64,000 nt of DNA from Colwellia sp. 75C3. Its GTDB lineage: Bacteria > Pseudomonadota > Gammaproteobacteria > Enterobacterales > Alteromonadaceae. The stretch is taken from contig NZ_PJAU01000056.1 of the NCBI RefSeq assembly GCF_002836255.1, positions 62,001-126,000 of the forward strand, in the 5' to 3' direction. A program made the translations under genes and the position numbers. The notes under the pieces were generated by a model that saw only the letters and a list, made by a program, of their open reading frames with translations, did no database searches and was not told the origin of the DNA. Positions 1-64,000 of this stretch are shown in pieces; the stretch's first letter is position 1; each line of letters begins with the position of its first letter.

Positions 1-10
1 GGCGCAATGA

Positions 11-538
11 ATGTCAAAGTATTTAGTACTAACAGCGATGGGATCGGACAGAACTGGTTGTGTTAGTGAATTAACTAAATTAGCAAGTGAATGCGAATGT
101 AATATATTAGACAGCCGAATGGCCATTTTCGGCTCTGAATTTACCTTTATTATGTTGCTTACTGGTGATACCAGAGCGATTAATAAGATTGAAGCTAGAA
201 TTCCGAAACTTGCGCATAGTTTGGATTTAATCACTATGATGAAACGCACCTCTGGTCACAGAACTTTTGATTTAGTAAAACATTACCAAGCCGAATATTC
301 AGGTATCGACCAACCAGGCATTCTAAAATCAATGACCGCCTTCTTTGCCACACGTAAAATAGACATCTCTTCGTTAAAGTCAGAAATAGATCCGAAAACC
401 AACCATATGAGCGCCAATATCTTGTTTGCTCTAACTGAAAAAATTAGTATTGATGAGCTAGAGCGTGATTTCCTAGAGCTCTGTCAGCAAACCGACGTAC
501 AAGGTTGTATCAAAAAAGCCAATACTAACTTATTGTAG
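11..538 (+). CDS. gcvR: Glycine cleavage system transcriptional repressor GcvR (ACT-domain protein)
   Basis: A 175-residue protein made of two ACT-type regulatory domains (about residues 4-80 and 90-170) with no DNA-binding domain, as in the GcvR family. GcvR is known to bind the activator GcvA and, when glycine is low, to keep the glycine cleavage operon off. The N-terminal strand 'YLVLTAMGSDRTG' is the usual ACT opening. The start used is the ATG at 11; another ATG overlaps just upstream in a different frame. The next gene is bcp, 48 bp downstream, the same order as in E. coli, which supports the call. The domain assignment is seen in the sequence; the regulatory role is inferred from the family. 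Confidence 0.88.
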   Translation: MSKYLVLTAMGSDRTGCVSELTKLASECECNILDSRMAIFGSEFTFIMLLTGDTRAINKIEARIPKLAHSLDLITMMKRTSGHRTFDLVKHYQAEYSGIDQPGILKSMTAFFATRKIDISSLKSEIDPKTNHMSANILFALTEKISIDELERDFLELCQQTDVQGCIKKANTNLL

Positions 539-586
539 CTCTCAGCAATAATAACTTTAAAATAAACGAATAAAAGTGACCTTATT

Positions 587-1060
587 ATGAATACTCTAAA
601 CGTTGGTGATACCGCACCACTATTTACCCTAAACAATGAAAATGATGAGTCAATCTCATTGGCTGACTATATTGGTAAACAGCAAGTACTGGTATATTTT
701 TACCCTAAAGCGATGACTCCAGGTTGTACCGTTCAGGCGCAAGGGTTACGCGATATAAAGGCGGAACTTGCCGCCTTAAATACGGTTGTTTTTGGTATCA
801 GTCCTGATGAAGTAAAACGCCTAACTAAATTTTGCGAACGTGATAGCTTAAACTTTTCACTTTTATCTGATGTTGATCACCAAGTAGCCGATGAATTTGG
901 TGTTTGGGGTTTAAAGAAATTTATGGGTAAAGAATACGATGGTATTCATCGTTTAAGCTTCCTAATTGGCGTTGATGGAAAAATCAGCCATGTTTTCAAT
1001 AAATTTAAAACGAAAGAACATCATGATGTTGTTTTAGCTGTTTTAAATGAATTGAGTTAG
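587..1060 (+). CDS. bcp: Thiol peroxidase of the Bcp/PrxQ family, resolving cysteine replaced
   Basis: A 157-residue peroxiredoxin that should reduce hydrogen and organic peroxides in the cytoplasm using thioredoxin. The fold matches E. coli Bcp throughout: 'YFYPKAMTPGCT' carries the peroxidatic Cys47, with Pro40, Thr44 and the later 'SFLIGVDGKI' strand. The classic Bcp has a second cysteine five residues after the first; here that position is Gln52 (codon caa). The only other cysteine is Cys83. The enzyme therefore either uses Cys83, works as a 1-Cys enzyme, or resolves through an outside thiol. It follows gcvR as in E. coli and ends before a strong terminator. Family call is firm; the mechanism is open. 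Confidence 0.93.
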   Translation: MNTLNVGDTAPLFTLNNENDESISLADYIGKQQVLVYFYPKAMTPGCTVQAQGLRDIKAELAALNTVVFGISPDEVKRLTKFCERDSLNFSLLSDVDHQVADEFGVWGLKKFMGKEYDGIHRLSFLIGVDGKISHVFNKFKTKEHHDVVLAVLNELS

Positions 1061-1110
1061 TCGCTTAATAAGTATTTACAAGTGGCTAACTCAGCACTAA
1101 AAGAACAAAT

Positions 1111-1151
1111 AAAAAGCCCTAAGCTAGGTAATATTAGCTTAGGGCTTTTTT
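1111..1151 (+). terminator. Rho-independent terminator after bcp
   Basis: A long stem, AAGCCCTAAGCTA paired with TAGCTTAGGGCTT across an 8-nt loop, is followed by a run of T. It lies 50 bp after the bcp stop codon. The run of A on the left arm could let it work on the opposite strand too. Confidence 0.9.
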
Positions 1152-1155
1152 ACTT

Positions 1156-1210
1156 TATATACCCGCTCTACTTGAAGATGCTCAGGTTTCTCCAAAGGGC
1201 TGGTATATAT
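1156..1210. repeat. Short copy of the TATACCCG repeat family
   Basis: About 55 bp that begins TATATACCCGCTCTACTTGA and ends in CCAAAGGGCTGGTATATA. Both end segments recur in the larger element at 22548-22818, where the first appears as the right terminal repeat and the second as an internal segment. It sits between the bcp terminator and the end of mgsA. It looks like a deleted or minimal copy of a non-autonomous mobile repeat. Any function, such as an RNA hairpin, is unknown. Confidence 0.6.
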
Positions 1211-1256
1211 GAGCGACAGGAACTGATTAGGTCACTTTACTTATCACAGGTTGATT

Positions 1257-1721
1257 TTACTTCGTACGCTCAGTTAGGTAAGCAGCATAATCTGGAATTT
1301 CAATAAAACTTTCTTGTGTCATCAACTCTGAGTCCATTAGAAAGTTGGCCGTTGATTTATTGGTCGCTACGGGAATATTCCATACGGCAGCTAATCTTAA
1401 CAACGCTTTTACATCGGGATCATGGGGTACCGCATCTAACGGATCCCAGAAAAAAATCATCACATCAATCTCGCCTTCCGCGATTAATGCACCTAACTGT
1501 TGATCACCACCCATTGGGCCAGAGAATAAACACTTTACCGGTAGGCCAATAGCCGTACTTAATAAGGTTCCTGTGGTGCCGGTAGCGAATAAATGGTGAT
1601 ACTTTAAATCATCACTTCGCTTCTGTGCCCAAGCGATCAGATCAGCTTTTTTATTATCATGAGCAACAAGTGCCATACGCTTATGTGCTGGCATCAGTCT
1701 TTGGGTGTACGTTAATTCCAT
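1257..1721 (-). CDS. mgsA: Methylglyoxal synthase
   Basis: A 154-residue enzyme, the same size as E. coli MgsA (152), that converts dihydroxyacetone phosphate to methylglyoxal and phosphate, a bypass of lower glycolysis when phosphate is short. Visible signatures are 'ALVAHDNKK' (substrate-binding His/Asp/Lys), the 'GTTG' phosphate loop, '[11 protein letters not shown]' with the catalytic Asp, and '[17 protein letters not shown]' with the active-site His/Asp pair. It is read on the minus strand just after perM and may be cotranscribed with it (32 bp gap). Nothing in it looks degraded. Confidence 0.95.
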
Positions 1722-1753
1722 ATTAGCTCCATGTTACTTGCTTTATAACTCGA

Positions 1754-2833
1754 CTATGATTGGGCTTCACTTGTACTTTCCGTATCCGGTATTGTCGGCC
1801 AAGCATTAATTACCGCCTTCACTAGGGTTGCTAGCGGAATGGCAAAAAATACGCCCCAAAAGCCCCATAAACCACCAAAAAATATTACTGCGATAATGAT
1901 AAGAACAGGATGTAAATTAACCGCTTCAGAAAAAAGTAACGGTACAATAACATTGCCATCCACGGCTTGAATTATTCCGTAAGCAAGCATAACGTAGCCA
2001 AACTCACTGCTAAATCCAAATTGAAAAAGTGCTACCAACAGGACTGGTAGGGTTACAACGGTAGCACCGACATAAGGCACAAGTACCGACAAACCAACTA
2101 AAACCCCTAATAATAGTGCATATTGTAAATCAAGGAACATAAAAGCAATTGTCGTTGATGTACCAACAATAAGAATTTCAATGACTTTACCACGGATATA
2201 ATTCAAAATTTGTTGGTTCATTTCTTGGCTTACCTTAATTGCCATACGACGTTCTTTAGGAAGGAAATGCGCAATACTGCTCATTAATTCTGTTTTATCT
2301 TTCAAGAAGAAAAATATCATTAGCGGCACAAGAATTAAGTAAACCATTAAAGCGACGATATCAGAAATGGAATTTAATGACGCTTTTAGTGCCACCTGCC
2401 CCCATTCAAGTAAATTATCATTTACTAGGACAATAAAACTTTCTATTTGAGCAACATCGACTAAGTCTGGATATTTTTCAGGTAAGGTCATTAAATAGAC
2501 TTGTACCTGGGTGATCATATGGGGTATTTCTTGCAATAAGTTACTGCTTTGTTTCCATATAATCGGCATTAACCCTAAGACCGCTAACAAGGAAAATCCT
2601 AGAAAAGTAACCACAACCACAACGGTTGCACTAGAGCGCGACATTGAGTTCTGCATTAGTTTATTGACCGGAAGGTCTAACAAGAAAGCTAATGCTATAG
2701 CGACAAATACCGGCATCAGTAGGCTACTAAACAAAGCAATAAACAATGCAATACAAATTAAAATAACAACCAGAGTGACCGCATGAGGGTCTGAGAATTT
2801 ACGGGTGTACCAATCACTAAATAACTTAAACAT
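1754..2833 (-). CDS. perM: PerM-type AI-2E family membrane transporter
   Basis: A 359-residue inner-membrane protein of the AI-2E exporter/PerM family. Hydrophobic segments lie at about residues 18-70, 73-95, 155-180 and in a dense C-terminal block (about 215-340), consistent with roughly eight membrane spans. The C-terminal segments with 'VPYVGATVV' and 'GLWGFWGVFFAIPLA' are typical. Members are described variously as autoinducer-2 exporters or Na+/H+ antiporters; the substrate here cannot be read from sequence. In E. coli perM lies next to bepA and yfgD, and here bepA is only two genes away, which supports perM. The gene is 6 bp downstream of the TusA-like gene, so the two form an operon. 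Confidence 0.85.
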   Translation of the reverse strand: MFKLFSDWYTRKFSDPHAVTLVVILICIALFIALFSSLLMPVFVAIALAFLLDLPVNKLMQNSMSRSSATVVVVVTFLGFSLLAVLGLMPIIWKQSSNLLQEIPHMITQVQVYLMTLPEKYPDLVDVAQIESFIVLVNDNLLEWGQVALKASLNSISDIVALMVYLILVPLMIFFFLKDKTELMSSIAHFLPKERRMAIKVSQEMNQQILNYIRGKVIEILIVGTSTTIAFMFLDLQYALLLGVLVGLSVLVPYVGATVVTLPVLLVALFQFGFSSEFGYVMLAYGIIQAVDGNVIVPLLFSEAVNLHPVLIIIAVIFFGGLWGFWGVFFAIPLATLVKAVINAWPTIPDTESTSEAQS

Positions 2834-2839
2834 AACTAC

Positions 2840-3088
2840 CTATTTCTTTAATTTGTGCTCATTGCGCTTGAGTGCATCGATTGTTAGCTCTACGATACCA
2901 TTTTCAATAGCATGTTCTCGATAACAATACCCCTGTTTATCCAATAACTTAGGAATATCACTAATAGAACCGATATCATCAATGCTAATTATACATTGAT
3001 CGCTACCTTGCATTTTTTTTAGTAACAAACGTAAATTGACTAAAGGTACAGGACATTTTTCCCCGCTACCATCATATTTATAAATCAT
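2840..3088 (-). CDS. TusA/SirA-like sulfur-carrier family protein
   Basis: An 82-residue small protein with the TusA-family hallmark 'KCPVPLVNLRLLLKKM' (C-P-x-P at about residues 12-15), whose cysteine in true TusA carries persulfide sulfur for tRNA thiolation. The family fold (beta-alpha-beta-alpha-beta-beta) fits the length. It is first in a minus-strand operon with perM and is divergent from the gene at 3224. Several TusA-like paralogs next to membrane proteins act in selenium or sulfur handling rather than tRNA thiolation, so the specific role is not assigned. Confidence 0.8.
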   Translation of the reverse strand: MIYKYDGSGEKCPVPLVNLRLLLKKMQGSDQCIISIDDIGSISDIPKLLDKQGYCYREHAIENGIVELTIDALKRNEHKLKK

Positions 3089-3158
3089 ATAATCTTAAAA
3101 CATCGCTTTAATTTAATTCACTAATTTGCGACAATTAATCCATTGTGCTAATTCAAGT

Positions 3159-3164
3159 TATAAT
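3159..3164 (+). promoter_or_regulatory. Likely -10 element (TATAAT) for the gene at 3224
   Basis: A perfect TATAAT lies in the 87-bp gap between the divergent TusA-like gene and the downstream open frame. No good -35 box is visible (best match TTAATC at an 18-bp spacing). A transcript starting near 3171 would leave almost no leader before an ATG at 3176, and this favours the later start at 3224. Confidence 0.45.
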
Positions 3165-3223
3165 AGCCTACCTCTATGGGGAAGTCTTATGAAAATCAAT
3201 TTTTTGCTAGGAATATTAATAAA

Positions 3224-3832
3224 ATGAGTTCATTAAGCCGAACTGCTAACTTAAAAGAAATCAATGCATATAAAAAGAAAATTAACTGGGGTGAAACGTC
3301 AGCTATTTATCACCTATTTTCTTCGTCTTTAGGTGATTTAGACGGCATACTAACGCATGGGTTTGATAGTGCCTATAAACAAATTTTAAACCCAAACTCA
3401 TGGAACTTACCCCTGTTAGGTGCAAGCAAAAATACTGATGGTAGTATTCACGTAAAAAACAAGCCACAAATTAGCTTGCGTCATGAGTTCAGTGACATGG
3501 GCTACGAGTTGCATTGTTTCCCGGTTATTGATGGTGAAGTTGTCTCTATGAGCATGCTTAAGAAAGGCAACTGTCCTTTTAATAATTGGTTACCTGAAAA
3601 AATGCAATTGCTCTTTCGCATTAATAGCTTAATTGCTTTCGCGATTCACTGTTTTCAACACGGTGATGATGCAGATATGGCACTCTTAAAATTCGCGCAC
3701 TACAAAGTTGAACAATTGATTACAATTTTGAGCGAATCTTTTCAAATTATTACGGTCAAAGGTTATAGTATTGCCGAGTTTTACCAAGAAATTGCTAAAA
3801 GAAATGGTAATATCCTTACTCAAGAAGCCTAA
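3224..3832 (+). CDS. Conserved-looking hypothetical protein
   Basis: A protein of about 202 residues that I do not recognise. It is soluble-looking, with no signal peptide or membrane span, and has many His, Cys and aromatic residues in the middle ('LHCFPVIDG', 'FAIHCFQHGDDADM'). I chose the ATG at 3224: it has AGGA 11 bp upstream and a leader of about 50 nt from the likely transcription start. An upstream in-frame ATG at 3176 would add 16 residues but sits only a few bases from that start. It lies 40 bp before bepA and may be cotranscribed with it. The middle 'HEFSDMGYELHCFPVIDGEV' suggests a ligand-binding fold, but this is only an impression. Confidence 0.65.
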   Translation: MSSLSRTANLKEINAYKKKINWGETSAIYHLFSSSLGDLDGILTHGFDSAYKQILNPNSWNLPLLGASKNTDGSIHVKNKPQISLRHEFSDMGYELHCFPVIDGEVVSMSMLKKGNCPFNNWLPEKMQLLFRINSLIAFAIHCFQHGDDADMALLKFAHYKVEQLITILSESFQIITVKGYSIAEFYQEIAKRNGNILTQEA

Positions 3833-3872
3833 GTGGGCTTAATCACTTCAATTATGACCATAGGATGTAATA

Positions 3873-5342
3873 TTGTTTAACCTAAAACCCATGTTTATTA
3901 CCTTGTTACTAACATTAGGTATTGCTACAGCGACTAGTTTTAATGCTAGCGCCATCGATAATCAGAACAACAAAAATAAATTACCTGATATAGGTATTTC
4001 TGGTTACAGCGTATTATCAACCGATAAAGAGCCTCAAATTGGTCAAGCGATGATGCGCCAATTACGTGGTTCACAACCACTCGTTCAAGATCCTGTGCTC
4101 ATTGAATACATCAATCACTTAGGCAATACCTTAGTGAAAAATGCTGAAGGAGTTAATTATGCTTTTGAATTTTTCCTTATCAATAATAAAGAATTAAACG
4201 CTTTTGCATTTTTTGGCGGTCATGTAGGTATTCACAGTGGTTTAGTAACCACTGCTGACACCGAAAGTGAATTAGCGTCGGTTATTGCGCATGAAATATC
4301 TCACGTTACCCAGCGCCATTTAGCACGTCGCTTAGAATCACAAAGCCAAACCCAAAGTTTAACCATGGCAGCTATGCTTTCTAGTGTGCTACTTACTTTA
4401 GTTAATCCTACGGTAGGTATGGCAGCGCTTACGGCTAGTATGGCCGTAACACAACAAGCGAGTATTAACTACACACGCGGTAACGAAAAAGAAGCTGACC
4501 GAGTTGGTATTGCCTTGTTAGCCAGTAGTAATTTTGATCCCCAAGGTGCGGCAAGCTTTTTTAGCAAAATGTCGACTAAATATCGCTATGCTAGTAAACC
4601 ACCAGCCATGTTACTGACTCATCCATTACCAGAATCACGTATAGCCGATGCTCGCCAACGAGCTTTAAATTATCCAGCAAGACCACTACCACCTAGCCTA
4701 GGTTTTGAACTCACTAAAGCGAGATTAAAGGCTCGCTACCAAGGCGATGCAAAATCAAACATAGCATTTTTTAAGCAACAAATAGCTAAAAAACGCTATG
4801 CCATCAAAGATGCTGCGCAATATGGTTTAGCCCTAGCCTATTTTGAAGACAAACAAACGATTGAAGCTTTACAGTTATTAGAGGCATTAAAGCAAAAGGA
4901 CAAAAGTAATTTATTTTATGTCGATGCGTTAACGGATGTCTACATAGCAAATGACCAAGCAACTAAAGCGGTCAAAATGCTTGAGCAATTAAATTTATTC
5001 ATGCCTAACAACCAAGTTGTGAGTTTGAACTATGCCAACGCTCTGCTCAAAGTTAAAGAATATGACCTTGCAGCACAAATATTACAAGACTTTTTGTTAG
5101 TCAATCCCGGTAACTTTATCGCTTATGATATATTAACCACTTTATACCGTACTCAAAAGAAAACCGGCTTAATGCATATGAGTAAAGCTGAAGTATTTGC
5201 TTTACTTGGCGCTTATCCAAAAGCAGTTGACGAATTACAAACCAGTTATGGATTTCTTGAAGAGCAACCTTTAATGCAAAGAAGAGTAAAGGCCCGTATC
5301 TTACAACTACAAGAACAAGAAAATCGTTTAAAACGCTTATAG
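3873..5342 (+). CDS. bepA: BepA-type periplasmic M48 metalloprotease with TPR repeats
   Basis: A 489-residue protein. Residues 1-27 form a signal peptide ending near 'FNASA'. The M48 zinc protease domain follows (about 45-270), with the zinc motif HEISH at 140-144 and the third ligand in 'NEKEADRVG'. A TPR region (about 290-480) binds partners. BepA is known in E. coli as an outer-membrane quality-control chaperone/protease acting on LptD and BamA. The start used is a TTG at 3873 with TAGGAT just upstream; an ATG at 3891 would shorten the signal peptide. The ArsC-like gene follows as yfgD does in E. coli. Confidence 0.9.
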   Translation: MFNLKPMFITLLLTLGIATATSFNASAIDNQNNKNKLPDIGISGYSVLSTDKEPQIGQAMMRQLRGSQPLVQDPVLIEYINHLGNTLVKNAEGVNYAFEFFLINNKELNAFAFFGGHVGIHSGLVTTADTESELASVIAHEISHVTQRHLARRLESQSQTQSLTMAAMLSSVLLTLVNPTVGMAALTASMAVTQQASINYTRGNEKEADRVGIALLASSNFDPQGAASFFSKMSTKYRYASKPPAMLLTHPLPESRIADARQRALNYPARPLPPSLGFELTKARLKARYQGDAKSNIAFFKQQIAKKRYAIKDAAQYGLALAYFEDKQTIEALQLLEALKQKDKSNLFYVDALTDVYIANDQATKAVKMLEQLNLFMPNNQVVSLNYANALLKVKEYDLAAQILQDFLLVNPGNFIAYDILTTLYRTQKKTGLMHMSKAEVFALLGAYPKAVDELQTSYGFLEEQPLMQRRVKARILQLQEQENRLKRL

Positions 5343-5411
5343 TCTTGTTATTAGCATTTAATTACCATGTAATGACCGTTTAACTATCATTAAATTAGCA
5401 AAGGAAAACCA

Positions 5412-5762
5412 ATGTTCACTATCTATCACAATCCTAGATGTTCTAAAAGTCGTCAAACTTTAGCATTACTCGAAGATCAAGCACAAAAGACTAACCAAGA
5501 CATTAGTATTGTTGAATATTTAAAAACACCACTGTCTCATGATGACATTAGACAACTATTAGTACAGCTTGATTGCTCAGTACTTAACATGATGCGCGTT
5601 AAAGAAGCTGAATTTTCTGAGCAAAACTTGAAAGGTGCTAATGATGAAGTGCTAATTAACGCTATGGCTAATACACCAAAGTTAGTTGAACGCCCTATTG
5701 TAACCAATGGCAGCAAAGCTATCATCGGTCGCCCGCCAGAGAATGTTTTAGATTTCTTTTAA
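5412..5762 (+). CDS. ArsC-family thiol reductase (YfgD type)
   Basis: A 116-residue ArsC-like thioredoxin-fold protein. The N-terminal 'HNPRCSKSRQTLALLE' carries the catalytic cysteine, and arginines in 'MMRVKEAEF', 'ERPIV' and 'GRPPENVLDFF' match those that hold arsenate in ArsC. This supports reductase chemistry, with glutathione/glutaredoxin as donor, but there is no ars operon, efflux pump or ArsR nearby. The position next to bepA matches E. coli yfgD, a paralog whose real substrate is not certain. A role in arsenate resistance should not be assumed. Confidence 0.88.
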   Translation: MFTIYHNPRCSKSRQTLALLEDQAQKTNQDISIVEYLKTPLSHDDIRQLLVQLDCSVLNMMRVKEAEFSEQNLKGANDEVLINAMANTPKLVERPIVTNGSKAIIGRPPENVLDFF

Positions 5763-5804
5763 TCATACAATCCAGTTAACCTATTAAAATATATAAGCAG
5801 CCCA

Positions 5805-6212
5805 ATGAATAAACAAAGAATGACAACGAGTAACTACAAAAAAGTAGCCCTAACAGGATACTTTTCATTACTCATCTTCATGCCCTTATGGCTAATCCTT
5901 CTCAGTCCCAGCGAGAGTCTAAGTGTTTCTACCTCTTTATTGTTATTTACTCTGCCATTACTGTTTCCGTTAAAAGGTATGTTACAAGGCAACCCTTTTA
6001 CTTATGCTTGGTCTAACTTTATTGTATTAATCTACTTTTTACATAGCTTAACGACACTCTGGGTATTGCCTGCAGACAGAATATGGGCCATATTAGAGTT
6101 GATATTTGCTAGTACTATGTTTTTTGGTGCCACTTATTATGCTAAATTCCGTGGTCAGGAACTTGGTCTGAGTATCCGAAAAAAGAAAAACGTAGATTCA
6201 GATAATAAATAG
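5805..6212 (+). CDS. DUF2069 family inner-membrane protein
   Basis: A 135-residue protein with about four membrane segments (roughly residues 15-36, 43-57, 65-88 and 92-112) and a basic C-terminal tail ('IRKKKNVDSD'). The pattern 'LFPLKGMLQGNPFTYAWSNF' followed by a short hydrophobic run matches the DUF2069 family, which sits by yfgD/wrbA in many gammaproteobacteria. Function is unknown. It is 42 bp from the ArsC-like gene and 41 bp from the lipoprotein downstream, so it may be part of a long plus-strand transcript. Confidence 0.75.
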   Translation: MNKQRMTTSNYKKVALTGYFSLLIFMPLWLILLSPSESLSVSTSLLLFTLPLLFPLKGMLQGNPFTYAWSNFIVLIYFLHSLTTLWVLPADRIWAILELIFASTMFFGATYYAKFRGQELGLSIRKKKNVDSDNK

Positions 6213-6253
6213 ATCTACCCGTTTTTTCTCGAAAAATAACAAGGAAGAAGTGA

Positions 6254-8194
6254 ATGCGCATAAATATTGTAAACGTCTACTTATTACTCTCATTGGCACT
6301 CATCACGTTATTAGCAGCGTGTAATGGTAATTCTTTTAATGAAACGGATTACTCAGTGGATAGCATAATACAGTTGGATGAAACACAAAATATTAATCAA
6401 GGCATAGATCTTCTTCTTCACTATCCTAATGACAGTTTAAGTAATATTAGCTGGAAGCAAACCGCTGGGGAGCCAGTTACGATTTTAGCTAAAACAAGTA
6501 AAGTAGTTTCATTTACTCCTAGTCTTCCAGGCGATTACAGTTTTAGTGTCACTTTCACGCTTAATAATGAACTTGAAAAAACCTTGGACAAAAGTATATC
6601 TGTCACTGAAGACTCCCATAAAGTCACTAACCGTTTATCTCATGTGGCACTAGCTGACAACAAGGTATCATTTCGAAGTGAAATAGACGCAACGATTGAT
6701 GCAGATACTTTAGTATGGCAACAAGTTTCTGGTCCTAGTGTTACCTTAACCACAGAAAATACTAACGGTGAACTCGCTATATTTTTTGATGCGCCAAACG
6801 TTAGCCTAGATACCATCATTGTATTTAATGTTACAGCCTCTGATGTAGATAACACCACTTACAGTGATAAAGTCGCAGTATTAGTAGAGCCTGCTGCTGC
6901 AATTGGAAGTAATGCTTATTTTTCAGACCGTAAAGCCTCAGTTTTTGCCTATAACAGCAATAGCCCTTATGCTGATAACCTAGTTGCTTGTGTTTACTCT
7001 AATACCTTAAGCAGCTCGTGTACTTTAGCGAAAACACCGCTATTAGCAGAAGAAGTTAAAAGCGTTTCAACTGCACCATCAATAGAAAACATTATGGATC
7101 GCGTTGTTGTTTCACATCGATGGATGGGTGATCGCTTTAAAGAATATTTGACCAATAATGATACTAACAACGATATAAAAAACTTGTTAAGAGCAACAAC
7201 GGCAATCGTTATCTCTTATGATGTGCGTCCTTCATTTTATTGGGCTGCCACAGGCGCCATATATTTAGACGCAGAAAACTTTTGGTTAACTCCTCAAGAA
7301 CGAGATACTATTAATGAAGCGCCTGATTTTAGGGCTGATTTTGGTAACGACTTACAATTCGTGATGCCGTGGCGCTATGTCAAAGATAATGACTATGCTA
7401 GTTTCAGTTACAGTAAATCATCCCGGGTTACTCGAACAGCATCCGAGGGTTTATTTCGCTTAACATCACTGATGTACCATGAACTCGCTCATGCCAATGA
7501 TTTTTTCCCAAGTAATGAATGGTATGTGCATAATAGCAGCCAACGAGTGCTTGATGCTGCTGTCAGTACAAATTTCGAGTCAGATGAATTGGCTATTACC
7601 TTGCCATTAGCAAGCCAAGAGATGCGTAATTTGGGCCAAGTGAGCTTTGCTGGTGAGACAGCAAATGAAACGCAAAAAGATTATTTACCTATAGATATAA
7701 AAGGATTTTTCAGTCCTGATCGTGCCTCAGACTTTTATGCTTACTCAAGTCTACGTGAAGATTACGCCATGTTATTTGAAGAGTTAATGATGCAAAACCG
7801 CTTTGCGGTAATACGTGATGTTGCTATCACGAACCAGCCCACAGGTGAAAACATTTCCGCTGCTGATTATATTGTCACTTGGGGACAACGTGGCCGCATT
7901 GGAGACGATAAATTAAGAGCTAGAGTCCTTTTTAGCGCCAGTCGAGTATTGCCTGAATTTGACAGTCAAGCTGCAATGAACTTAGTTACAACGCCTATTG
8001 AAATGGTTGAAGGAGATAGCTGGATTGATAATTTAACCATTAGTCCAAGCGAACCAACTCTGAGTAATTTAATAAAACAGCTGAAAAGTTATACTAATCC
8101 TGACGACTTTACCCGTTCATCATCAAAAGATGTTAAAACACAGCCAGTAAATAACTTTAACCGCTATTATCAAAAACCGTTACCTGTTCATTAG
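6254..8194 (+). CDS. Large lipoprotein with Ig-like region and HExxH metallopeptidase motif
   Basis: A 646-residue exported protein. The N-terminus has a lipoprotein signal ending 'LLAAC', so it should be acylated and anchored, probably in the outer membrane. Residues about 40-220 look like two PKD/REJ-type beta-sandwich repeats ('WKQTAGEPVTI', 'WQQVSGPSVTL'). The C-terminal part contains HELAH at 409-413, a zinc-protease motif, and a later 'FEE' at 508-510 that could give the third ligand. I do not recognise the family. The motif is seen; protease activity is inference. It ends at a bidirectional terminator facing hda. Confidence 0.75.
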   Translation: MRINIVNVYLLLSLALITLLAACNGNSFNETDYSVDSIIQLDETQNINQGIDLLLHYPNDSLSNISWKQTAGEPVTILAKTSKVVSFTPSLPGDYSFSVTFTLNNELEKTLDKSISVTEDSHKVTNRLSHVALADNKVSFRSEIDATIDADTLVWQQVSGPSVTLTTENTNGELAIFFDAPNVSLDTIIVFNVTASDVDNTTYSDKVAVLVEPAAAIGSNAYFSDRKASVFAYNSNSPYADNLVACVYSNTLSSSCTLAKTPLLAEEVKSVSTAPSIENIMDRVVVSHRWMGDRFKEYLTNNDTNNDIKNLLRATTAIVISYDVRPSFYWAATGAIYLDAENFWLTPQERDTINEAPDFRADFGNDLQFVMPWRYVKDNDYASFSYSKSSRVTRTASEGLFRLTSLMYHELAHANDFFPSNEWYVHNSSQRVLDAAVSTNFESDELAITLPLASQEMRNLGQVSFAGETANETQKDYLPIDIKGFFSPDRASDFYAYSSLREDYAMLFEELMMQNRFAVIRDVAITNQPTGENISAADYIVTWGQRGRIGDDKLRARVLFSASRVLPEFDSQAAMNLVTTPIEMVEGDSWIDNLTISPSEPTLSNLIKQLKSYTNPDDFTRSSSKDVKTQPVNNFNRYYQKPLPVH

Positions 8195-8266
8195 CTGTAA
8201 CGATTAGGACCTGTGAATAATACATCGACTTAGTATTATTGCTACGACTCTAAATACTACTCAAAC

Positions 8267-8297
8267 AAAAAACGCGACTGATTTAGTCGCGTTTTTT
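8267..8297. terminator. Bidirectional terminator between lipoprotein gene and hda
   Basis: AACGCGACT pairs with AGTCGCGTT around a short loop, flanked by A4 on the left and T6 on the right. It lies between convergent genes and can serve both strands. Confidence 0.9.
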
Positions 8298-8330
8298 ATT
8301 TTGTAAGGTCCATTTTTTCGATAATATTAC

Positions 8331-9038
8331 TTAACTAAGGCTAAGCACTTCTTTAATAAAGGGAATGGTTATTTTTCTTTGTTCTTGAATAGAAGCTTTA
8401 TCTAATATATCAAGTGAAGTAATTAAACTGCCCATATCTCGACTTAAACGATTAAGTAAAAACTTAACCACTTCATCTGACAAAAACAAACCTCGCTGAG
8501 TGGCACGGTGTTGTATAGCAATAACCTTTTCGTCATCATCAAGTGGCTTAATCTGCTCCGTTAACCCCCAAGTCAGCCTTGAGACTAAATCAGGTAAACT
8601 TATACCTAACTGTTGAGCACTTTCATCCCCTGAAATTAATAAGTAATTATTTTGTTCTAATACCCGGTTATATAAATCAAAAACAGCTTGTTCCCAGCGC
8701 TTATCACCGGCAATTAAGTGGATATCATCTAAACAGATTAAATCAATTTGCTCTAAGCCATCTAAAACTTCTACCGGTAATTGTTTTAACTCTGCACAAG
8801 ATAAGCAAACGGACGACTTACCAATTTGTGCAGCATAAGTACTACTGGCATGCATTAGGTGCGATTTACCCGTACCTGATAAGCCAAACAAATATAAACT
8901 GTGTGGTGTTGATTGCTGTGGGTCTATATAAGACTTTAATTGGCTAACAATACTCTGATTAATATCACTTTTAAAACTAGTAAAAGTTTCATCATCGGGT
9001 AATTGCACCATCAAGGTTAATTGAGCGACTTGCTTCAT
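8331..9038 (-). CDS. hda: DnaA regulatory inactivator Hda
   Basis: A 235-residue AAA+ protein homologous to DnaA domain III. With the beta clamp, Hda is known to stimulate hydrolysis of DnaA-bound ATP so that replication starts once per cycle. Visible are Walker A 'GLSGTGKSHLMH' and Walker B 'DLICLDDIHLI'. The N-terminal 'QLTLMVQLP' resembles the clamp-binding motif of Hda (QLSLPVxLP). The start is taken as the ATG at 9038, giving MKQVAQ and an ATGA overlap with the upstream stop, with GGGAG in front. A longer frame begins at 9050 but would displace this motif. It is translationally coupled to the DUF2066 gene. Confidence 0.93.
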   Translation of the reverse strand: MKQVAQLTLMVQLPDDETFTSFKSDINQSIVSQLKSYIDPQQSTPHSLYLFGLSGTGKSHLMHASSTYAAQIGKSSVCLSCAELKQLPVEVLDGLEQIDLICLDDIHLIAGDKRWEQAVFDLYNRVLEQNNYLLISGDESAQQLGISLPDLVSRLTWGLTEQIKPLDDDEKVIAIQHRATQRGLFLSDEVVKFLLNRLSRDMGSLITSLDILDKASIQEQRKITIPFIKEVLSLS

Positions 9039-10444
9039 CCTTGCTCCCAATAAAAAACGGGCATTTTGGGTACAATGGTAGGTGGTGTTATTGTTTCGGT
9101 TAATATTTGCAATGGATCATTCTTGGTTAGTTCATCGACAGAGTTAGCATTCAAAGTACCGCTATTCTCTACCGTAGGGTTAGTCTCTTGGGTGATTTTA
9201 TCAATATGTACATCAGGGTTACTAATAGAAGGTGTTACTGAGTTATCAAGAGTCTCGCTTAGAGCAGGATCAGAGTTAAGATTATTAAGATCAACCGTGA
9301 CATTTTCCGGGTTATTAAATTGCTGCGTTTGAGAAAAGTCATCAAGCAAACCATCAAACTGTTGCGTTAACTTATTGTTAAGTCTTAATGAGGCTAAAAA
9401 TGAAGCTTTCGAGCCAATTAAATCTAATTTAAATTGACGAACATCACCTTGGGCACTAATTAAAGTGACCGCCTTAACTGCAGATAAATCCGTTAAGAAA
9501 TTAAACAACTGGGTATCACTTGTTAATGAGGTGACATTTTTCACTTCAATAACAAAGTCACTCTCTGCTGAAGCTAATAACGCATAAGATTGATAAATCA
9601 ATTCAGTAATATCGGATAAACCTTGGTTAATCAAACTGACTTTATCAACGCCTTGGTATTTTTGGGTATAACGAATACCTTGAGTGAACACACGCCAATC
9701 CAGTACTTTAGGGATAACAAGCTCTTGTTGTTCACATAATAAACCACAGGAAGCATCATTAAGCGTATTTGACTCGACCGTATTTTCATTCACATCAACT
9801 AAGCTCGAGTCAGAAACCCTCATCACCACAATAGTGTCAGCAAAATAACGCAAAGAAGCTTGCTGAATTTGTTCAGGAAAATAACCCCAAAAATCACTTA
9901 ATACCACTTGTGTACTATCAGTTAAGTCCATTAAAGGCATAATAATAGGTAAACCACGTTGTGTGGAAAAATCATTAACACTACTAGGGATTATTGAATC
10001 AGCATCGGATGCGACAATACTGCGACTAACGCCTTGTTCATCAATTAACCACAAGAGAACTTGTGGGCGTAAGCTGCCCCATAAGGCCAGATTAGCTTCT
10101 TCAAATAATTGATTCACTTTGTCTTCGTTAAAGCTAACAATTAAACTTAGCTGATCATCTTTACGTTGATATCGATATTGACTAACGTAGCGACTGGCTC
10201 TTTTTTGAGCTTTTTTTAACACATCATGTGCTAAAACACTCTTTTTCCCGCCAACTTTCAAAAAAACACCTTGCAGTGCTTTTTTTGTTGCCTGTTCACG
10301 TTGCGCTCGATCTTGTGAGTCGACCACCACTTTGGCTTGGTACAGATCATTTACTTCAAGGGCTGTCGAGCTCGCGCTAAGCACCGAAAAAACCAATATA
10401 ATTATTACAGATGAAAATCTAAACATATCTACTAAAAATTTCAA
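9035..10444 (-). CDS. DUF2066 family exported protein
   Basis: A 469-residue protein with an N-terminal signal peptide (to about residue 28) and the DUF2066 region 'DLYQAKVVVDSQDRAQREQA' leading into 'KKALQGVFLKVGGKK' (residues about 30-250). The C-terminal third is Asn/Thr/Ser-rich and poorly ordered. Function is unknown. In many Alteromonadales and Vibrionales it sits between hda and purM, and here it overlaps hda by the ATGA tetranucleotide and is divergent from purM. It is probably periplasmic. Confidence 0.8.
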   Translation of the reverse strand: MKFLVDMFRFSSVIIILVFSVLSASSTALEVNDLYQAKVVVDSQDRAQREQATKKALQGVFLKVGGKKSVLAHDVLKKAQKRASRYVSQYRYQRKDDQLSLIVSFNEDKVNQLFEEANLALWGSLRPQVLLWLIDEQGVSRSIVASDADSIIPSSVNDFSTQRGLPIIMPLMDLTDSTQVVLSDFWGYFPEQIQQASLRYFADTIVVMRVSDSSLVDVNENTVESNTLNDASCGLLCEQQELVIPKVLDWRVFTQGIRYTQKYQGVDKVSLINQGLSDITELIYQSYALLASAESDFVIEVKNVTSLTSDTQLFNFLTDLSAVKAVTLISAQGDVRQFKLDLIGSKASFLASLRLNNKLTQQFDGLLDDFSQTQQFNNPENVTVDLNNLNSDPALSETLDNSVTPSISNPDVHIDKITQETNPTVENSGTLNANSVDELTKNDPLQILTETITPPTIVPKMPVFYWEQG

Positions 10445-10567
10445 AAACTCAATGAATTCATATGTATTATCTTACCACATTGTCAGCAATTAATACCCGC
10501 AAAACAGAATAAATACCTTGTAAATCGGCCAATAAAATAAAACTAACAGAAGATACTGTTTATCGTC

Positions 10568-10596
10568 TTGAGTATGAGCCTTTGCGCTGATAGAAT
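10568..10596 (+). promoter_or_regulatory. Sigma-70-like promoter of purM
   Basis: TTGAGT and TAGAAT are separated by exactly 17 bp. The expected start is near 10603, giving a leader of about 33 nt before the GTG start. No obvious PurR-type operator (ACGCAAACG palindrome) was seen here. Confidence 0.65.
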
Positions 10597-10636
10597 ACGC
10601 CCCTTTAAATACTGTCAGTAATTTCTGAGGTCTCCT

Positions 10637-11677
10637 GTGAGCGAACAAAAACAATCATTAAGCTATAAAGATGCTGGTGTTGATATTGATGCTGGTAATG
10701 CACTAGTAGAAAACATTAAAGGTGCGGTAAAGCGCACAACACGTCCAGAAGTTATGGGTGGTCTAGGTGGTTTTGGTTCGGTATGTCAATTACCTACAGG
10801 TTATAAAGAACCTGTATTAGTTGCAGGTACCGACGGCGTTGGCACTAAATTACGTTTGGCTATTGATTTAGCTAAGCACGATACTGTTGGTATCGACTTA
10901 GTTGCTATGTGTGTTAACGATCTTATCGTTCAAGGTGCAGAGCCTTTATTCTTCCTTGATTATTATGCTACGGCTAAACTTGATATTGCTGTTGCGTCAT
11001 CAGTAGTTGAAGGTATTGCGGAAGGTTGTATTCAAGCAGGTTGTGCTCTTGTTGGTGGTGAAACTGCCGAAATGCCAGGTATGTACCACAAAGGCGATTA
11101 CGATATCGCTGGTTTTTGTGTTGGTGTAGCTGAAAAGTCTCGCTTGATTGATGGTACTAACGTTGCAGCTGGCGATCAATTGATTGCACTTGGCGCTTCA
11201 GGTCCACATTCAAACGGTTTTTCTTTAATTCGTAAAGTATTAGAAGTGAACAACACTGATACGAATGAATTACTTGAAGGCAAGAAAATTGCTGACCATT
11301 TACTTGAACCAACAAAGATTTATGTTAAATCTGTACTTGAGTTACTTAAAAATGTAGATGTTCACGCACTTTCTCATATCACTGGTGGTGGCTTCTGGGA
11401 AAATATCCCACGCGTATTACCTGAAACAGCACAAGCTGTTATTAAAGGTGATAGCTGGCAATGGCCGAGCATCTTTAACTGGTTACAAGAAAACGGTAAC
11501 ATCACTGAACATGAAATGTACCGCACTTTCAACTGTGGTGTTGGCATGGTTATCGTAGTACCAGCTGATAAAGTAGCTCAGAGTATTGAGATATTAGCAG
11601 CACATGGTGAAAATGCTTGGCACATTGGCGAAATCGCTGATAAAGCTGACGGCGAAGAGCCTGTTGTTTTTGCCTAA
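10637..11677 (+). CDS. purM: Phosphoribosylformylglycinamidine cyclo-ligase
   Basis: A 346-residue cytoplasmic enzyme (E. coli PurM is 345) that closes the imidazole ring to make aminoimidazole ribotide in purine synthesis. It opens with '[15 protein letters not shown]', and shows '[14 protein letters not shown]' (ATP/substrate loop), '[18 protein letters not shown]' and '[15 protein letters not shown]'. The start is a GTG at 10637 with TGAGG six bases before it. purN follows after a terminator, as a normal purM-purN pair. Confidence 0.97.
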
Positions 11678-11711
11678 ACAGTTAACTGTTTAAACAAGCG
11701 AATATATTATA

Positions 11712-11740
11712 AAGGGGCTATTTACTAGCCCCTTTTATTT
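11712..11740 (+). terminator. Terminator/attenuator between purM and purN
   Basis: AAGGGGCTA pairs with TAGCCCCTT across a 5-nt loop, followed by TTATTT. Because purN starts only 55 bp downstream, this may act as a partial terminator that lowers purN expression relative to purM. Confidence 0.85.
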
Positions 11741-11794
11741 ATCTCCGTTTTATTAATTGTTTATTCACCCTTTATTAATATATGAGGAAAATAT

Positions 11795-12436
11795 ATGTCG
11801 AGCAAAATAGTAGTTTTGATCTCTGGTGGTGGCACTAACTTACAAGCCATTATAGACGCCTGTTCTGATAGTAATTACCCCGCGACAGTGGTTGGGGTAG
11901 TATCAAATAAAGCCGATGCATATGGCCTAACACGTGCTAAAGATTCTGATATTGCCACGGTAGCACTTTCTCATAAAGACTTTGATAGCCGTGAAGATTA
12001 CGATCAAGCGCTCATCAAGAAAATTGATTGTTTTGATGCTGATTTAATTGTATTAGCAGGTTTTATGCGTATTCTGACGCCTAACTTTGTTCAACATTAT
12101 CAAGGTAAACTGCTCAATATACACCCTTCTCTTTTACCTAAATATCAGGGATTAAATACCCATCAACGCGCTATAGATGCCGGTGATGATGTACATGGTG
12201 TAAGTGTTCACTTTGTTACTGAAGAACTTGATGGCGGCCCTGTTATTCTTCAAGCCAAAGTGCCTGTATTTGAAGGTGATAACTGTGATGATTTAGCGGC
12301 CCGAGTACATGAACAAGAACACCGCATCTACCCATTGGTAGTAAAGTGGTTTGCTGAACAACGACTAAGCATGCAAGGCGATAATGCAATATTAGATGAT
12401 AATATTTTATCTGCTTCAGGTTATGCCAACGATTAG
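11795..12436 (+). CDS. purN: Phosphoribosylglycinamide formyltransferase (folate-dependent)
   Basis: A 213-residue enzyme that formylates GAR with 10-formyl-tetrahydrofolate. Signatures: 'VLISGGGTNLQAII' (phosphate loop), 'LAGFMRIL', 'NIHPSLLPKYQGLNTHQRA' with the catalytic Asn/His, and 'HGVSVHFVTEELDGGP' with the catalytic Asp. Length and motifs are normal. The ATG at 11795 has a GAGG-like site ('atgaggaaaat') before it. Confidence 0.97.
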   Translation: MSSKIVVLISGGGTNLQAIIDACSDSNYPATVVGVVSNKADAYGLTRAKDSDIATVALSHKDFDSREDYDQALIKKIDCFDADLIVLAGFMRILTPNFVQHYQGKLLNIHPSLLPKYQGLNTHQRAIDAGDDVHGVSVHFVTEELDGGPVILQAKVPVFEGDNCDDLAARVHEQEHRIYPLVVKWFAEQRLSMQGDNAILDDNILSASGYAND

Positions 12437-12460
12437 CCTTTGTGGCTAAATACAGTTAGC

Positions 12461-12474
12461 TATACCCGTTCTAC
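12461..12474 (+). repeat. Fragment of TATACCCG repeat family end
   Basis: TATACCCGTTCTAC matches the first 14 bases or so of the end of the repeat family seen at 1156 and 22548. Nothing further matches, so it is either a short remnant or a chance similarity. It lies in the leader region of the DUF3108 gene. Confidence 0.3.
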
Positions 12475-12525
12475 AGAAGCTGTTAGTATATTCGCTACTA
12501 ATTGCTTCTGGATTATTTTTTTCTT

Positions 12526-13287
12526 ATGCGAAAAACTCTCACTCTACTTTGTTTAACATTACCTTTTTTAGCTTACGCGAACACAGAGCTTCAAACGCCT
12601 TCAACACCAAGCATTGTAGAACAAAAAAAATCATTCTCGGCGATCATCCCTGCTTATCGTGCAACTTATACCTTATTACGTAAATCAGATCCCGTTGGCA
12701 ACGCGATCCGAGAATTAACTTACCTTGAAGATGATAAAATTGAATATCATTATGAAACGGATATAAATTGGTTGATTTTTTCTGATAAACGCAGCGAAAC
12801 ATCGATAGTTAAGGTAGAAAACAATCAAGTTATCCCCTTAAATTATGATTATCAGCGCGAGGGAACAGGCCGTGATAAATACTATCAATGGCAGTATGAT
12901 TTAGCAGGTAAAACGGCAGCAGATTTGAAAAAAAATAACAAGATCTCACTAGATTTCACTGATGGTCTGTTAGATAAATTGAGCTATCACTTACAAAACC
13001 GCATAGACTTAATTAATAACCCAGATCAAAAGCGCTTTGTCTATCCGGTAATTAGCACTAAAGGCTCGATCAAAAATTATCAATATCAGTATGATGGTGA
13101 AGAGGAGATTATCCTCCCTTATGGCTTAGTTAAAACGATTCGCTTAAAACGTGAAATCATTGAGAAAAAACGCATTACTTATGCTTGGTTTGCCCCAGAG
13201 TTAAATTACTTACTGGTAAAACTCTATCAAGTAAAAGCAGGCGCAGAACAATTTGAAGCACAATTATCGACATTAGAACTTAAGTAG
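12526..13287 (+). CDS. DUF3108 family exported protein
   Basis: A protein of about 253 residues with a signal peptide ('MRKTLTLLCLTLPFLAYA'), likely periplasmic. The body is beta-rich ('YRATYTLLRKSDPVGNAIRE', 'YHYETDINWLIFSDKR', 'LPYGLVKTIRLKRE') and matches the DUF3108 pattern found downstream of purN in Alteromonadales. Function unknown. I chose the ATG at 12526 because it begins a clean signal peptide; a TTG at 12502 would add eight residues before it. The Shine-Dalgarno signal is weak. Confidence 0.75.
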   Translation: MRKTLTLLCLTLPFLAYANTELQTPSTPSIVEQKKSFSAIIPAYRATYTLLRKSDPVGNAIRELTYLEDDKIEYHYETDINWLIFSDKRSETSIVKVENNQVIPLNYDYQREGTGRDKYYQWQYDLAGKTAADLKKNNKISLDFTDGLLDKLSYHLQNRIDLINNPDQKRFVYPVISTKGSIKNYQYQYDGEEEIILPYGLVKTIRLKREIIEKKRITYAWFAPELNYLLVKLYQVKAGAEQFEAQLSTLELK

Positions 13288-13317
13288 CAACACCCATATT
13301 TAATAAGTACAGCAATC

Positions 13318-13345
13318 AATGAGCATAATACATGCTCATTTTTTT
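13318..13345 (+). terminator. Terminator after the DUF3108 gene
   Basis: A perfect 9-bp stem, AATGAGCAT with ATGCTCATT, a 5-nt loop, and a T run. The rest of the gap to the sulA promoter (13346-13677) shows no gene. Confidence 0.9.
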
Positions 13346-13677
13346 GTCCTGACTTAATTACTTAATTACTTAATTAGTAATTCATAAATGCACGTTCTCG
13401 ACTACATCTACTGGTTACCCATACCTAAAATTTACTACTGGCTTAACTTCCCTAGCACATGATGTGATTAAACTTTATTAGAATTATTTTGCTGATTAAA
13501 GAACGGGAACCTGTATTGCCCTCAAACCTGTTAGTTAATAATTATTGAGTCTATCGGTTGCCCAGCATCAGATGCTTTTTAAACACAGCTCAAGATAACA
13601 AACCAAAGGATAGTGATATCAATTGAATGTTTTGTTCAAAAAACAACAAATAATGCTTGAATAGCCACCAAATACCA

Positions 13678-13701
13678 TATACTGTACATCCATACAGTAT
13701 A
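13678..13701 (+). promoter_or_regulatory. LexA (SOS) box of sulA
   Basis: TATACTGTACATCCATACAG continues to a 24-bp palindrome with the core CTGT-N8-ACAG, matching the gammaproteobacterial LexA consensus (TACTGT-N8-ACAGTA) exactly at the conserved positions. It lies 34 bp before the sulA ATG and overlaps or abuts the AT-rich -10 region (TATAGTTATATAT). LexA bound here would block transcription until DNA damage. Confidence 0.92.
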
Positions 13702-13734
13702 GTTATATATCACTATTCAACTCGAGGCAAAACT

Positions 13735-14226
13735 ATGTTCACAACCAATGCAATTAACAGTAATGTAATAAAGAATTCCATCAGTACACCACTTACAGAG
13801 CAGGTTTGGTTAAAGTTAGCTAATGTTGAAAACCATCAAGAATTGTCGTCGCACTATGCAACTATTTGCCAACAGCATAATCAAGAAAAAAAATGGGTGC
13901 TGTTTATCAACCCTGAAGAATCATCATTAGAGCAGTTAGCACAAACACATGGTGTTGATATTTCTAAAGTGCTTTGTGTTAGTTTTAAAGGCAAAAATAA
14001 AGTGAATAACTTACTTGATGAAAAGTCTGCTCATTTAGATATAGAGCAAATAAAAAATGTTTTATGCCGCGGTAATTGTTCTGCTGTTATTCTTTCAAAT
14101 GCATCTTTTGCAGCAGATGAAATTATCGCGCTCGATAACTGCGCACGTTTAGGTGAAACTCAATGTGTACTACTTAAAAATAATCGAAAGAATGAAATGT
14201 CGTTAAACAGTAAAAAATTACATTAA
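13735..14226 (+). CDS. sulA: SOS-induced cell division inhibitor SulA-like protein
   Basis: A 163-residue protein, close to E. coli SulA (169). SulA is known to bind FtsZ and halt division during DNA repair. Residues about 55-150 show the RecA-like/SulA pattern 'KWVLFINPEESSLEQLAQTH' followed by 'KVLCVSF' and 'CSAVILSNA'. The start is the ATG at 13735, which has GAGG seven bases upstream and lies directly after the LexA box; an earlier in-frame start at 13657 would put the operator inside the gene. Sequence similarity alone is moderate, but the operator makes the call strong. Confidence 0.85.
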   Translation: MFTTNAINSNVIKNSISTPLTEQVWLKLANVENHQELSSHYATICQQHNQEKKWVLFINPEESSLEQLAQTHGVDISKVLCVSFKGKNKVNNLLDEKSAHLDIEQIKNVLCRGNCSAVILSNASFAADEIIALDNCARLGETQCVLLKNNRKNEMSLNSKKLH

Positions 14227-14303
14227 AGTAATTAACAGCTAAAAGCTAAAAGCTAAAAATCGAATCAAGCCATCACTGATACAATTTATTTAAATTATAA
14301 AAA

Positions 14304-14340
14304 ATAAAAGCCGTATTGTTTAAAACAATACGGCTTTTAT
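14304..14340. terminator. Bidirectional terminator between sulA and the DUF885 gene
   Basis: ATAAAAGCCGTATTGTT pairs perfectly with AACAATACGGCTTTTAT around a 3-nt loop. It lies between convergent genes. Just before it, at about 14235-14257, is a short tandem run of AGCTAAA. Confidence 0.93.
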
Positions 14341-14385
14341 AATATGTGCCACCCTACTAAAACGAGCGTGTTGGGCTTCAGTAAC

Positions 14386-16287
14386 TTATAACTTAGTGTC
14401 TAACCAATGGTTTATATTACGTGATAAAACCGTCATCGGTACCGCACCATTTAAAAGTACTACATCATGAAACTCTGCTAAATCGAACTTATCGCCTAAG
14501 CGGTTTTTAGCTTGCTCTCGTAAACTTAAGATTTTTAACATGCCAAGCTTATAACCTAACGCTTGACCCGGCCAAGCCATGTAACGCTCAATCTCTGCAA
14601 TAACATCCGACTCTGCGGTACCCGTTTGCTCAGACATATAGGTAATAGCTTGCTCTCGCGTCCAGCGCTTATCGTGTAGACCTGTATCAACGACTAAACG
14701 TACAGCTCTAAATAACTCAGCTTGTAAACGACCTAAATCACCAAAGGGATCATTCTCATACATGCCAAGTTCATAAGCGACTTGCTCTGAATAAAGGGCC
14801 CAACCTTCGGCGTAGGCGTTATACGGTGCAATTCTACGTAAAAAAGGTAATTCAGCTTGGTCTAAATTCAAGGCTATTTGCCAATGATGACCAGGATTTG
14901 CCTCATGATAAGTTAGCGTTTTTAAACCAAACTTAGGGTTGGCTTTCATATCACGCAAATTAATCCAATAAATACCGGGTTTACTGCCATCAACAGCTGG
15001 TGATGTATATTGACCGCCTGGAGCACCATCTTGTACTTCTACAGGGAATGCTTTTACTTCTACTTGGTAACTTGGCGTAGTTTTAAATACAGGCGCCATT
15101 TTTTCAGTTACGTCGGTGATATAACCATTAATATCACTGAGTAACTCTTCTCGTCCTGCTTTGGAATCTTCATACAAAAATCTTGGCTCTTCATTTAACG
15201 CTACCATGCGTTCACCAACAGAGCCTTTGTTATAACCTTGTTCCAGTAAAATTTTATCCATAGCACTACTAATGCGCGCTACTTCTTCTAAGCCAAGTTG
15301 ATGAATTTGAGTCGGCGTTAATTCACTATCACCTAATTGCTTAATCGCATCTTGGTAGTAAGCACTACCCTTTGGCTGTGCCCATATTCCCGATTCAGTA
15401 CGAGCTTTAGCTAGTAATTGTTCACTGGCCTTTTCAACTGATTGATAGGCTGGATAAACCACCTGACTTACTTCAGCGATAACTCGATTTGTTAAAGACT
15501 GTTTTTTCTCTGTACTAAGTGATTCAATTTTTTCTACTTTCTCACGAAAAACACTAACAAATGAATGCTGTTCAGCTGCGACAAGAGTGAAGCCTTTCAA
15601 ATACTTGATTGCACCTTTTAGGGTAACTTTTGATGGCAACCAGTTTTGAGCCGCATCTGCCGCTTGTTTTTCAATAATACTTGCAGCCAATTGATCAAAC
15701 TGTGCCAAACGTGCGATGTAATCTAATGCTTCTTGCTCAGTTGTAATTGGCTGATCATTTTGCATAATACGCGGGATATCAATCAACGGACCATTGATTT
15801 GATTTACAATAAAAGGAGAAAGGCCCATCCATGTATCAATAAAACCTATAGTAAAGTTTGGCGCCCCAGCAAAGTACCGCGCTAATCCAGACATAACTTG
15901 TTGATTGTTTTTCGTGGTTATATCTGCATCATCTAGCTTGATATTAGCAATTTTATTGGATAATGATAATAACTCTGTTCTGAGTTTCGTTTCATTTTCA
16001 GGGCTATAAAGTTCCATTTTACTACTAACGGCTTGACCCACATCTTCTTCGGATAAACCATACATAGTGGCTGATAAAGCGCGCTGCTTAAAAAGGCTTT
16101 GCTTAGCTTGTAAATATAAAGACGCTAATTCTTGCTTTGCGTTAACCGATTGTTTTTCATTAGTCGCTGATGGCGCTGTAGTTGTTTTTGTTTCGGTGGC
16201 AATATCATTGTTTTTATCGCATGCGGTCAAGCCTAACGCGGCAATAATAGCAGTCGCTAATAAGCTATTCTTTAAATTTTTATTCAT
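14386..16287 (-). CDS. DUF885 family lipoprotein (putative zinc metallopeptidase)
   Basis: A 633-residue exported protein. The N-terminal signal ends 'LGLTAC', a lipobox, so it is membrane-anchored. Its body is the mostly helical DUF885 fold, with the zinc-binding pattern 'YHEANPGHHWQ' near residue 455 and 'NAYAEGWALYSEQVAYELG' after it, which supplies the third ligand Glu. These features are those of helical M3/M32-like peptidases. The substrate is unknown. The start has GAGGAA just before the ATG. It is read alone, toward sulA. Confidence 0.87.
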   Translation of the reverse strand: MNKNLKNSLLATAIIAALGLTACDKNNDIATETKTTTAPSATNEKQSVNAKQELASLYLQAKQSLFKQRALSATMYGLSEEDVGQAVSSKMELYSPENETKLRTELLSLSNKIANIKLDDADITTKNNQQVMSGLARYFAGAPNFTIGFIDTWMGLSPFIVNQINGPLIDIPRIMQNDQPITTEQEALDYIARLAQFDQLAASIIEKQAADAAQNWLPSKVTLKGAIKYLKGFTLVAAEQHSFVSVFREKVEKIESLSTEKKQSLTNRVIAEVSQVVYPAYQSVEKASEQLLAKARTESGIWAQPKGSAYYQDAIKQLGDSELTPTQIHQLGLEEVARISSAMDKILLEQGYNKGSVGERMVALNEEPRFLYEDSKAGREELLSDINGYITDVTEKMAPVFKTTPSYQVEVKAFPVEVQDGAPGGQYTSPAVDGSKPGIYWINLRDMKANPKFGLKTLTYHEANPGHHWQIALNLDQAELPFLRRIAPYNAYAEGWALYSEQVAYELGMYENDPFGDLGRLQAELFRAVRLVVDTGLHDKRWTREQAITYMSEQTGTAESDVIAEIERYMAWPGQALGYKLGMLKILSLREQAKNRLGDKFDLAEFHDVVLLNGAVPMTVLSRNINHWLDTKL

Positions 16288-16476
16288 ATATTCCTCAAAA
16301 AATCTTTTATCAATATGGGTTATTTTTATTTTATTTATTAACTATTTTTATTCGTTTAGTACTGCATTTCATCACATATAGATTAGAACAAATGCCACTA
16401 ACATTGTAAACATTATACAATCCCAGATTTAAATAATATGACATCTCTTAGCTGTTCAAAAAACAAACAGATATAT

Positions 16477-16506
16477 TTGGGGATAAGATGAATTATCTGA
16501 TATAAT
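16477..16506 (+). promoter_or_regulatory. Promoter of ygiQ
   Basis: TTGGGG and a perfect TATAAT (with TG two bases before it) are 18 bp apart. Transcription would start near 16513, leaving a GC-rich leader of about 70 nt before the ATG. The leader has no recognised riboswitch. Confidence 0.6.
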
Positions 16507-16585
16507 CTCGCGCCCGCTATTTGCGGTACAGTTACTTAGCAGTACAACGATTTAAAATCGGTTAACCCCCAACGGGAATGGTGAT

Positions 16586-18889
16586 ATGACTTCAGTAAAA
16601 AAACAAATAATTTCGAAAACTCAGCAAGGGTTATTTGATTATCCAAAATACTGGGCTGAGTGCTACGGCACAGCACCGTTCTTACCTATGTCTCGTAAAG
16701 AAATGGACATACTCGGCTGGGATAGCTGCGATATTATTATTGTTACTGGTGATGCTTACGTTGATCACCCAAGTTTTGGTATGGCTATTATCGGTCGTAT
16801 GCTTGAAGCACAAGGTTTTAGAGTTGGTATAATTTCACAACCCGCATGGGACTCAAAAGATGCCTTTATGGAATTAGGAAAGCCTAATTTATTTTTTGGT
16901 GTTACTGCAGGTAACATGGACTCAATGATTAACCGTTATACCGCAGAGCGAAGAATGCGTCATGATGATGCTTATACGCCGAATGATGAAGGTGGTAAGC
17001 GTCCTGATCGTGCTGTAACTGCTTATACTCAACGCTGTAAAGAAGCCTTTAAAGGTGTTCCAGTAATTATCGGTGGAATAGAAGCAAGCTTACGTAGAAT
17101 AGCGCATTACGATTATTGGTCAGATAAAGTACGCCGCTCAGTATTGTTTGATTCAAAAGCTGATTTATTAGTTTTTGGTAATGCCGAACGTCCATTAGTT
17201 GAAATTGCCCATCGCATCGCCCGCGGTGAAGATGTTAAAAACATTACCGATGTTAGAGGTAGCGCTTTTTTAACCAATGAAGTACTCCCTGGTTGGCAAG
17301 GTATTGATTCACGCGATATTGACAGACCTGGTAAAATTGATCCTATTCATAGCCCTTATGAAGAAATTACGCCAGAGTCTTGTAGTGATAACGAAGCTCA
17401 AACAGCAGCATCTATCTCAGATAACGATATAACTAAAACAGCACAGCCAATTGAAATTGCTGATTATCGAAATAAAACCTGGGATAAAAAAGCTAAACCG
17501 TGGGAAACAACTTACATTTATTTACCCACTTTTGAACAAGTAAAAGAAAATAAAGTGCTTTATGCTCATGCTTCACGTATTTTTCATCAAGAAGTTAATC
17601 CAACTTCTGCAAAGCCATTAGTGCAAAGCCACGGTACACGTCTTATTTGGTTAAACCCGCCAGCTAAACCATTATCAACTGAAGAAATGGATGGTGTTTT
17701 TGGTCTTGACTATAAACGCGTACCTCACCCAAGTTATGGTAAAGCAAAAATACCTGCTTACGATATGATCAAAACATCGATTAACATCATGCGCGGCTGT
17801 TTTGGTGGTTGTACTTTTTGTTCAATTACCGAACATGAAGGACGTATTATTCAAAGTCGTTCTCATGAATCCATCATCAATGAAATTGAAGATATTAAGC
17901 TAAAAGTACCTGGTTTTACGGGTGTTATATCAGATCTTGGTGGTCCAACTGCCAATATGTATCAGCTTAATTGTAAAAGTGAAAAGGCTGAAGCAACGTG
18001 TAGAAAACCTTCCTGTGTTTGGCCAACAATTTGTGGTCACTTAGATACAGATCATACGCCAACTATAGAGCTGTACCGTAAAGCCCGTAAAGTTAAAGGT
18101 ATTAAAAAGGTATTGATTGCCTCAGGTGTTCGTTATGATTTAGCTATTGAGCATCCGGAGTATGTGCAAGAACTGGCAACTCACCATGTGGGCGGTTATT
18201 TAAAAATTGCACCTGAACATACAGAGCAAGGCCCGCTTGATAATATGATGAAGCCTGGCATGGGCAGCTACGACAAATTTAAAGAAATGTTTGATCATTA
18301 CTCAAAACTTGCTGGTAAAAAACAATATTTAATACCTTATTTTATCTCTGCACACCCGGGTACCACTGACAGAGATATGGTGAATTTAGCACTTTGGTTA
18401 AAAGAAAATAACTTTAAGTTAGATCAAGTACAAAATTTTTACCCTTCACCTTTAGCGAATGCAACGACCTTGTATCATACCGAGCTTAATTCGCTACGTA
18501 ATGTTACCAGTAAAAATTTAGCCAAGTTAGATGGGAAAATTAACGTGCCTAAAGGGACTATTCAACGTCGATTACATAAAGCGATCTTACGTTATCACGA
18601 TCCAGCTAACTGGGCACAAGTTCGCCAAGCACTAACTAAAATGGGTTTAACCAAGTTGATTGGCTCTGCACCAAATTGTCTTGTACCAAGAGAAACACGT
18701 GGCGAGCAGCAATTAGCAAATAAAGATAGACAAGGTAAGAACAACTCGCAAGGGTTTAAAACGAGTCCAGGTCAAAACAAGCCTAAATTAGAGCAAGGAA
18801 ATGGCAAGAAGAAGAAAACGCCAACACACAAAAAAGGTTTAACGCGTTTTAGTGACAATCAGTTCTCTGATAGGAAAAATAGCAAGTAA
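16586..18889 (+). CDS. YgiQ family radical SAM protein
   Basis: A 767-residue radical SAM enzyme of the YgiQ family. The 4Fe-4S cluster cysteines are in '[19 protein letters not shown]' (about residue 404-412), preceded by an N-terminal region with '[19 protein letters not shown]', typical of this family. '[20 protein letters not shown]' and '[14 protein letters not shown]' are conserved blocks downstream. The substrate is not known. An acidic/Ser-rich insertion lies near residues 265-290, and a Lys/Asn-rich tail of about 60 residues ends the protein. It stands alone between divergent and convergent neighbours. Confidence 0.92.
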
Positions 18890-18900
18890 TAGCAGTTTAG

Positions 18901-18929
18901 TAATGCTCTGAATGAAGATCAGAGCATTA
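18901..18929. terminator. Hairpin between convergent ygiQ-like and kinase genes
   Basis: TAATGCTCTG pairs perfectly with CAGAGCATTA across a 9-nt loop. There is no T tract, so it is a possible bidirectional terminator or 3'-end stabiliser rather than a certain one. Confidence 0.55.
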
Positions 18930-18931
18930 CA

Positions 18932-20983
18932 CTAGTTAACTAGCCAAAAGGATATCTTTTCGGCTAATAAGCTTGGGTTAATTGGCTTAGCTAGGTAATC
19001 ATTCATACCTGCGGCTATGCACTTTTCTTGATCGCCTTTCATGGTATTAGCCGTCATAGCAATAATATTAACCTGACTAGTCAGCTGATATTTATCGTCT
19101 GAGCGGATGGCTATCGTTGCCTGATAACCATCCATTTCAGGCATTTGGCAATCCATCAAAACTAACGTATATGGTTGTGTCAGTTGACGTTGCTGCAGTA
19201 GCTCTAAAGCATGTACACCATTTTTAGCCACATCCGCTCGATGCCCCATTTTACGTAATAGTCCCAGTGCAACTTCTTGATTAATTCTATTGTCTTCAAC
19301 TAATAATATTTTCACCTGCTCATTATCACTATCCGCTATCACCTTAGGCTCTATCAGTGATTTTGTAGAACCACTATCTACCGCCTTTGTTACAGATGAA
19401 TAAGTCTGGGTTAATATTTGATGTAGGTTTTTAGCCACAATAGGTTTAGTTAGGGTATAAGGCTGTTCTTGTGTCATTAATGATGTCAACAATGCACTTT
19501 TGCTAGCGCGGGTATTACTCATCAGGGTTAATAAGATAACTTGTGTTTTATTGAGCTGAGACTTTTTGCTATTAACCAAAGAATCAAAAACTTTTTTAAG
19601 TAAAAATTCATCAAGGTTTTCATCAAGTAATAGCACTGAAAAATGGTTCTTTTCAATATTGTCACATAACGATTTAACATCAGTTTTTGCGTCACTAAAT
19701 TCAGCGCTGAGACCCCATAGTTGCAATTGTTTACTCAGTATATCACCACTATTTACGTTCGAGTCAATCACCATTACTGGCTTCTGATTAAACTGTTTGA
19801 GAGGTTTTGTTACTTGCTCTGTTTTGTCTAAAATCAAATTAAAAATAAATTGGCTACCTTGGCCTTGTTCACTTTCAACGTCAATTTCTCCGCCCATCAG
19901 TTGACACAATTGCTTAACAATAGTTAAGCCAAGTCCAGTTCCGCCATACTCTCTGGTCGTAGAAGCATCGACTTGAGTAAAGGCATCAAAGAGATCAGCG
20001 CATTTTTCTCTGGGAATACCTATCCCGGTATCCGCTATATTGACCAAAAGCTTAAGATGAGTTGCATCAACGTCTACCGTTTTAACGGTGATAATTATTT
20101 CACCTTTGTCAGTGAATTTAATGGCATTACTTAGCAAGTTAGTGATTACTTGCTTCAATCGACTCGGATCGCCAATGACAAGCCCTTCAACTGAAACCGT
20201 GCTATCGATAATAACTTCAATATCTTTTTGTTGTGCTTTTATAGCCATGGTTTGCACTGTTTCAGCAATACAGTCGACTAGATTGAAAGCTACTTTCTCT
20301 ATATCAAGTTTACCAGCCTCTATTTTTGAAAAATCTAATATATCGTTGATTAAATGTAATAAGGTTTCAGCGCTTACCGTAGCAAGCTGAGAGAAATGGC
20401 TTTGTGCTTTACTTAACTGAGTATCCGTTAATAAAGTGAGCATACCTAAAACACCGTTAATCGGCGTTCTTATTTCGTGGCTCATATTGGCGAGAAACTG
20501 AGATTTTGATTCGTTAGCAACTTCTGCCTTTTGCCTTTGAATTTTATTATCATCAGCTAGTTTTTGTAACGTTTTCTCTTTCTTAACCATATAAGTTACG
20601 TTATCAATCACTATTTGGCAAAGTTGTTGTGATGACTTGATGGGAATTCTTTTAACACTGATTTGCTGCTGAATTATATATTTCTCTTCGCCAATAAAGT
20701 TCTTTTGGTACAAGGGTAAAGGCGTTGGATTAAAGGTATGGGATAAGCGCGAGGGTAAACCTAATGTTAAAGCAGATTCACAGGCATTGCTTAACCTAGA
20801 ATCCTGATATTGTGGGAAAATATCACCTAGATACTTACCTTCCTGCTCTATTAATTCTAAACCTGAATAATCACTAAGCCATTGATTAAAAAAAACGACA
20901 TTTTGGGATTCATCAATAATAATAATGCCAACTGATAACTGGTTTAAAGCGGAGTATAAAATATCATTCGATAGATAAGCCAT
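18932..20983 (-). CDS. PAS-containing hybrid histidine kinase with two receiver domains
   Basis: A 683-residue signalling kinase with no membrane segment, so probably cytoplasmic. Order: PAS (about 8-135), HisKA with the phospho-His in '[14 protein letters not shown]' (near 167), HATPase (about 275-385, '[11 protein letters not shown]', '[13 protein letters not shown]'), a divergent receiver (about 398-528, still with 'LLLDENLDE'), and a canonical receiver (about 556-675, '[13 protein letters not shown]'). It is the last gene of a CheY/CheC/kinase operon (9 bp gap to cheC). The signal is unknown. BarA/TorS-like hybrid kinases share this layout, but usually with an Hpt domain, which is absent here. 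Confidence 0.92.
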
Positions 20984-20992
20984 AACTATCCC

Positions 20993-21616
20993 CTACGCGC
21001 CAGCTTTGTTTGTGATCCCAAAGACAAATTTTCTTACTGACTCTTGAAATACTTCTAATGAGGTAATGTCCATAATAAATGAGATATGTCCGGCAATATG
21101 CTTGCTTGGCAAAGAAAATTTAACTTTAATATACAGCGACCAATCATTATCACTGCTATAAGTGAATATTTTATCAATATTACCCTGTATGAACTCAGGC
21201 ATTTCGATTGATATAGATGATTGCAAAAAATTAATTACAGTACCAAAACATGCATTTAAAATGACATTACCTATTTCCACCAAGGAGTCTTGCTCTAATT
21301 CGGATAAGTCTTCAATCGGTATTTTATTGCCAAGTAATAAACTGACTAACTGTAAGCCATTTTCTTTACTAAACATTAACAACGCTTGACCTTGAAAATC
21401 CCCAGAAAATCGCTGCGTCACGGCACTAATTTCTATGCCTGAATCAAAATCTAGTTTTTGTTTAGCTTCTTTATTCGGTAATATTTCAATTTCAGGAATG
21501 GTTAAATCAACTGTTTGAGAAACCATTTGATTCAAAGAATTAGCTGCACGGCCAATACCAATATTAAAAATTTCGGTTAAAGCATCAATTTCCAGGGGAG
21601 TTAAATTATCTTGCAT
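20993..21616 (-). CDS. CheC-type CheY-P phosphatase
   Basis: A 207-residue protein of the CheC/CheX/FliY family. Both active-site helices are present: 'EIFNIGIGRAANSLNQM' (near residue 15) and 'EIGNVILNACFGTVINFL' (near 114), each with the E-x-x-N pair that attacks CheY phosphate. Having both sites resembles CheC rather than CheX. It lies between a stand-alone receiver protein upstream (29 bp) and a hybrid kinase downstream, so it likely removes phosphate from that receiver. No chemotaxis receptors or flagellar genes are nearby, so this may be a private switch rather than taxis. Confidence 0.87.
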   Translation of the reverse strand: MQDNLTPLEIDALTEIFNIGIGRAANSLNQMVSQTVDLTIPEIEILPNKEAKQKLDFDSGIEISAVTQRFSGDFQGQALLMFSKENGLQLVSLLLGNKIPIEDLSELEQDSLVEIGNVILNACFGTVINFLQSSISIEMPEFIQGNIDKIFTYSSDNDWSLYIKVKFSLPSKHIAGHISFIMDITSLEVFQESVRKFVFGITNKAGA

Positions 21617-21645
21617 ATAGGATTACTCGTGAGTTAAGGATGCGA

Positions 21646-22002
21646 CTAATTATGTAAAAAAGTAGCAATAACCTCTTCATTGACGGGTTTATTCAAAAAA
21701 GTCACGCCAGCAGCTAATGCTTGCTCTCTGATTTCATTTTGAATGTTGGCAGTTAATAACGCAACTTTAGGGATTGTCAGCTTGTCGGCTAATGCACTAA
21801 TCAATTCTAAACCTGTCATACCCGGCATATTGAAATCAATAAAGGCAATATCAATAGCCTTATTTCGCTCAACCCTTTCAAGCGCCTGCTCACCATTACC
21901 AGCCTCAATAATATTCACATCTTGAACATGAGATTCAATAATTGCCTTTATCATCATGCGTGAAACTATGCTGTCATCTACTACTAATATTGTTTTACTC
22001 AT
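21646..22002 (-). CDS. Single-domain CheY-like response regulator
   Basis: A 118-residue receiver domain with no output domain. It has the acidic pair in 'ILVVDDS', the phospho-Asp in 'IAFIDFNMPGMTG' (near residue 57), the switch Thr in 'ALLTAN' and the Lys in 'FLNKPV'. First gene of the operon with the CheC-type phosphatase and hybrid kinase; the three together give phosphorylation, output and removal. Its partner is probably the kinase at 18932, but output must act by protein contact. Confidence 0.92.
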   Translation of the reverse strand: MSKTILVVDDSIVSRMMIKAIIESHVQDVNIIEAGNGEQALERVERNKAIDIAFIDFNMPGMTGLELISALADKLTIPKVALLTANIQNEIREQALAAGVTFLNKPVNEEVIATFLHN

Positions 22003-22147
22003 TGCGCCCCCTAAAAGTTAAACCATAAAACTCATGATTTTGCTAAAAAGCTTATGCAGGGAGTTGCTTTTTATCAAGTAAATCAAAAAAATAGTTACAT
22101 TTATCTTGGTATTAGAATGTATCTAGGGATATGTATTGGATGAAAGA

Positions 22148-22486
22148 TTAGGTAAACCAGACAAAGCATCGATAAAGTATGCTTTTAGTGTTTTCAGCAA
22201 CGAGTGCTCCTACAAGTTCATTAACTTCCTCCGTTAATGATATAGCGACCTTATGCGTTGGGTCGAAAAGTTCTTGCTCACTAATAAAGTCCTTTAATTC
22301 ATTTACTTTGTTATTGATTTTCTCTGTTATCCAAATCGCTTTATCTGAAGATAATTTTACGCCGACCTCTTTCGCCACAGTTAAAAATCGTTCTTGATGA
22401 TATAAGCCAACTAATCTTAACGGCTTGGATGTCATCGCAAAAAATACGAATAAGATTAAATACAAAAACTTCATTATTGCTTTCAT
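22148..22486 (-). CDS. Small hypothetical protein with N-terminal membrane or signal segment
   Basis: A 112-residue protein I do not recognise. Residues 4-20 are strongly hydrophobic ('FLYLILFVFFAMTS') and could be a signal peptide or anchor; the rest is helical and charged ('WITEKINNKVNELKDF'). The ATG at 22486 has GAGGTAG about nine bases upstream. It lies alone, 145 bp from the CheY-like gene, and next to a repeat element. The role is unknown. Confidence 0.55.
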   Translation of the reverse strand: MKAIMKFLYLILFVFFAMTSKPLRLVGLYHQERFLTVAKEVGVKLSSDKAIWITEKINNKVNELKDFISEQELFDPTHKVAISLTEEVNELVGALVAENTKSILYRCFVWFT

Positions 22487-22547
22487 AATACTACCTCGAC
22501 TTTAACGTTATACTGCTAACTTCGTCCCTAAAGTACTATCTTATAAG

Positions 22548-22818
22548 TATATACCCGTTCTTCTTGAAAATGCAGGATTCAGCTGGAATTATAAACGCCT
22601 TTAGACAAGGCATTGATTGAAGAGAATAGTTATTCTATTGTCGAAATCCATAACGTAGTATAAAGCGTCTATAAACCAGCCCTTTGGGGAAAACTGAGCA
22701 AAGCATACCCGTCGTTAAATTTGTTTTTAAGGGAGTAACCCTTAACAAAAAAATGTACCTTGATTATGATTCGCTCAGGTTTCCTGAAACGAACATCTTC
22801 AAGTGGAGCGGGTATATA
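22548..22818. repeat. MITE-like element with terminal inverted repeats
   Basis: A 271-bp element bounded by TATATACCCGTTCTTCTTGA on the left and its imperfect inverse, TCAAGTGGAGCGGGTATATA, on the right; about 21 of 25 end bases match. It has no gene. Inside, at about 22674-22704, is the segment 'ccagccctttggggaaaactg', which is also in the short copy at 1156-1210 on the other strand. Its ends read TATATA, which may reflect a TA target site. It fits a non-autonomous element mobilised in trans, but no transposase was seen in the window. Confidence 0.7.
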
Positions 22819-22934
22819 TGAAATCGTGAGATTTGCTGAGTAGCAATGCTTTACTTGAAGTGCTTAAAAAAATAGATAAACAACAGTCATTTATAATTTA
22901 CGTATATAGACTTTAGATTGTTAAAGGGGGATAT

Positions 22935-22988
22935 ATGAAATGGCTTATACTGAGCGAAAATACACGAGCAACTAACCACCTATATTGA
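22935..22988 (+). CDS. Possible 17-residue small ORF with very strong ribosome-binding site
   Basis: A short frame, MKWLILSENTRATNHLY, starts at an ATG preceded by AAAGGGGG at ideal spacing, among the best Shine-Dalgarno matches in the window. TATAAT at 22892 could be its -10 box. Its end overlaps a 9-bp hairpin (ACCACCTAT with ATAGGTGGT, about 22976-22999). It could be a tiny protein, a leader peptide with no partner, or chance. Confidence 0.25.
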   Translation: MKWLILSENTRATNHLY

Positions 22989-23028
22989 TAATAGGTGGTA
23001 ATTAGTCGCCATTATTCTAAATTTATTA

Positions 23029-23373
23029 CTATTTGATGATGTACGTAATACCGTTTTGATTAATAACTTGAACATCATCACCGCCTTGATAGCGATTAGC
23101 ATCTAGAAAAACAACCTTGTTACCATTGTTATCGACCGTATCACCATCAGCATTAAGTGCTAACACTATACCAACAGTTGCCGCTACCGCTAACCATGTA
23201 TTGTGGTGGCTATGTCTTGGCGCAATTAAAACGCGAGTATGTCTTGGCTTAACAACAATCACTTTCTTGGTCGCTTGATGTTTGTGATATCTACCTGTGT
23301 CATGAGCGCTAGCACCAAAAGAACTCATCACCAAACCCATTGCAACCGAAACCACTATAATTAATTTTTTCAT
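23029..23373 (-). CDS. Small secreted His-rich hypothetical protein
   Basis: A 114-residue exported protein with a clear signal peptide ending 'SFGASA'. The mature N-terminus is rich in His and Lys ('HDTGRYHKHQATKKV', 'RHSHHNTWLAV'), then there is a short hydrophobic stretch and a C-terminal 'GGDDVQVINQNGITYIIK' that resembles RcnB/YXWGXW-type tails. His content hints at metal binding, but this is inference. AAGGG lies upstream of the ATG. It is a lone minus-strand gene. Confidence 0.6.
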   Translation of the reverse strand: MKKLIIVVSVAMGLVMSSFGASAHDTGRYHKHQATKKVIVVKPRHTRVLIAPRHSHHNTWLAVAATVGIVLALNADGDTVDNNGNKVVFLDANRYQGGDDVQVINQNGITYIIK

Positions 23374-23666
23374 GTTTTGTTAACCCTTAAACGTTATTAA
23401 TTTGTTTGAATGTTATTCATTCACTAGGTACACCTAAAGCACAGCAAACATTGCGAGATATGTAATAAGGTGTCATTTATAGGAGTATGATACTGAAGTG
23501 TTCTAAACTGTGCTTTGCATCTTGCGACAAGTACCGTGCAATTAGTGCCAATTCACGTTTTTTGCTTTATTAACTATAAATTTATAATTATTGAAGAGAA
23601 TATCAATTCAAGGGATTATGGTAAGTACCGCATGCTAGCAGAATATATGATTATTAATACGGCTAA

Positions 23667-23690
23667 AAATCCCTCTATAGTGAGGGATTT
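23667..23690 (-). terminator. Terminator of the minus-strand lipoprotein gene
   Basis: AAATCCCTC pairs perfectly with GAGGGATTT across a 6-nt loop; on the minus strand the stem is followed by TT and then AGCC. It lies about 100 bp past the end of the lipoprotein gene at 23792. The rest of 23374-23791 shows no gene; an open frame at 23515-23697 is not supported. Confidence 0.6.
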
Positions 23691-23791
23691 AAAATAATTA
23701 ATTCAGCGAATGCTCTGTATTTAAAAGACTAAAAATGACACCTTAAAAATAACACTCGTATGTTATCGTCTATGAACTACCGACTTGGTTG

Positions 23792-24289
23792 TCAATCTCC
23801 GCAGCCAAGTTCCAAACACTTTTCTGCCGCCTTAATATCCATTTCGTTCATTAAGACTTCCATTAAGATTATCAAGCGTCGTTCCGCATTGCCAAATTTA
23901 TCCATCCCACCATATTCAACGGAATCAAAATCTACACTAGCTAAAACACTGCCATTTTTATCAACTAACTCTAGGTTCGCATAGCGCATATATGACGCCA
24001 TATCCCACCACCAGTTAGCGTTGTATTTAAATAGCACCTGTCCATCTTTAAGCTTCTGCTTGACCCTCACGTTATAATCTGCAACATCATAGTCATTTTC
24101 AAGCATCCAATCAGATAATACATTTTTAACTGACGTCCGTTGCTTGTCGTCATCAATCATGACAATTTGAGTTTTAGCTTGTTTGAATTCATTTGTATTA
24201 AGTTGTTTAACGTTTGACATTCCATTGCCTGAACAGCCACTAAGGGCAATGGATGTAATGACAGCTAAAGCAGCGACTAATTTTTTCAT
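23792..24289 (-). CDS. Hypothetical lipoprotein
   Basis: A 165-residue protein beginning 'MKKLVAALAVITSIALSGCS', a textbook lipoprotein signal with lipobox LSGC, so it is acylated at about Cys19. The mature part ('VLFKYNANWWWDMASYMRYA', 'VDFDSVEYGGMDKFGNAE') matches a pattern of small outer-membrane-associated lipoproteins of unknown role. I chose the ATG at 24289 because it starts the signal; a longer frame upstream has no such fit. It is divergent from ybiT. Confidence 0.7.
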   Translation of the reverse strand: MKKLVAALAVITSIALSGCSGNGMSNVKQLNTNEFKQAKTQIVMIDDDKQRTSVKNVLSDWMLENDYDVADYNVRVKQKLKDGQVLFKYNANWWWDMASYMRYANLELVDKNGSVLASVDFDSVEYGGMDKFGNAERRLIILMEVLMNEMDIKAAEKCLELGCGD

Positions 24290-24537
24290 TTCTATTTGTA
24301 TTCCTGTTTGGGTCGGGGCAATTTTAATCGCGCATTTTGCACTAAGGAAATATAACAAAGTAGCTACAAACGGTTTTATTCTGTAATTTATCAGTTTTCT
24401 ATTAAATTTTATAATTTTCAGGACGTTGCATAAGGGGGGATTTCTAGCTAGATATTTAATTGCTATAGATGGTATTGATTAACCGCTTTAAGTATAATGC
24501 GCCTAATTAGATTCATATATCAACTATCGAGCCACTT

Positions 24538-26130
24538 ATCTTACAAGCAAATAACATAACCCAGCAATTCGGGGCGAAACCTCTTTTTGAAAACATCTCT
24601 CAAAAATTTGGTGGCGGTAATCGTTACGGTTTAATCGGTGCAAATGGTTGTGGTAAATCTACCTTCATGAAGATTCTAGGTGGTGATTTAGAGCAAACAT
24701 CTGGTAACGTTAATCTTGATACCGGTGAACGCTTAGGTAAATTAAGCCAAGACCAGTTCGCTTTTGAAGCTAACAGCGTTATTGATACTGTGATCATGGG
24801 CCATACCGAACTATGGGCAGTAAAAGAAGAGCGTGACCGTATCTATGCTTTGCCTGAAATGAGCGAAGCTGATGGTATGAAAGTCGGCGATTTAGAATCT
24901 GAATACGCTGAAATGGATGGTTACAGTGCTGAAAGTCGTGCAGGTGAATTGTTAATCGGTGTCGGTATTCCAATTGAGCAACATTACGGTTTAATGAGCG
25001 AAATAGCCCCTGGCTTTAAGTTACGTATATTACTTGCTCAGGCACTTTTCTCAAATCCTGATATTTTGTTACTCGATGAGCCAACCAACAACTTGGATAT
25101 TCACACTATCCAGTGGTTAGAAGAAACGTTAAATGAACGTAATTCAACCATGATCATAATCTCGCATGATAGACATTTCCTAAACAGTGTTTGTACGCAT
25201 ATGGCCGATTTAGATTACGGCGAACTATGTGTTTTTCCAGGTAACTACGACGAATACATGTTGGCAGCCACACAAGCAAGAGCCCGTTTATTGTCAGATA
25301 ATGCTAAGAAGAAAGCACAAATTGGTGAACTTCAAGCTTTCGTTGCTCGTTTCTCAGCTAACGCATCAAAAGCAAAACAAGCGACGTCTCGTGCTAAGCG
25401 AATTGATAAAATTCAATTAGATGAAGTAAAACCATCAAGTCGTAGTAATCCGTTTATTCGTTTTGAGCAAGAAAAGAAATTATTCCGTAATGCTTTAGTT
25501 ATTGAAAAATTGAATAAAAGTTTTGAAGATACCCATGTTCTTAAAAACATTTCAGCGTTAATTGAAGTCGGTGAACGTATCGCCATTATCGGTGAAAACG
25601 GTATTGGTAAAACCACGTTATTACGTACGTTAATGAACGAAGTAGCTTACCAACAAGATTCAGGCGAGTTCACTTGGTCTGAAAATGTCAATATCGGCTA
25701 TTACGCACAGGATCATGAATTCGAATTTGAAAATGACATGACCTTATTTGACTGGATGAGCCAATGGCGTCAACCAGAAGATGATGAACAAGCAGTTCGT
25801 GGTTATTTAGGTCGTTTACTTTTCTCTGCTGATGATATTAATAAGTCAGTTAAAGTATTATCTGGTGGTGAAAAAGGCCGTATGTTGTTTGGCAAACTAA
25901 TGATGCACAATCCAAACATATTGTTACTTGATGAACCAACCAACCACATGGATATGGAATCAATTGAATCATTAAATATGGCGTTAGAGCAATACGAAGG
26001 CACACTTTTATTCGTTAGTCACGACAGAGAGTTTGTTTCCACCATTGCTACCCGTATTATTGAAATAACCAAAGACGGCTATATTGATTTTGCTGGTACT
26101 TATGATGAATACTTAGCAAGCCAAGTTTAA
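24538..26130 (+). CDS. ybiT: ABC-F protein YbiT, apparent AUC start codon
   Basis: A 530-residue ABC-F ATPase, exactly the length of E. coli YbiT. ABC-F proteins bind the ribosome E site and act in translation. It has two ATPase cassettes: Walker A 'GANGCGKS' and 'GENGIGKTT', Walker B with '[11 protein letters not shown]' and '[11 protein letters not shown]', and 'LSGGEKGR'. The frame is open from a stop at 24508, and no ATG, GTG or TTG lies between it and Walker A. Alignment with YbiT puts the initiator exactly at ATC 24538, with GAG six bases before it. TATAAT at 24493 gives a very short leader. The first ATG, at 24667, would remove Walker A. Confidence 0.9.
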
Positions 26131-26156
26131 GTTTAAGTTTAAGTTTAAAATATATA

Positions 26157-26190
26157 ACGGCTATCAATAACCTTTTGATAGCCGTATTTC
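26157..26190 (+). terminator. Terminator after ybiT
   Basis: ACGGCTATCAA pairs with TTGATAGCCGT across a short loop, followed by ATTTCATT. Just before it, from 26124, the gene end runs into a tandem GTTTAA repeat (four copies) so that four TAA stops lie in frame one after another. Confidence 0.85.
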
Positions 26191-26224
26191 ATTGTTTACC
26201 ATTACTCCCTCTTAAGGAATTACC

Positions 26225-27076
26225 TTGCTTAGTTATCGTCACGCTTTTCATGCTGGCAATTTTGCCGATGTACTAAAGCACAGTGTTTTATCACTTGTTT
26301 TAGATTATATGACTCGTAAAGAAAAAGGCTTTCATTATATCGATAGTCACTCTGGGGCTGGCATGTATCAATTGGCCGAAGAATATGCTCAAAAAACAGG
26401 TGAATATAAAGACGGTATTGCCAAAATCATTAATGATGATGATGCACCTGAGTCACTAGAACCTTATTTATCATTGATTAAGAGTCTTAACCTTAATTCA
26501 AACAGTAGTGATGAGCTTGAAGTTTATCCTGGCTCCCCTGGCATAGCTAAAGCCTTTGTACGTCGCCAAGATAGTAGTCATTTATTTGAATTACATCCGA
26601 CAGATATTCAACACTTAGAAGATTTTTGTCAGCGCTGGCGTAAAGTTTTTGTTAAACAAGCTGATGGTTATAAGGGTGTACTTGGTTTAGTACCACCACC
26701 AAGCCGTCGTGGTGTAGTGCTTATTGATCCACCTTACGAACTTAAAGAAGATTATCAAAAAGCAGTTAAGACTATCGTTAAGGCTTATGAAAAGTTTTCT
26801 ACCGGTACTTATATACTTTGGTATCCCGTTGTTAAACGCGAGCTCATTGAGCAAATGAGTTATAACTTCGTTAAGAGTTCGGTCAAGAATGTATTGCAGG
26901 TAGAGTTTTGCCTAGAAAGTGATACAGAAGAGTATGGCATGACAGGTACTGGTTTGTTTATTGTTAATCCGCCATGGCAGTTGTCTCAACAGCTGGAAGA
27001 GATATTACCATATATGAAAACTAAGTTAGGTGATAATGGCTCGAGCTATACGCTAAACCAACTTATTGCTGAGTAG
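26225..27076 (+). CDS. rlmJ: 23S rRNA (adenine2030-N6)-methyltransferase RlmJ
   Basis: A 283-residue SAM-dependent enzyme that makes m6A2030 in 23S rRNA. It opens with the family signature 'LSYRHAFHAGNFADVLKH', has 'YIDSHSGAGMYQL' (SAM loop region) and the catalytic 'LIDPPYELKEDY' (N6-adenine methyltransferase D-P-P-Y). The start is a TTG at 26225 with AAGGA seven bases upstream; E. coli RlmJ begins with the same residues, which supports the TTG. It stands as a single gene. Confidence 0.95.
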   Translation: MLSYRHAFHAGNFADVLKHSVLSLVLDYMTRKEKGFHYIDSHSGAGMYQLAEEYAQKTGEYKDGIAKIINDDDAPESLEPYLSLIKSLNLNSNSSDELEVYPGSPGIAKAFVRRQDSSHLFELHPTDIQHLEDFCQRWRKVFVKQADGYKGVLGLVPPPSRRGVVLIDPPYELKEDYQKAVKTIVKAYEKFSTGTYILWYPVVKRELIEQMSYNFVKSSVKNVLQVEFCLESDTEEYGMTGTGLFIVNPPWQLSQQLEEILPYMKTKLGDNGSSYTLNQLIAE

Positions 27077-27145
27077 AAGTAAGTAAAATAGCGACTAGAC
27101 CGATATGCGTTAAGCCGACTTTAGGTTAATATAAGTAAATGTTGC

Positions 27146-28918
27146 TTACCCTGCTGTCGGCGGCTCATGCTCACGATGATAACGATGGATAATCCAAATA
27201 TAATTTTCCATCATTGAATGGTGAGCTAAATCAGCTAAAATATCAGACTTTTGCTCTAGGGTTGTTGCGTTTTGAAGCTGTTGTTGAGCTTGGTTAAAGA
27301 CAAGTGACTGATTGCGGTATTGCCATAATAATTCTTTTATCGCCATTTTATTTTGATAAAGTTCCCACACAGCCAACCAAAAAGGCAATAACCCCATCAA
27401 TAAAACGGTAAAAGTTTTAGCGTCAACATGGGCAAATAAAATAATATCTACGAGTTGATATTTAAATAATATTAATGAAATAGTTGCCACACCTGAACCG
27501 ATAAATAGCAGGCCCTTTATTTTTTCTAACTGATGATGATGTGACGATAACTGCTCTGTTTTTTTATCAAAATACTCTGCTTGATCTATTACCCAGTGTT
27601 GACAAACAAAAGCCATATTGTCATTTTTTTGTTTATCAGTTTGCCCAATAGTTTGCCGATCTTTATCCGCGCATACTGAAGTAACTATTTGTTTAAGCCA
27701 GCTGGCTCCTGAAAATTGGCTGACCCCTGTTGTAGCCATCAAATCAACTGCTTTTGAAGTATTCTGTCGTTTAATTAGGGTTAAATAAAATTGCGTTCTT
27801 AGGGTCTCAGCTAAAACTCGTGCCGTTAAATGACGAGTAAAGTATTTACTTTTCTCAGAACGTCTAAAAAACAACCACCCTGCAAGAAATAATATCAAGT
27901 AGCCAATTAATAGAAATTTGCTCGCAACTATTTTAGCGTAAACCAAAAAGAATAATCCCATCATAGCCGCCATATAAGCAAACAACTTAAATTGTCCGTC
28001 TGATTTTTTTTGATTGGCTAAAGCGATGGAATCTGCTTTAAGAAATTCATCATCAATGTTCTTTAATATTTCTGCATTGTTATTGTTTTCGACTTCTTGA
28101 TAGCCTGATAGTAAACGGTACTCTGTACTAATTTTATTTTGAGATAACAATGTTTGGTATTGATGGTTGTATTCATCTAACTCTTGAATTTCTCGATAGA
28201 GACTTTTCGGCATATCATTCTGTGTTTTTATCGAATAAGGTCCCTGCAAGCCTGTTAAATAACTTGCATTATCCCTTTTTGTTACTTGATGAAAACTTTT
28301 TTTATCATGAGTGTGTTTAGTTACTGGCAGCCAAAACACTGAAGGAGAACTTCGATTAACAGCAATATTTTCACCTAGTATATCAATACATTCATTAGTA
28401 ATTTCTGCAGAAATATCTTTAGCCTGTAAATAGCTTAATACTACATCGCTGGTGCCTCCTTTAAAGCCTGAATTAATACCATCCCAAACAGCAACGACTA
28501 AATTTGATTGCTCAACAATATACTTCCCGAGTGCATGATAAAGTTTATTACGTTCATCGCCTTGCTGTTGCGCGACAGTTAAATCAATATTTGCTACAGA
28601 CAAGGTTGTTACCTTAACGTTTTTGTCGGTAATGATTTGTTTAAACTCTTGATAAGACGCTGTCGAAAAGTCCGTTTTATACTGCTCTTCAGGCATAGGT
28701 AATACCGCACTAACGGCAATATTCTTCTTTAAGGCTTCTTTAACTAACAGGCGATCAGCGCCATCAGCCATGCCTGAAATAATTTCAATAGGAGTATTAG
28801 GCAATAACTCCTTTAGTTCATTTAAAAAGGAACTTAGCTTTGCAGATAACCGCTTATCACCTGTTTCATCAAAATCTCTATGACCAGTTATGCCAATAAC
28901 ATAGGATTTTACTTTCAT
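27146..28918 (-). CDS. SLOG-domain protein with four membrane segments (SLATT-like)
   Basis: A 590-residue protein. Residues about 1-190 form a Rossmann-like SLOG/LOG-related domain: 'VIGITGHRDFDETG', then 'IISGMADGADRLLVKEAL' and 'NLVVAVWDG'. Hydrophobic pairs lie at about 313-352 and 469-522, with helical regions between and after. This matches the SLOG-SLATT arrangement, in which a nucleotide-sensing domain is linked to a two-helix pore; here there may be two such pairs. Such proteins are predicted conflict or stress effectors. No cGAS-like synthase is next to it. A K+ channel gene is divergent 53 bp away. The domain call is from pattern recognition; the function is inference. Confidence 0.65.
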   Translation of the reverse strand: MKVKSYVIGITGHRDFDETGDKRLSAKLSSFLNELKELLPNTPIEIISGMADGADRLLVKEALKKNIAVSAVLPMPEEQYKTDFSTASYQEFKQIITDKNVKVTTLSVANIDLTVAQQQGDERNKLYHALGKYIVEQSNLVVAVWDGINSGFKGGTSDVVLSYLQAKDISAEITNECIDILGENIAVNRSSPSVFWLPVTKHTHDKKSFHQVTKRDNASYLTGLQGPYSIKTQNDMPKSLYREIQELDEYNHQYQTLLSQNKISTEYRLLSGYQEVENNNNAEILKNIDDEFLKADSIALANQKKSDGQFKLFAYMAAMMGLFFLVYAKIVASKFLLIGYLILFLAGWLFFRRSEKSKYFTRHLTARVLAETLRTQFYLTLIKRQNTSKAVDLMATTGVSQFSGASWLKQIVTSVCADKDRQTIGQTDKQKNDNMAFVCQHWVIDQAEYFDKKTEQLSSHHHQLEKIKGLLFIGSGVATISLILFKYQLVDIILFAHVDAKTFTVLLMGLLPFWLAVWELYQNKMAIKELLWQYRNQSLVFNQAQQQLQNATTLEQKSDILADLAHHSMMENYIWIIHRYHREHEPPTAG

Positions 28919-28971
28919 TATTATGACCTTATGCTTTAATTATTTGTAACTTAATCTTTTATGGAAAACTC

Positions 28972-29919
28972 ATGCCTAAAGCCATTAACTTAGCAAAAAT
29001 GAGAAATTATATTTTTCAACTCATTGAAGGCTCGGTTCATAAATCGTCTAAAGCTAAATTGATTAACCTTTTTCTAATCATCCTCATTATAGTCAATGTT
29101 TCCGCAGTTATTTTAGAATCTGATAAAAATATAAGTACAAGATATTCTGAAGAATTAATGCTATTTGAATTATTTTCTATCAGTATTTTTTCCGTTGAAT
29201 ATTTACTGCGCCTGTGGACTTGTACCGAGTCTTTTCGCTTTAAAGAATATTCATCTGCTCAAGCTAGAGTTCGCTATATCTTTTCCCCCATTGCATTAAT
29301 TGATTTATTAGCGATTCTGCCATTTTTCCTCTCATTATTCTTGATGGTCGATTTACGCTATTTACGTTTAATTCGCGTATTAAGGTTATTAAAATTAACC
29401 CATTATTTTAAAGGCTTTAATGTTTTTCTTACTGTATTAAGGAAGGAGTTAAAAAGTATTACCGCTGCTATCATGGTTATGATGTTTCTAGTCATTATTG
29501 CTGCAAGTGTGATGTACACCTTAGAAAATGAAGCTCAGCCTGAAGTATTTGGTAATATTTTACACTCATTATGGTGGGCGGTAGTGACAATGACCACTGT
29601 AGGTTACGGTGATGTTACTCCGGTTACTTTATTGGGTAAAATGGTGGCTACTTTTATTATGCTCATTGGAGTTGGTTTAGTGGCGTTACCTGCGGGTATG
29701 CTCGCGGCACGCTTTGGTGATGAACTGCGTGAACGTAAACGGAATCTTGATGCTCATGTTAAACATGCCTTAGCCGATGGTGTTATTGACAAAGATGAAT
29801 ACACAGCATTAGAAGAGTTAGCCTCACAACTAGAGATTAGCCCTGAGGATTTAGATAGAAATATTGCATTACTGAAGAAAAGTCATCACGGTGGAAAGTG
29901 CCCTTATTGTGGAAAATAA
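28972..29919 (+). CDS. Voltage-gated K+ channel with C-terminal cytoplasmic tail
   Basis: A 315-residue six-segment ion channel. Segments S1-S4 lie at about 25-150, with a voltage-sensor-like S4 rich in Arg ('LRYLRLIRVLRLLKL'); the pore loop has the selectivity filter 'TVGYGD', followed by S6. The tail holds a short 'ALADGVIDKDEYTALEEL' SHOCT-like stretch and ends 'CPYCGK', one CxxC pair that could bind metal or dimerise. It should conduct K+ across the inner membrane. It is divergent from the SLOG/four-helix gene (53 bp between starts), so the two are likely coregulated. It converges on the REC-DUF4062 gene with a 6-bp gap. Confidence 0.88.
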   Translation: MPKAINLAKMRNYIFQLIEGSVHKSSKAKLINLFLIILIIVNVSAVILESDKNISTRYSEELMLFELFSISIFSVEYLLRLWTCTESFRFKEYSSAQARVRYIFSPIALIDLLAILPFFLSLFLMVDLRYLRLIRVLRLLKLTHYFKGFNVFLTVLRKELKSITAAIMVMMFLVIIAASVMYTLENEAQPEVFGNILHSLWWAVVTMTTVGYGDVTPVTLLGKMVATFIMLIGVGLVALPAGMLAARFGDELRERKRNLDAHVKHALADGVIDKDEYTALEELASQLEISPEDLDRNIALLKKSHHGGKCPYCGK

Positions 29920-29925
29920 AGAGAG

Positions 29926-31443
29926 TTACATGGTTTCTAGTTGTGATACTACCAATTTTTTTAAGTGCTTATAAACCATATCTTCAAAGTATTCGAGCTG
30001 TTCAAAACAATGGTAAGCTCCACTGTAACTGCCGTCTTCGGGGTCGATAAACCAACGTTCAATAAAACTATCGACTTTTTCAAATTGTGCTATGGCGGCC
30101 ATTACATTGTCACGATCAGCTAATGAAACAAAAGCTTCTGACATTTTTCGATAGACCAAAATTTCAGGCTTGCCATTATTCTTATAGCCAGAGTAGGCAT
30201 CTTCATATTCGTATTCAGAGCCTGAATCATACAAAGAACCGTCCTCCCTAGTAATAGAGTCAGGTAGTGGTGAGCCTAAACGTGACCAAAAGATCCCCAG
30301 ATAAATATCTGAATTTTTTGCTGGGTGAATTTGTGCTTGAAAAGTATCAGAAGCAAGTAAAGGTTCATCTTCCCAAAACACAGGCACCAGTCGAACCCTA
30401 TCAGCAAGTTCTACATTTAAGTCGTTAATAATACTTCTGATAACTTTACGTTCAGGAATAACATCACCAGGGGAGGAAATAAATACTTCTAAACGTGGCA
30501 CTTGATTTTGCCTTAAACGGTACTTCTCTAGTGTTGCAGCTAAACGGGCTTTGAGTAGAATAGGGTTATAGGGTTTAAATAAGTAATCATCTGCGCCTAG
30601 CAGTACACACTTTACAATGATGTCCATATCATCATGGGCAGATAAAATAATGACAGGTAAGTTTCTTAATTTTGGCTTATGTCTAATGAAAGTTAACACT
30701 TCTGTGCCACTCATTTTCGGCATCACTAAATCAAGCAATACTAAATCAACAATATTATCGGCAAGATAATCAAGCGCCGCTTGCCCAGAATCAACGGTGA
30801 TGGGATGGTAACCTTGGCGTTTTAATCTTCTTGATAATAAATCTAAATTGGTTGGATTATCATCAACAACCAGTATTATTCCGCCTTCTCCCATAGTACT
30901 TACAGCTATATCATCTGTCTCAGTCATATTAGTGGTAGCGGATGTTTTCTCTGAAAAATCTGTATTTTTTGTTTTTTCAGTTGACTGATCATACTCTTGT
31001 TTTACTTTTTCTAGTTCTGTAACTGTTTCTAGATAATGTATAGATAACTTATTTTCAACTATCTCAGCAAATACAGTTGATGCTTGAATAATGTTATTTA
31101 AATCGCCAATTAGCCCTACTCGTTTTTCATCCTCAGCAAGATCTTGTAATAACTCACAATAGCCAGTGATATGGTTAAGCTGCATTCTTAATTGAAACTG
31201 TGCAGAGGGAATATCTATATCATGAACGGAGCTTTTGGTGGCCGCTAAGTTATCTTCTATTAATGCAAGTAGCTTGTCTCCTGAGCTATGAACATTAACT
31301 AAATCAACTTGAAATTCTTCCCATGGATCTTCCTCAAGCTCTTCTTGTAACATTTCACTGTAACCAAGAATATGGCCTATAGGTGTTTTTAAATCATGAC
31401 GAAGATCTGCCAGTTTATGCTGAAAAACTGAAAGTTTAGTCAT
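29926..31443 (-). CDS. Receiver-DUF4062 fusion protein with N-terminal H-box-like region
   Basis: A 505-residue protein. The N-terminus has 'LRHDLKTPIGHILGYSEML' (His16), like a histidine-kinase H-box, and a related second helix pair near 80-130, but no HATPase. A receiver domain follows (about 186-305, phospho-Asp in 'LVLLDLVMPKMSG'). The C-terminus (about 314-505) starts 'RLEVFISSPGDVIPERKV', the signature of DUF4062, a TIR-like fold found in NTPase-linked proteins. A two-component receiver driving DUF4062 is an unusual output. It is the last gene of the amt-kinase-receiver operon. Phosphotransfer to His16 and the DUF4062 activity are inference. Confidence 0.82.
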   Translation of the reverse strand: MTKLSVFQHKLADLRHDLKTPIGHILGYSEMLQEELEEDPWEEFQVDLVNVHSSGDKLLALIEDNLAATKSSVHDIDIPSAQFQLRMQLNHITGYCELLQDLAEDEKRVGLIGDLNNIIQASTVFAEIVENKLSIHYLETVTELEKVKQEYDQSTEKTKNTDFSEKTSATTNMTETDDIAVSTMGEGGIILVVDDNPTNLDLLSRRLKRQGYHPITVDSGQAALDYLADNIVDLVLLDLVMPKMSGTEVLTFIRHKPKLRNLPVIILSAHDDMDIIVKCVLLGADDYLFKPYNPILLKARLAATLEKYRLRQNQVPRLEVFISSPGDVIPERKVIRSIINDLNVELADRVRLVPVFWEDEPLLASDTFQAQIHPAKNSDIYLGIFWSRLGSPLPDSITREDGSLYDSGSEYEYEDAYSGYKNNGKPEILVYRKMSEAFVSLADRDNVMAAIAQFEKVDSFIERWFIDPEDGSYSGAYHCFEQLEYFEDMVYKHLKKLVVSQLETM

Positions 31444-31461
31444 AGCAGTAACTCCTAAATA

Positions 31462-31824
31462 TTAGCCCAAAAGTTCGGCTATTTTACCGAGCAAACGCTT
31501 AAAATCGACCGGTTTAGTATCATAATCATCGCAACCTGCAGCAAGCGCCTTTTCTTTATCTTCTGCCATTGCATGCGCTGTTAAAGCAATGATAGGAATA
31601 TCTTTAGTCTCAGGGTTTGCTTTTAAATACCCTGCGGCTGTCCAACCGTCCATGATAGGTAAACTCATATCTAGTAGAATGATGTCCGGCTTTTCGGAGC
31701 TTGCCATATCAACGCCAATTTGGCCATTTACTGCCATTACTACATCATAATTTTTACGAATTAACCGACGAGATAGCATATCTCGATTCATCTCATTGTC
31801 TTCAACCAGTAAAATCTTACTCAT
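31462..31824 (-). CDS. Single-domain CheY-like response regulator
   Basis: A 120-residue receiver with no output domain: acidic pair in 'ILLVEDNEMNRDML', phospho-Asp in 'IILLDMSLPIMDG' (near 53), Thr in 'IALTAH', Lys in 'DTKPVD'. This resembles DivK-type shuttle receivers of phosphorelays. It sits 9 bp after the hybrid kinase and 18 bp before the REC-DUF4062 gene, and so is a likely intermediate between them. Confidence 0.92.
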   Translation of the reverse strand: MSKILLVEDNEMNRDMLSRRLIRKNYDVVMAVNGQIGVDMASSEKPDIILLDMSLPIMDGWTAAGYLKANPETKDIPIIALTAHAMAEDKEKALAAGCDDYDTKPVDFKRLLGKIAELLG

Positions 31825-31833
31825 ACTTCACCT

Positions 31834-34800
31834 CTATCTTTTACCAAACTGTTCATTTATATCGGCAACTAACTGCTCAACACTGGTTTCTTCTTTAGAG
31901 AAAACGTGCTCAACATTACCATTAAGAATTAATTTTTCATCATCTGATAAGTCTTTTGCTGTTAATACTATTACTGGTACATCACGACCTTTTGGTAATG
32001 CGCGTAACTGAGTTAAAAACTCAAAGCCATCCATTACTGGCATCATGATATCGAGTAAGATTAAATCAACCTTATTTGCTGAAAACTTTTCTAGTCCATC
32101 CTGTCCATTAACCGCTGTAACTGTTTTCCAGCCGATTGACGATAATGACTTCTCAGCAATATCTAGAGAATTTTGTTCATCGTCAATCACTAAAGCTTTA
32201 CCTCGAGTGGCAAATTTTAATACCACTTCTTTGAGAAGGTTTCGGTCAACGGGCTTACTTAAATGCTCTACGGCACCCAGTGAGGCACCAATGGCTTTAT
32301 CACCAACAATGGAGATCATCACCACGGGAATATCTTTAGTTTTGTTTTCTGCTTTTAATGCCCTTAATACTTCCCAGCCATCCATTTCAGGCATCATAAT
32401 ATCGAGGGTAATTAAAGAGGGATGATACTTTTTGGCTAGCTCAATACCGTCCTTGCCATTATCAATAGTAATAACACTATAACCTTCCATTTCTAAATTT
32501 CGTTTTAATAAATCACGCGCTTGTGGATCATCATCAATCACTAATACATCTTTTAATAATGATGAATCCTGTCTGTTTTCAGTTACCTGATTAAGCGTTT
32601 GTTGGGGGGTGATTTCTAGTTCTTCATCTTGCTTAATTACCGTAGTGGGTAATTCAAAAATAAAAGTAGAGCCTTTGCCTTCAGCGCTTTCAATATAAAT
32701 AGTTCCGCCCATCATTTCACAGAATTTTTTAACTAAAGCTAAACCTAAACCTGTACCGCCATAGTTACGCGTTGTTGACTCATCCGCTTGTGAAAATTCT
32801 TCAAAAATGGTCTCTATTTTATTAGCGGGAATACCTATACCAGTATCAGCTACTGAAATTTTCACCATTTTCTCGCCCGCTTGGTAAAGAGGTTTTGCTG
32901 ATATTGTTATTTCACCATCGGTGGTAAATTTGGCTGAGTTTGACACTAAGTTAAACAGTATCTGCCTTACTTTAGTCACATCGGCATGCATTAATTCAAG
33001 ATCATCACTGATGTTAGTCGTTAGTTTATTATTGTTTTTTCCCACTAGAGATTGCGCGGTAGAGGCAACATCGATAATAATTTCACCTAAAGTAAAGTCT
33101 TCAAGGTATAAGTCCATACGACCCGCTTCAATTTTTGAAATGTCGAGCACATCATTAATCAAGGATAATAAATGCCTACCTGCAGCAGTGATTTTGTTTA
33201 AATCATCCAGCATATCATCTAAACCATCATCTTCAGCATCTTCAGCTAACATCTCTGAATAGCCAATAATGGCATTCATTGGTGTTCTCAGTTCATGGCT
33301 CATATTAGCCAAAAAACCACTTTTAGCTTGGCTAGCTTTTTGAGCTGCATCTAAGGCGTCTTGCACATCTTGCTGTAGTTGTTTTTGTTCAGTAATATCA
33401 CGGATCTGGCCGATATACATCAACTCATCATCAATGAATACCGACTCAACTTTTAACTCTAACGGAAACTGACTGCTATCTTTTCTTTGACCTACTAATT
33501 CTCTGCTCTTACCAACAATGGTTGATTCAGAATTAGGGATGTATTTTTCTAAGTAATAATCATGTTCTAAGGCTATAGGTTTTGGCATTAATATTTTTAA
33601 ATTTTTATCTATAATTTCATCACTTTGATAGCCAAATAATTTTTCTGCCGAATAATTAAAGCTTAAAACAGTGCCTTTTTTATCTATGGTCATAATGCCA
33701 TCAGGACTTGATTGTATAATGGTGGCAACACGCTGTTCACTATTTTCAATAGCTTTTCGAGAATTTAACAAATCTTCTTGAATAGTTTCGAGTTCTACAT
33801 TTTGTTGACCTAAGAGTAAGTTTTGCTGCTCTTGCTCAGCTAAAATTTTATTTAACTCTTGAGTACGCTCTTCTACCCTAACTTCTAACTCTTCTTTTTT
33901 ATGCTCGACGTCTAAAAACGATTTTTTCAACGCAAGACGCATGTTTTCGAAGTTAGTAGACAAATCGCCTATTTCATCATTACTAACCCGCTCTATTTTT
34001 GTTTCTAAATCGCCCGAAGTAAGTAACTCTGCAGAATGTTCAAGCTTCCTTAATGGCCGAGTTAAAGAAATTGATAAGTAATAGGAAATATAAATAGCTA
34101 GCGCAATTAATACCGAGGAGAGCATAATGACTTGGTCACGCAACTTACTATAAGATTGAAAGGCTTCTGCTTCATCTATTTCACTCATTATCGCCCAATG
34201 AAGCCCATTGATATCAAGAAGAGAAAATGCAGATAGCACACTTACTCCACGATAATTATCAAATATTGCTGTTGAGCTTAAACCTGTCAGGGCAGCGTTA
34301 GTGCCTTGTGTGTCAACTCTTTGCAAGCCAATGGAAGTATTTAAACTTTCAATAGAACTTAACGTTTTTTCATCGGTACCAATGGCTTTGATCATCGCTA
34401 AATAATTACTTTTATCTTCAATTAAAAAACGAGATTGGTTACGTAAAGTTAAATCTTCACCAACAATATAGGTTTCACCTGAGGTACCTAAACCCACTTT
34501 ACTCCAACTTTCTTTGTTGGTCATAATGTCGTTTATACGATTTATCGGCATTTGAAAAATCAATACACCAATCTTTTCATTACCATTAAATATAGGTGAA
34601 GCGATAAATGAGGCTGGAGCATAATAAGAAGGGATATAAGGGCTAAAATCGACAATTTTTACAAAGTCTTTGTCTTGGCTTTTATTCGCTAATTGAAAAA
34701 CTTGTGCAATATTTGAATCTTTATGGGGCCCATTAATTAAATTGGTCGCGTAATCTATTTCTTTGAAAACGCTATAAACTATATTGCCCGTTTTAGCATC

Positions 34801-35382
34801 GACTAAAAAAATATCATAATAATGAAAAGTCTCTAAGTATGAGCGTATAGTAGGATGGTAGCTTTGATGGGTGTCTTCATAGCTAGAACCATTATTGGCG
34901 TTATTAAGTAGATATTTTTCACCTGTTTTGTTCACATTGTTTGCTATGAATAATGATTGTAGTAACTTGCTATTTTGCTGCTGAGGTAAGTATTCTTGTA
35001 CTGAAAACTTAGTTTGCTCTGCTTTATTTAGACGGGAAACGAATTCTTGCTGGTAATAGTTTTTAAGGCTTGATTGTAGTTTTTGCTCATCTTTATTAAT
35101 TTCACTATTTATTGTGTTAAACCCTTGAGTAAATTCAGCCATTGCAGAGATAATCATCTTATTTTCAGAAAATGTTAGTATTTGGTTACTAATTTGGGCA
35201 AAGTAATCCTCTATTTGCTGAGCTTTCATTTCCCTAACAGCGGTTAGCTTCGCAAAGGTTTGCTCTTTGACTGTATCGCGAATACTGCGACTAGAATAAA
35301 GTCCATTAACTAAAATAACGACTACGGTAATAATAACGGTAACTAATAAAAGCTTAGTGCCTATCTTAAAACTACCAAACAT
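31834..35382 (-). CDS. Membrane hybrid histidine kinase (dCACHE-HAMP-PAS-HK-REC-REC)
   Basis: A 1182-residue sensor. A first membrane segment at about 10-29 is followed by a long periplasmic region (to about 415) of dCACHE type ('YDIFLVDAKTGNIVYSVFKE', 'GTSGETYIVGEDLTLRNQSR'), a second segment at about 417-440, HAMP, a coiled coil (about 480-545), PAS (about 550-670), HisKA ('MSHELRTPMNAIIGY', near 694), HATPase (to about 930) and two canonical receivers (phospho-Asp near 994 and 1112). It should sense a small ligand in the periplasm. It lies 46 bp after the amt gene, so the ammonium transporter and sensor are made together. Confidence 0.93.
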   Translation of the reverse strand: MFGSFKIGTKLLLVTVIITVVVILVNGLYSSRSIRDTVKEQTFAKLTAVREMKAQQIEDYFAQISNQILTFSENKMIISAMAEFTQGFNTINSEINKDEQKLQSSLKNYYQQEFVSRLNKAEQTKFSVQEYLPQQQNSKLLQSLFIANNVNKTGEKYLLNNANNGSSYEDTHQSYHPTIRSYLETFHYYDIFLVDAKTGNIVYSVFKEIDYATNLINGPHKDSNIAQVFQLANKSQDKDFVKIVDFSPYIPSYYAPASFIASPIFNGNEKIGVLIFQMPINRINDIMTNKESWSKVGLGTSGETYIVGEDLTLRNQSRFLIEDKSNYLAMIKAIGTDEKTLSSIESLNTSIGLQRVDTQGTNAALTGLSSTAIFDNYRGVSVLSAFSLLDINGLHWAIMSEIDEAEAFQSYSKLRDQVIMLSSVLIALAIYISYYLSISLTRPLRKLEHSAELLTSGDLETKIERVSNDEIGDLSTNFENMRLALKKSFLDVEHKKEELEVRVEERTQELNKILAEQEQQNLLLGQQNVELETIQEDLLNSRKAIENSEQRVATIIQSSPDGIMTIDKKGTVLSFNYSAEKLFGYQSDEIIDKNLKILMPKPIALEHDYYLEKYIPNSESTIVGKSRELVGQRKDSSQFPLELKVESVFIDDELMYIGQIRDITEQKQLQQDVQDALDAAQKASQAKSGFLANMSHELRTPMNAIIGYSEMLAEDAEDDGLDDMLDDLNKITAAGRHLLSLINDVLDISKIEAGRMDLYLEDFTLGEIIIDVASTAQSLVGKNNNKLTTNISDDLELMHADVTKVRQILFNLVSNSAKFTTDGEITISAKPLYQAGEKMVKISVADTGIGIPANKIETIFEEFSQADESTTRNYGGTGLGLALVKKFCEMMGGTIYIESAEGKGSTFIFELPTTVIKQDEELEITPQQTLNQVTENRQDSSLLKDVLVIDDDPQARDLLKRNLEMEGYSVITIDNGKDGIELAKKYHPSLITLDIMMPEMDGWEVLRALKAENKTKDIPVVMISIVGDKAIGASLGAVEHLSKPVDRNLLKEVVLKFATRGKALVIDDEQNSLDIAEKSLSSIGWKTVTAVNGQDGLEKFSANKVDLILLDIMMPVMDGFEFLTQLRALPKGRDVPVIVLTAKDLSDDEKLILNGNVEHVFSKEETSVEQLVADINEQFGKR

Positions 35383-35428
35383 AAATGATTTCCTTGGATA
35401 TTTTTATAATAGTGATACATTAAAATTT

Positions 35429-36721
35429 TTATATCACTTTAAGACTATTAACATCTTCTTTAGCGTTTAGGTCTTTCGGTACATTTTTATCTGAAAGGTT
35501 TTCATCAGCCAAGTTTTCTTCAACCACGCCATGTTCAGAAACATTTAGCCCGATAATTTCATGAGATAAGCTCACTCTAATTGGATAAACCTTGTTAATG
35601 AGAAACATCAAAGAGTAGGTGACACCTAGTGTCCAAACGGCACAACTAACAACACCTAAAAATTGTACTTGAACTTGTTCAAAACGGGTAAGTCCTGTAG
35701 CTAAAACCTCTAAGTCGCCATATAGACCTACGGCTAAAGTACCCCATATACCGGCACCTAAATGTACAGGGATAGCACCAACTGCATCGTCAATTTGTCG
35801 ATATTCTAAAAATTGCTCAACACCAATGACTATCATACCTCCTACCAAACCTATCATTACCGCTGCAGGTGTCGATACAGCAAAGCAACCCGCAGTAATA
35901 GCGACTAAACCACCTAAGCAGCCGTTCATAAATTGAGTGACATTGAGTTTGTTTTGTACCGCATAACCGAGCAACCCTGCGGAACACGCACCAACAGAGC
36001 CTGCAATTACGGTATTAACAATAATCAGGGATACTTGGCTATTCAATGCTAAAGTGCTACCGCCATTAAATCCTAACCAGCCTATAAAAAGAAAAACCGT
36101 GCCTAGTGTGGCTTGCGATAAGCTCGAATGTTTAATGGGGATAGCTTTACCATTTTCATTAAAGCGGCCATGACGAGAGCCTACAATTAATAAAATAGCT
36201 AAAGCTGCCCAACCACCCACACTATGAACAACAGTAGAGCCAGCAAAATCAATAAAGCCTTTGGAATTTAACCAACCGTTAGCTACTCCTTGATCTAAGC
36301 CCGCCCATGCCCAATGACCAAAAACTGGGTAGACCAATCCGGCAATCACTAAGGTGATAAGGAGGTAAGCACCAAACTTAATTCTTTCAGCGATAGCGCC
36401 AGAAATTATGGTAACAGAAGCACCACAGAACATGACTTGAAAAACAAAAAATGCCCCTGCCATCATTGGTGTGGATTGAAAGTCTATGGCAAAACCTGTC
36501 GTACCAAGAATTCCATTAGCGCTAACGCCAAACATTAAGGCAAAGCTAAAGAGCCAATAAATAAATGTTGTTAGACAAAAGTCAGCCAAATTCTTGATGG
36601 CAACATTAATGCTATTTTTACTGCGCGTTAAGCCACTTTCTAAGCATAAAAACCCAGCTTGCATTAGAAAAACTAAAGCACTACAAATAATAATCCAAAG
36701 GAAATCTACTTCTTGCTGCAT
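35429..36721 (-). CDS. Amt/MEP/Rh family ammonium transporter
   Basis: A 430-residue protein with about eleven membrane segments. Amt proteins conduct ammonium across the inner membrane. The twin His of the pore are present: 'DFAGSTVVHSVGG' (near 163) and 'AIPVHLGAGIWG' (near 318). The protein starts with a membrane segment ('FLWIIICSALVFLMQAGF') and has no cleavable signal like that of E. coli AmtB. A charged tail of about 45 residues is likely cytoplasmic. No glnK/P-II gene is adjacent, unlike the usual glnK-amtB pair; instead it heads a signalling operon. It may act as transporter, receptor or both. Confidence 0.9.
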   Translation of the reverse strand: MQQEVDFLWIIICSALVFLMQAGFLCLESGLTRSKNSINVAIKNLADFCLTTFIYWLFSFALMFGVSANGILGTTGFAIDFQSTPMMAGAFFVFQVMFCGASVTIISGAIAERIKFGAYLLITLVIAGLVYPVFGHWAWAGLDQGVANGWLNSKGFIDFAGSTVVHSVGGWAALAILLIVGSRHGRFNENGKAIPIKHSSLSQATLGTVFLFIGWLGFNGGSTLALNSQVSLIIVNTVIAGSVGACSAGLLGYAVQNKLNVTQFMNGCLGGLVAITAGCFAVSTPAAVMIGLVGGMIVIGVEQFLEYRQIDDAVGAIPVHLGAGIWGTLAVGLYGDLEVLATGLTRFEQVQVQFLGVVSCAVWTLGVTYSLMFLINKVYPIRVSLSHEIIGLNVSEHGVVEENLADENLSDKNVPKDLNAKEDVNSLKVI

Positions 36722-37099
36722 ATAGACTGACCCACCATATGACCTTGTTGTAATTAGTTTCGATTAAAGATCAATAGTATAAGCTTTCTAATTCGTAGTA
36801 TAGCCAGCAAAAAACATGGCTAGTAAGTCATTCGTATGACCAAAAATAATTGGAAATTCAAGTGCTAAGATAGTTATTCATTACCGCGACATTAACAGAG
36901 AAGCCATAACCAGTTACTTGTCTTGGTAATTAGCACATACCAGCTATTAATATGGCTGGATATATCAGTATTTGTGAATTTTTCATGCAGTTAGCCTATC
37001 TTTCTTGTTTATTAACAGATTAGATTACAATCCCATATTTATCAAAAAAATAGCATTATTCGTTTATAAAAAAATAATATTACTAAAGTTGAAGAGCCC
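36722..37099. other. Intergenic region upstream of the amt operon
   Basis: Noncoding, AT-rich, 378 bp between two minus-strand genes. It should contain the promoter of the amt-kinase operon. I looked for a sigma-54 (-24/-12) element on the minus strand and found no acceptable match, and no clear palindromic regulator site. No terminator for the upstream gene was clear. Confidence 0.5.
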
Positions 37100-38743
37100 T
37101 TATTTCTTCCGATGAAATTCAGGTGAAGTTAAAATGTAGACATCATTAACATAGAATTGTTCTGCACTACTACTTTGCCACCAGTTTTTCCATGTTTCAT
37201 TGGCTATATCTCCATCCAATAAAGCATTATCTTTAAGCGGCGCAATAAGGCTACCTGTAGACATTAATGTACCGTAGGGAGAACGGCGTTTGATCATTTG
37301 CGGTAAAAGTTTGCAGGGATCATCAAGCCCCATACTGCCCACCAATTCATAAAAGCTTTCTAAGGTATTATGGTGAAAATTTTTAACACGCTCACTTTTT
37401 TCGTCAATATTAATTGCTTTGGCTCTAGCGGGATCTTGTGTAGCAACCCCTGTTGGGCAATTATTTGTATTACAATGCCTTGATTGAATACAGCCTATTG
37501 CCATCATCATGGTTCTTGCAGCATTAACTAAATCGGCACCTGCAGCAATTTTTGCTAACAAATCAAAACCTGTGGCTGTTTTTCCTGAGGCAATAATTTT
37601 AACTTTATCCCGTAGACCAACACCCACTAATGCATTATTGACAAAGTGTACGCCTTCAAGACAAATCATACCAAGGCGATTAGAGAACTCAACCGGCGCT
37701 GCGCCTGTGCCTCCTTCTGCGCCATCAACCGTAATAAAGTCGGGAGTAATACCCGTTTCTAACATCGCCTTACAAATACTTAAAAATTCTGCAGGATTTC
37801 CTATACAGAGCTTAAAACCAACAGGTTTTCCACCGCTTAAGCTACGTAATTGTTGCACAAATGCCAACAGTGCTTTAGGAGAGGTACACTCCGGATTAAC
37901 CGCTGGAGATATACAATCACGGTCTTTTGAAATATGCCTAATACGAGCAATTTCATCAGTGATTTTTTCTTTAGGCAATACACCACCATGCCCTGGTTTG
38001 GCACCTTGGCTTAACTTTATTTCGATCATTTTTACTTGCGGCAGCTTAGCTGTTTGCTCAAAGGTAGTGGGATTAAACCGTCCATTGTCATCACGACAGC
38101 CGAAAAGCCCAGTGCCTAACTGCCAAACAATATCACCACCATGTTTTAAATGATAAGGGCTCGCAGCACCTTCACCAGTATTATGATAACAACCAGCTTT
38201 TTTAGCGCCTAAATTAAGCGCTTCAATAGCATTAGTGCTTAATGAGCCAAAACTCATCGCTGAAATATTTAAGTAAGATGCGGAGTAAGGCTTAGAGCAA
38301 CTATCTCCACCTATCAATACACATTTAGCCTGCTCTGATACATGCACCGGTGATAATGAGTGCCACAAGCTTAAATAGTTCCCCTCAACGAGGTTACGCT
38401 GGGTACCAAAAGCAATGGTATCGCGTATATTTTTAGCACGCTGATAAACTAAGGTGCGTTGCTCTCGGTTAAATGGACGCTCTTCGGTGTCATTAGCGAC
38501 AAAGTATTGTTGTATTTCAACACGGTAAGATTCAAGAAAATAACGTAAATAAGCCACTACAGGATAAAGTCGATTCAAGCTATGGGGACTGTAAAAAACG
38601 TCATAAAGTCCAATAAGACTATAGGCTAATGAAGAGACTAATAACGCTACACTTAAAAAACTCGGGTTGTACATATAAAAATAACCAGCGATAAAATTGC
38701 CAATACTGACAATTAGCCACAGAATTTTTTGCATGATGGTCAT
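37100..38743 (-). CDS. Membrane-anchored FMN-binding glutamate synthase-family protein
   Basis: A 547-residue protein. Residues about 8-50 hold two hydrophobic segments, so it is likely tethered to the inner membrane. The rest is the FMN-binding central domain of large-subunit glutamate synthase: 'MSFGSLSTNAIEALNLGAKK', 'GEGAASPYHLKHGGDIVWQ', 'KPGHGGVLPKEKI', 'DGAEGGTGAAP' and 'CPTGVATQDP' (cluster-region cysteines). It lacks the amidotransferase and FAD/NADPH subunits, as in the YerD-like group, so the electron donor and product are unknown. It lies upstream of amt on the same strand. Confidence 0.85.
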   Translation of the reverse strand: MTIMQKILWLIVSIGNFIAGYFYMYNPSFLSVALLVSSLAYSLIGLYDVFYSPHSLNRLYPVVAYLRYFLESYRVEIQQYFVANDTEERPFNREQRTLVYQRAKNIRDTIAFGTQRNLVEGNYLSLWHSLSPVHVSEQAKCVLIGGDSCSKPYSASYLNISAMSFGSLSTNAIEALNLGAKKAGCYHNTGEGAASPYHLKHGGDIVWQLGTGLFGCRDDNGRFNPTTFEQTAKLPQVKMIEIKLSQGAKPGHGGVLPKEKITDEIARIRHISKDRDCISPAVNPECTSPKALLAFVQQLRSLSGGKPVGFKLCIGNPAEFLSICKAMLETGITPDFITVDGAEGGTGAAPVEFSNRLGMICLEGVHFVNNALVGVGLRDKVKIIASGKTATGFDLLAKIAAGADLVNAARTMMMAIGCIQSRHCNTNNCPTGVATQDPARAKAINIDEKSERVKNFHHNTLESFYELVGSMGLDDPCKLLPQMIKRRSPYGTLMSTGSLIAPLKDNALLDGDIANETWKNWWQSSSAEQFYVNDVYILTSPEFHRKK

Positions 38744-38884
38744 AAAATGTCCTTATAAAATTATAATTATTATATAAATCAAACGCATTAATTAAAAAGT
38801 TTAATGGTAATAACTTACCATTATTCAGACTTCGTTGAATACGCTATTTTAATAAATACGATAATTAAGCCAAATTTCAGACAT

Positions 38885-38910
38885 AAAAAAAGGCAACCGT
38901 AGTTGCCTTT
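38885..38910 (-). terminator. Terminator of the helicase gene
   Basis: AAAGGCAAC pairs with GTTGCCTTT across a 4-nt loop; on the minus strand the stem runs into seven or more T. It lies 50 bp past the end of the helicase gene at 38962. Confidence 0.9.
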
Positions 38911-38961
38911 CTATCTCAATGTTAACTTAAGGTGCTAGCTAAAGATATTAACTAAACAGTA

Positions 38962-40308
38962 TTAATCCTGTTCTTTTTTAGTCGCATCTTCAATTTGATC
39001 TGGTGTTAACTTTTTACGCTTAATAATTTTCATTGCGCCAGCATCTTGTATATCAAGGAAAGTTTTTTTGATTACTTTTCTTGGTTTATTCACTAGCGGC
39101 TTTTTGTTTTGTACTACATTTTCTTTCGCTTTAACCGCTTTAGGTTTTTTCGGTTTTAAGCCTTTAAACTTAACCTTTATTCCTTCAACTTTAGTAAAGC
39201 TTATTTTTTGCTGTAAAAATGCTTCTACGTTTTTCAAGCTCAACCAATCATTTGGGCCGACCAATGAAATCGCATCACCTTTTGTTCCTGCACGGCCGGT
39301 ACGGCCAATACGGTGAACAAACTCTTCAGTATGTTTTGGCATATCAAAGTTAATCACGTGCGATACATTAATTAAATCAAGACCGCGCGAGGCTAAATCA
39401 GTCGTTACCAATATTTTATGTTGGCCTTTAGCAAAGCTGTCCATAATTTGATTACGCTGACCTTGGTTTAACTCACCACTTAAGGCAACCGCATTAAGCT
39501 CTTGCTCGGTAAGTAACTTAGCTAAACGGTCAGTATCACTGCGTGTTGCCGTAAAAATAATGATTTGTCGTGACTTTTCAGTGACCAAGAAGTGCTGTAA
39601 CAACGCTTCTTTTTGCGTCAGATTATCAGCAAGGTAGAAACGTTTAGTAATGTCTTCATGTTCAGTATGAGCCGACTCGATAGCAACACGTTTAGGCTTT
39701 TTTAATAACTCTTTGGCAAAGTCATTAACTTGCGCATGATCTAACGTTGCTGAAAACAGTAACGTTTGACGTTTACGGTGATCGGCTGCATTATTTATCT
39801 GCGTAAGCTCTTTACTAAAACCTAAATCAAGCATGCGATCTGCTTCATCTAAAATAAGCAGTTCTAAACCATTTAAATGAAAGTGACCTTGCGTTAAATG
39901 ATCGGCTAAGCGTCCAGGTGTAGCAACAATAAACTCAGGCTCTTTCTGCAAAACTTTTACTTGGTCGTTAAAGTTTTCACCACCTAAAATTAATACCGCT
40001 TTATATTGAGTATTCGCGGTAAACAAACGCAGCTGACTAAAAACTTGTTTAGCTAATTCACGTGTTGGCGTTAAAATCACCACACGTGGATCACGCTTTG
40101 ACAGCGCACGATTTTTATTTAATCGCTGTAAAGCAGGAATAATAAACGCTAAGGTTTTACCTGAGCCGGTTTTAGACGAAGCAATTAAATCATGCCCCGC
40201 CATTGCCGCAGGAATGGCCTGTTGCTGAATTTGTGTTGGTTCGTTAAAACCCATATGCTCAATGGTACTCATTAAAGCACTGTCTAAACCAAAATCACTA
40301 AATTGCAC
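38962..40308 (-). CDS. DEAD-box ATP-dependent RNA helicase
   Basis: A 448-residue helicase. Q motif region 'GFNEPTQIQQQAIPA', motif I 'SSKTGSGKT', motif Ia 'PTRELAKQV', motif II 'ILDEADRMLD', motif III 'LFSAT', and C-terminal 'VTTDLASRGLD' and 'HRIGRTGRAG'. A Lys-rich tail of about 75 residues resembles that of SrmB and RhlE, which help ribosome assembly and RNA decay. Best guess is SrmB-type, but paralogs are alike, so no symbol is given. In a cold-water organism it may aid RNA unfolding; that is inference. Followed by a strong terminator. Confidence 0.93.
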   Translation of the reverse strand: MQFSDFGLDSALMSTIEHMGFNEPTQIQQQAIPAAMAGHDLIASSKTGSGKTLAFIIPALQRLNKNRALSKRDPRVVILTPTRELAKQVFSQLRLFTANTQYKAVLILGGENFNDQVKVLQKEPEFIVATPGRLADHLTQGHFHLNGLELLILDEADRMLDLGFSKELTQINNAADHRKRQTLLFSATLDHAQVNDFAKELLKKPKRVAIESAHTEHEDITKRFYLADNLTQKEALLQHFLVTEKSRQIIIFTATRSDTDRLAKLLTEQELNAVALSGELNQGQRNQIMDSFAKGQHKILVTTDLASRGLDLINVSHVINFDMPKHTEEFVHRIGRTGRAGTKGDAISLVGPNDWLSLKNVEAFLQQKISFTKVEGIKVKFKGLKPKKPKAVKAKENVVQNKKPLVNKPRKVIKKTFLDIQDAGAMKIIKRKKLTPDQIEDATKKEQD

Positions 40309-40398
40309 TCGGCTTTCTCCTAAACTTATTTAAAATGGTTAAACTAATCATTAGACGTATCTTTAGAAAACTCTTTTGACTAATCGTTAGAGATGTCA

Positions 40399-41811
40399 TT
40401 AACCCGCTGCAATTCGTGCTTCTACTACGACTAAAGCTTGTTCAATACGTTCGATTACTTTGCTTTGATCTAACAACGCTAAAGTAATATCAAGTGATGG
40501 TGAGTTACCGCCACCTGTTGCTGCAACGCGTAGTGGCATTCCAACTTTACCCATACCCAATTCTAATTCTACCGCTGTATCATTAATTGCGGCGTGAATA
40601 GGCTCTGGTGACCAATCAGTTAATGCTGCTAATTTTTCTTTAACTAAAATCATTGGCTCTTTAACAACTGGACGTAAATGTTTTTTAACGGCTTTGGCAT
40701 CAAGTTCAGTAAAGTCTTCATAGAAATAACGAGAAATATCAGCCATTTCTTTTAACGTTTTTACACGGTCAGCTTGAATTTTAACAACATCAGCCAACGC
40801 TGGGCCATTTTCAGTATTAATACCTTGGTCAGCCATATGCCATGCAAGATGCTTAGCAACATATTCAGGATCCATGGTTTTCATGTAATGTTGATTTACC
40901 CAAATAAGCTTGTCGGTATTAAAACCAGACGCTGCACGGTTACAATCTTTTAAATCAAATAACTCAATCATTTCTTCACGAGAGAATATTTCTTGATCAC
41001 CATGAGACCAACCTAAACGTACTAAGTAGTTTAGTAAGGCTTCAGGTAAATAACCGTCATCACGATATTGCATAACACCAACAGCGCCATGACGCTTAGA
41101 TAAACGCTTACCGTCATCACCTAAAATCATTGGAATATGCGCATATTCAGGAATATCTGCACCTAATGCTGTAAGGATGTTAATTTGCTTAGGAGTATTA
41201 CTAATATGGTCATCACCACGAACAACATGTGATACTTTCATATCCCAGTCATCAACCACAACCGTTAAGTTATACGTTGGCGTACCGTCAGAGCGAGCAA
41301 GGATTAAATCATCTAATTGGTCATTGCTGATGGTAATATCACCTTTAACCATATCTTTGATAACAACGTCGCCACCAATAGGGTTTTTAAAGCGAATTAC
41401 AAAAGGTTTATCTGTTGGGTGATCAGTACGGTCACGCCATAAACCATTATATTTTTCTATGCCGCCTGCTGCTTTGGCTGCTTCACGCATTACATCTACT
41501 TCTTCGCTGGTGCTATAACAACGATAAGCATTACCCGATGCAAGTAACTGTTCAATCACTTCTTTATAACGATCAAAACGTTCCGTTTGAAAATATGGAC
41601 CATGTGTCCATTTAAGATCTAACCAGTTCATACCATCCATAATGGCATCAACAGAAGCTTGGGTTGAACGCTCTAAATCGGTATCTTCGATGCGAAGAAT
41701 AAAGTCACCGCCATTTTTCTGGGCATATAACCAACTATATAAGGCAGTACGAGCACCACCAACATGTAAATAACCGGTTGGGCTTGGGGCAAAACGTGTT
41801 GTTAAAGTCAT
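40399..41811 (-). CDS. gltX: Glutamyl-tRNA synthetase
   Basis: A 470-residue class I aminoacyl-tRNA synthetase (E. coli 471). '[20 protein letters not shown]' carries the HIGH-type motif, 'KRLSKRHGA' the KMSKS loop, and '[10 protein letters not shown]' the glutamate-binding region. The zinc ligands of the E. coli enzyme are mostly missing: the first C-x-C is C-Y-S and the later Cys is gone, so this is a zinc-free version, which is known in other bacteria. It is read on its own. Confidence 0.97.
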
Positions 41812-42403
41812 AAAAATCTCTACAGGGTGTCACTAACAGCGTCTAATTGACGACATCAGGAGTATGAATCATAAAATTGGGGGCATTTTAGCATCGCGCC
41901 TAAGTTAATTCATCACTTTGATGTAATTAAATAGTGAATCTTTACAACATGTATATTGATGGGTGATAGCTATAAATTATTGGACGATAATTATACGTCC
42001 CCGCCCTTGAAAGTTGAGGATTTGAGAGGACGTTAGAATGACTTTAACTGAAGGGAATAATTTAAGCCGAATCAATCTACAATGTAATTGGTATAACTTG
42101 GTTTGTTCACACAGTTCAGCTACTTATCGCTGAGAATTCAAAGGTAATTTTCCGCTGATATTGTTGGTTTGGCTTTAAGACATTACTGGGAAAGTGCTTG
42201 TTATGATCTGCATAGATATAATTCTGCGCCTCTAGAGACAAACCTTTATAAGCACTAAATTTTCCACTGAGATAAAATCAGCATAAAGTTGTATAGCGAG
42301 TTAGTCGTTAGAATTAGAAGGTACTAGTGGTTACAAAGATGAATAATGTTATGCTAGTACTTTATATTTTTCAATCTAAGTTATAATTAACCGGACATTA
42401 TCG
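41812..42403. other. 592-bp intergenic region between gltX and the 2H-like gene
   Basis: No supported gene. A 31-codon frame at 42038-42133, with a GAGAGGA site in front, is too short to judge. No tRNA-like fold was seen here. An inverted ACGTCC/GGACGT pair at 41995-42034 has a long loop and no clear role. A likely promoter for the next gene (TATAATTAA near 42381) is at the right end. Confidence 0.4.
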
Positions 42404-43018
42404 ATGATAAAAATCAATGACATAGCTAGTTTAAAACGTGTTTTATTCACGCTGGTAATCTTATGGCAAACGAGTGTATTTGCCAATACAACACCAGAGT
42501 ATCTAGTTAATAATCACGATAATCAAATTGAAGAAATACCTATGCCTGATATTAATTTAGCTTTAGAACAACCATTGGTTAAATTAATTCAAATAGAGAC
42601 GGTTAAATTAACTGATAATAGCGGTTTAATTTATATCGGTGGGAAAGTGAATCCAGCTGATCTTGAGCTATATTTATCACAAATGAAGAAAATACTAGGA
42701 AATGACTTTGCACTCTACCGACAAAATCAGAGCGCGAGAGATCATCAAAGTTTCCACATGACCTTAATTAATCCCTATGAATATCAGGCGTTAAAAAAGG
42801 ATATCGCTATTGGAACAACCTTGTCCGTATCATTAAGTGGTTTAGGACGGGTGATTTTGAATGACAAAACCACTTATTTTGTTGTTGCTCAATCCTCACA
42901 GGCGACAAGTTATCGTCAAAACTTAGTACTAAATAATAAAGATTTCCATGTAACCTTAGGGTTTTCTCCTAGCGATATTTATGGTGTTAATAAGGGAATA
43001 GAGTCGCTTATCAAATAA
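42404..43018 (+). CDS. Exported protein with two HxT motifs (2H phosphoesterase-like)
   Basis: A 204-residue protein with a signal peptide to about residue 27 ('FTLVILWQTSVFA'), so it is probably periplasmic. It has two HxT-hydrophobic motifs, HMTL at 118-121 and HVTL at 182-185, 64 residues apart. This is the hallmark of the 2H phosphoesterase fold (LigT, cyclic phosphodiesterases), whose paired histidines cut 2',3'-cyclic or RNA-end phosphates. It is rare to see such an enzyme exported. It is next to the nucleoside locus, which fits a role with extracellular nucleotides, but this is inference. The family is not firmly recognised. Confidence 0.6.
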   Translation: MIKINDIASLKRVLFTLVILWQTSVFANTTPEYLVNNHDNQIEEIPMPDINLALEQPLVKLIQIETVKLTDNSGLIYIGGKVNPADLELYLSQMKKILGNDFALYRQNQSARDHQSFHMTLINPYEYQALKKDIAIGTTLSVSLSGLGRVILNDKTTYFVVAQSSQATSYRQNLVLNNKDFHVTLGFSPSDIYGVNKGIESLIK

Positions 43019-43112
43019 AAGTGATTCTGCTATTTTACTTGAAAGTATGTACTGTTAAGTATGTACGTGGGTAACCTTACTAAGAAAGTCATCTCTAAAA
43101 ATCACCTCCACG

Positions 43113-43733
43113 TCAATTCAATACTAACTCAAAGTTTTGAGATTTTTTGATAAACCCAACACGCTTTAAATAATGTTCATGCTGATTATCAATCGATTGC
43201 ACTATTAAGTGCTTAACCCCTTCTTGATTAAGCGGGTTACTCTGACCAGTAAACATAAATTCTGCCGCTTTAAAGTCTCTATTTTCCGGAATAATATAAT
43301 CCAATAGCACTTCTACTCTCCCCTCAATATCTAACTCTTTATAAGCAAAAACACCAACGGGTTTCATGTTTCTAAATATTAATAATACTACGGCATCATC
43401 AAGCTGCTGCCATTGGAATTTTTGATATAACTGCATCATATCTTTACCGTAACTATCTTTTAATAAATTAAATAATGGCGAAGTTACTGACTTTAACCTG
43501 ACTAAATTAAATTGATCTTTTTGCTGATAAATACGCACTAAATAGTAAGCATCCACTAAAGCAACCCAACCATTGAGAATAAAAACGGGATAGGCATCAA
43601 TAAGATAACCATAAGCACTAAACGCGGCAGCACCTAAAAAGTTGAGCCAACGCAAACGCTTGATATTAGACATCATCAATGACAAAGCAATTAACACACT
43701 AGCAACATAACCAAACATTTCTAACAGGGACAT
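43113..43733 (-). CDS. YgjV-like inner-membrane protein with C-terminal soluble domain
   Basis: A 206-residue protein. Residues 1-72 have three hydrophobic segments with the YgjV-like pattern 'NFLGAAAFSAYGYLIDAYPV', followed by a soluble region (about 75-206) with 'GVFAYKELD' and 'YLKRVGFIKKSQNFELVLN', which resembles a GNAT-type fold in part. I use the ATG at 43733, with AAGAG eight bases upstream; the longer frame from 43874 reads through the promoter and an operator. It is divergent from cdd and shares that operator region. Function unknown. Confidence 0.7.
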   Translation of the reverse strand: MSLLEMFGYVASVLIALSLMMSNIKRLRWLNFLGAAAFSAYGYLIDAYPVFILNGWVALVDAYYLVRIYQQKDQFNLVRLKSVTSPLFNLLKDSYGKDMMQLYQKFQWQQLDDAVVLLIFRNMKPVGVFAYKELDIEGRVEVLLDYIIPENRDFKAAEFMFTGQSNPLNQEGVKHLIVQSIDNQHEHYLKRVGFIKKSQNFELVLN

Positions 43734-43762
43734 GATAACACTCTTTAAATAAAATAAATTTA

Positions 43763-43780
43763 CTTGACCATATGGGCAAG
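43763..43780 (-). promoter_or_regulatory. Palindromic operator copy 1 (YgjV-like promoter)
   Basis: CTTGACCATATGGGCAAG, a near-perfect palindrome with one mismatched pair, core TGAC-N6-GGCA. It lies 30 bp before the start of the YgjV-like gene, where it should block or cover its promoter. Member of the seven-site set of this locus. Confidence 0.65.
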
Positions 43781-43892
43781 TATTACAACATTGAAACTTA
43801 ATAAATATAGATAGGCATAACAAAAACCAACAAAAACGCCACTGACAAGTAGTTAAGTTTAAATACAAACACAAACAGAAATAAAATATTTC

Positions 43893-43908
43893 CTGACCAA
43901 AAGGTCAA
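43893..43908 (+). promoter_or_regulatory. Palindromic operator copy 2 (cdd upstream)
   Basis: CTGACCAAAAGGTCAA, core TGAC-N6-GTCA. Its centre is 32 bp, about three helical turns, from copy 3, so two dimers could bind the same DNA face upstream of cdd. Confidence 0.7.
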
Positions 43909-43924
43909 TTAAATAAATATAATA

Positions 43925-43940
43925 TTGACACATGAGTCAA
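43925..43940 (+). promoter_or_regulatory. Palindromic operator copy 3 (cdd promoter)
   Basis: TTGACACATGAGTCAA, core TGAC-N6-GTCA. It lies 57 bp before the cdd start and upstream of a likely -10 (TAGAAT near 43971). Confidence 0.7.
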
Positions 43941-43996
43941 ATAAACACAATATATGCCTATTAAATTCTATAGAATAGTAAGTTACCGGCATAAAT

Positions 43997-44422
43997 ATGA
44001 AACTAGATAACAGCAACATGAAGCTAACCGATTGGCAGCCACTAATCACACAAGCCAAAAAATCAGCGTTAAATGCTTACGCCCCTTACAGTAAATTTCA
44101 TGTAGGCGCAGCGGCAATCAATACCGACAATCAAATATTTTCTGGTTGTAATGTCGAAAATGCTTCTTATGGATTAACGGTTTGTGCTGAGCGTAACTGT
44201 CTTTCTTTTGCCGTAAACCAACAATCAAGCCAAATAAAAGCACTACTTGTTTACACTCAACAAGAAAAATTAACGCCCCCCTGTGGAGCCTGCAGACAAG
44301 TAATCGCTGAATTTCTTAGCCAAGATGCTTTAGTCGCATCAGCTAACCACCTAGACCACATGAAAGTATGGACGGTTGCAGAATTGCTTCCCGATGCTTT
44401 TACACCACAATTATTATCTTAA
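43997..44422 (+). CDS. cdd: Cytidine deaminase
   Basis: A 141-residue enzyme, the short tetrameric type (as in Bacillus) rather than the 294-residue E. coli dimer. It deaminates cytidine and deoxycytidine to uridine forms. Zinc ligands are visible: 'CAERN' with the catalytic Glu, and 'PPCGACRQ'. 'NAYAPYSKFHVGAAA' is the family opening. First gene of cdd-deoA-deoB, 9 bp before deoA, behind two operator copies. Confidence 0.96.
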   Translation: MKLDNSNMKLTDWQPLITQAKKSALNAYAPYSKFHVGAAAINTDNQIFSGCNVENASYGLTVCAERNCLSFAVNQQSSQIKALLVYTQQEKLTPPCGACRQVIAEFLSQDALVASANHLDHMKVWTVAELLPDAFTPQLLS

Positions 44423-44431
44423 GGACTCACT

Positions 44432-45748
44432 ATGCACTTACCTCAAAATATTATTCGTCAAAAACGTAATAAACAAACCTTAACAATCGATGAAATTCAA
44501 AGCTTTGTTGATGGTCTTAAAAATGGTGATTTCACCGACGCACAAGTTGGATCTATGGCTATGGCCATTTGGCTAAATGGTATGACAACAGATGAAGTTG
44601 TTAACCTAACTATGGCTATGCGCGACTCAGGCACAGTGGTTGACTGGCAGAATAAATTAGATAAACCGATTGTTGATAAACACTCAACCGGTGGTGTTGG
44701 CGATAAAGTTAGTTTGATGTTAGCGCCAATAGTTGCTGCTTGTGGTGCTAATGTGCCCATGATTGCAGGCCAAGGTTTAGGTCACACCGGTGGCACGGTT
44801 GATAAATTAGAAGCTATTCCAGGGTTTAATGTCCGCCCTAGCCTGCCAGAGTTTCAAGCGACAGTTAAAGAGCAAGGCACGGCAATTATTTCACAGACCA
44901 AAGATTTAGCGCCTGCTGACAAACGTCTTTACTCCATCAGAGATGTTACCAGTACGGTAGAGTCAATCCCGTTGATTACGGCGTCAATTTTATCGAAAAA
45001 ATTAGCCGCGGGTCTAGAGTCTTTAGTGATGGATGTCAAAGTTGGTAATGGTGCCATGATGGCTGATATTGAATCAGCTCAGGCGTTAGCCCATTCTATA
45101 GTGTCTGTGGCTAACGGAGCTGGTACTCCAACTCAAGCTTTAATTACCGACATGAACCAACCACTTGGTACAACCGTAGGTAACGCACTAGAAATACAAG
45201 AAACTATTGACTATTTAACGGGAAAATACCGCGAGCCAAGGTTGCATGAAATTACCATAGCACTTGCTGCTCGCATGTTATTAACCAGTAAAATAGCCGA
45301 TGATATTCAACAAGCAACAGGTTTAGCCGAAGAAGCACTAACATCAGGAAAAGCAGCAAAAATATTTAGCCAAATGATCATTGCGATGGGTGGCCCTGCT
45401 GATTTATTAACAAATGCTGAAAATATTCTACCTAAAGCGAATGTTATAAAAACTATAGTAGCTCCGAGTGCTGGTTTTATTGGCGTTATGGACACCCGAG
45501 CGATTGGTATGGCCTTAGTACAAATGGGTGGTGGTCGTGTCGATCACAATCAAAGCCTAGACTATAGCGTTGGCTTTAGTAACATTAAACCTAAAGGCAC
45601 AAAAGTAACTGAAGGTGATATTATTGCGATTGTGCATGCCAATGACGAATCCCAAGCAACACTTGCGATTAAACAGTATTTAACAGCGGTTGAAATTTCA
45701 GATTCCCAAGTTACTATTGAGCCAGTGATCCATCAACTAATTACCTAG
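44432..45748 (+). CDS. deoA: Thymidine phosphorylase
   Basis: A 438-residue enzyme (E. coli 440) that splits thymidine with phosphate to give thymine and deoxyribose-1-phosphate. 'DKHSTGGVGDKVSL' is the phosphate-binding loop, and 'AGQGLGHTGGTVDKLEAIPG' the conserved block after it; 'AADKRLYSIRDVTSTV'-like region carries substrate contacts. Middle of the cdd-deoA-deoB operon. Unlike E. coli, no deoC (deoxyribose-phosphate aldolase) lies in this operon. Confidence 0.97.
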   Translation: MHLPQNIIRQKRNKQTLTIDEIQSFVDGLKNGDFTDAQVGSMAMAIWLNGMTTDEVVNLTMAMRDSGTVVDWQNKLDKPIVDKHSTGGVGDKVSLMLAPIVAACGANVPMIAGQGLGHTGGTVDKLEAIPGFNVRPSLPEFQATVKEQGTAIISQTKDLAPADKRLYSIRDVTSTVESIPLITASILSKKLAAGLESLVMDVKVGNGAMMADIESAQALAHSIVSVANGAGTPTQALITDMNQPLGTTVGNALEIQETIDYLTGKYREPRLHEITIALAARMLLTSKIADDIQQATGLAEEALTSGKAAKIFSQMIIAMGGPADLLTNAENILPKANVIKTIVAPSAGFIGVMDTRAIGMALVQMGGGRVDHNQSLDYSVGFSNIKPKGTKVTEGDIIAIVHANDESQATLAIKQYLTAVEISDSQVTIEPVIHQLIT

Positions 45749-45787
45749 TTATCTAGTTAGGGCAATATTTGTTGTACAGCCCCCCTT

Positions 45788-45817
45788 AGTTAAGGCGACT
45801 TTATTGTCGCCTTAACT
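45788..45817 (+). terminator. Hairpin between deoA and deoB
   Basis: AGTTAAGGCGAC pairs perfectly (12 bp) with GTCGCCTTAACT across a 6-nt loop, with TTTA after it. It could partly end transcription or protect the upstream mRNA before deoB. Confidence 0.7.
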
Positions 45818-45852
45818 TTAGATTCAAGTAAATTTTTAAAAAGAGAAAAATC

Positions 45853-47064
45853 ATGTCGAGAGCTATTATTCTTGTAATAGACGGTTTTGGCTTAGGTCAT
45901 GCCCCTGATGCCGACGCTTTTGGTGATGTTAATGCCAACACCTTCGCCAATTTGGCTGAAAAATTTCAGCAAAGTAAAAACAGACCATTAAAGCTACCTA
46001 ACTTAAGCAAACTAGGTTTAGTAAAAGCGTGTGAGCAAGCATCAAAACGAACACTTTGCGTAGAGGCAGTAGCTCCATGTAAAGGTGCCTATGGTTATGC
46101 CGCTGAAATTAGTACTGGTAAAGATACCCCCAGTGGTCACTGGGAAATGGCAGGCGTGCCTGTTTTATTTGATTGGACTTACTTTACTGATAAAAAGAAT
46201 AGCTTCTCACCTGAGCTAATCGCTCAAATAAACCAAGTAACAGGTTATAGCGATTTATTAGGTAATTGCCACGCTTCTGGCACCAATATAATTGCTGATT
46301 TAGGCGAGGAACATATAAAAACTGGTTTACCTATTTGTTACACCTCTGGCGATAGTGTTTTTCAAGTTGCAGCACATGAACAGCACTTTGGCTTAGACAA
46401 TCTTTATAAATACTGTGAGCAAGTACGTGAAATACTCGACCCAATGAATATTGGTCGTGTCATTGCTCGTCCTTTTATTGGTGAAAGCCCTGCTGACTTT
46501 GAGCGCACAGGTAATCGCAGAGACTATTCGGTATTACCCCCTGCAACGACGGTCTTAGAGAAATTAACGCAAGCCGGTGGTACAGTAATTAGTGTCGGTA
46601 AAATTGCCGATATTTTTGCTCACCAAGGTATCAGTATTAAGACTAAAGCGACGGGCATTCCAGCATTAGTAGACTCAACCCTTGCTCATATGAAAACCGC
46701 AGACGATAACAGCATTATTTTTACTAATTTAGTGAATTTTGACCAAGACTTTGGTCATCGACGTGACCCTGTTGGTTTTGGTGAAGCCTTAGAATATTTT
46801 GATGAACGTTTAGCTGAATTCTTAGCGCAAATGGCGGATGATGATTTACTCTTATTAACGGCTGATCACGGTTGCGATCCTACTTGGCCTGGTAATGACC
46901 ATACCCGTGAATTTGTACCCGTTATTGCCTATCACAACCATATCGATTCCGTTAATCTAGGGCAACGCAATACATTTGCCGACTTGGGTCAAACCTTAGC
47001 AAGTTTATTTAAATTGGAAGCCATGAATTACGGTCAGTCTTTTTTAAACGAATTGAAGCTTTAA
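45853..47064 (+). CDS. deoB: Phosphopentomutase
   Basis: A 403-residue metal enzyme of the alkaline phosphatase superfamily that converts (deoxy)ribose-1-phosphate to the 5-phosphate. '[13 protein letters not shown]' has the metal Asp, '[12 protein letters not shown]' the phosphorylated Thr, and '[19 protein letters not shown]' more metal ligands. It ends the nucleoside catabolism operon. AAAAAGAGAAAA lies before its start. Product feeds the missing aldolase and the pentose phosphate path. Confidence 0.96.
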
Positions 47065-47099
47065 AGGATATGCCTTCTTAGTATCCATTGAATGCATTC

Positions 47100-47131
47100 G
47101 CGATCGGTTGTTCTTTAGGTCAACTGATCGC
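47100..47131 (+). terminator. Hairpin after deoB
   Basis: GCGATCGGTTG pairs with CAACTGATCGC across a 10-nt loop with one mismatch. There is no T tract, so it is a weak terminator candidate. Confidence 0.45.
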
Positions 47132-47177
47132 TAGAAGCAGATCAAACCATAATTATTTCTTAGGAAAATTTTATTGT

Positions 47178-47396
47178 TTACTCGCATCCTTCAGAATTTG
47201 TTAATTTCTCTGGAAAAAATATATCTTCAATACGCTGGTTAAATTGGTTGGCTATATCAAACGCCAATTGCAAAGAAGGATCATGTTTTCCTCTTTCAAC
47301 AGCGTTTACAGCCTGTCGAGAAACCCCTATTTTATCTGCAAGAGCTTGTTGTGACCAATCTTGCTCCGCGCGTAATACCTTAATTCGATTATTCAT
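47178..47396 (-). CDS. Small XRE-family transcriptional regulator
   Basis: A 72-residue Cro/CI-type helix-turn-helix protein ('KIGVSRQAVNAVERGKHDPS'), with a short tail. Such small regulators are known next to membrane protein genes and regulate their own operon. Its start overlaps the membrane protein gene upstream by 8 bp, so the two are translationally coupled. Its likely operators are the TGACA/TGTCA palindromes at 47846-47913. Confidence 0.9.
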   Translation of the reverse strand: MNNRIKVLRAEQDWSQQALADKIGVSRQAVNAVERGKHDPSLQLAFDIANQFNQRIEDIFFPEKLTNSEGCE

Positions 47397-47784
47397 TGTC
47401 TTTCCAAATTAATAATTGCACTATCAAGCCATGACTACCAAATACAAAAGGGGTAACTAACGCTAACTCTACTTCAGGCATAGGGAACTTCATTGCCAAC
47501 ATGCCATAGATAAAAGACGAAACGCACAGAAAACCTAGCGTCCATAAAAAAGCCTCGCCGGTGAGTGCTTTCATGTATTCATCAAATGCTTTATATCGAG
47601 CTCTAAAGATGAAAAAAGCCCAGATTAACGGTAAACCTGGCATTAGAGTAACCACAACTTTTAGCCAAGTTGGCATGTCTAAGAGTTCTAAAGAAAATGT
47701 TTGCACCGCAATCAGGATGAGAAATAACACCATAGCTGTCATAAAAAGTTTTAGGAACAAAGGTTCTTGTTTAGTGCTTTCCAT
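47389..47784 (-). CDS. Four-segment membrane protein paired with the XRE regulator
   Basis: A 131-residue protein with hydrophobic segments at about 10-30, 38-58, 74-97 and 103-125 and a short charged loop ('RARYKAFDEYMKALTGEAF'). The pairing with a small XRE regulator is common in bacteria, where the membrane protein may control or respond to the regulator. Function unknown. First gene of the two-gene operon. Confidence 0.75.
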   Translation of the reverse strand: MESTKQEPLFLKLFMTAMVLFLILIAVQTFSLELLDMPTWLKVVVTLMPGLPLIWAFFIFRARYKAFDEYMKALTGEAFLWTLGFLCVSSFIYGMLAMKFPMPEVELALVTPFVFGSHGLIVQLLIWKDNE

Positions 47785-47845
47785 AATATTTACCTTAAAG
47801 TGTGTGCCCTTAATATTGATGGGGCAAGTACAAATGACTTACAAA

Positions 47846-47913
47846 CCTGACACTATGTCAGGCTACCATTACACATTGTCACCAAGTCATGACAATGTCA
47901 AGTAAGCCTGACA
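47846..47913 (-). promoter_or_regulatory. Cluster of palindromes, likely XRE operator
   Basis: Three inverted pairs of TGACA/TGTCA half-sites lie in 68 bp upstream of the membrane-XRE operon: CCTGACACTATGTCAGG (47846-47862), CATTGTCA...TGACAATG (47874-47897) and TGTCA...TGACA (47896-47913). Six half-sites suggest cooperative binding. The rest of the gap to 48304 shows no supported gene. Confidence 0.6.
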
Positions 47914-48304
47914 ATAAAATAATAGGTTCATGTTTTCCTTAAAGTGTGTAGTTAAGCAGCAATGTGAATGTCAAAAAGTGAGTCTCAAACTGATTTCATC
48001 AACGTCCACTAAGTAGAAGATGTTAATTTATCTTTCGACATGTTTAGGTCATCTAATGGGTATACTAATGAATTAAATATACACCAATATTTCAAAAACT
48101 TACTTCTGCCCTGTTTACTGACAAGTCCATAAACTTAAAGGTCCACTTTCGTATTTAAGTGAACATAAGGTTAGATGATTGTGAGAGAGAGTTTCATCGC
48201 TGTTGTGGCAGCAATAATCAAGGGTAAACCGCATATTTCAATGAACAATAGAAGCCATACTGAAACGGCCTCATTTTTATAAAAAAGGACGATAAATCAG
48301 CCAA

Positions 48305-49483
48305 TTAACTCTTCAACATAATATGTATTTTCACCTGAGGTAATTTCCATATTACATACACTGGGATTATGGTCAGCATCAACAAGGCCAATTGCTCAGC
48401 TTCATTTAGTGGTAACAATTGTAATAAGTAAACAATAACTGCCGCGCCGCTCATTTGCACAAAGCCTAACAGTGCTGACGCCGAACCCGCTTTTTCGCCA
48501 AAAGGCGCAAGCGCTTGTCCTGCACAAGCTCCCATCAACAATGAAAAACCCAGTGAACTAATCATTATTGGTAACATAAAGGCGATAGGAGTTTGCCAAG
48601 CCAACAAGGCTAACATTAACAAACCGGCACTAATCAATAAAACCATACCAAAACCTATCGTTACTCTTGCGCCAAACTTCACTAAGATTCTAGGCGCTAT
48701 AAAACATGCAACAATGTTAATCGCTGCATTTAAACTAAACCAATAAACAAAGCTCTGCTGGTCTAAACCTAACCGCACCATTAACCAAGCTGGAGAGCTA
48801 CTGACGTAAGCAATAATAATTGCCATGGCTAACATCACAAGTACTGCATTAAACAGGAATACCGGGTGTTTTATTACCGGTATAAAGTGCCCTAAGGTGA
48901 TAAGTTTTTTATGCTGCACTGTGTGCTCTGGTCTTGTTTCTTTAAGCATTAAAAACAAAATAAAACCTGCAAAAACAGCATATCCTGCCATAAATTCAAA
49001 GTTACTACGCCAGCCAAAATATTCAGTTAATACGTTACCTAACAAAGGTGCAAGCGCAGGAATACAACAAATAGCGCTATTTAAATAAGAGTACATAACG
49101 CCACTTTCAATCGCGTTGTATTTATCACGTACGCTGGCAAAGGCTGCAACGACTATCGCACAAGCCCCAAGGCCTTGTACTAAACGACTAAAAAGAAAAA
49201 ACGTTAGGCTGTCTGAATAAGCAGAAATAATAGAAGCTAAGCCATAAATAAGGATACCGCCTAACGCAATTGGTCGTCGACCATAGCGGTCAGCGAGTGG
49301 ACCACTTATTAGCTGGCCAAATCCCATACTTAAAATAAATATCGTTATGCTCCACTGAATTTGATTCATAGGAACAACAAATTCTGCAGCCATAACAGGT
49401 AAAGCGGGCAGAAAGATATCTATGGCTAATGGGCTAAAAATAACCATTAAAATCAGTAGTGGTAAAAGTTGTTTATTTGTCAT
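48305..49483 (-). CDS. Bcr/CflA-type MFS efflux transporter
   Basis: A 392-residue major facilitator protein with about twelve membrane segments. 'LSMGFGQLISGPLADRYGRRP' is the loop motif A of drug-efflux antiporters, and 'DIFLPALPVMA' the Bcr/CflA opening. It likely exports small drugs or metabolites with proton antiport; Bcr members export sulfonamide, bicyclomycin or other compounds. It lies between the XRE pair and pgi without any operator copy, so it may be unrelated to the nucleoside locus. Confidence 0.87.
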   Translation of the reverse strand: MTNKQLLPLLILMVIFSPLAIDIFLPALPVMAAEFVVPMNQIQWSITIFILSMGFGQLISGPLADRYGRRPIALGGILIYGLASIISAYSDSLTFFLFSRLVQGLGACAIVVAAFASVRDKYNAIESGVMYSYLNSAICCIPALAPLLGNVLTEYFGWRSNFEFMAGYAVFAGFILFLMLKETRPEHTVQHKKLITLGHFIPVIKHPVFLFNAVLVMLAMAIIIAYVSSSPAWLMVRLGLDQQSFVYWFSLNAAINIVACFIAPRILVKFGARVTIGFGMVLLISAGLLMLALLAWQTPIAFMLPIMISSLGFSLLMGACAGQALAPFGEKAGSASALLGFVQMSGAAVIVYLLQLLPLNEAEQLALLMLTIIPVYVIWKLPQVKIHIMLKS

Positions 49484-49602
49484 TTAAAGCCTCCATAATA
49501 ATGACTGCGTATTATAGGATATTGCGGTTATAAGCAGAAGAGAATTATCGTTAATTAAAAGAGTCAAAATTACCGATTCGATGATCTATCAGCGTAATAA
49601 AA

Positions 49603-49627
49603 TGCCGAGTAATAATATTACTCGGCA
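49603..49627 (-). terminator. Terminator after pgi
   Basis: A perfect 11-bp stem, TGCCGAGTAAT with ATTACTCGGCA, 3-nt loop; on the minus strand TTTTATTA follows. It lies 22 bp past the pgi stop codon. Confidence 0.88.
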
Positions 49628-49649
49628 GTTAAATAGCTCGTTAAAAGTA

Positions 49650-51293
49650 TTACTGATTTGCATACCTATATTGGGTAAGTAATAACTCAGTAGAGCTATC
49701 AGAAAGCTCTGTGTTTTCTGGTTGCTCAATACGGGCTAATATATCGTCGCCTAATATTTTACCTAGTTCGACTCCCCATTGGTCAAAAGAGTTTAAGTTC
49801 CAAATGACCCCTTGAACAAACACTTTATGCTCATACAAAGCAATCAGTGTCCCTAATTGATAGGGTGTTAGGCGGTTAAAAGTCAGCGTATTAGACGGTC
49901 GGTTACCCGGCATTTCCTTATGCTTAGCAATCACTTTAGCTAAGGCTCCATCCATACCTGATGCAACAAGCTCATCATAGGCTTGTTGATGCGTTTTCCC
50001 TTGCATTAAGGTCTTGCTTTGTGCGAAACAATTGGCCACTAACATATCTTGGTGACCATCCATATTATGATCAGCCACTAGCGGTTGAATAAAATCGACT
50101 GGGACTACTGAAGTGCCTTGATGTAATAACTGATGAAAAGCATGTTGACCATTAGTACCTTCAGCTCCCCAAATAACAGGGCCTGTTGTACTACTCACCA
50201 TTTCATTATTAAGCTGACAGCTTTTACCATTAGACTCCATGTCCATTTGTTGCACGTAAGCAGGAAAGCCTCGTAAATAATGGCTATAAGGTAATAACGC
50301 ATGAGTTTGACAACCAAAGAAATTATGGTTCCATACGCCTAACATACCCATTAATACCGGTAAGTTTTTCTCAAGTGGCGCCTCATTAAAATGATTATCA
50401 AGATCAGCTGCTCCCTTAAGTAATTCTGCAAAGCCTGCATTACCAATTGCCATCGCAATCGGCATGCCAATAGCGGACCATAAAGAATATCGACCACCGA
50501 CCCAATCCCACATAGGAAAAACATTATTACTGCTAATACCAAAGGTTACGGCTTTACTCACATTAGAGGAGATGGCAATAAAGTGACAACTTAACTGCTC
50601 AAAAGTAACACCAAAATCATAGAACCATTGCCGGGTCGATTCAGCATTAGTTAATGTCTCCTGAGTATTAAATGACTTGGAGGCAATCAACACCAAAGTC
50701 GTCTCAGGATTTAACTTAGTTAATACATCATGAAGATGGTTACCGTCAATATTGGCAACAAAGTGTTGCTTAGGTCCACCTTGAACATAAGGTTTTAAAG
50801 AGGTCGTCACTATTTTTGGCCCTAAAAAAGAACCACCAATACCTAAATTCAAAACATCCGTGATGCATTTCCCACTATAACCAAGCCATTCTTTATTACG
50901 TACTTGGTTTACTACGGTTTCTACCTTAAGTCGCACGGCTTTGATTTGAGGCACTATATCAACACCATCAACAAACACTGGCTTGTTATCTTGTTGTCGT
51001 AAAGCTGTATGCAATACCGATCTATTTTCAGTATTGTTAATCGCTGCGCCAGCAAACATCGCATCACGTTTTTGTGTCAGTTGCGCCGACTCAGCTAACG
51101 CCATTAATAAGGCGCGGGTTTTTAACGTGATTCGGTTTTTTGAATAATCAAGATTTAATCCACATGCGCTCACTGATAAATTTTCAGCTCGTTGAGAGTC
51201 ACAGGCAAAAAGATCACGTAAATGACTATTTTCAATCTCACTCAAGTGCTGCTGAAGTTCACGCCAGTTATCATTAAAGGTATCTAATCGCAT
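49650..51293 (-). CDS. pgi: Glucose-6-phosphate isomerase
   Basis: A 547-residue glycolytic enzyme (E. coli 549) that interconverts glucose-6- and fructose-6-phosphate. 'VLNLGIGGSFLGPKIV' (phosphate site), 'DWVGGRYSLWSAIGMPIA' and 'GPVIWGAEGTNGQHAFHQLL' are the family blocks. It is 21 bp after tal, so the two are cotranscribed. Confidence 0.97.
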   Translation of the reverse strand: MRLDTFNDNWRELQQHLSEIENSHLRDLFACDSQRAENLSVSACGLNLDYSKNRITLKTRALLMALAESAQLTQKRDAMFAGAAINNTENRSVLHTALRQQDNKPVFVDGVDIVPQIKAVRLKVETVVNQVRNKEWLGYSGKCITDVLNLGIGGSFLGPKIVTTSLKPYVQGGPKQHFVANIDGNHLHDVLTKLNPETTLVLIASKSFNTQETLTNAESTRQWFYDFGVTFEQLSCHFIAISSNVSKAVTFGISSNNVFPMWDWVGGRYSLWSAIGMPIAMAIGNAGFAELLKGAADLDNHFNEAPLEKNLPVLMGMLGVWNHNFFGCQTHALLPYSHYLRGFPAYVQQMDMESNGKSCQLNNEMVSSTTGPVIWGAEGTNGQHAFHQLLHQGTSVVPVDFIQPLVADHNMDGHQDMLVANCFAQSKTLMQGKTHQQAYDELVASGMDGALAKVIAKHKEMPGNRPSNTLTFNRLTPYQLGTLIALYEHKVFVQGVIWNLNSFDQWGVELGKILGDDILARIEQPENTELSDSSTELLLTQYRYANQ

Positions 51294-51314
51294 TAAAAAT
51301 ATCCTTACGTTATT

Positions 51315-52286
51315 TTAGAATAACTGGCTTAGTTGTACTTCAAGCTTGCACTGATCGATGGCAAAGTTACGAATACCTTCCGCTAGTTTCTCTGTTGCCA
51401 TAGCGTCTTGGTTCATTTCCCAACGAAATTGAGCTTCGGTTAAGGTCGCTGGTTGGTCTTGTAAACTGGTTGCCGCTGTTAATTTTTGTTTTATCACTTC
51501 GTGATTTACAGCCAACTCAGCCATTAAGGGTGGACTGATGGTTAAACGGTCACAGCCAGCAAGTGCAATTATTTCATCAACATTACGAAAGCTTGCTCCC
51601 ATGACAACGGTGTTATAGCTATGCTGTTTGTAATAGTTATAAATTTCAGTGACTGAAATCACTCCGGGATCTTCACTCGCTAGATAACTTTCACGCCCAG
51701 TATCTTTTTTATACCAATCTAGAATACGACCAACAAAAGGTGAAATCAGATATACCTTGGCTTCTGCACACGCTTTTGCCTGCGAAAAACTAAATAACAG
51801 CGTTAAATTACATTGAATGCCTTCTTGTTCAAGTTGTTTGGCTGCTTGAATACCTTCCCACGTTGACGCCAATTTAATCAAGATACGTTCTTTGTCTATA
51901 TTCGCTTCTTTATACATAGCGATGAGTTGGCGAGCTTTAACAATGCTGGCTTCTTTATCAAAAGATAAACGGGCATCTACTTCCGTAGAAATACGGCCAG
52001 GTACAATCGCTAATATTTCTAAACCAATTAATACCGATAATTTATCCGCCGCAAGACTCACTTGCACAGTCTTATCACTTGTTTGACTTTTAGCCCAATT
52101 AACTGCCTGTGTTAACAAAGCTTGATAAGCAGGAATGGCCGCCGCTTTTAGTAATAATGACGGGTTAGTTGTAGCGTCCATCGGCGAAAACTGCGCTATC
52201 GCTTCAATATCGCCGGTATCAGCAACGACCGTTGTCATTGTTTTTAATTGTTCAAGTTGAGAAAATTGAGAAATATGTGCTTGCAT
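51315..52286 (-). CDS. tal: Transaldolase
   Basis: A 323-residue enzyme (E. coli TalB 317) of the non-oxidative pentose phosphate path. '[13 protein letters not shown]' and '[19 protein letters not shown]' with the Schiff-base lysine are clear. It transfers dihydroxyacetone units to recycle sedoheptulose-7-phosphate, made from ribose-5-phosphate. It lies 80 bp downstream of nupC and 21 bp upstream of pgi, so nupC-tal-pgi may form one transcript, a link of nucleoside import to pentose metabolism. Confidence 0.96.
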
Positions 52287-52366
52287 GATAATTCCTGTTA
52301 GAAAGTTTTGTATGTTTAGTTAGGTTAAATTCGTTTGCTTTAATCTGCTTGGTATAAGACAAGCTA

Positions 52367-53587
52367 TTAGATAAAAATACCCGCGATAGTCGCACTCATT
52401 AAATTAGCCATAGCACCTGCTAATACAGCCTTCATGCCTAGTTTGGCAATATCATGGCGACGGCAAGGTGCCATATTACCCATACCGCCTAATAAAATAG
52501 CGACCGAAGAGAGGTTGGCAAAACCACAAAGGGCAAAAGTAATAATCGCCTGAGTTCTGGTACTTAACTGATCAGCCACGGTGATAAAATCTAAATACGC
52601 GACAAACTCGTTGATAACAATTTTTTGTCCTAAGAAGCTACCTGCCATGTTCGCTTCATGCCAAGGAATGCCAATAAGGTAGGCAACAGGCTGAAAAACA
52701 TAGCCTAAAATGAGTTGTAAACTTAAGTTTTCAAAGCCAAATAATTCGCCAAAACCACCTAATAAACCATTTACCATTGCTAATAAAGCAACAAATGCTA
52801 ATAACATGGCACCAACATTAAGCGCTAACATCATGCCATTTGATGCGCCTGTCGCTGCAGCATCAATCACATTAACAGCCTCTTTAGCATCGGTTTTTAA
52901 ATTAGCTAAATCATCATTGGGTTGCTCTGTTTCAGGCACTAACATTTTCGCCATCAACAAACCGCCGGGTGCTGCCATAAAACTAGCGGCAATTAAATAT
53001 TTTAAATCAATGCCAATTCCAGCATACCCCGCTACAACAGAGCCAGCGACTGAAGCCAAGCCACCGACCATCACAGCAAACAGTTCAGAACGTGTCATTT
53101 TAGGAAGAAAAGGCTTAACCACTAAGGGCGCTTCGGTTTGACCAACAAAAATATTGGCAGTAGCAGACATAGACTCTGCTTGACTGGTTTTTAGTAGTTT
53201 CTGTAAACCACCGCCAATAAACTTAATCACCAGTTCCATCACACCAATGTAATAGAGTACGGCGATCAAGGATGAGAAGAATACAATTACAGGTAAAACG
53301 TGAAAGGCAAACATAAAACCCAAACTTTTCTGCCCTATTTGTTCTCCAAAGATAAAGATAATACCGGCATTGGCATAACCAATAACACTCGATACACCAT
53401 TGGTAACTCCGAGCAAAATATCTTTGCCTGCGGGCATATAGAGTACAAAAGCGCCGAGAGATATTTGTAACGCTAGTGCACCAATAATCGTACGCCAATT
53501 AATACTTTTTCTATTTGAGGAGGCTAAATATGCAATACCTAAGAGGAGAAAAATCCCCAAGATGCTACGTAAAATATTGGTATCCAT
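52367..53587 (-). CDS. NupC-type concentrative nucleoside transporter
   Basis: A 406-residue CNT-family transporter that imports nucleosides with H+ or Na+ symport. '[16 protein letters not shown]' is the substrate-site motif. About eight membrane segments, with '[18 protein letters not shown]' near the end. First gene of a likely nupC-tal-pgi operon, 92 bp after an operator copy at 53679. Which nucleosides it carries is not clear from sequence. Confidence 0.92.
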
Positions 53588-53678
53588 ATTATTCCTTGTT
53601 ATTTCTTATGACATTGGTACTAGAGAAAGTACCCTTGTATGAAGAATTTATTATTGAGTGTTAACCCTAACCAAAAAC

Positions 53679-53694
53679 CTGACTAGGTAGTCAG
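53679..53694 (-). promoter_or_regulatory. Palindromic operator copy 4 (nupC upstream)
   Basis: CTGACTAGGTAGTCAG, perfect palindrome, core TGAC-N6-GTCA. It is flanked by A5 on the left and T5 on the right, so the whole stretch 53674-53700 also looks like a terminator. But both neighbours are divergent, so termination of either is not needed here; the operator reading fits better. It lies 92 bp before nupC. Confidence 0.65.
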
Positions 53695-54041
53695 GTTTTT
53701 AATTTAAACTAAGAAACTAGCTAGGTCAATAGGATATTTTTGAATAAAATGTCAATGTCATGACCTGTACGTGTCACATATAATTTATTAACGTATTTAT
53801 CCTAGATTTCTTCACCATCAGCTTAAACCTCATTAACATTGACGTTCAGCCTGCTTAGCACAACAAAATTACGCGTTAATAAATAACTTTCTTGCGCTGT
53901 CTAATACTCCTAATTCATCAACCAATAAATTCAGCGTTATTGTGGGGGTTTATGAGCGTGCATACTTAAAGCGTTTCGAAACAAGCTTTAATGCCAAATT
54001 AACCGGTTAAAATACTAATAATATTTATTTATTGAAATATA

Positions 54042-54057
54042 TTGACCACATGGTCAA
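54042..54057 (+). promoter_or_regulatory. Palindromic operator copy 5 (upstream of nuclease-phosphatase fusion)
   Basis: TTGACCACATGGTCAA, near-perfect palindrome, the strongest copy of the set. It lies 117 bp before the ATG at 54174. The other parts of 53588-54173 show no gene. Confidence 0.75.
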
Positions 54058-54173
54058 GTTACTTTACATTCTTAATGCAACCTGACAGTAGTGACAAGTT
54101 AATTACTAAAAATAAACTGACCTCTTTTTGTAGGGAATGTTTACTCAGAACTTTATGATTAGGCTCTCAAAAC

Positions 54174-56663
54174 ATGATATTTCGAACTGATTTTTTACCT
54201 AGAAAAATAGAAAAAGAATTCACACATCCAGCCATGGCAATAAGGGTGTTAATAACCCTAATGGCCACTTTATTACTCAATCCTGTAATTCATGCTGAAA
54301 CACTCGAAAATAATGACACTAACATCAAGGTGGCAACTTTTAATGTCAGTATGGATGCAACAAACTATTTGCCTAAAGATGAAATAGGCACAGGTATCGA
54401 GTTGATTAATGCACTTAATAATAATAATCAACAAATCAAGAATATTGCAGAAATCATTCAACGCTCTCGTCCTGACATCATATTACTCAATGAATTTGAC
54501 TATATTGCGAACCCCAAACAAGGTGTTGAACTTTTTTTGAAAGAATACTTAGGGAAAGCTCAACAAGGAAGCCAAGCCATTGATTACCCTTATTATTACT
54601 ACGCCCCAGTAAATACAGGGCTTAACACGCCATTTGATTTAGATAATAACGGTGAAAAAACAAATAACCTTGGCGATGCTCAAGGCTTTGGCCACTTCCC
54701 TGGGCATTTTGGCATGGTGTTGTTGTCTAAATATCCAATAGACAAACGAGCAATTAGAACCTTCCAAAAATTCCTGTGGAAAGATATGCCCAATGCCATT
54801 GTGCCTATAGATCCGAACACTAACGAACCTTGGTATAACAGCCAAGAATCGCAAATACTGCGCTTATCTTCAAAATCTCACTGGGATATTCCTGTCAATG
54901 TGCAAGGAAAAATTGTTCACATATTGGCAAGCCATCCAACGCCCCCTGTATTTGATGGCAAGGAAGACCGTAATGGCGCGAGAAACCACGATGAAATTCG
55001 CTTCTGGCAAGATTATATTACCCCGAACAAAGGCAACTATATTTACGATGATGAAGGTCTCAAAGGAGGTATGAAAATTGATAGCCGCTTCGTCATTTTA
55101 GGGGATCAAAATGCCTCTAAAGATGAAGGTTCCGCACGTAAAGAAGGCATAGCAAACTTACTCGCTAGCCCTTTAACAAATAATGATATAACGCCTGTTA
55201 GCATTGGAGGAATGAACAATAGCGACAGCCCTTTTGCTGCCAACCATACTGCTGGTTGGGGTATGCGAGCAGATTATGTTTTACCTTCTCGAGCAGGTTT
55301 AAAGCTACAAAAAAATGGTGTGTTTTGGCCAAAGAAAACCTCCCCTCTTTATCGTTTGATTGATCGCCGTTCAGCTTCATCAGACCACCGTTTAGTCTGG
55401 GCTGACTTAACCCTAACAACGAAAGAAAAAGTCGCAAAAAATATTATCATGGTTATTGGTGATGGAATGGGACCTGCCTATACCACTGGTTACCGTTATT
55501 TTATCGATGATAAAAGTACGCCTCTGGTAGAAACAACTGTATTTGATGATTTATTAGCCGGCATGGTTAGTACTTATCCAGTAAACACTCAAGGTTATGT
55601 AACTGACTCTGCTGCCGCAGCCACTGCGCTATCTACCGGACATAAAACTTATAATGGTGCTATCGGTGTTGATACAGATAAGAAACCTTTATTAACCCTA
55701 ATGGAATTAGCTAAACAATTAGGTAAAAAAACGGGATTAGTAGTCACCTCACAAATTAACCATGCGACCCCTGCCGCTTATTTTTCTCACAATGAAAGTC
55801 GTAAAAATTACAATGAAATTGCTGACAGTTACTTTGATAAGCGGATAAATGGTCATTTTAAAGCCGACATTATGTTAGGCGGCGGAACAAAATATTTTAA
55901 TCGCCAAGATAGAAACTTAGTCGCCGAATTTAAGAATGCTGGATTTCAATATATTGATGATTTTTCACAACTTGCTTCACTCAATAAACAACAAGCGGTA
56001 TTAGGTTTGTTTGCAGAAGTGGGCCTGCCTTGGACGCTCGATAATAAAAATAATAATCATCTATTAACGATGACCACAAGTGCGGTACAACAGCTAGAAA
56101 ACGTTGATGGTTATGTATTACTTGTAGAAGCAAGTCAAATAGATTGGGCTGGCCATAGCAATGACATCGCTGCCGCTATGGGGGAAATGTCGGATTTAGC
56201 ACAAACCTTAACTTGGCTAAAAAATTATGTAGAAAATAGCGAAGATACTTTATTAGTTGCCACAGCAGATCATAGCACTGGCGGTTTAACGCTTGGCGCT
56301 AAAGGTGATTATCGTTGGCAGCCTGAGTATTTGAAAAATTTAACTCTGTCCCCGCAAAGCATTGCTGAAAAATTAGCACAAGATAAAGAGGTTATCACGG
56401 CACAAAAACTATCAGATTTACTTGGTTTTACTGTATCTGTGCAAGAAGCCAATTTATTTGTTAATCGAAAAAGTGAAAAGTTAATTTATCAGCAAATAAA
56501 ACACTTAATCGATAAAAAAACTAATACTGGCTGGACCTCAAGCGGTCATACAGGCATCGATGTACAAGTGTTTTCTGCTGGCACTGGCGCTAACGACTTT
56601 ACGCTACATCAAACCAATACGGACATAGCGAACAAGCTATTTACTGTACTGAAATCAAATTAA
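54174..56663 (+). CDS. Exported endonuclease/exonuclease/phosphatase fused to alkaline phosphatase
   Basis: An 829-residue fusion of two enzymes. A signal peptide lies at about residues 21-42 ('MAIRVLITLMATLLL'); the ATG at 54234 would start it directly, so the true start may be there. Residues about 50-410 are an EEP-type phosphodiesterase ('VATFNVSMD', 'IILLNEFDY', 'LGDQNASKDEG', 'SSDHRLVWADL'). Residues about 420-829 are PhoA-type alkaline phosphatase: 'VIGDGMG', the nucleophile in 'TDSAAAATALSTGHKTYNG', 'EASQIDWAGHSND' and 'TADHSTGG'. One polypeptide could cut nucleotides or DNA and remove phosphate to yield nucleosides. The fusion is real, as the frame is unbroken. An operator copy is upstream. 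Confidence 0.87.
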   Translation: MIFRTDFLPRKIEKEFTHPAMAIRVLITLMATLLLNPVIHAETLENNDTNIKVATFNVSMDATNYLPKDEIGTGIELINALNNNNQQIKNIAEIIQRSRPDIILLNEFDYIANPKQGVELFLKEYLGKAQQGSQAIDYPYYYYAPVNTGLNTPFDLDNNGEKTNNLGDAQGFGHFPGHFGMVLLSKYPIDKRAIRTFQKFLWKDMPNAIVPIDPNTNEPWYNSQESQILRLSSKSHWDIPVNVQGKIVHILASHPTPPVFDGKEDRNGARNHDEIRFWQDYITPNKGNYIYDDEGLKGGMKIDSRFVILGDQNASKDEGSARKEGIANLLASPLTNNDITPVSIGGMNNSDSPFAANHTAGWGMRADYVLPSRAGLKLQKNGVFWPKKTSPLYRLIDRRSASSDHRLVWADLTLTTKEKVAKNIIMVIGDGMGPAYTTGYRYFIDDKSTPLVETTVFDDLLAGMVSTYPVNTQGYVTDSAAAATALSTGHKTYNGAIGVDTDKKPLLTLMELAKQLGKKTGLVVTSQINHATPAAYFSHNESRKNYNEIADSYFDKRINGHFKADIMLGGGTKYFNRQDRNLVAEFKNAGFQYIDDFSQLASLNKQQAVLGLFAEVGLPWTLDNKNNNHLLTMTTSAVQQLENVDGYVLLVEASQIDWAGHSNDIAAAMGEMSDLAQTLTWLKNYVENSEDTLLVATADHSTGGLTLGAKGDYRWQPEYLKNLTLSPQSIAEKLAQDKEVITAQKLSDLLGFTVSVQEANLFVNRKSEKLIYQQIKHLIDKKTNTGWTSSGHTGIDVQVFSAGTGANDFTLHQTNTDIANKLFTVLKSN

Positions 56664-56743
56664 CTAATACCCGTTAATACATACATCAACAAATACTAAC
56701 TAAAAGACTCAATACCATTGAGCAAACAACCCAAAGGAAAATT

Positions 56744-59164
56744 ATGAAAATACAAATGTTATCTGCAGTACTTGGCCTTAGCGTACTCACAAGTCATGCT
56801 AATGTCGTGATCACTGAATATGTTGAAGGTGGAGGCAGCAATAAAGCCATTGAAATTTCCAACCTGGGCACAGCAGACGTCGACTTAGCCGCTGGCGGTT
56901 ATAAACTCGATCTTTTTACTAATGGTAAAACAGAAAGTACTAACGGAATTTTGCTTCAAGGTTTATTAATACCTAACTCCAGCATTGTTGTTTATAACAA
57001 AGATGCGACGGACGCATTTAAGCTGTCAGCACCTCAAGGTCTTGCTGATGCGAGTGCTACTTATTTCAATGGCGATGATGCCATAGTACTTTCAAATGCT
57101 GATGGCGTTATTGATAGTTTTGGTCAATTAGGTACAGATCCCGGCAGTAACTGGGGTGATGTTGATTTTTCAACTAAAGATCATACCCTACGTCGCAAAG
57201 TATCTATTACTCAAGGCGATATAACGACAGACGATGCTTTTGACCCGTCTACTGAATGGACTGCCTTTGCTAAAGACACGGCTGATGGCTTAGGCTGTAC
57301 TGGCGAGATAGCCTGTGATGGTTCACAACCATTACCGTCTGTGGGTGCTGCAATAGGTGATTCTACCGATAGTGAAGACATAGTAATAATCACTGAATAT
57401 GTCGAAGGAGGTGGCAGCAATAAAGCCATTGAAATTTCTAACCTAGGCACAGCAGACGTCGACTTAGCCGCCAGAGGATATAAACTCGATCTTTTTACTA
57501 ATGGTAAAACAGAAAGTACTAATGGAATTTTATTACAAGGTTTATTAATTCCTAACTCCAGCATTGTTGTTTATAACAAAGATGCGACAGATGCATTTAA
57601 GCTGTCAGCACCTCAAGGTCTTGCTGATGCGAGTGCTACTTATTTCAATGGCGATGATGCCATAATACTTTCAAATGCTGATGGCGTTATTGATAGCTTT
57701 GGACAATTAGGTACAGATCCTGGTAGTAACTGGGGTGACGCTGATTTTGCTACTAATGATCATACCCTACGTCGCAAAGTATCGATTACTCAAGGAGATA
57801 TAACAACGGATGATGCTTTTGACCCGTCAACTGAATGGTCGGCCTTTGCTAAAGACACTGCAGATGGTTTAGGTTGCACTGGCGAAATCGCTTGTGATGG
57901 TTCACAGCCACTACCTACTGCCGGTACCTTAATCGCTGACAGCTCTACGCCTGTTGAAGGAATTTGTACAAACTGTCCTGATCTAACAAAAATTGCTGAC
58001 CGTGCTACTTATGTAGAAGCCAGTTATTACGCTAATGCAAATGCCGCTGAAGCGAATGCTTTACGTGCCGCAATCACGACAGACATCAGTGCAGTGCATA
58101 AGCAACTGAGTTATTCAGAGGTATGGACAGCGTTAACTTATACCGATGAAGACCCTGCTAATAGTAACAATATAATTTTACTCTACACAGGGCGATCTAT
58201 TGCTAAAGCAGACAACGGTAGTGGTTCAGCTTCAAGTAATCAAGATTTCTGGAATCGCGAACATACTTGGGCAAAATCTCATGGTTTTCCAGAGACTAGT
58301 CAGTTAGGTTATACCGATATTCATCATTTACGCCCTACTGATGTTTCTATGAACAGTGACCGTGGCAATCGTGATTTTGATATCGGGGGTACACCTAACG
58401 ATGAAGCACCTGAAAATATGAGCACAACAGATACTTGGGAACCAAGAGACAACGTTAAAGGTGATGTTGCCCGTATGATGTTTTATATGGATGTACGTTA
58501 CGATGCAGGTACAGAAAGCACCATGCCCGATTTAATACTCGTTGATAGTGTTGGTACAGCGACTAGTACTTTAAGTGATGGCACTGGTAAGCTAGGTAAA
58601 TTGTGTACATTATTTGATTGGCATTCTCAAGATCCTGTTGATACCGTTGAAACAAACCGTAACCACAACATCTATGAATATCAAGGAAACCGTAACCCTT
58701 TTATCGATCACCCAGAATGGGTTGATAGCCTTTATGCCTCAGCTTGTGGTGGAAGTACTGGAACTGACGGTGGTGGTACTGACAATGGTGATGCTAACGT
58801 AGCGCCAACAGTTTCCGCCGGTGATGAACAATCAGTAGCCTCTGCTGGCAACGTTACGCTAACCGCAACTGCTACAGATAGTGATGGCAGTATTGTTAGT
58901 TATGCTTGGACACAAATAAGTGGTAAAACGGCAACTATTACTAATGCTGATAGCGCTACTGTAACTTTTGTAGTACCAAAAGTAGGTAAAGATGAAAGCT
59001 TAGTTTTTAGCGTTACCGTAACTGATGACCTAGGTAAAACGAGTACAGCCCCTGTTACTATAAATGTGGCCGCTGAAGTGATAGAGACTGAATCTAGTGG
59101 TGGTACTTTTTACTTTCTACTTGCTGGACTTACCTTACTAACAGTAAGAAGATTTAAAAGGTAG
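56744..59164 (+). CDS. Secreted LTD-endonuclease I-type nuclease with GlyGly-CTERM
   Basis: An 806-residue protein. Order: signal peptide (to about 19), two lamin-tail-like domains (about 23-210 and 216-405) nearly identical to each other, an endonuclease I domain (about 420-665, 'WNREHTWAKSHG' near 504 and 'DIHHLRPTD'), a PKD/REJ-like domain (about 690-780), and a C-terminal 'GGTFYFLLAGLTLLTVRRF' that is a GlyGly-CTERM sorting signal. It resembles ExeM-type extracellular nucleases, which degrade DNA outside the cell. The tail predicts processing by a rhombosortase, with type II secretion. It is 80 bp after the phosphatase fusion and ends at a strong terminator. Confidence 0.87.
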   Translation: MKIQMLSAVLGLSVLTSHANVVITEYVEGGGSNKAIEISNLGTADVDLAAGGYKLDLFTNGKTESTNGILLQGLLIPNSSIVVYNKDATDAFKLSAPQGLADASATYFNGDDAIVLSNADGVIDSFGQLGTDPGSNWGDVDFSTKDHTLRRKVSITQGDITTDDAFDPSTEWTAFAKDTADGLGCTGEIACDGSQPLPSVGAAIGDSTDSEDIVIITEYVEGGGSNKAIEISNLGTADVDLAARGYKLDLFTNGKTESTNGILLQGLLIPNSSIVVYNKDATDAFKLSAPQGLADASATYFNGDDAIILSNADGVIDSFGQLGTDPGSNWGDADFATNDHTLRRKVSITQGDITTDDAFDPSTEWSAFAKDTADGLGCTGEIACDGSQPLPTAGTLIADSSTPVEGICTNCPDLTKIADRATYVEASYYANANAAEANALRAAITTDISAVHKQLSYSEVWTALTYTDEDPANSNNIILLYTGRSIAKADNGSGSASSNQDFWNREHTWAKSHGFPETSQLGYTDIHHLRPTDVSMNSDRGNRDFDIGGTPNDEAPENMSTTDTWEPRDNVKGDVARMMFYMDVRYDAGTESTMPDLILVDSVGTATSTLSDGTGKLGKLCTLFDWHSQDPVDTVETNRNHNIYEYQGNRNPFIDHPEWVDSLYASACGGSTGTDGGGTDNGDANVAPTVSAGDEQSVASAGNVTLTATATDSDGSIVSYAWTQISGKTATITNADSATVTFVVPKVGKDESLVFSVTVTDDLGKTSTAPVTINVAAEVIETESSGGTFYFLLAGLTLLTVRRFKR
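56810..57920 (+). repeat. Tandem duplication of the LTD-coding segment (579-bp period)
   Basis: The segment 56810-57341 recurs at 57389-57920, an offset of 579 bp, or 193 codons. The DNA is so alike, including third positions, that the copy must be recent or kept alike by conversion. It encodes two lamin-tail domains in a row. Confidence 0.95.
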
Positions 59165-59199
59165 TTGAATTTAATTTAAACGACTCCAATTTACTTTAG

Positions 59200-59242
59200 T
59201 GAAGCAAGTTGCATTTATTCAATGCCACTTGCTTCATTTTTT
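59200..59242 (+). terminator. Terminator after the LTD-nuclease gene
   Basis: TGAAGCAAGTTGCAT pairs with ATGCCACTTGCTTCA (one mismatch) across a 7-nt loop, followed by six T. Confidence 0.93.
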
Positions 59243-59347
59243 ATAACCATACACCTCCTTGTTATCTCAAAATATCCTCTCCACCTTTACTTCGACAACA
59301 ACAACTATACTTACATGAGTAAATATCCCTAAAAGGTAATTATTTCG

Positions 59348-60085
59348 ATGCACTTTATTGTTTACTCTATCATTTCATACTTGTTGTTTTTATCACTAGC
59401 AAGCTATGGAGAAACCCTAAGTGTAATGCTTTACGATACCAATAATCCGCCCTACTCGTTTAAAAAAGAGGGTAAGCGACAAGGCATTTTTATTGATATT
59501 TTTCAACATTTAGAAATAATCAGCCCCTATAAATTCATATTAATTGATTATCCTTTTGCTAGAGCGCAGCACGAGTTTTTCCTAGGAAATGTTGATATAG
59601 AGCCCGGTATTTTCCATGGCTGGCGCATTAATGAAAAAGTATATGGTCAATACTCGATTACTTTTGCCAAAGCTGAAGATGTCATAGTGTTTCGAAAAGG
59701 TATGGCTTTCAGTGTACAAACACCCAAAAATTTATTTGGAAAAATTGTTGGTACCGTTAGAGGTTATACGTACGGTGAATATGATCACCCAGAAGTACTT
59801 CGTCAAGATAACAAAGATGAAGGTCTTATTTTAAAACAGTTACTTTATCAACGCTTTGACCAAATTTTCATTGATAAACGCGTAATCAAATATTATATGC
59901 TTAAAGATAAAACTTATCGCCAGTTAGAAATCGGCAATACGCTTTTATCAGTAGACGTTGCGCTTAGGGTCCACCCAAAAAAAGTGCATGTTTTACCTGC
60001 ATTAAACGCAGCTCTACAACAAATGTTAACTACTGGAAAAATCAAAGCAATTTATCAAAAATACCAATTAGCTGCCACGAAATAA
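59348..60085 (+). CDS. Periplasmic solute-binding protein (family 3-like)
   Basis: A 245-residue exported protein with a signal peptide to about residue 21 ('YLLFLSLASYG'). The body has 'LYDTNNPPYSFKKEGKRQGI' and 'IEPGIFHGWR', typical of SBP family 3 (amino-acid-binding) proteins. No ABC permease or ATPase is next to it, so it may be an orphan or act as a sensor partner. It lies in the nuclease locus but has no operator copy directly upstream. Ligand unknown. Confidence 0.75.
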   Translation: MHFIVYSIISYLLFLSLASYGETLSVMLYDTNNPPYSFKKEGKRQGIFIDIFQHLEIISPYKFILIDYPFARAQHEFFLGNVDIEPGIFHGWRINEKVYGQYSITFAKAEDVIVFRKGMAFSVQTPKNLFGKIVGTVRGYTYGEYDHPEVLRQDNKDEGLILKQLLYQRFDQIFIDKRVIKYYMLKDKTYRQLEIGNTLLSVDVALRVHPKKVHVLPALNAALQQMLTTGKIKAIYQKYQLAATK

Positions 60086-60315
60086 TAGCGGTCCTCACAT
60101 TAATAATTTAATTTTCATAGTAGCTAAATGAATAAGAAGAACCTCAGTGAAGTAACGGTAAAACGTTCCGTTTGTCGGTAAAGGCCTTTGATTGGCAAAG
60201 GAAGTGGCTTTTATTTCGATAAAAAAATTAACTGACGCTATAAAGAGAAGCGAACAGCTAACAGTTAATGGTTTCAGTGTTTGTTCCGAACCAATGAAGA
60301 TATTTGTCGATAGAC

Positions 60316-60682
60316 TTAACTTATAACGTTAACTTGTTTTAACGACGTTACTGTTAACTGTGTTTGATAATAATATTTTTTAGTGCTTTTACCGTTCGCA
60401 ATGAAATATATCTTCACACGTTTAACCTCCCCTGTAACGCCAATAGTTTTGTCAATAAACAACACCATTGTTAACCCCTGATGCTTTTATGACAAATTGA
60501 AATGTGCCTTTCACTCCTTGTGGCGCTATTGCTTCCGTCTGGGCAATTAAGTTCATCGTACTCGTTACTGATACATTAGTTGCGTATTTATATGATGAAC
60601 TACAAGCGCTAACACTGATATTAAAGGCTTCAAATTGACGACATCCCTGTTTTATATGGCTAACAAAAAGTTTCGACTTCCT
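60316..60682 (-). pseudogene. Frameshifted remnant of an unknown protein gene
   Basis: Two overlapping minus-strand frames look like one broken gene. The first (60682 down to the stop at 60452) reads 'QFEAFNISVSACSSSYKYAT' and 'GTFQFVIKASGVNNGVVY'; the second (ATG at 60468, stop at 60316) continues with 'FIDKTIGVTGEVKRVKIYFI' and ends 'SLKQVNVIS'. A shift of one base near 60460 would join them. The first has no start codon. The family is not recognised; beta-rich, secreted-looking. The rest of 60086-60753 holds nothing I can support. Confidence 0.35.
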
Positions 60683-60753
60683 TTACGTTATAAAGATAAA
60701 CTAGTGAAGCTGATAACCAGCTCCACTAGCGTGTACAAAATGTGTGGAAATAA

Positions 60754-61458
60754 CTAAACAATACTTTCAAGTGTCATTTCTATCATTTCACCAAACTTTA
60801 ATTGGCGATCTTCTGCAGACATTTTTTCACCTGATTTGATATGATCACTTACCGTAAGTAAACAAAGTGCTTTTTTTCCTAGTTCAGCAGCTACGCCATA
60901 AAGTCCAGCAGCTTCCATTTCTACAGCAAGAATTCCATATTTTTCAAGTTTTTCAAAGACCTCAAATTCTGGTACATAAAATAAATCAGCCGAAAAAACA
61001 TTGCCTACTTTAGGTGTTTTTCCTAATCGTTTCGCGGTAGTAACAACTTTTTCCAATAATTCATAATTTGCTATAGCAGCAAAATCGAAATTGTTAAGTC
61101 GTTGGCGATTTACGTTAGAGTCTGTGCTTGCTCCCATCGCAATAACAATATCTTCTAACTGTATATCATCACGAATTGAACCACAGCTACCTACACGAAT
61201 AATATTCTCAACGCCGTAATCTCGATATAACTCTGTAGCATAAATCGACATAGAAGGTATGCCCATGCCCGAGCCCATTACTGAGATACGTTTTCCTTTG
61301 TATTCTCCTGTATAGCCAAACATATTTCTAACCGCTGTGACTTGCTTTACATTGGTTAGATAGTTTTCAGCGATAAATTGCGCCCGTAAAGGATCGCCAG
61401 GCATGATAACTGTTTCGGCAAAATCACCTGCATGAGCGGATATATGTGCTGTTGGCAT
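60754..61458 (-). CDS. deoD: Purine nucleoside phosphorylase DeoD
   Basis: A 234-residue hexameric-type phosphorylase (E. coli 239) that splits purine (deoxy)nucleosides with phosphate. '[15 protein letters not shown]' (phosphate loop), '[18 protein letters not shown]', 'RVGSCGS' and '[11 protein letters not shown]' are typical, and 'TVSDHI' has the catalytic Asp. It stands apart from cdd-deoA-deoB by about 14 kb but shares the operator motif. Confidence 0.97.
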
Positions 61459-61542
61459 AAGAATGTCCTAATCGTTAATATATTATTTAACTACATTTAC
61501 ATAATAGTTAGTTATTTAGTAGAACTACATAATAGTAAATAC

Positions 61543-61558
61543 CTGACCATACAGTCAA
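61543..61558 (-). promoter_or_regulatory. Palindromic operator copy 6 (deoD upstream)
   Basis: CTGACCATACAGTCAA, core TGAC-N6-GTCA, 85 bp before the deoD start. Confidence 0.65.
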
Positions 61559-61633
61559 GTTTAATGGTAATAAAAATACTGAGCACGTTATAAAAATAAA
61601 CTTCAATAGTTCGCAACGTTTTAGCATCTATCA

Positions 61634-61670
61634 ATAAAAAAGGTATTTAATCCTTAAGACTAAATACCTT
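61634..61670 (-). terminator. Terminator of the endonuclease I-like gene
   Basis: AAGGTATTTA pairs with TAAATACCTT across an 11-nt loop; on the minus strand the stem is followed by TTTTT. It lies about 40 bp past the stop codon at 61711. Confidence 0.87.
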
Positions 61671-61710
61671 ATTATTATGTGTTTATATCTTTTTATGAAC
61701 TAACTGTTTA

Positions 61711-63342
61711 TTAGTTCCCCCAAATATTGTCAATATACTCAGGATGGTCAACAAAAGGGTTACGATTTCCTTGATGGCCAAATGCAGCCTCATTACGATC
61801 TATTTCTTTTTGGCTAACGGGATCGTTAGCATGCCAACGTATCAACATTTCCAATTGCCATAATTCAAACACTTGATTACTACTACCATCTAAAATAGCA
61901 TCACCATAAACTGAATTATTCTGCCAACTGCTAATAACATTTTCATAACGAGTCGCCATATAAAAGTACGCTCGCGCTAAATCACCTTTAAATTCATCAA
62001 TAGGTTCAAAAACAGTACCGTTATAACCTAGAGTACTCGTTGATGAGCCTAATTTACTATTATTTGTTGAGGTAAAAGAAGCAGTTGCCACCTCTCCATA
62101 GGGGAAACCACTACGTTTTGAGTTGACATAGCCATCGGTTGCATAAATGTGATGCACATCAGAGTTCATCGGTTCTACTTTGCCACCAAACCAGCTCTTA
62201 GGGAAAGTATGCTCTCTATTGTAACACCCACCTTCGCCACTATAATTACCACATTGATCGCTTACTTTAGTATAAGTATAATTGTCAGCTGAAACAGGAT
62301 TTTCAGAATAAATATCTAAAATTGAACCATCTTTTTCAAAATAAACATCGAGTGAATGATTTTCATAAAATGTCCATAGCGCAGAATAACCTTGACCTGA
62401 ATGGCCATTGATTAAGTTATGTAATTCTGTTTTTAAAGAATAGCCCACTTGAGAAGTTATCGTATCGTAATACGTGCCCGTGTAGGTACCTGAGCCACCT
62501 CCTCCACCGCCAGAGTTTCCTAGTGTAAAGCTTTTAGTTTCAGTACTAGCAAAGCTGCCACCTGAAATTAGCGTTGTACCAGCCAAAGATAAATCATAAG
62601 ATCCATTGCCAAAATTGCAACAAATCCCATCACCATAGCTGTCATTAATGGTGAAGGAATAATCGCCATCAGCTAAACAAAAATTTTCATTATAATTGGA
62701 AGAATTATCATAACTGCCACCACTGGCCACTTCTTGATTACTTGCATTTATTAACGTCCAACTGGTTTCATAACCGTAGTTGTCGGTAGCTAAACTAAAC
62801 GCAACATCATTACTGCTGCAACTTCCGTCTCCCGTTCCATCGTTTGATGCTTGGGTCGGCTGAAAATAATCAACATAAACAATTTCAGTGCCATCAAAGC
62901 CCGGCGTATCATAAAAACGCAAACCAACCGCAATGTCTGTCGTCGCACTTGCAACATAACTATGAGTAACTTGCTGCCATTGATTAATTAAGCTTTCATT
63001 AGAGTAGCCTTGGTAACCATCAACATATAAACGCGCTTTAACACCACCTTCCGTATGATATATCCCTACAGAAAAATCATAACTTTGTCCTGCGACAACA
63101 CTAACCATTTGCCTGAAGTCAGTTGAACCTTGAGTACCTGTATTCACTGTAATGGCAGCAGAGCTAGAGCCTTCTTGCGTTAAATTCGCATTTGGATTAA
63201 TACTTATGCCCGAATCAATTGTAGTCCAGCCCGTAGGTAATCCCTCAGACCATGTTTCAAAACTTCCATTAGTAACCTCTGCTGTTGCATAACTACTAAC
63301 AACACCTAGTATTAAAGCAGCAATATTATTTTTATAATTCAT
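61711..63342 (-). CDS. Secreted endonuclease I-type nuclease with N-terminal binding domains
   Basis: A 543-residue exported protein (signal peptide to about residue 21, 'VVSSYATA'). An N-terminal jelly-roll-like domain (about 22-160, 'NGSFETWSEGLPTGW') is followed by a Gly/Asp-rich region ('DSYGDGICCNFGNGSYDLSL', like calcium- or carbohydrate-binding modules) and a poly-Gly linker near 278-285. Endonuclease I is C-terminal (about 290-543; 'YNREHTFPKSWFGG' near 374, 'DVHHIYATDG'). It should cut DNA outside the cell. An operator copy is upstream, and deoD lies downstream. Confidence 0.87.
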   Translation of the reverse strand: MNYKNNIAALILGVVSSYATAEVTNGSFETWSEGLPTGWTTIDSGISINPNANLTQEGSSSAAITVNTGTQGSTDFRQMVSVVAGQSYDFSVGIYHTEGGVKARLYVDGYQGYSNESLINQWQQVTHSYVASATTDIAVGLRFYDTPGFDGTEIVYVDYFQPTQASNDGTGDGSCSSNDVAFSLATDNYGYETSWTLINASNQEVASGGSYDNSSNYNENFCLADGDYSFTINDSYGDGICCNFGNGSYDLSLAGTTLISGGSFASTETKSFTLGNSGGGGGGSGTYTGTYYDTITSQVGYSLKTELHNLINGHSGQGYSALWTFYENHSLDVYFEKDGSILDIYSENPVSADNYTYTKVSDQCGNYSGEGGCYNREHTFPKSWFGGKVEPMNSDVHHIYATDGYVNSKRSGFPYGEVATASFTSTNNSKLGSSTSTLGYNGTVFEPIDEFKGDLARAYFYMATRYENVISSWQNNSVYGDAILDGSSNQVFELWQLEMLIRWHANDPVSQKEIDRNEAAFGHQGNRNPFVDHPEYIDNIWGN

Positions 63343-63479
63343 TTATTGATCTCACTTTTATTGAATAATGATTACACCTCCTTATGTTCCTCTTGGCCTT
63401 GTAGGTTGTCTTATTCATAAATCGAATAAAGTTCATACAGAGCCAGTACAAAATCAGTACAGGTACAACCTAATTAAAA

Positions 63480-63495
63480 CTGACCACATAGTCAA
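63480..63495 (-). promoter_or_regulatory. Palindromic operator copy 7 (endonuclease I-like gene upstream)
   Basis: CTGACCACATAGTCAA, core TGAC-N6-GTCA, 138 bp before the start of the endonuclease I-like gene and 98 bp after the end of the transketolase gene. Confidence 0.65.
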
Positions 63496-63593
63496 CTAGT
63501 AAGTAACAAAAAAATAACATATTGCCTATTCGTTTTAAGCCAAGCGCTGCAAGTTTTAAGTTACAGCGCTAGGCAATAAAACAACGGCTACAT

Positions 63594-64000
63594 TTATAAT
63601 AATTTAGCCGTATTAACGACATTTTCAACGGTAAAACCAAAGTACTCTAGTAACACTTTACCCGGTGCAGATTCACCAAATCGGCTGATACCGACAACAG
63701 CACCACGTAAACCAACATATTTCCGCCAAAAATCAGCATGGCCCGTTTCAATGGCTATACGTTTAGTGACTATTGATGGTAAAACGTCTTCTTTATAATC
63801 ATCACTCTGAGCATCAAATACAGTGGTTGATGGCATAGAAACTACCCTGACTTTTTGTCCTTGTGCCGAGAGTACTTTGGCAGAGTCTAAGGCCAACTGC
63901 ACTTCAGAGCCCGTGGCAATTAAGATCAACTCAGGTGTACCTTCACAGGTCGTCAGTATATAAGCTCCATTTTCAATGTTAGCCACTTGTACTTGGTTTC
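63594..64000 (-). CDS. Transketolase, C-terminal part (cut by window end)
   Basis: The frame runs off the right edge, so only the last 135 residues are seen. '[20 protein letters not shown]', '[19 protein letters not shown]', '[15 protein letters not shown]' and '[20 protein letters not shown]' are those of the transketolase C-terminal domain. Transketolase moves two-carbon units between pentose and hexose phosphates. The frame continues in without a stop above 63986. Gene neighbours suggest a copy devoted to pentoses from nucleosides; there may be other transketolase genes. Confidence 0.9.

Follow-up and report, generated by a model that had tools for sequence, protein, structure and literature searches.

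The ABC-F gene ybiT of Colwellia sp. 75C3 has a probable AUC start, and AUU, AUC and AUA recur at the same codon in related bacteria

The ybiT start region in the window

We analyzed a 64,000-nt stretch of the Colwellia sp. 75C3 genome, hereafter the window, which carries on its forward strand a gene for an ABC-F family ATPase, ybiT (24538..26130; 530 amino acids plus stop). The first-pass annotation had named the gene ybiT, and NCBIfam profile NF011646 (PRK15064) agrees, scoring the product at 1003.5 bits against a cut-off of 762 over residues 2–529, with residue 2 falling on profile position 2. The reading frame is uninterrupted from 24511 to the stop codon at 26128–26130, and the in-frame stop on its 5' side, read from the sequence, is the TAG at 24508..24510 (forward strand). 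This TAG is followed by ATT CAT ATA TCA ACT ATC GAG CCA CTT and then by ATC (24538–24540), TTA and CAA. Reading the window sequence, we found no ATG, GTG or TTG in the ybiT frame between the stop at 24508 and position 24667, as had been claimed for the interval up to Walker A; the first canonical codon is the ATG at 24667, immediately 3' of the first Walker A motif. Among the 38 window open reading frames of at least 200 codons, none runs further from its upstream stop without a canonical start than ybiT (52 codons); the next two reach 40 and 22. A start at ATG 24667 was rejected, as Walker A would be lost and the homology extends to 24538. In an alignment of orthologues the ATC at 24538..24540 falls on the column of their start codons, and the product read from it has 530 residues; this alignment, together with the profile match from residue 2, upholds the earlier placement of the start and the earlier product length. 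On these grounds ATC 24538 is very probably the start codon of ybiT in the window, a well-supported assignment.

A predicted −10 box of the ybiT promoter, TATAAT, lies at 24493..24498 on the forward strand, where the first-pass annotation had noticed it, and the same box, with a GCGC-rich stretch after it, recurs 5' of ybiT in many relatives at variable spacing to the gene. The 61 nt from 24449 to 24509 share 79% identity with the region 5' of ybiT in locus L030 of genome G017, and TATAATGCGCC also stands 5' of ybiT in that genome, whose homologous start codon is ATG. Overlapping the −10 box is an out-of-frame ATG, from which a 20-codon frame extends across the start (24497..24559, forward strand). 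Since TATAATGCGCC is common to L030, which starts ybiT elsewhere, we take ATG 24497 as promoter sequence and not as a lost start, and the frame that it opens is probably untranscribed because its ATG sits within the −10 box. A frameshift linking ATG 24497 to ybiT, which had been put forward as a way to overturn the AUC reading, was rejected, as this ATG belongs to the −10 box just as in L030. The sole Shine-Dalgarno candidate noticed is a very weak GAG at 24529..24531 (forward strand; leader duplex −2.2 kcal/mol). The leader folds into little structure (−5.3 kcal/mol over 96 nt), and no Rfam family reached its gathering threshold in 24300–24700. The divergent neighbor at 23795–24313 (reverse strand) encodes a lipoprotein of the Sbal_3080 family, scoring 97.7 bits against NF040519 (cut-off 80). 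In a search of 39 genomes of the genus, the sole matches to the DNA at 23700–24545 were the genome that it comes from and G017, the latter limited to 61 nt of promoter.

Start codons of ybiT across the family

We compared the homologous codon after aligning the N-termini on a conserved N-x-T motif five codons 3' of the start, and we write ATH for ATT, ATC or ATA. The family set held 130 loci, of which 30 were genus loci, 7 were additional regions from the genus and 93 came from the wider family. A match was present in 232 of the 246 family genomes searched, and the loci were drawn from among the matches listed. Selection followed similarity rank, except that some of the last 40 were chosen for having a match that starts at residue 1. 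The start codon was ATG in 62, GTG in 23, TTG in 23, ATT in 11, ATC in 7 and ATA in 4. The ATH starts, found in six GTDB genera (g1, g19, g22, g26, g33 and g40), thus make up 22/130 orthologues, which, given how the loci were chosen, is no unbiased frequency. In 19 of these 22 there is no in-frame ATG, GTG or TTG after the upstream stop. Within the genus, ATH was present in 6/37 full-length copies; the remaining two of the 39 genomes gave a partial match only (G007) or none (G026, 76% complete). A further 72 named loci (L046–L117) from enterobacteria, Shewanella, Vibrio, Psychromonas, Rheinheimera, Pseudoalteromonas and others, some of them within the same GTDB family, had GTG in 48, TTG in 21, ATG in 2 and ATC in 1, the last three all being Pseudoalteromonas. 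One E. coli ybiT record is annotated with a GTG start. Our search of openly licensed papers for non-AUG ybiT starts and for AUC/AUU starts found no non-AUG start named for ybiT.

Judged from these alignments, the AUC start in the window is no single-genome oddity, and the recurrence of AUU, AUC and AUA at the same codon in relatives speaks for the AUC start proposed at first pass. The comparison with relatives that had been suggested there turned out divided, with ATH in 6/37 genus copies but ATG in all five rows nearest to the window copy in the tree described below. Those five rows, and the fact that ATC is known here from one sequence of the strain, would fit a base or assembly error at 24538 that hides a true ATG. 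Such an error is very improbable, because relatives repeatedly carry AUU, AUC or AUA at this codon: ATH occurs in 5/36 other full-length genus copies, each from its own assembly and together far beyond any plausible error rate, and the context ATC TTA CAA GCA is similar to the one seen in further ATH lineages, for example L132.

The same data bear on whether translation begins elsewhere, at ATT 24511, ATA 24517 or ATC 24526 upstream or at ATG 24667 downstream. All of these codons lie in the frame that is open from 24511, but the codon aligned with 24538 is ATG, GTG, TTG or ATH in 130/130 family loci and in 72/72 of L046–L117. Moreover, the ATT of g22 and of some g19 loci has an in-frame stop four codons 5' of it, with a Shine-Dalgarno site between the two. 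The downstream ATG would drop the entire first Walker A motif. We regard a start at any of these codons as highly unlikely.

For Pseudoalteromonas (g19), 60 genomes were searched with an ATT-start ybiT as query, and 59 had a match. The 30 loci nearest to the query had ATT in 18 and ATC in 12, so that ATH stood in 30/30, a figure which is no unbiased frequency given the ATT start of the query. The same class is therefore found in several species, across six GTDB genera and in all 30 nearest g19 loci. The next 20 g19 loci had ATG in 12, ATT in 4, TTG in 3 and GTG in 1 (ATH in 4/20), and the 21st row after the first 30 (G271, L363) had ATG. Another 20 picked g19 loci, 17 of them second-type copies (65–70% identity), had TTG in 19 and ATC in 1. 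An in-frame canonical codon lies upstream in 18 of the nearest 30 g19 loci and is absent in 12, and for those 18 it is a weakness of the ATH reading. In 17 of the 18 it is a TTG at codon −5, within the stretch TTGGAGGG. From the leader sequences we think that this TTG is not the start, since we saw no Shine-Dalgarno site 5' of it and sister leaders have CTG there or a TAG at codon −4; those with the TAG carry TAGGAGCCCACT ahead of the ATT. An ATG at codon 9 (N-I-T-M), present in g19 and in the second ybiT copy described below (ybiT2), could serve as an alternative start eight residues in; we saw no Shine-Dalgarno-like stretch ahead of it in either group, and the window copy has Gln at that codon.

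A DNA tree was built from 90 ybiT copies with the first ten codons left out, by a quick method that flagged some long branches. It held 26 ATH rows and 64 with other starts. The ATH state changed to or from other starts 10 times on this tree, 8 of the changes being forced by starred branches, and it was clustered (10 changes versus a shuffled mean of 22.7). ATT, ATC and ATA swap within ATH clades, a pattern to be expected if what is kept is the class rather than the particular letter. As a yardstick, in a survey of 36 genome triplets a switch from AUG to AUU was recorded for 1/61,358 ancestral AUG starts, and one to AUU for 1/5,080 GUG starts (PMC5622118).

The genome of the window strain has a second copy, ybiT2, which is 64% identical to the first and scores 929.2 bits against NF011646 (cut-off 762). 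Its own start (L002, G000:C44, 1501) reads ATC ATC behind CGGAGTATAGGCTT, with no canonical start before codon 9. Among the best 30 of 35 genus genomes with a match, ybiT2 starts with TTG in 19, ATC in 11 and ATG in 0. The 11 ATC loci have the leader GGAGTATAGGCTT or GGAGTACAGGCTT; in 9 of them no canonical codon lies upstream, and the other 2 carry ATG at codon −10.

Other genes of the genus served as controls, each in its best 30 loci. Start codons were ATG in 30/30 for uup, ATG at the aligned codon in 27/30 and two codons on in 3/30 for ettA, and TTG in 30/30 for yheS (L501–L530). The alignments thus place ATH starts in none of uup, ettA and yheS, all three ABC-F genes like ybiT. The yheS gene is a further ABC-F gene in the genus that avoids AUG. 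In 10/30 loci the positive control pcnB (L398–L427) had no canonical codon between its conserved part and the stop preceding it. Those pcnB loci show the context ATC AAA CGC/AGC GTT, and several others have GTG two codons 5' of the ATC. For infC (L368–L397), the position that we take from E. coli infC to be that of its AUU carried ATT or ATC in 30/30 genus loci (ATC in 3), and an ATG stood two codons 5' of the ATT/ATC in 30/30 Colwellia loci. The Colwellia infC codon is followed by AAA GGT GGA, and ATG GCT lies just 5' of it, very close to GGAGG.

Shine-Dalgarno strength and the leader of the window copy

For 180 loci we calculated how strongly the segment from 20 to 4 nt 5' of the start pairs with the anti-Shine-Dalgarno sequence, expressed as duplex energy. 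The median was −6.8 kcal/mol for ATH (38 distinct leaders), −3.5 for ATG (64) and −4.2 for GTG/TTG (44). The share of tree rows reaching a given energy was 25/26 for ATH and 13/64 for other starts at −4.5 kcal/mol, 24/26 and 13/64 at −5.0, and 20/26 and 4/64 at −6.0, raw counts that are inflated by inheritance since the clustering of start states makes the rows non-independent. Across 8 independent pairs at a cut-off of −4.5, the stronger site accompanied ATH in 6.0 on average, against 0 (median p 0.03); at stricter cut-offs the median p was 0.06 (−5.0), 0.125 (−5.5) and 0.06 (−6.0). The leaders therefore indicate an association of strong sites with ATH that is consistent in direction and modest in formal terms, 0.05 being reached only at the mildest cut-off. 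In clades with strong Shine-Dalgarno sites the ATH start would be even more probable than in the window.

The window leader is an outlier. At −2.2 kcal/mol it is the weakest among the 38 ATH leaders, and 7/64 ATG leaders have a site that is no stronger. Aligned with L030, it lacks much of TGTTACGGA, has ATC in place of ATG, and shows the ACGGAA stretch of L030 broken up. Of L030 and the nearest sister, it is L030 that the window promoter resembles more, and blastn homology of the gene with its sisters begins only at about codon 3–4, so that the leader may have been replaced. By eye, the ATG-start Colwellia leaders L009, L010, L013, L014, L017–L020, L022, L026 and L028 contain a TTTACTG-like...CAGTAAA inverted repeat; it is placed between promoter and start, and is absent in the window, L012 and L016.

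The window copy alone may thus be decaying, having recently lost its Shine-Dalgarno site and AUG while ybiT2 was left working, a reading compatible with a weak start maintained in the relatives. The missing part of TGTTACGGA, the ATG of the nearest tree rows, the late onset of homology with sisters and the presence of a 64% identical second copy, which could make up for poor translation of the first, all point that way. Set against this, ybiT2 also starts with ATC, and the reading frame in the window has no internal stops or other frame damage. Comparison with L012 gave dN 0.011 and dS 0.426, and the ratio of nonsynonymous to synonymous counts was 0.128–0.138 on the window branch versus 0.107–0.120 for L010, L011 and L012, so that neither dN/dS nor the branch count ratios revealed relaxed selection on the window copy. 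Decay is accordingly an unlikely account. Normal constraint despite a weak leader implies either that YbiT from the window copy is made at a low level or that the signals were lost very recently.

A putative weak start under initiation control

With AUU, AUC and AUA, only two positions pair with the initiator anticodon. Translation of the window gene would initiate at AUC 24538 with initiator fMet-tRNA, which would make fMet the first residue, and the third-base mismatch with the initiator tRNA would render initiation inefficient and disfavored by IF3. In this family ybiT often has a weak-class start: many lineages use GUG or UUG, and AUU, AUC or AUA recur, the latter mostly behind a strong Shine-Dalgarno site. 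In the mechanism that we propose, it would follow from the third-base mismatch and the discrimination by IF3 that YbiT output is low and rises when IF3 is short relative to 30S. The window copy, with its weak Shine-Dalgarno as well, would be expected to give very low YbiT unless otherwise helped. One in vitro study attributes the exclusion of weak third-base pairs, AUU with the initiator anticodon CAU among them, to IF3, EF-G and RRF (PMC10158994).

The literature describes several genes with non-canonical starts of this kind. E. coli infC has an AUU start through which IF3 exerts feedback on its own gene (PMC9410913). Like ybiT it combines an AUU-class non-AUG start with a ribosome-factor product, but the infC product, unlike YbiT, is IF3 itself, which inspects the start codon, and Colwellia infC differs further in the ATG two codons upstream noted above. 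The inefficient AUU of E. coli pcnB is reported to limit its output (PMC9410913). A start codon of the inefficient class is likewise common to pcnB and ybiT, and 10 of the 30 genus pcnB loci lack a canonical start; pcnB is another gene with another product, and limitation by the codon is reported for the E. coli gene. The parallel with infC and pcnB drawn at first pass is apt. In Streptomyces, sigR has a conserved GTC start with an IF3-dependent limitation established by experiment (PMC5472188); the conserved non-canonical start is the likeness to ybiT, whereas the IF3 limitation is that of sigR, whose start is GTC and not ATH and which is another gene in another phylum. Staphylococcus cvfC1 (AUU) and ccpN (AUA) combine ATH with an extended Shine-Dalgarno motif, and their reporters gave about 10% of the AUG output, with ccpN reaching up to 30% in rich medium (PMC13009471). 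The ATH relatives of ybiT would fit the same design in pairing ATH with a strong Shine-Dalgarno site; cvfC1 and ccpN are unrelated to ybiT, whose codon class shifts repeatedly among related species.

We favor the view that ybiT is a gene with a purposely weak start, probably policed by IF3, like infC, pcnB, sigR, ccpN and cvfC1. A simpler possibility, which we consider rather unlikely, is that AUU, AUC or AUA merely fixes a low, constant YbiT level with no sensor, the weak codon being tolerated because little protein is needed. The GTG or TTG starts of ybiT in 69/72 of L046–L117 and the uniform TTG of yheS, neither of which moved to ATH, fit such a constant level. It would not predict a stronger Shine-Dalgarno site with ATH, as seen at −5.0 kcal/mol, nor that the 30 nearest g19 loci hold ATH when AUG is a single change away. 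YbiT may plausibly need its level to be limited: published reports state that ATPase-deficient YbiT inhibits protein synthesis in E. coli (PMC6723617) and that YbiT/YkpA aids translation of charged motifs in Bacillus (PMC11381351). IF3-dependent control would be the likeliest purpose of the weak ybiT start, and is likelier than control by YbiT itself, since we found nothing in the literature searched on YbiT inspecting start codons. More tentatively, and with somewhat less than even confidence, ybiT may be a further IF3-policed gene of the Gammaproteobacteria alongside infC and pcnB, with the fidelity of start-codon choice gating its synthesis, such that cells short of IF3 relative to 30S make more YbiT, both copies in the window genome are wired in this way, and lineages have repeatedly rewired codon (AUG, GUG/UUG, AUU/AUC/AUA) and Shine-Dalgarno strength.

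To our knowledge, conserved AUU, AUC or AUA starts have been reported for few bacterial genes. Gene finders limited to ATG, GTG and TTG would shorten genes with ATH starts. Within one bacterial family ybiT has entered or left the ATH class at least 8 times, with the Shine-Dalgarno site tending to follow; in the genus, uup, ettA and yheS kept to ATG or TTG. The gene thus offers a natural experiment on why cells retain a bad start codon, and its start may link a ribosome factor to initiation fidelity.
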